Shown here: positions 1 through 13,007 of the stretch, in pieces
Layout: each line of letters opens with the position of its first letter
Position numbering within the stretch: the stretch's first letter is position 1
Assembly: GCA_902782505.1 (NCBI GenBank)
Contig: CACZNO010000002.1
Span: 1 to 13,007 of the forward strand
Origin: an uncultured Erysipelotrichaceae bacterium
GTDB taxonomy: Bacteria; Bacillota_I; Bacilli_A; Erysipelotrichales; Erysipelotrichaceae
DNA: 13,007 bases
Direction of reading: 5' to 3'
Program-made: the position numbers and the translations under genes
The notes under the pieces: generated by a model
Told to the model about the DNA's origin: nothing
Database searches by the model: none
What the model saw: only the letters and a program-made list of their open reading frames with translations

Positions 1-1917
1 ACCTACGATTTGCAGGAAATGTTAAAGGCGACGATCAGCGATCAGATCAATCTCGTCGTATTTACCGGCGGATGCAAGAACTGGCGCAACAACATCGTCA
101 GCAAGTCCGTCAACCAGGTCTACCAGGTCACGACCGGGGATATGGAATGCCTCGTTCCCAATGCCGGAAACGCGGCGATGACCAATCCTGAAACCCTGAC
201 CAGTTTCATTCAATACTGCGAAGAGAATTTCCCCGCCAACCGTTACGACCTGATTTTCTGGGATCACGGCGGAGGATCGATCAGCGGTTACGGCTACGAT
301 GAAAAATACCCGAACTCCGGTTCGATGGACCTCGCGGGCATTGATAAAGCTTTAACTGCGGCAGGCGTCTCGTTCGATTTCATCGGTTTCGACGCGTGCT
401 TAATGGCGACTACGGAAACGGCGTTAATGCTGAGCGAACACGCCGACTATATGATCGGTTCCGAGGAATCCGAACCGGGCATCGGCTGGTACTACACCAA
501 CTGGCTGACCAAATTGTCGCAGAACACTTCGATGCCGACCCTGGAGATCGGCAAACAGATCGCGGATGACTTCGTTTCGACCTGTGCAAGCCAGTGCCGC
601 GGACAGAGCGCGACCCTGTCCGTCATCGATTTGGCGGAATTTGAAAAGACGGTTCCTTCGAAACTCGCGGCGTTCTCCCAATCGGCGAACACCCTGATCA
701 CCGGCAACGGTTACCGGACGATTTCCTCGGCCCGCAGCGGCTCGCGTGAATTCGGCGCGTCCGGCGGTATCGACATGGTCGACTTCATCGACATGGCCAA
801 CCGCGTGGGAACCAAGGAAGCCAAGGAACTGGTGAACGCGTTACTCAGCGCTGTCAAGTACAACAATACCTCGTCGGATATGTCGAACTCGTACGGATTA
901 TCCATCTACTTCCCGTACCGTTCCACGAAGTATCTGAACCCGGCATTGAAAACGTACAACGCGATCGACATGGACAAGGATTACACGGCGTGCATCAAGA
1001 ACTTCGCGACGTACTCGACCAGCGGACAGATTTCCTCGGGCGGTAACTCGAATCCGTATTCTTCCTTACTGGGAAGTTATTCGCAGGATTACCAGACGGT
1101 GTCTTCGGGCGATCTGATCAATACGTTACTGAACACGTTCTTATCCGGCGGATTGAGCGGAGGGGGATCTTCCCAGCAGCAGCAACAGTCCAATCCGTAT
1201 GAAAGTTACTATCAGATCTTCAATATGCTGTTCGGCGGAAGATCAATCGACACCCGTTCGATTTCCGACTACATCGCGGCGAATCACTTCGACGCCGATC
1301 TGAACTGGAAGAACGGCAAGATCAAACTGACCAAAGACCAGTGGAGCCTGGTGGACAACCTGCAGCTCAACGTCTTCTACGATGACGGAGAAGGGTATGT
1401 GGATCTTGGTACCGACAATCTCTTCAAGATCGATCAGGACGGAAATCTGGTCGGCGAAGCGGTTACGGACTGGATGAGCATCAACGGACAGATCATCCCG
1501 TATTACTATGTATCCTACAACGGACAGGAAAACGGCGATTATGTGACGACCGGCAGAGTTCCGTGCCTGCTGAACGGGGAAAAGGCGAACCTGATTCTCG
1601 CGCAGATCAAGGAAGGATCTTCGCTGGAATGGGTCGTCGCAGGCGCATCGTACTCTTACGAAGATGTGGATCCGGAATCCGCAATCACCGCGAAGAACCT
1701 GACCGAACTGACGGTCGGCGACACGATTGACTTCGTATGCGATTACTACGCGTATGACGGAACGTATCTGGATTCCTACCTGCTGGGCGATCAGATGACG
1801 GTCACCGGCGAATGGACCATCGGCAACATGGACATCGACGGACAGTATGTCCTGGCGACTTACCAGTTCACCGATATCTACCAGCAGAACTATTGGAGCG
1901 CTCCGTTAGGACACTAA
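1..1917 (+). CDS. Clostripain-family (peptidase C11) secreted cysteine protease, 5'-truncated
   Basis: The reading frame is open from base 1, so the N-terminus (signal peptide and start of the catalytic domain) lies outside the window. The C11 catalytic dyad is visible: His in the motif FWDHGGG (codon 265-267) and Cys in GFDACLMA (codon 397-399), the pattern of clostripain and related clan CD proteases, which usually cleave after Arg or Lys. The rest of the catalytic domain runs to about base 1010 (motif YGLSIYFPY near 890-915). A Gly/Ser/Asn-rich linker with a five-Gln run follows (about 1018-1200), then a beta-rich C-terminal region of unknown role ending in SAPLGH. No sortase motif or C-terminal membrane anchor is visible. 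The protein is probably secreted and degrades extracellular protein or peptide. Family assignment is firm; specificity and localisation are inferred. A terminator directly follows the gene, so it is transcribed separately from the sigma operon. Confidence 0.9.
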   Translation, partial: TYDLQEMLKATISDQINLVVFTGGCKNWRNNIVSKSVNQVYQVTTGDMECLVPNAGNAAMTNPETLTSFIQYCEENFPANRYDLIFWDHGGGSISGYGYDEKYPNSGSMDLAGIDKALTAAGVSFDFIGFDACLMATTETALMLSEHADYMIGSEESEPGIGWYYTNWLTKLSQNTSMPTLEIGKQIADDFVSTCASQCRGQSATLSVIDLAEFEKTVPSKLAAFSQSANTLITGNGYRTISSARSGSREFGASGGIDMVDFIDMANRVGTKEAKELVNALLSAVKYNNTSSDMSNSYGLSIYFPYRSTKYLNPALKTYNAIDMDKDYTACIKNFATYSTSGQISSGGNSNPYSSLLGSYSQDYQTVSSGDLINTLLNTFLSGGLSGGGSSQQQQQSNPYESYYQIFNMLFGGRSIDTRSISDYIAANHFDADLNWKNGKIKLTKDQWSLVDNLQLNVFYDDGEGYVDLGTDNLFKIDQDGNLVGEAVTDWMSINGQIIPYYYVSYNGQENGDYVTTGRVPCLLNGEKANLILAQIKEGSSLEWVVAGASYSYEDVDPESAITAKNLTELTVGDTIDFVCDYYAYDGTYLDSYLLGDQMTVTGEWTIGNMDIDGQYVLATYQFTDIYQQNYWSAPLGH

Positions 1918-1938
1918 GACACAAAAAAACCGTGACAG

Positions 1939-1966
1939 GGCGGCCTGAAACAAGGCCGCCTTTCTT
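1939..1966 (+). terminator. Rho-independent terminator after the clostripain-like gene
   Basis: An 8-bp GC-rich stem, GGCGGCCT (1939-1946) with AGGCCGCC (1953-1960), encloses a 6-base loop and is followed by TTTCTT. It lies 21 bp past the stop codon. The T-tract is broken by one C, so termination may be incomplete. Confidence 0.8.
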
Positions 1967-1981
1967 ATCGTACGGAATGGC

Positions 1982-2011
1982 TTTACAGGGTGAAACGGTG
2001 CGTGGTATGGT
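1982..2011 (+). promoter_or_regulatory. Candidate housekeeping promoter of the sigma/PrsW operon
   Basis: TTTACA (1982-1987, 5 of 6 to the -35 consensus) is followed after 18 bp by TATGGT (2006-2011, 4 of 6 to the -10 consensus). Transcription would start near 2018, giving a leader of about 47 nt. The leader contains a small hairpin, CCGCA (2026-2030) with TGCGG (2035-2039). A TGAAAC at 1991-1996 resembles an ECF -35 element, but no CGTA-type -10 follows at the right distance. Identified by inspection only. Confidence 0.4.
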
Positions 2012-2064
2012 TTGACTGTGAAGTTCCGCAACGATGCGGGACAAGCGCGAAAGGGGGATAGGCC

Positions 2065-2625
2065 ATGACCGATGATCAGTTGTATCAGGTATATCTTTCC
2101 GGCGATCAATCCGCCGGCGATCAGCTGATGATTCGCTATGCCGACAAACTGACGGCGTATCTGGATGCCTTTCTTCACAATGCGGGGGACGCCGAAGATT
2201 TGATGCTGGATTGCTTCACGGTGATCCTGGTGGACAAACCGAAAATCGCGGAAGGCAATTTCAGTTCCTATCTGTTCAAGGTTGCCCGCAACAAGGCCAA
2301 TCGCCTGTGGAAACTCCGGTTCAAGCGTCAGGAATTCCAACTGGACGAAAGCCTGTATGAAATCATTCCGGCGGAAGATGTTTCCCCGGAAGACCGGGTG
2401 TTCCGAAACGAGCGGAATATCACCCTGCAGCGCTGTTTGGGAAAAATCGCGCCGCAATACCGGGAAGCTTTATGGTTATACTATTTTATGGATATGAGTT
2501 ATGCGGAAGCCGCGAAAGTCATGAACTGTTCAACGAAGAAAGTGGAAGACTTATTGAGAAACGGAAAAGCGCGGCTGAAACAGGAATTGGAAAAGGAGGG
2601 AATCACGTATGCGGACATCGGATGA
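2065..2625 (+). CDS. ECF-family RNA polymerase sigma factor
   Basis: 186 residues, the usual size of an extracytoplasmic-function sigma factor. Sigma region 2 covers about residues 14-85: DAEDL at 42-46 is the core-RNAP-binding signature and SYLFKVARNKANRLWK at 68-83 is the helix contacting the -10 element. Sigma region 4 covers about 121-175, with a helix-turn-helix of the form YAEAAKVMNCSTKKVEDLLRNGKARL (146-171, interrupted here only for description) that would read the -35 element. There is no long C-terminal extension. The ATG follows AAGGGGG (2051-2057) at good spacing. It is the first gene of an operon whose next three products are membrane proteins, one of them a PrsW-type protease, so it is probably held inactive at the membrane and released by proteolysis. 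The regulon is unknown. Family call is firm; the mode of regulation is inferred. Confidence 0.92.
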   Translation: MTDDQLYQVYLSGDQSAGDQLMIRYADKLTAYLDAFLHNAGDAEDLMLDCFTVILVDKPKIAEGNFSSYLFKVARNKANRLWKLRFKRQEFQLDESLYEIIPAEDVSPEDRVFRNERNITLQRCLGKIAPQYREALWLYYFMDMSYAEAAKVMNCSTKKVEDLLRNGKARLKQELEKEGITYADIG

Positions 2626-2932
2626 ACGCATCAGCGAATTACATAAACGCATGGATACACGCCGGTATCAGAAAGACCTGCGGAAATACCGTCTCCAGTC
2701 GGGCCTGATGGCTGCGGGTTGTCTGGCAATCGTGATTGCATTGTCTTTCGTCATGTCCGGCGTATCGGTTCAAAACCCGGACGCTTTGCCGGGCGGGATT
2801 TCCGCGAGTATCTTTGCGGATCACACTGTCTTGGGATACGTGGTGATCGCGCTTTTGGCGTTTAGTCTCGGAGCGTTTGTTACGGTATTCTGTTACCGGC
2901 TGAAAAGACACATGGAGGAACGCGATGATTGA
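2609..2932 (+). CDS. Small two-helix membrane protein, putative anti-sigma factor
   Basis: 107 residues. A basic, probably cytoplasmic N-terminus (1-30) carries the pattern RIxxLHxxM (7-15) followed by many Arg and Lys. A first membrane helix lies at about 31-54, an extracytoplasmic loop of about 18 residues follows, then a second helix at about 73-96 and a basic tail. The gene overlaps the sigma gene by 17 bp, with its own AAGGAGGG (2593-2600) inside the sigma coding region, the arrangement expected for a sigma/anti-sigma pair. I do not recognise a named family, and the cytoplasmic part is shorter than typical zinc or RsiW-like anti-sigma domains, so the anti-sigma role rests on position, topology and the PrsW gene downstream. 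The product of 4279-4575 is a paralogue. Alternative: an accessory or sensory subunit of the 7-helix protein encoded next. Confidence 0.75.
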   Translation: MRTSDERISELHKRMDTRRYQKDLRKYRLQSGLMAAGCLAIVIALSFVMSGVSVQNPDALPGGISASIFADHTVLGYVVIALLAFSLGAFVTVFCYRLKRHMEERDD

Positions 2933-3542
2933 AGTCGTTGAGAATGCCTTACAAATTGCCGTTTTGGTGATCTGTTCCGTGATCGCGGTATACAAAGCGG
3001 TTCACTATAACAGCCGGACCTGGGCTTTGGCGGCTTTCTTTTTCATAAGCTGGGTGATGGGAGACATCTACTGGCTTGTGTGTCTTCTGTTTTATGACAC
3101 GACACCGCAGATCTCCATCGTATCGGATTTGAGCTGGTACGCGTCGTATATGTTTTTGTATCTGATGTTATTGCGGACATCAAAACCGGATCCGGGCAGT
3201 ACGAAACAGGCGCTGCCCTGGCTTGGCCCCCTGTTCGCGGCAGGTATGGCGGTATTCTTTATGCTGAAGGGCGAGATCCTGAACAATCTGATCTACGGAT
3301 CCCTGATGGGATTACTGCTGTTTTCTTCCATCAACCGTCTTATTAACCGCACAACGGACCGGAATCAACGTTTTTTGCCCGCGATGATTCTTGTGTTCTG
3401 CCTTTTGGAATACGGGCTCTGGATTTCTTCGTGCTTCTGGACGTCGGACACTCTCGCCAATCCCTATTACTGGTTTGATGTTCTTTTAACGGTCAGCTTC
3501 CTGTTCTTTCTTCCGGCCATCCGAAAGGCGGTGTCCGCATGA
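2925..3542 (+). CDS. Polytopic membrane protein of unknown function in the sigma/PrsW operon
   Basis: 205 residues, mostly hydrophobic, with about seven predicted membrane helices (roughly 6-25, 33-55, 66-84, 97-115, 117-135, 148-169 and 180-200). Aromatic residues are abundant in the segments around GDIYWL, SWYASYMFLY and NPYYWFDVLL. I do not recognise the family and see no catalytic motif. The ATG follows GGAGGAA (2914-2920) and overlaps the end of the preceding gene by 8 bp; its own TGA overlaps the start of the PrsW gene (ATGA), so the genes are translationally coupled. By position it could be the signal-sensing or scaffold component of the sigma-release circuit, or a target of it; this is inference only. 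Confidence 0.8.
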   Translation: MIEVVENALQIAVLVICSVIAVYKAVHYNSRTWALAAFFFISWVMGDIYWLVCLLFYDTTPQISIVSDLSWYASYMFLYLMLLRTSKPDPGSTKQALPWLGPLFAAGMAVFFMLKGEILNNLIYGSLMGLLLFSSINRLINRTTDRNQRFLPAMILVFCLLEYGLWISSCFWTSDTLANPYYWFDVLLTVSFLFFLPAIRKAVSA

Positions 3543-4168
3543 TCTACATCGAAAACATCTACATCTGTCTGGCCGCTCCGCTTTTCCTGGCGATTCTTTG
3601 CTTAAGGCGTGACGGAAGGAGAAGTCTCATCTTCGTACTGGCGGGCATGAGCGCCTGTCTTCTCTCGGCGTATGTCAGCACCTATCTTGCCGGTGCGGCG
3701 GGTATCGACCAGGCGACCGCGTCCTATGAGATCTCTCCGGCGGTGGAGGAAATCATGAAGTCATTACCGCTTCTGTTTTTCATCCTGGTGTTTGAGCCGG
3801 AGAGAAGATTCGTCCGTTCGGGGACGCTGTTGGTGGCGGTCGGGTTTGCGACCTTCGAGAACGTCTGTTTCCTTACTTCCTATGGCACATCGGATCTTCT
3901 GAGCCTGGTGATCCGCGGATTCGGAACCGGGGCGATGCACGTGGTCTGCGGGATGATCGTGTCCATCGGTTTATTCTATCTTTGGGACCGGATATGGCTC
4001 AGAGTGGTGGGAACCTTCGCGCTTTTGTGCTTTGTCACAACCTTCCATGCGGTCTTCAACATTTTTGTCAGTCAGACCGGTGTGATCTTCTGGATCGGCA
4101 GTCTGATTCCGCTGTCGGCGGTTTTGGTCTATCTGTTGTTTTTCCGGGGGAGAACCGCCAAGCCCTGA
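3539..4168 (+). CDS. PrsW-family intramembrane protease
   Basis: 209 residues with six or seven hydrophobic segments. The PrsW signatures are all present in order: EEIMK (E70, E71, K74), GFATFEN (E107, N108), H134 in GAMHVVCG, and H170/N174 in FHAVFN. These Glu and His residues are the likely metal ligands and catalytic residues of this membrane-embedded family. In Bacillus subtilis, PrsW makes the site-1 cut in the anti-sigma factor RsiW and so activates the ECF sigma factor SigW. Here the gene shares an operon with an ECF sigma factor and a small membrane protein, so the small protein (and perhaps its paralogue at 4279-4575) is the obvious candidate substrate. The start overlaps the upstream stop (ATGA), with AAAGGCGG (3525-3532) as a probable ribosome site. 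Family call is strong; substrate is inferred. Confidence 0.88.
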   Translation: MIYIENIYICLAAPLFLAILCLRRDGRRSLIFVLAGMSACLLSAYVSTYLAGAAGIDQATASYEISPAVEEIMKSLPLLFFILVFEPERRFVRSGTLLVAVGFATFENVCFLTSYGTSDLLSLVIRGFGTGAMHVVCGMIVSIGLFYLWDRIWLRVVGTFALLCFVTTFHAVFNIFVSQTGVIFWIGSLIPLSAVLVYLLFFRGRTAKP

Positions 4169-4181
4169 ACAGAATTTCCAT

Positions 4182-4206
4182 GCGCTTAAAAAAGCGCTTT
4201 TTTTTC
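4182..4206 (+). terminator. Strong Rho-independent terminator of the sigma/PrsW operon
   Basis: The stem GCGCTT (4182-4187) with AAGCGC (4192-4197) has an AAAA loop, which can pair further with the T-tract, and is followed by nine T residues (4198-4206). It starts 14 bp after the PrsW stop codon and separates this operon from the next gene. Confidence 0.9.
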
Positions 4207-4242
4207 GCGTTTGGGTTCGGGTTTTTCCTTTGTTCCGTACAC

Positions 4243-4248
4243 ATAATA
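4243..4248 (+). promoter_or_regulatory. Weak candidate -10 element before the second small membrane gene
   Basis: CATAAT matches five of six consensus -10 bases and lies 30 bp before the start codon at 4279, just past the terminator. No convincing -35 hexamer is present at 16-18 bp (the sequence there is G/T-rich). It may need an activator or an alternative sigma factor. Confidence 0.3.
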
Positions 4249-4278
4249 GGTGAAAGGCTTATGCAGGAGGGTTGTCCT

Positions 4279-4575
4279 ATGATGACAGAAGAAAACCGCA
4301 TCGCGGCTTTACATGAGAAAATGGCTGCCCGCCGGCGCATGCAGGAGCGGCGGAAAACAGGCGTAATAGGCGCATGCAGCGTCGTCCTTTCCGTCTGCCT
4401 TCTCTTTGTTGTCCTTGAAAGCGGAATCGGACACGGTAACCAGGCATCCGGTATGTACAGCGGTGCCATGATTCTGTTTGAAGGTGTCGGAGGGTATGCG
4501 TTGGTCGCCATCATCGCGTTTACGGCAGCCGTAATCATTACGGTACTTTGCATGCGCCGTCAAAACAGGAAGTAG
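4279..4575 (+). CDS. Small two-helix membrane protein, paralogue of the putative anti-sigma factor
   Basis: 98 residues starting at the tandem ATGATG behind CAGGAGGG (4264-4271). The frame is open further upstream, but that part has no ribosome site and would cross the terminator, so the start at 4279 is preferred. Layout matches the product of 2609-2932: a basic N-terminus with RIxxLHxxMxxRR at the same residue numbers (7-19), a membrane helix at about 27-48, a loop of about 24 residues, then a helix at about 72-92 starting GYALVAIIAF (compare GYVVIALLAF in the paralogue), a Cys near the end of the helix, and a basic tail. The two genes therefore come from duplication. This copy lies 40 bp in front of the large secreted protein gene with no terminator between, so they are probably co-transcribed. 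Function unknown; possible roles are a second anti-sigma-like regulator, a decoy PrsW substrate, or a partner of the secreted protein. Confidence 0.78.
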   Translation: MMTEENRIAALHEKMAARRRMQERRKTGVIGACSVVLSVCLLFVVLESGIGHGNQASGMYSGAMILFEGVGGYALVAIIAFTAAVIITVLCMRRQNRK

Positions 4576-4615
4576 TTCATAATCATCATTCAAAAAACCA
4601 AGGGGGTAATAACGG

Positions 4616-7600
4616 ATGAAACAGACAAAAAGAATATTGAGTTTACTGGTTTCACTGGCTATCGTGTTTACCATGATCGTTCTGCCGAAACAGGAAGTGA
4701 AGGCGTGGCTTGTGGATAACGCGTCGGATCTGAACACGGCAAGTGAAATCCTCAAACTGGACGAAACCATTCCGGAACAGTTGGATAAATATCCGGACGA
4801 TGTGTACGGCATGGGGGAAGAACAGCCGTTCTTATTATCGGAACAGAATGAGCTGGCGTTAATCATTCAGGGCAGTAAGGGTCCGAAGATGTACCGGATG
4901 GATACCTTCAATATGAATATGACTTACCGGGACGAGTATGACCGCTGTTGGATCAACGGCATTAACTTCGCCAACGCCACAAAAATCTCTTCCTTCGGAG
5001 CAACCAATCTGGAGAATTACAACGACCTTTACTTTATTCAGAGTATCGGTGTGGACCGCGACGGTACCGGACGGAAACAATTCGTCGCGTCGGCCGGTTA
5101 CACCGCGAATTATGTGAGATTAGTAGTGCAGCACGCCGCGACAGGCGCAGCAAAAACTTACACCATCGGAAAAGCGGCAATCGCAGATACAGCTTCACAC
5201 TGGATGATGGACAACTATCTGGCGATCACCGCCGGCGACTACGACGGGGACGGGAGAGATTCCATCGTGGTCTATTTCTGCGGAGACGGGGACAACGCGA
5301 AACTGATCGAGTTCTACCCGACTTCCGGCGACGAATGGGCCAGCAGGACCGTATTGAATCTGAACACGGTTCTGGTCAACAAGGAGTATCAGACCAGTGA
5401 TGAATATAAACATAGACCAGTAGTCAGTTTGGCGACCGGCGACTTCAACGGAAACGGAAGAGATCAGCTAGCCTTTTCGGCAGGTTTCTATAATACTTCC
5501 GGAGGTCCGGGCGCCGGATACCAGGATTATGAGTGCGATAATCTCGAACAGTTCTCCAGCTGCATCGGGATCTGTGACTACAATTCCGGATGGAGCGCGT
5601 CTTCCCCGATCTGGATGTACGACAAGTCCAGCGACTTTATCGGCGGCGGCAGCGAAAAGACATACGCGGTGACGATCATGCACGCGGCGGTTATTGCGGC
5701 CGGCGACGTGGACAACGACGGTATGGACGAAATCGTCGCGGCAGGGTACCTGGACAAGGATAAAGACGACGACAGCAAGAACTACGCGAGAGTAACGGAA
5801 GTCAACGGCAAGGTCACGAAGGTCAGTGATATCTGTAACTGGTCGGATAAACTGGTCTGTTCCGTGATCAACTATTCCAATACGGGTTACGGCAGAACGG
5901 CTTTGAAGGCTTTCGCGATGCCGAATTGTCAGAATTACACATTCCATAATTACTGCAAGGAAGAAGATTTTGTCTTCACGAAATTAGCCATGGCATGCGG
6001 CAAAGTCAACGGCAATAATTCCCCGGAAGAAGTCTTTATCGGTGGTATTGTCTACGATTTCTCCAAACAGACTCCCAAAGTAATCTATACTCCGGAGTTC
6101 GTGAGTTTTGATGAGACAACCGTATCCGGTGACGGGGCGGGAACCCAAAGTTCCGTAAACTGGGTGCGTAACGTTGCGGCAGGCAACTTCAACGCAAACG
6201 ACGCCGGAAGAGAACAGTTTGTCTTCACGTTCTGGCAGAAAGTCTACGGCTCGGACCACAAAGAGTACTCGGCCATTGTCGGGGCGATTGCCGGTGTTGA
6301 ATACCAGGATGATAAAGATACAGCCGGGAACGTGACCAGTTACGGCGCACCGAAGTATCACGCCTGCAGCGTCACGACGTCTCCCTGGTGGAGCGAACAT
6401 CCGATTAATGACAGCACCGATACGTCCGCTGCGCAGGTGTTCGTCAAAGTCGCTTCCAGTTCCTATGCGATCAACGCGGTTCCGGTCGCGGTCGATATGG
6501 ACGATGACGGCTTGATGGGACGCTTCGTCAAGAAGGGCTATGTCTACACCGACCCGGAAGTCTACGCGGTCTTACAAGCTGCTCCGTACTTCGCGGACAT
6601 CAACAAGGCCGGCGGGTATGAAGATCCAGGGGATACTGCCTATGGCTTCTCGTATTCGTTCGGAAACAGCACTTCCCGTTCGGATAACGTGTCGTTTGAA
6701 GTCGGCCTCAATTCCGAAGTAGCCGGCCCGGCATTAAAGATGTCTTTGGAATTGGGATACGCAATGGACTGGTCGCATTCGTATGAAACCAGTTATAAAG
6801 TCGAAACATCCACCACCTTCCACGCCCAGAGCAAATCCATCGTGGTCCTCAGCCGTGTTCCGCAATTAGTATACATTTATGACCTTTGGAACCCGGACAC
6901 CCAGGAATGGATTCCGCAGGGCTACAACGTCCGTGTTCCGATGACGCCGAAATTCTTCCAACTCAGCATCGACGAATACAACGAATTCGTGGATGAATAC
7001 AACGCCCGGTTAAAGCCCAACAGCGAATATGCGCTCTTCAAGATCCAGCCGGGTATCGATATACCGGCGGATCATGAAGGATATCCGGAGAATTACTGGA
7101 GTGATTGGGCGCAGGCCGGTCCGTACAATTCGCCGCTTTCCGACGAATCGTTCACCCTGGGGTATTCCAGCGGCAACGTGGAGTTCTCGTATTTAACCGA
7201 AGAGGAACAATCCGAAACCGAGGAGGTCAGCCACGGCTTCCATTACGGATTCTCGATCCAGGGAGGCGCCAGTTTCGTGGTCGGCGAAGCGTGGGTCGGC
7301 GGATACGGGTCGATCGACTACAGTCATTCGACCGGATACACATCCACGACTGCAACGGCGAAAAACTGCAGCGGCAAGGTCCAGAACATTTCACTGGATG
7401 ATTTGGAATTAGACGGTATGACAAAGGCGCAGTTTAGACAGGCGTATGCGTTCGACTGGTCCTTCGGAAAATGGGCAAAACAACTCGCGCAAAACGGAGG
7501 AGCGGTTACGTTCTACGGATACACATTGACGAAAGTGGCGCACCGCGCATTACCTCCGGCGAACAGCGAACAGACGAAAATCGTGAATCCAGGTTATTCC

Positions 7601-9262
7601 GCATTCTCTGACGGAACCGTGACAGCCTCATTGAATTCGGTCTTAAAGGTTTCCAAAGTGTCCGGAAACTCCAAGATCAGTTATGATTCCAACACGAAGA
7701 AGATTAAGGTGGCAGCCGGTTTAGCGGAAGGCTCTTACTCCGCGATCTTCAAGATCTCCAACGGTGTTACGGCTCTTGATACAACATTAAAGTATACTGT
7801 TGTCGTGACGAATGACACATTACCGGTCATTACGACACAGCCGAAGAGTCAATCGGTATCCGCCGGTACACCGGTCAGCTTCAAGGTTGCCGCGAGCGGC
7901 TCCAACCTGAGCTACCAGTGGTACTATCGGACAAGTTCCAACGGTACCTGGCAGCAAAGCACATCCACTTGCGCAAATACGGATACATATTCCTTACCGG
8001 CGTCTTCTGTCACCACAAGCCGTTCGGGCTATCAGTACCGCTGCGTTGTCTCCAATGCGGCAGGCAGCGTCACCAGTTCTGCGGCAACCCTGACAGTCAC
8101 ACCGTCTGCCGCACCGATCATCACAACACAGCCAAAGAGCCAATCCGTCTCCGCGGGCACGCCGGTAGACTTCAAAGTTGCAGCGTCCGGCACAAACCTG
8201 AAATATCAGTGGTATTATCGTACAAGTTCGACTGGCACCTGGCAGAAGAGCACCGCATCCTGCGCAACAACGAACACCTATAGTTTAGCCGCGTCTTCCG
8301 TGACGACAAGTCGCTCGGGCTACCAGTATCGCTGTGTGGTTTCGAACAGTTCGGGAAGCGTCACCAGTAATGCGGCGACCTTAACAGTTACTGCGTCCGG
8401 TCCGACGATCACGACGCAACCGAAGAGTCAGACTGTCAATGCCGGTACGGCAGTCGACTTCAAAGTCGTGGCGTCCGGTTCCAATCTGAAGTATCAGTGG
8501 TACTATCGTACATCCAGCACAGGCACCTGGACAAAGAGTACAGCCGCGTGTGCGACGACAAATACTTACAGTCTTGCGGCATCTTCCGTGACAAAGGCGA
8601 GAAGCGGTTACCAGTATCGCTGTGTGGTTTCGAACAGTTCAGGAAGCACGACAAGTAATGCGGCGACCTTAACAGTCAATGCCTCCGGTCCGACGATTAC
8701 GACGCAGCCCAAGAGCCAGACCGTCAATGCCGGCACGGCAGTGAGCTTCAAGGTAGTAGCTTCCGGCACAAACCTGAAGTATCAGTGGTACTATCGTACA
8801 AGTTCGACCGGCACCTGGACGAAGAGTACAGCTGCGTGTGCGACGACAAATACTTACAGTTTAGCGGCATCTTCCGTGACAAAGGCGAGAAGCGGCTACC
8901 AGTACCGTTGTATCGTCAGCGACTCTACAGGAAGCACAACGAGTAACGCGGCAACCTTAACAGTCAACGCGTCCGGTCCGACGATCACGACGCAGCCCAA
9001 GAGCCAGACGGTCTCCGCGGGTACGGCAGTCAGTTTCAAAGTCGTTGCGAGCGGTTCCCATCTGAAGTATCAGTGGTACTATCGTACATCCAGTACAGGA
9101 ACCTGGACGAAGAGTACAGCGGCTTGTGCGACCACGAACACTTACAGTTTAGCGGCATCTTCCGTCACAAAGGCGAGAAGCGGTTACCAGTACCGTTGTG
9201 TGGTTACGGATGGAAACGGACAGAGTGTGACCAGCTCCGCAGCGACATTGACCGTTCAGTAG
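4616..9262 (+). CDS. Large secreted protein: FG-GAP-like propeller, beta-rich middle domain, five Ig-like repeats
   Basis: 1548 residues; ATG behind AAGGGGGT (4600-4607). A classic signal peptide occupies 1-30, cleavage likely after VKA. Seven motifs of the FG-GAP/VCBS type, hydrophobic-x-D-x-(D/N)-G-x-x-x-(D/E/Q), begin near residues 146, 206, 273, 361, 462, 521 and 626; those at 206, 273 and 361 have good acidic Ca-loop residues, those at 462 and 521 are degenerate. Seven would fit one seven-bladed beta-propeller like the integrin alpha head. Residues about 640-990 are beta-rich with two alternating polar/hydrophobic S/T-rich stretches (676-758 and 872-920). A cadherin/Ig-like segment (about 1000-1068) precedes five Ig-like domains (1070-1548) of about 96 residues. 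No LPxTG motif, transmembrane anchor or S-layer domain ends the protein, so it is probably released or held non-covalently. Possible roles: adhesin, binding protein or pore-forming factor; none is proven. Confidence 0.85.
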   Translation: MKQTKRILSLLVSLAIVFTMIVLPKQEVKAWLVDNASDLNTASEILKLDETIPEQLDKYPDDVYGMGEEQPFLLSEQNELALIIQGSKGPKMYRMDTFNMNMTYRDEYDRCWINGINFANATKISSFGATNLENYNDLYFIQSIGVDRDGTGRKQFVASAGYTANYVRLVVQHAATGAAKTYTIGKAAIADTASHWMMDNYLAITAGDYDGDGRDSIVVYFCGDGDNAKLIEFYPTSGDEWASRTVLNLNTVLVNKEYQTSDEYKHRPVVSLATGDFNGNGRDQLAFSAGFYNTSGGPGAGYQDYECDNLEQFSSCIGICDYNSGWSASSPIWMYDKSSDFIGGGSEKTYAVTIMHAAVIAAGDVDNDGMDEIVAAGYLDKDKDDDSKNYARVTEVNGKVTKVSDICNWSDKLVCSVINYSNTGYGRTALKAFAMPNCQNYTFHNYCKEEDFVFTKLAMACGKVNGNNSPEEVFIGGIVYDFSKQTPKVIYTPEFVSFDETTVSGDGAGTQSSVNWVRNVAAGNFNANDAGREQFVFTFWQKVYGSDHKEYSAIVGAIAGVEYQDDKDTAGNVTSYGAPKYHACSVTTSPWWSEHPINDSTDTSAAQVFVKVASSSYAINAVPVAVDMDDDGLMGRFVKKGYVYTDPEVYAVLQAAPYFADINKAGGYEDPGDTAYGFSYSFGNSTSRSDNVSFEVGLNSEVAGPALKMSLELGYAMDWSHSYETSYKVETSTTFHAQSKSIVVLSRVPQLVYIYDLWNPDTQEWIPQGYNVRVPMTPKFFQLSIDEYNEFVDEYNARLKPNSEYALFKIQPGIDIPADHEGYPENYWSDWAQAGPYNSPLSDESFTLGYSSGNVEFSYLTEEEQSETEEVSHGFHYGFSIQGGASFVVGEAWVGGYGSIDYSHSTGYTSTTATAKNCSGKVQNISLDDLELDGMTKAQFRQAYAFDWSFGKWAKQLAQNGGAVTFYGYTLTKVAHRALPPANSEQTKIVNPGYSAFSDGTVTASLNSVLKVSKVSGNSKISYDSNTKKIKVAAGLAEGSYSAIFKISNGVTALDTTLKYTVVVTNDTLPVITTQPKSQSVSAGTPVSFKVAASGSNLSYQWYYRTSSNGTWQQSTSTCANTDTYSLPASSVTTSRSGYQYRCVVSNAAGSVTSSAATLTVTPSAAPIITTQPKSQSVSAGTPVDFKVAASGTNLKYQWYYRTSSTGTWQKSTASCATTNTYSLAASSVTTSRSGYQYRCVVSNSSGSVTSNAATLTVTASGPTITTQPKSQTVNAGTAVDFKVVASGSNLKYQWYYRTSSTGTWTKSTAACATTNTYSLAASSVTKARSGYQYRCVVSNSSGSTTSNAATLTVNASGPTITTQPKSQTVNAGTAVSFKVVASGTNLKYQWYYRTSSTGTWTKSTAACATTNTYSLAASSVTKARSGYQYRCIVSDSTGSTTSNAATLTVNASGPTITTQPKSQTVSAGTAVSFKVVASGSHLKYQWYYRTSSTGTWTKSTAACATTNTYSLAASSVTKARSGYQYRCVVTDGNGQSVTSSAATLTVQ
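7823..9259 (+). repeat. Five tandem 288-bp repeats encoding Ig-like domains
   Basis: Repeat units start at 7823, 8114, 8402, 8690 and 8978, each at the codon for Pro in P-x-I-T-T-Q-P-K-S-Q. The first unit is 291 bp, the next three 288 bp, and the last 282 bp up to the stop codon. Each encodes the conserved sequence LxYQWYYRTSS, a Cys in the T-x-x-C-A-x-T pattern, YSLxASSVT and SGYQYRC. Units 3, 4 and 5 are very close at the DNA level, and units 2 and 3 share long identical stretches, which points to recent duplication or gene conversion. Copy number could vary between strains, and short-read assemblies could collapse the tract. Confidence 0.93.
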
Positions 9263-9281
9263 AAAAACAGATCCTACGAAT

Positions 9282-9309
9282 AAAACCACGGGGAGAACCC
9301 GTGGTTTTT
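9282..9309 (+). terminator. Rho-independent terminator after the Ig-repeat protein gene
   Basis: An 11-bp stem, AAAACCACGGG (9282-9292) with CCCGTGGTTTT (9298-9308), has the loop GAGAA and ends in a T-tract. It begins 20 bp past the stop codon. The A/T symmetry allows some function on the other strand. Confidence 0.9.
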
Positions 9310-9359
9310 CTATCGGTGCGCAAAGAGGCTTTCTTTTTTCAGTGTTTTTGTTTTTCCCG

Positions 9360-9388
9360 TTTACAAACCCACGGGTTTACGTTATAAT
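9360..9388 (+). promoter_or_regulatory. Promoter of tRNA-His
   Basis: TTTACA (9360-9365) and a perfect TATAAT (9383-9388) are separated by the ideal 17 bp. Transcription should start near 9395, six or so bases before the mature tRNA. The spacer contains the small inverted repeat AAACCC/GGGTTT (9366-9377), whose role, if any, is unknown. Confidence 0.85.
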
Positions 9389-9400
9389 CCTTAAGCACAC

Positions 9401-9478
9401 GGCGGTCGTGGTGAAGCTGGTTAACACAACGGATTGTGGCTCCGTCATGCGCGAGTTCGAGTCTCGTCGATCGCCCCA
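9401..9478 (+). tRNA. tRNA-His (anticodon GTG)
   Basis: All arms fold: acceptor 9401-9408 with 9468-9475, where the first base is the extra G(-1) paired with C73 that is the identity mark of histidine tRNAs; D-stem GTG/CAC (9411-9413, 9425-9427); anticodon stem ACGGA/TCCGT (9429-9433, 9441-9445) with anticodon GTG at 9436-9438; variable CATGC; T-stem GCGAG/CTCGT with loop TTCGAGT (9456-9462); CCA encoded at 9476-9478. It stands alone between its own promoter and terminator, not in a tRNA cluster. Confidence 0.97.
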
Positions 9479-9489
9479 TGTGAAAAAAC

Positions 9490-9521
9490 AAGTGATGCGG
9501 ATCTTCGCATCACTTTTCTTT
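9490..9521. terminator. Bidirectional terminator shared by tRNA-His and the CBS-domain gene
   Basis: A 10-bp stem, AAGTGATGCG (9490-9499) with CGCATCACTT (9506-9515), encloses a 6-base loop. On the plus strand it is followed by TTCTTTT; on the minus strand by G and six T residues (complement of 9483-9488). The stop codon of the minus-strand CBS gene (9510-9512) and its last lysine codon lie inside the stem. Confidence 0.88.
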
Positions 9522-9932
9522 TGTCAAAGGCAGAAACTGTTCGGATAACAGACTCAACAGTTCTTTCCGCTTGATGATTCCGATGAATACGTCCCTGTCA
9601 TCCACGACCGGGATGAAACTCTGGTCCAGCGATAACGCAAAGACTTCCACCAGAAGAGCGCTGGAATACAAGGCGCGGTAGGGACGATAGTGCTCAATGT
9701 CCTTGATCAGGACCTTTTCCGCTTCGTGCACGTCAAAATGCGCGCGGTTTTTTATGTAATGTAAGATATCTCCTTCCGATACGGTCCCGGTGTACTTTCC
9801 CTGATCATTGATCAGGGGAACAACACTGAAACGGTGCGCGTCAAATTTTTCAAGCGCCTGGCGGATCGTGCAGTTTTCGTCCAGATAATATGTGAACTTT
9901 TTCGGCGTCAGTAATTGAAGGATGTTCGTCAT
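9510..9932 (-). CDS. Two-CBS-domain protein
   Basis: 140 residues made almost wholly of a CBS-domain pair. The first covers about residues 9-61 (TIRQALEKF, then HRFSVVPLIND, then YTGTVSEGDIL); the second about 78-132 (LVEVFALSLDQSFIPVVDD, then FIGIIKRKELLSLL). Stand-alone CBS pairs of this size usually form dimers that bind adenine nucleotides or S-adenosyl compounds; in Firmicutes CbpB/DarB (about 147 residues) binds c-di-AMP and acts through a partner protein. The ligand here cannot be told from sequence. No catalytic or membrane segment is present, so it should be cytosolic. The start fits where related proteins begin, yet there is no Shine-Dalgarno sequence before it and a TATAAT lies only 6 bp upstream, suggesting a leaderless message. 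It is convergent with tRNA-His and divergent from the subtilase gene. Confidence 0.88.
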   Translation of the reverse strand: MTNILQLLTPKKFTYYLDENCTIRQALEKFDAHRFSVVPLINDQGKYTGTVSEGDILHYIKNRAHFDVHEAEKVLIKDIEHYRPYRALYSSALLVEVFALSLDQSFIPVVDDRDVFIGIIKRKELLSLLSEQFLPLTKEK

Positions 9933-9938
9933 GATTTC

Positions 9939-9966
9939 ATTATAGAAAAATCCCGGGAATGTACAA
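9939..9966 (-). promoter_or_regulatory. Promoter of the CBS-domain gene, predicting a leaderless transcript
   Basis: Read on the minus strand, a perfect TATAAT (9944-9939) lies 16 bp after TTGTAC (9966-9961, three of six -35 bases). Only the six bases GAAATC separate the -10 box from the ATG at 9932, so the first transcribed base should be at or within a few bases of the A of ATG. Confidence 0.6.
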
Positions 9967-10036
9967 TCGCTGCGCCGGAAGTGTCAAAAAGAGTCATTAT
10001 CCTGTTTATACGTGCCTTTGAAAACAAGAAAGATAT

Positions 10037-10058
10037 TTTCATGAAATGTTTCATGAAA
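10037..10058. promoter_or_regulatory. Tandem palindromes TTTCATGAAA, candidate operator
   Basis: Two perfect 10-bp palindromes TTTCATGAAA (10037-10046 and 10049-10058) are separated by TG, giving centres 12 bp apart; the second extends to 12 bp (GTTTCATGAAAC, 10048-10059). They lie 6 bp upstream of the candidate -35 of the subtilase gene and about 100 bp upstream of the divergent CBS gene. The binding protein is unknown. Confidence 0.5.
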
Positions 10059-10064
10059 CGACGA

Positions 10065-10093
10065 TTGAAAACGGTTCGAAACTGCTTTAAACT
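10065..10093 (+). promoter_or_regulatory. Candidate promoter of the subtilase gene
   Basis: TTGAAA (10065-10070, four of six) and TAAACT (10088-10093, four of six) are separated by 17 bp. The start site would be near 10100, leaving a leader of about 50 nt that contains the hairpin at 10116-10137. Confidence 0.45.
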
Positions 10094-10115
10094 TTGAGTA
10101 TTAGTTTACTCCGTC

Positions 10116-10137
10116 TGCGGAATTGTCCGCATGCGGA
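10116..10137 (+). promoter_or_regulatory. Alternating hairpin arms in the subtilase leader
   Basis: TGCGGA (10116-10121), TCCGCA (10126-10131) and a second TGCGGA (10132-10137) lie in a row. The middle copy can pair with the first across the loop ATTG; it also forms a 12-bp DNA palindrome with the third (10126-10137). The third copy adjoins the ribosome site AGGAGG (10139-10144), so the element could act as an operator or affect ribosome access. Confidence 0.4.
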
Positions 10138-10150
10138 GAGGAGGAGCCTT

Positions 10151-13007
10151 ATGAGAGAAGTATGGAAGAAACTGTTGGCGGTTCTGGTCGTCGTCCTCAT
10201 GATGACGAATCAGACAGTTTCCGCACTGGCGTACGAGACCCCGGAAGGGGATGACAAGGAAACCGGTACGGAACTGGTGCTGGAGGATCTGGATCCCAAA
10301 TCTTTAGGAATCCGGTATCTCGGCGAAGAAGGGGAAACACCCGCATCTCCGGCAGAAGACCTGGAAAGCCTGACGGATATCGTCCGTGTTTCGATCGTTC
10401 TGGAAGACGAATCGACGCTGGAACACGGGTATTCCGCAGAGAATATCGCCTACAATACGCAGGCAGTGTCCTACCGTGACGCGTTAAAAGTCAAACAGGA
10501 CGAACTGACCGCGCGCATTGAAAAAGAAATCGGCGCGAAGCTGGACGTTCAATGGAACATGACCCTGGCGGTCAACATCATTTCCGCGAACGTGAAAGTG
10601 AAGGATATTCCGCTGATTGAAAATGTGGAAGGCGTCAAGAAGGTCGTACGGGAAAACCGTTACGAAGCCCTGGTGGACGATCCCAAGACGGTCAACACCT
10701 CCCAGTTCATGGTCGGGGCGTCCTCCGCGTGGTCCGCGGGATACTACGGTGCGGGAAGCCGGATCGCCATCATCGATACCGGTATCGACACGACCCACCA
10801 GTCCTTTAACGCGGACGCGTTTAATCACGCGATTGCGGAAGACGGATCTTCTTCCGAACTCATGACGCAGATTTCCTCGACGGTATTGAACAGCCTCAAC
10901 GCCAAGAGCAAGCTTTCTTCCCTGACGGCGGCGCAGACGTATGTTTCCGCGAAAATCCCGTTCGGATTCAACTATGTCGACGGAAGCACCACCATTAACC
11001 ACATCAACGATACCCAGGGCGAACATGGGTCCCATGTCGCTGGTATTGCGTCGGCGAACCGTTATATCAAAAACGGATCGTCCTACGATGAAGCAATTTC
11101 TTCCGTAAAAGCGGTCGGCATGGCGCCGGACGCGCAGTTACTGATCATGAAGGTTTTCGGCTCCAAGGGCGGCGCGTACGATTCCGACTACATGGTCGCA
11201 ATCGAAGACGCCATCACCTTAGGCGCGGACGCGGTGAACCTGTCGTTAGGTTCCGGCGCGCCGGGCTGGACTTATGATTCCACCTACCAGGATGTATTAA
11301 ACAACCTGAGTTCTTCCAACAACGTGAAGACGGTCGTTTCGATTTCCGCCGGCAACGCCGGTCCGATCACCGAAAACCTGACCACCGATTTATATATTGA
11401 AGACGTAGGAATGCACACGGGCGGTTCCCCGGGATCGTTCCTGAACAGTCTGGGCGTCGCGTCCGCCGATAACATCGGGGAAACCGGCACGCCGTTAACG
11501 TTCAACGGAAACCAGACCGTATACTACACCGAAACCGAAAGCACCGGTGCGGCGATGTCCTCCATTGCCGGATCGTATTCCTATGTGTTCATTGACGCCG
11601 TTGGGAACACCGCGGACTATCAGGCCGTCAACAGCGCGGAAAGCTTAAGCGGCAAGATCGTCATCGTCAACCGCGGCGAACTGAGCTTCTATGAAAAAGG
11701 CAACAACGCGAAATCCTACAGCCCGAAGGCGGTCATCGTCGCGAATAACCAGGCCGGCGCCATTTCGATGGACCTCTCGGATTACACCGGCACGTTCCCG
11801 ATGGTTTCGATCACTCTTTCGGACGCGAACACGATCAAGGCGAATTCCACGGCGCACACCACCGGAAATTATACGTATTACACCGGTTCGGTCACCGTCA
11901 CCAACGCGATGTCTTCCGGTTTGACGACAAGCCGTGACAACGCGATCGTTTCGTCCTTCAGTTCCTGGGGCGTTCCGGGATCGCTGGTCATGAAGCCGGA
12001 AATCACCGCGCCGGGCGGAAGCATCCGTTCGGTCGCCGGCACCAACAAGACCACTTCCGGCGCAACCGCAGGCGGATCCACGGCTTATGAAATCATGTCC
12101 GGTACGTCCATGGCGGCTCCGCACATCACCGGTTTATCCGCACTGGTGGCGGAATACCTGCGTGAAAACGATCTCTCCGCGGTCAATTCCGCGCTGACTT
12201 CGAAGTACACGAACCGCGCGATCGTTCAGAGCTTACTGATGTCGACTGCGACTCCGATGAAGCCCAACGGTGAGTATCTGTCGGTCCTGCAGCAGGGCTC
12301 CGGCTTAGCGGAGGTCTCCAAGGCCGTAAGCGCGTCCAGCGTCATCATGATGAGCGAGGACGACGATACCCTGACCGCATCCACCGGTTCCGCGGCGGAC
12401 GGCAAGGTCAAAGCCGAATTCGGCGACGATCCCAAGCGCCAGGGCGAATATGAATATTCTTTCACCATCTACAACATCACGGATACCGATCTTGCGTATA
12501 CGCTGGCGACGGATCTCTTCACTCAGAAGGCAGAAGACGGCTTCATGCGCGAAGGTACGGAAGCGATCACGGCGAATGTCCGTTATATCTATGATTCCGA
12601 AGGAGCGGTGAGCCATGACGTCGACAAAGACGGGGATACCGACAATGACGACGCGCAGGCGATCCTGGATTATCTGACCGGCAAGCTGCCGGCGTCCGAT
12701 GCGGATTTGTCCGCGGCGGATCTGGACAACGACGGTGCGGTGACTTCGGCGGATGCGCGGTTATTACTGGGATATGAACCGACAGTACAGGAAGGCTTAA
12801 TCGTCAAGGCCGGATCTTCCAAGAAAGTTACGGTCAAGATTTCCTTAAAGAATAAGGACGCCCTCGACGCGTCGCATCCTAACGGCGCCTATGTCGAAGG
12901 TTACACCTATGTCAACTGCACCACCAAAGGCGCAGGGGACGGCGTAAGCCTTGAACACACGCATTCGATTCCGCTGTTAGGTTTCTACGGCAGCTGGACC
13001 GATCCGT
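10151..13007 (+). CDS. Secreted subtilisin-family (S8) protease, lactocepin/C5a-peptidase type, with dockerin-like insert; 3'-truncated
   Basis: 952 residues are visible; the frame is open to the window end. ATG behind AGGAGG (10139-10144). The signal peptide lies at about 1-27 (cleavage near SALA). An I9-like propeptide region (about 78-178) precedes the catalytic domain. The triad is complete: D209 in IAIIDTGID, H292 in GEHGSHVAG and S653 in SGTSMAAPH, with oxyanion-hole N402 in SAGNAG. A PA-type insert (about 483-560, SGKIVIVNRG) sits between His and Ser, as in lactocepins and C5a peptidases. An Fn3-like region begins about 750; in it, residues 823-875 carry two Ca-loop-plus-helix units (loops 823-834 and 857-868, each with Asp at 1, 3, 5 and 12) typical of dockerin modules, after which the Fn3-like sequence resumes (NGAYVEGYTYV). 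The C-terminus and any wall anchor are outside the window. Family is firm; substrate is unknown. Confidence 0.93.
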   Translation, partial: MREVWKKLLAVLVVVLMMTNQTVSALAYETPEGDDKETGTELVLEDLDPKSLGIRYLGEEGETPASPAEDLESLTDIVRVSIVLEDESTLEHGYSAENIAYNTQAVSYRDALKVKQDELTARIEKEIGAKLDVQWNMTLAVNIISANVKVKDIPLIENVEGVKKVVRENRYEALVDDPKTVNTSQFMVGASSAWSAGYYGAGSRIAIIDTGIDTTHQSFNADAFNHAIAEDGSSSELMTQISSTVLNSLNAKSKLSSLTAAQTYVSAKIPFGFNYVDGSTTINHINDTQGEHGSHVAGIASANRYIKNGSSYDEAISSVKAVGMAPDAQLLIMKVFGSKGGAYDSDYMVAIEDAITLGADAVNLSLGSGAPGWTYDSTYQDVLNNLSSSNNVKTVVSISAGNAGPITENLTTDLYIEDVGMHTGGSPGSFLNSLGVASADNIGETGTPLTFNGNQTVYYTETESTGAAMSSIAGSYSYVFIDAVGNTADYQAVNSAESLSGKIVIVNRGELSFYEKGNNAKSYSPKAVIVANNQAGAISMDLSDYTGTFPMVSITLSDANTIKANSTAHTTGNYTYYTGSVTVTNAMSSGLTTSRDNAIVSSFSSWGVPGSLVMKPEITAPGGSIRSVAGTNKTTSGATAGGSTAYEIMSGTSMAAPHITGLSALVAEYLRENDLSAVNSALTSKYTNRAIVQSLLMSTATPMKPNGEYLSVLQQGSGLAEVSKAVSASSVIMMSEDDDTLTASTGSAADGKVKAEFGDDPKRQGEYEYSFTIYNITDTDLAYTLATDLFTQKAEDGFMREGTEAITANVRYIYDSEGAVSHDVDKDGDTDNDDAQAILDYLTGKLPASDADLSAADLDNDGAVTSADARLLLGYEPTVQEGLIVKAGSSKKVTVKISLKNKDALDASHPNGAYVEGYTYVNCTTKGAGDGVSLEHTHSIPLLGFYGSWTDP
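12617..12775 (+). other. Dockerin-like duplicated Ca-binding module inside the subtilase
   Basis: Residues 823-875 of the subtilase: DVDKDGDTDNDD followed by AQAILDYLTG, a short linker, then DLDNDGAVTSAD followed by ARLLLGY. Each 12-residue loop has Asp at Ca-ligand positions 1, 3, 5 and 12, and a helix follows, the layout of a dockerin. Dockerins dock to cohesins on scaffold or surface proteins; no cohesin is seen in this window. Confidence 0.82.

Follow-up and report, generated by a model that had tools for sequence, protein, structure and literature searches.

A gene cassette joining an ECF sigma factor, a PrsW-family protease, and a sensor-like seven-helix protein as a candidate self-contained switch for one neighboring transcript

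The closest described relatives of the locus analyzed here are the SigW–RsiW–PrsW–RasP system of Bacillus subtilis, the CnrH–CnrY pair, HisKA_7TM (PF16927) and other bacterial seven-transmembrane (7TM) sensor domains, and the polymorphic toxins linked to PrsW. According to the available part of PMC7406223, anti-sigma factors of class I are recognized by a cytosolic anti-sigma domain of at least 50 amino acids; in class II, represented by CnrH–CnrY, a short cytosolic peptide of helical form is able to hold an ECF sigma factor without a class I domain (available parts of PMC7406223 and PMC8103513). Among open-licence PMC papers, judged by their titles and the first lines of their abstracts, we found none that describes the present cassette. 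To our knowledge, the model systems have not yet settled how PrsW becomes active.

The window is a 13,007-nucleotide stretch of contig CACZNO010000002.1 from an uncultured Erysipelotrichaceae bacterium. A preliminary description, made from the letters alone, reported four overlapping genes at positions 2065 to 4168, and ORF analysis verified this run: the start of the S1 gene overlaps the end of the sigma gene by 17 nt, the 7TM gene overlaps the S1 gene by 8 nt, and prsW overlaps the 7TM gene by 4 nt. Gene content and order, the terminator, the element linked to S2, the paralogy of S1 and S2, and the catalytic residues of PrsW were observed directly, and the 7TM fold is predicted. The features are as follows.

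2065..2625, plus strand: ECF-type sigma factor, 186 aa (Pfam and NCBIfam matches above cut-off)
2609..2932, plus strand: S1, two-TM small membrane protein, 107 aa (64 homologues besides itself; paralogue of S2)
2925..3542, plus strand: sensor-like 7TM protein, 205 aa, N terminus outside by charge (AF2 model, homologues, outer-half conservation)
3539..4168, plus strand: PrsW-family intramembrane protease, 209 aa (PF13367 match, catalytic residues)
4182..4205, plus strand: intrinsic terminator after prsW, a hairpin with a six-pair stem followed by eight T
4214..4253, plus strand: conserved bipartite element, block A at 4214-4226 and block B at 4238-4253, candidate sigma-dependent promoter
4279..4575, plus strand: S2, the 98-aa paralogue of S1, likewise a small membrane protein with two TM helices
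4616..9262, plus strand: giant secreted protein of 1548 aa with five Ig domains, a conserved core, and a signal peptide (home-made rule)

S2, the conserved element before it, and the giant secreted gene after it lie outside the coordinates covered by the preliminary description.

The product of the first gene is an ECF sigma factor, as had been proposed, with regions 2 and 4 above curated cut-offs (Pfam Sigma70_r2, 26.8 bits against a cut-off of 24; Sigma70_r4_2, 47.7 against 25.7; NCBIfam TIGR02937, 78.3 against 42.9). Its nearest solved sequence is SigW (5wuq, E 4.5e-12), and CnrH is among its seven PDB sequence matches; it falls below the SigW equivalog cut-offs (NF007223, 51.8 versus 209 bits; TIGR02948, 49.3 versus 243.1 bits). 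The protease assignment, with its catalytic motifs, was likewise borne out. PrsW is a member of the PF13367 family (45.3 bits, cut-off 23.5) with EExxK, FEN, His, and His motifs, and E70, E71, K74, E107, N108, H134, H170, and N174 are conserved in 40 to 41 of 41 sequences, the window's included. It scores 16.9 bits against the NCBIfam equivalog NF033739, whose cut-off is 225. It is a separate 209-aa protein with no fusion to a secreted protein, unlike the N-terminal fusion to the toxin that marks PrsW-dependent toxin export; its gene lies within the sigma transcript before the terminator, and it is retained in two loci (L012 and L029) where neither S2 nor a giant follows. The genome holds one match to an M50 site-2 protease.

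We examined conservation in 42 related loci plus the window, and each denominator below counts the modules or loci in which the feature could be assessed. The neighborhood of sigma, a small TM protein, 7TM, and PrsW, whose conservation in relatives had been put forward as a check, is conserved across related loci, and the order sigma–7TM–PrsW is kept in 41 of 42 modules. This order was found in records titled Erysipelotrichaceae, Lachnospiraceae, Oscillospiraceae, and Acetivibrio, with most related loci titled Lachnospiraceae, Clostridia, or similar, and the genes 5' of sigma vary, by eye, between the loci listed. Two of the hosts have genomes whose titles are not metagenomic: Acetivibrio mesophilus N2K1 (L036) and Lachnospiraceae bacterium G11 (L033), the latter with two modules in tandem. 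The cassette is rare in the window's phylum, where a census found it in one of 392 genomes, the window's own; among relatives, it was found in two of 145, again including its own genome. With L033 and L050 excluded, distances between module proteins correlated at 0.89 for sigma and PrsW, 0.83 for sigma and 7TM, 0.80 for sigma and S1, and 0.73 for sigma and S2; at the level of sequence distances, the module proteins co-vary, which is a point for the switch model set out below. Chance, or plain co-inheritance of neighbors, was rejected because the order is kept across differently titled families while the genes upstream of sigma differ, and because the element described below accompanies S2 even in two loci that are rearranged or damaged.

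The polytopic protein had been called unrecognized and a possible sensor, and both points stand. It has 248 homologues besides itself, 119 of them among the matches listed, and no Pfam or NCBIfam match above cut-off; its profile gave no match to PDB sequences at E <= 1. The AlphaFold2 model (mean pLDDT 92) contains seven long helices plus a five-residue one, and the protein is predicted to fold like a rhodopsin/GPCR bundle; the model has no Foldseek match at E 0.001, and its VIA scores are at a level where helical bundles may match by arrangement alone. Conservation is concentrated on the outer side, where 33 of the 40 best-conserved positions lie, and lysines plus arginines number 1 outside and 11 inside. 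The N terminus of a hybrid histidine kinase (L050) matches the 7TM profile at 110.7 bits; by this profile match, the 7TM protein is homologous to the N-terminal sensor half of that kinase. Taken together, sequence and model suggest that it is sensor-like. Membership in HisKA_7TM (PF16927) was rejected, with no hmmscan match and an hhalign profile–profile probability of 1.1 in a comparison against 14 of the 22 matches found. The retinal lysine expected in helix 7 of microbial rhodopsins was sought within residues 180-198, where one of 50 rows has a Lys; the window's protein has a Lys at 201 only, outside that range.

S1 and S2 are 29% identical (E 9e-15), and their sequences split cleanly in a tree; in the window's own assembly, S1-type copies are just these two (search at E <= 10). 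S1 carries a cytosolic N-terminal motif, RT.EERI..LH.RM, an outer loop with ASIFA, and TM2. The residues common to both proteins are T3, E5, E6, R7, L11, H12, and R14 plus residues of TM2, which is shared about as well as the N terminus, and TM1 and the loop differ. The preliminary description saw no recognizable anti-sigma domain in the small protein, and S1 indeed matches no Pfam or NCBIfam family above cut-off. By eye and by these profiles, neither S1 nor S2 has a class I anti-sigma domain of at least 50 aa, their cytosolic parts being ∼30 aa. What they do have is a short conserved N-terminal segment, to be set beside the short helical peptide wrapping sigma by which class II is defined. 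A search from a single S2 found three homologues, including a sequence with 99% identity to the query, so a single-sequence search misses most of the family that synteny reveals. A peptide pheromone released from the S loop is disfavored, since loop motifs are nearly invariant across species within S1 and within S2.

The earlier suggestion that S1 alone is the anti-sigma factor was not supported in that form. In 11 of 43 modules, S1 has been lost or replaced or survives in decayed form; it is hence not the sole essential anti-sigma factor, whereas S2 is present in 38 of 41. In three loci (L023, L037, and L048), S1 is reduced to the TM2 part and tail; in two (L025 and L051), the N-terminal peptide is its sole remnant; and three (L012, L018, and L029) are without both S2 and the element. 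At least one full-length S protein was found in all 43 assessable modules. The losses are consistent with complementarity, but by hand arithmetic ∼0.8 double losses would be expected by chance, so the rule of at least one S protein is not significant alone.

Terminator-like hairpins occupy the position after prsW in 16 of 36 loci, with 1.3 expected from shuffles. The element that follows was modeled by EM on 36 prsW–S2 regions, seeded with a consensus seen by eye. It scores at least 14 bits directly upstream of 33 of 38 S2 genes, and none was found in 42 regions upstream of sigma (maximum 8.8 bits). When each locus was left out in turn, the best match in the whole locus lay upstream of S2 in 32 of 36. 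It was also present at S2 genes outside the training set, at 27.5 bits in L032, which has a new gene order, and at 40.3 bits in L051, which has lost 7TM and PrsW. In its own genome, the element is found once with each of two strict patterns; across 19 related genomes, a strict pattern gave nine matches, all cassette elements and none elsewhere, and ten of the 19 have no match to it, their own elements included. Apart from six chance-level matches of 14 to 16 bits, the element occurs with the cassette only. Its block starts are a constant 23-24 nt apart, which we take to fit a −35/−10 pair of ECF type, and its consensus differs from the common ECF pair, GGAAC/CGTC. In the window, block B comes after the terminator, with its start 28 nt ahead of a GGAGGG ribosome site. 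From its position and conservation, the element is a candidate promoter of the S2–giant transcript, read by the cassette's sigma factor; its link to sigma is an association, from which we infer the reading.

The giant has a signal peptide by a home-made rule, an FG-GAP-like region below cut-off, and a conserved core common to the giants of eight other loci. Across loci, the giants belong to several unrelated families, including Ig/FG-GAP, collagen-like, and phospholipase-C-like types. Of 37 loci, 30 have a gene after S2 that encodes a signal peptide; in the other seven, the next gene does not code for a large secreted protein. In 11 of the 37, S2 and the gene after it share 4 nt; the gap in the window is 40 nt.

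Our preferred reading, to which we give an even chance, is a self-contained switch: a 7TM-sensing, PrsW-operated ECF circuit with one target transcript, in which the S proteins would serve as tethers. We infer binding of sigma by S, cleavage of S by PrsW, reading of the promoter by sigma, and control of PrsW by 7TM. The 7TM protein would sense something outside the membrane and set the activity of its neighbor PrsW, which would cleave the two-TM S proteins in their short outer loop, after which the only site-2 protease detected in the genome would free the N-terminal tether. S1, made together with sigma, and S2 would each hold sigma at the membrane via the cytosolic N-terminal segment, and freed sigma would read one promoter, the element at 4214-4253, yielding S2 and the giant. 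Because S2 would be made together with the giant, negative feedback would be built in: each burst of giant synthesis would also yield an inhibitor recapturing sigma. Both S proteins probably act as short tethers for sigma, with S2 probably providing the feedback. A bolder version is more doubtful and is offered tentatively; in it, a GPCR/rhodopsin-shaped receptor would gate PrsW directly, sigma would leave its very short two-TM tethers for one promoter in the genome, S2, as a second tether, would count and limit giant synthesis, and different giants would have been fitted into one switch.

We weighed this switch against a reading in which sigma does read the S2–giant promoter, but S1 and S2, instead of acting as anti-sigma factors, serve 7TM–PrsW in assembly or gating, leaving sigma to be bound by a different factor or governed by its own expression. 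The 11 of 43 modules without full-length S1, the cytosolic part of ∼30 residues with no known anti-sigma domain, the sharing of TM2, and the loci in which S1 is cut down to its TM2 part and tail would all fit such a role. We nevertheless consider it rather unlikely, as both paralogues keep the N-terminal motif, on the cytosolic side with sigma, S1 comes straight after sigma, with its 17-nt overlap, in the usual place of an anti-sigma factor, and the N-terminal peptide alone survives in L025 and L051. It is improbable that PrsW mainly processes or exports the giant or S2, as proposed for PrsW-linked toxins, with sigma merely co-regulating. Other systems do have PrsW domains joined to toxin domains (available part of PMC3482391), and 30 of 37 loci encode a secreted protein after S2; however, the cassette's PrsW stands alone in the sigma transcript before the terminator, it is kept in the two loci without S2 or a giant, and the giants come from several unrelated families.

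The element might also be an operator or an untranslated-RNA element for another regulator. Its association with sigma would allow this, and its consensus is unusual for ECF promoters. Against this, which we judge very improbable, are the constant block spacing, the position of block B between terminator and ribosome site, the restriction to the cassette, and variation that follows sigma distances (r 0.57), equally so for 7TM (0.54) and PrsW (0.59).

Returning to the switch, dozens of related gut microbes have the cassette in common; its receptor-like membrane protein and its protease, which cuts within membranes, probably release a transcription factor for one neighboring gene pair, S2 plus, usually, a giant secreted protein. 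The protease, candidate receptor, candidate substrates, sigma, and single predicted promoter all lie within ∼7 kb, which would allow the entire pathway to be reconstructed in B. subtilis and used to reveal the receptor's role. The locus further suggests a family of 7TM sensors lacking any Pfam match, which occurs both in a sigma cassette and in a hybrid histidine kinase, and modular control of very large surface or secreted proteins in gut anaerobes.

Set beside known systems, the cassette is a variant of ECF/regulated-proteolysis signaling. It resembles the SigW system in that SigW is the best-scoring solved sequence for its sigma, a PrsW-family protease has the conserved catalytic residues, a membrane protein gene lies beside sigma, and the genome has one M50 match. 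It differs in having PrsW and a 7TM protein inside the sigma operon, two short paralogous two-TM proteins instead of a recognizable anti-sigma domain, a PrsW far under the equivalog cut-off (16.9 versus 225 bits), and apparently one target transcript, compared with the 89 genes given for SigW in the available part of PMC3498285. CnrH–CnrY is linked through the PDB match of sigma to CnrH, and S1/S2 are set beside CnrY by description only; unlike CnrY, they have two TM helices and form a paralogous pair, with PrsW encoded in the operon. With HisKA_7TM and other bacterial 7TM sensor domains, the cassette shares a seven-helix sensor module, which also heads a histidine kinase (L050), but there is no profile link to PF16927, and its 7TM protein is free-standing beside a protease and a sigma factor. 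As in the PrsW-linked polymorphic toxins, PrsW is encoded near large secreted proteins (available part of PMC3482391), whereas here it is unfused to them and sits in a regulatory transcript.

The cassette comprises genes for an ECF sigma factor, a small two-TM membrane protein (S1), a 7TM protein and a PrsW protease, usually followed by a bipartite promoter-like element, a second small two-TM protein (S2) and a large secreted protein (the giant). In the window, these and their neighbours are arranged as follows.

10-1917: clostripain-family (C11) peptidase, directly upstream of the cassette and outside its conserved part
2065-2625: sigma factor
2609-2932: S1
2925-3542: 7TM protein
3539-4168: PrsW
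4182-4205, plus strand: terminator, starting 13 bases past the prsW stop codon
4214-4253: promoter-like element
4279-4575: S2
4616-9262: giant
9510-9932, minus strand: CBS-domain protein, whose best NCBIfam match, the c-di-AMP-binding CbpB, is below cut-off (61 versus 125 bits)
10094-13006: subtilase with PA and dockerin type I domains, adjoining the cassette; a dockerin on a protease of this family is, to our knowledge, unusual

The four overlapping genes of the preliminary description were all present, with the overlaps it gave. The sigma factor cleared three curated thresholds, those of regions 2 and 4 and that of sigma70-ECF, and PrsW cleared that of PF13367; the PrsW motif residues recognized earlier were borne out by comparison, with E70, E71, K74, E107, N108, H134, H170, and N174 each kept in at least 40 of the 41 sequences. 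Neither S1 nor the 205-residue 7TM protein had a Pfam or NCBIfam match above cut-off. Conserved cysteines were seen in PrsW (C10, C40, C110, and C137, in 39-41 of 41 sequences), in the 7TM protein (C17, invariant across 50 rows of the alignment), and in S1 (C95, invariant across 26 aligned rows). The genome is incomplete (88%, 1.46 Mb), and the window is its contig C2. Judged by the 7TM protein, the nearest named relatives among the matches listed are MAGs of Solobacterium sp., one of them with dairy cattle duodenum in its title. This genome has a second PrsW-family gene (locus L001, 1396-2109, contig C219), and no sigma gene was seen among its adjoining ORFs.

A collection with a single genome per species (84,980 species), scanned with an alignment of 22 7TM proteins, returned 43 loci (L009-L051). 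One, L050, encodes a hybrid histidine kinase (174-3548) and is no cassette; the N-terminal 7TM region of this kinase is homologous to the cassette 7TM protein, has no Pfam match, and is probably an unnamed 7TM sensor domain. Excluding L050 and including the window and the second tandem copy in L033 gives 44 modules, and the search for conserved gene order that the preliminary description had proposed found sigma, then 7TM protein, then PrsW, all on the same strand and with no more than one S gene in between, in 41 of them; the others are cut by contig ends (L026 and L046) or carry an internal deletion (L051). Sequence distances were correlated between sigma and PrsW (0.89), 7TM and PrsW (0.86), sigma and 7TM (0.83), sigma and S1 (0.80), and sigma and S2 (0.73), over 31 to 40 loci without L033 and L050, each with a permutation p of 0.0005, the floor of 2000 permutations. 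Many of the loci are titled as ruminant gut MAGs (Lachnospiraceae, Clostridia, Oscillospiraceae, or Erysipelotrichaceae); the titles of L033 (Lachnospiraceae bacterium G11) and L036 (Acetivibrio mesophilus N2K1) do not suggest a metagenomic source. The cassette is rare in the window's phylum (1 of 392 genomes, namely its own) and among 145 relatives (two, its own counted).

Several loci depart from the standard arrangement. L033 (5552-10541) holds two tandem modules, the first without S1, and the sigma gene of the second directly follows S2 of the first. The deletion in L051 (3104-4400), which may be either natural or an assembly error, took prsW and the greater part of both S1 and the 7TM gene, and left sigma, the element, S2, and the gene for a large secreted protein. 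The prsW gene in L025 (8156-9294) and the 7TM gene in L049 (7846-8183) are each split into two ORFs by a frameshift or sequencing error.

S2, missed in the preliminary description together with the terminator before it and the giant behind it, is 29% identical to S1 (E 9e-15), and the two are the only copies in their assembly at E ≤ 10. They share N-terminal cytosolic residues (T3, E5, E6, R7, I/V8, L11, H12, R14, and M15) and TM2 residues (G76, Y77, A81, A84, F85, T92, C95, and R97) and differ in TM1 and the outer loop (ASIFA in S1, YSG..MLFE.AGGY in S2). In a tree, 32 full-length S1 proteins split cleanly from 38 S2 proteins with zero errors (support 0.78); the S2 set includes the L051 S2 and the S2-type protein occupying the S1 place in L032, and six S1 pieces or cut-off copies were excluded. 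Full-length S1 was found in 32 of 43 assessable modules (L026 being cut by its contig end); elsewhere it has shrunk to the TM2 part (L022, also with ~10 N-terminal residues, L023, L037, and L048), to an N-terminal peptide (L025 and L051), or to a short remnant (L028), is absent (L033 copy 1, L034, and L045), or is replaced (L032). Judged by gene content, S1 is clearly not indispensable to the module, and with S1 not full-length in 11 of 43 modules its reading as the one anti-sigma is weakened and disfavored. S2 was present in 38 of 41 modules and absent in L012, L018, and L029, the count omitting three whose contigs end before the S2 place (L022, L043, and L046). At least one full-length S protein occurs in all 43 modules assessable for this (all except L022), which alone proves little because only ~0.8 modules would be expected to lose both by chance.

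The element has the consensus GGTTNGGGTTTTT, 10-11 nt, GACACNTATANNGTGA, derived by EM on 36 prsW-to-S2 regions seeded with a by-eye consensus. Its two blocks are spaced as in an ECF promoter. Terminator-like hairpins precede it in 16 of 36 loci (1.3 expected). A 26-site matrix scored at least 14 bits directly 5' of 33 of 38 S2 genes, including two outside the EM set (L032, 27.5 bits; L051, 40.3 bits); elsewhere in the loci it gave six matches scoring 14-16 bits, close to the rate seen in the control (8 in 1.08 Mb), and upstream of 42 sigma genes the element was not found (maximum 8.8 bits). With each locus left out in turn (L033 unused), the best site on either strand of the whole locus lay upstream of S2, 300-650 nt before its stop codon, in 32 of 36 loci; in the failures (L035, L037, L044, and L049), variants can be seen by eye, for example GTATCTATA or GCGACTATA. 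L032 is ordered sigma-element-S2-7TM-PrsW, so the element goes with S2 and not with the prsW end. Two strict patterns each matched the window's own genome once, at the cassette site. A looser pattern of 15 fixed bases, applied to the genomes behind 19 of the 42 loci, matched once in each of nine genomes, always at the cassette element by coordinates, and gave zero matches in the other 10, their own elements included; those elements therefore deviate from the pattern, and what the scan says of regulons applies to the nine matching genomes. We conclude from these comparisons that S2 and the giant would have a transcript of their own, started from a dedicated promoter that the cassette's sigma most likely reads.

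By a home-made rule, the gene after S2 encodes a signal peptide in 30 of the 37 S2 loci having room (L025 ends at S2); the exceptions are L020, L032, L033 copy 1, L039, L040, L042, and L047. Of these 30 genes, 24 read at least 700 aa, some of them truncated where the contig or locus ends. In 11 of 37 loci the S2 stop and the next start share a 4-nt overlap; a 40-nt gap takes its place in the window, whose giant has 1548 aa, a signal peptide by the same rule, and five Ig domains. The 25 giants scanned (omitting L010, L014, L027, L033 copy 2, and L037, and taking the second gene past S2 in L017) contain 22 Pfam families, each in at most four giants, including InlB-type repeats, Ig, collagen, FG-GAP, and zinc-dependent phospholipase C. 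By BLAST, the giants fall into several families, and among 18 locus pairs at 60-70% 7TM identity only five have giants matching at 50 bits or more. Given this diversity and these few matches, one switch appears to drive different giants. The window giant shares its core with eight others. Its predicted structure is poor (pLDDT 48.8); in the core (residues 440-1011), two predicted pairs of ~30-residue beta strands, of low model confidence, hint at long beta hairpins like those of pore-forming proteins.

In the mechanism we propose, the 7TM protein would probably be the sensor, and S1 and S2 would, somewhat better than evenly, be expected to hold the sigma factor through their common cytosolic N-terminal segment. 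PrsW would cut the outer loop of S, and the single M50 protease found in the genome would act next, a sequence of cuts to which we give modest preference. After the loop cut, TM1 would be an N-in helix that keeps a short stub outside, the form usually cleaved by site-2 proteases, as established for RsiW-type RIP. Sigma would very probably read the S2-giant promoter, and S2, made together with the giant, would recapture sigma in negative feedback. For all steps jointly we put the chances at about even, because the steps support one another.

No description of the 7TM protein, the S1/S2 pair, the element, or the cassette was found in the open-licence PMC literature searched. The ECF sigma and PrsW are already known as parts, and sigma release by proteolysis is already described (PMC3498285, PMC8103513, and PMC7406223).
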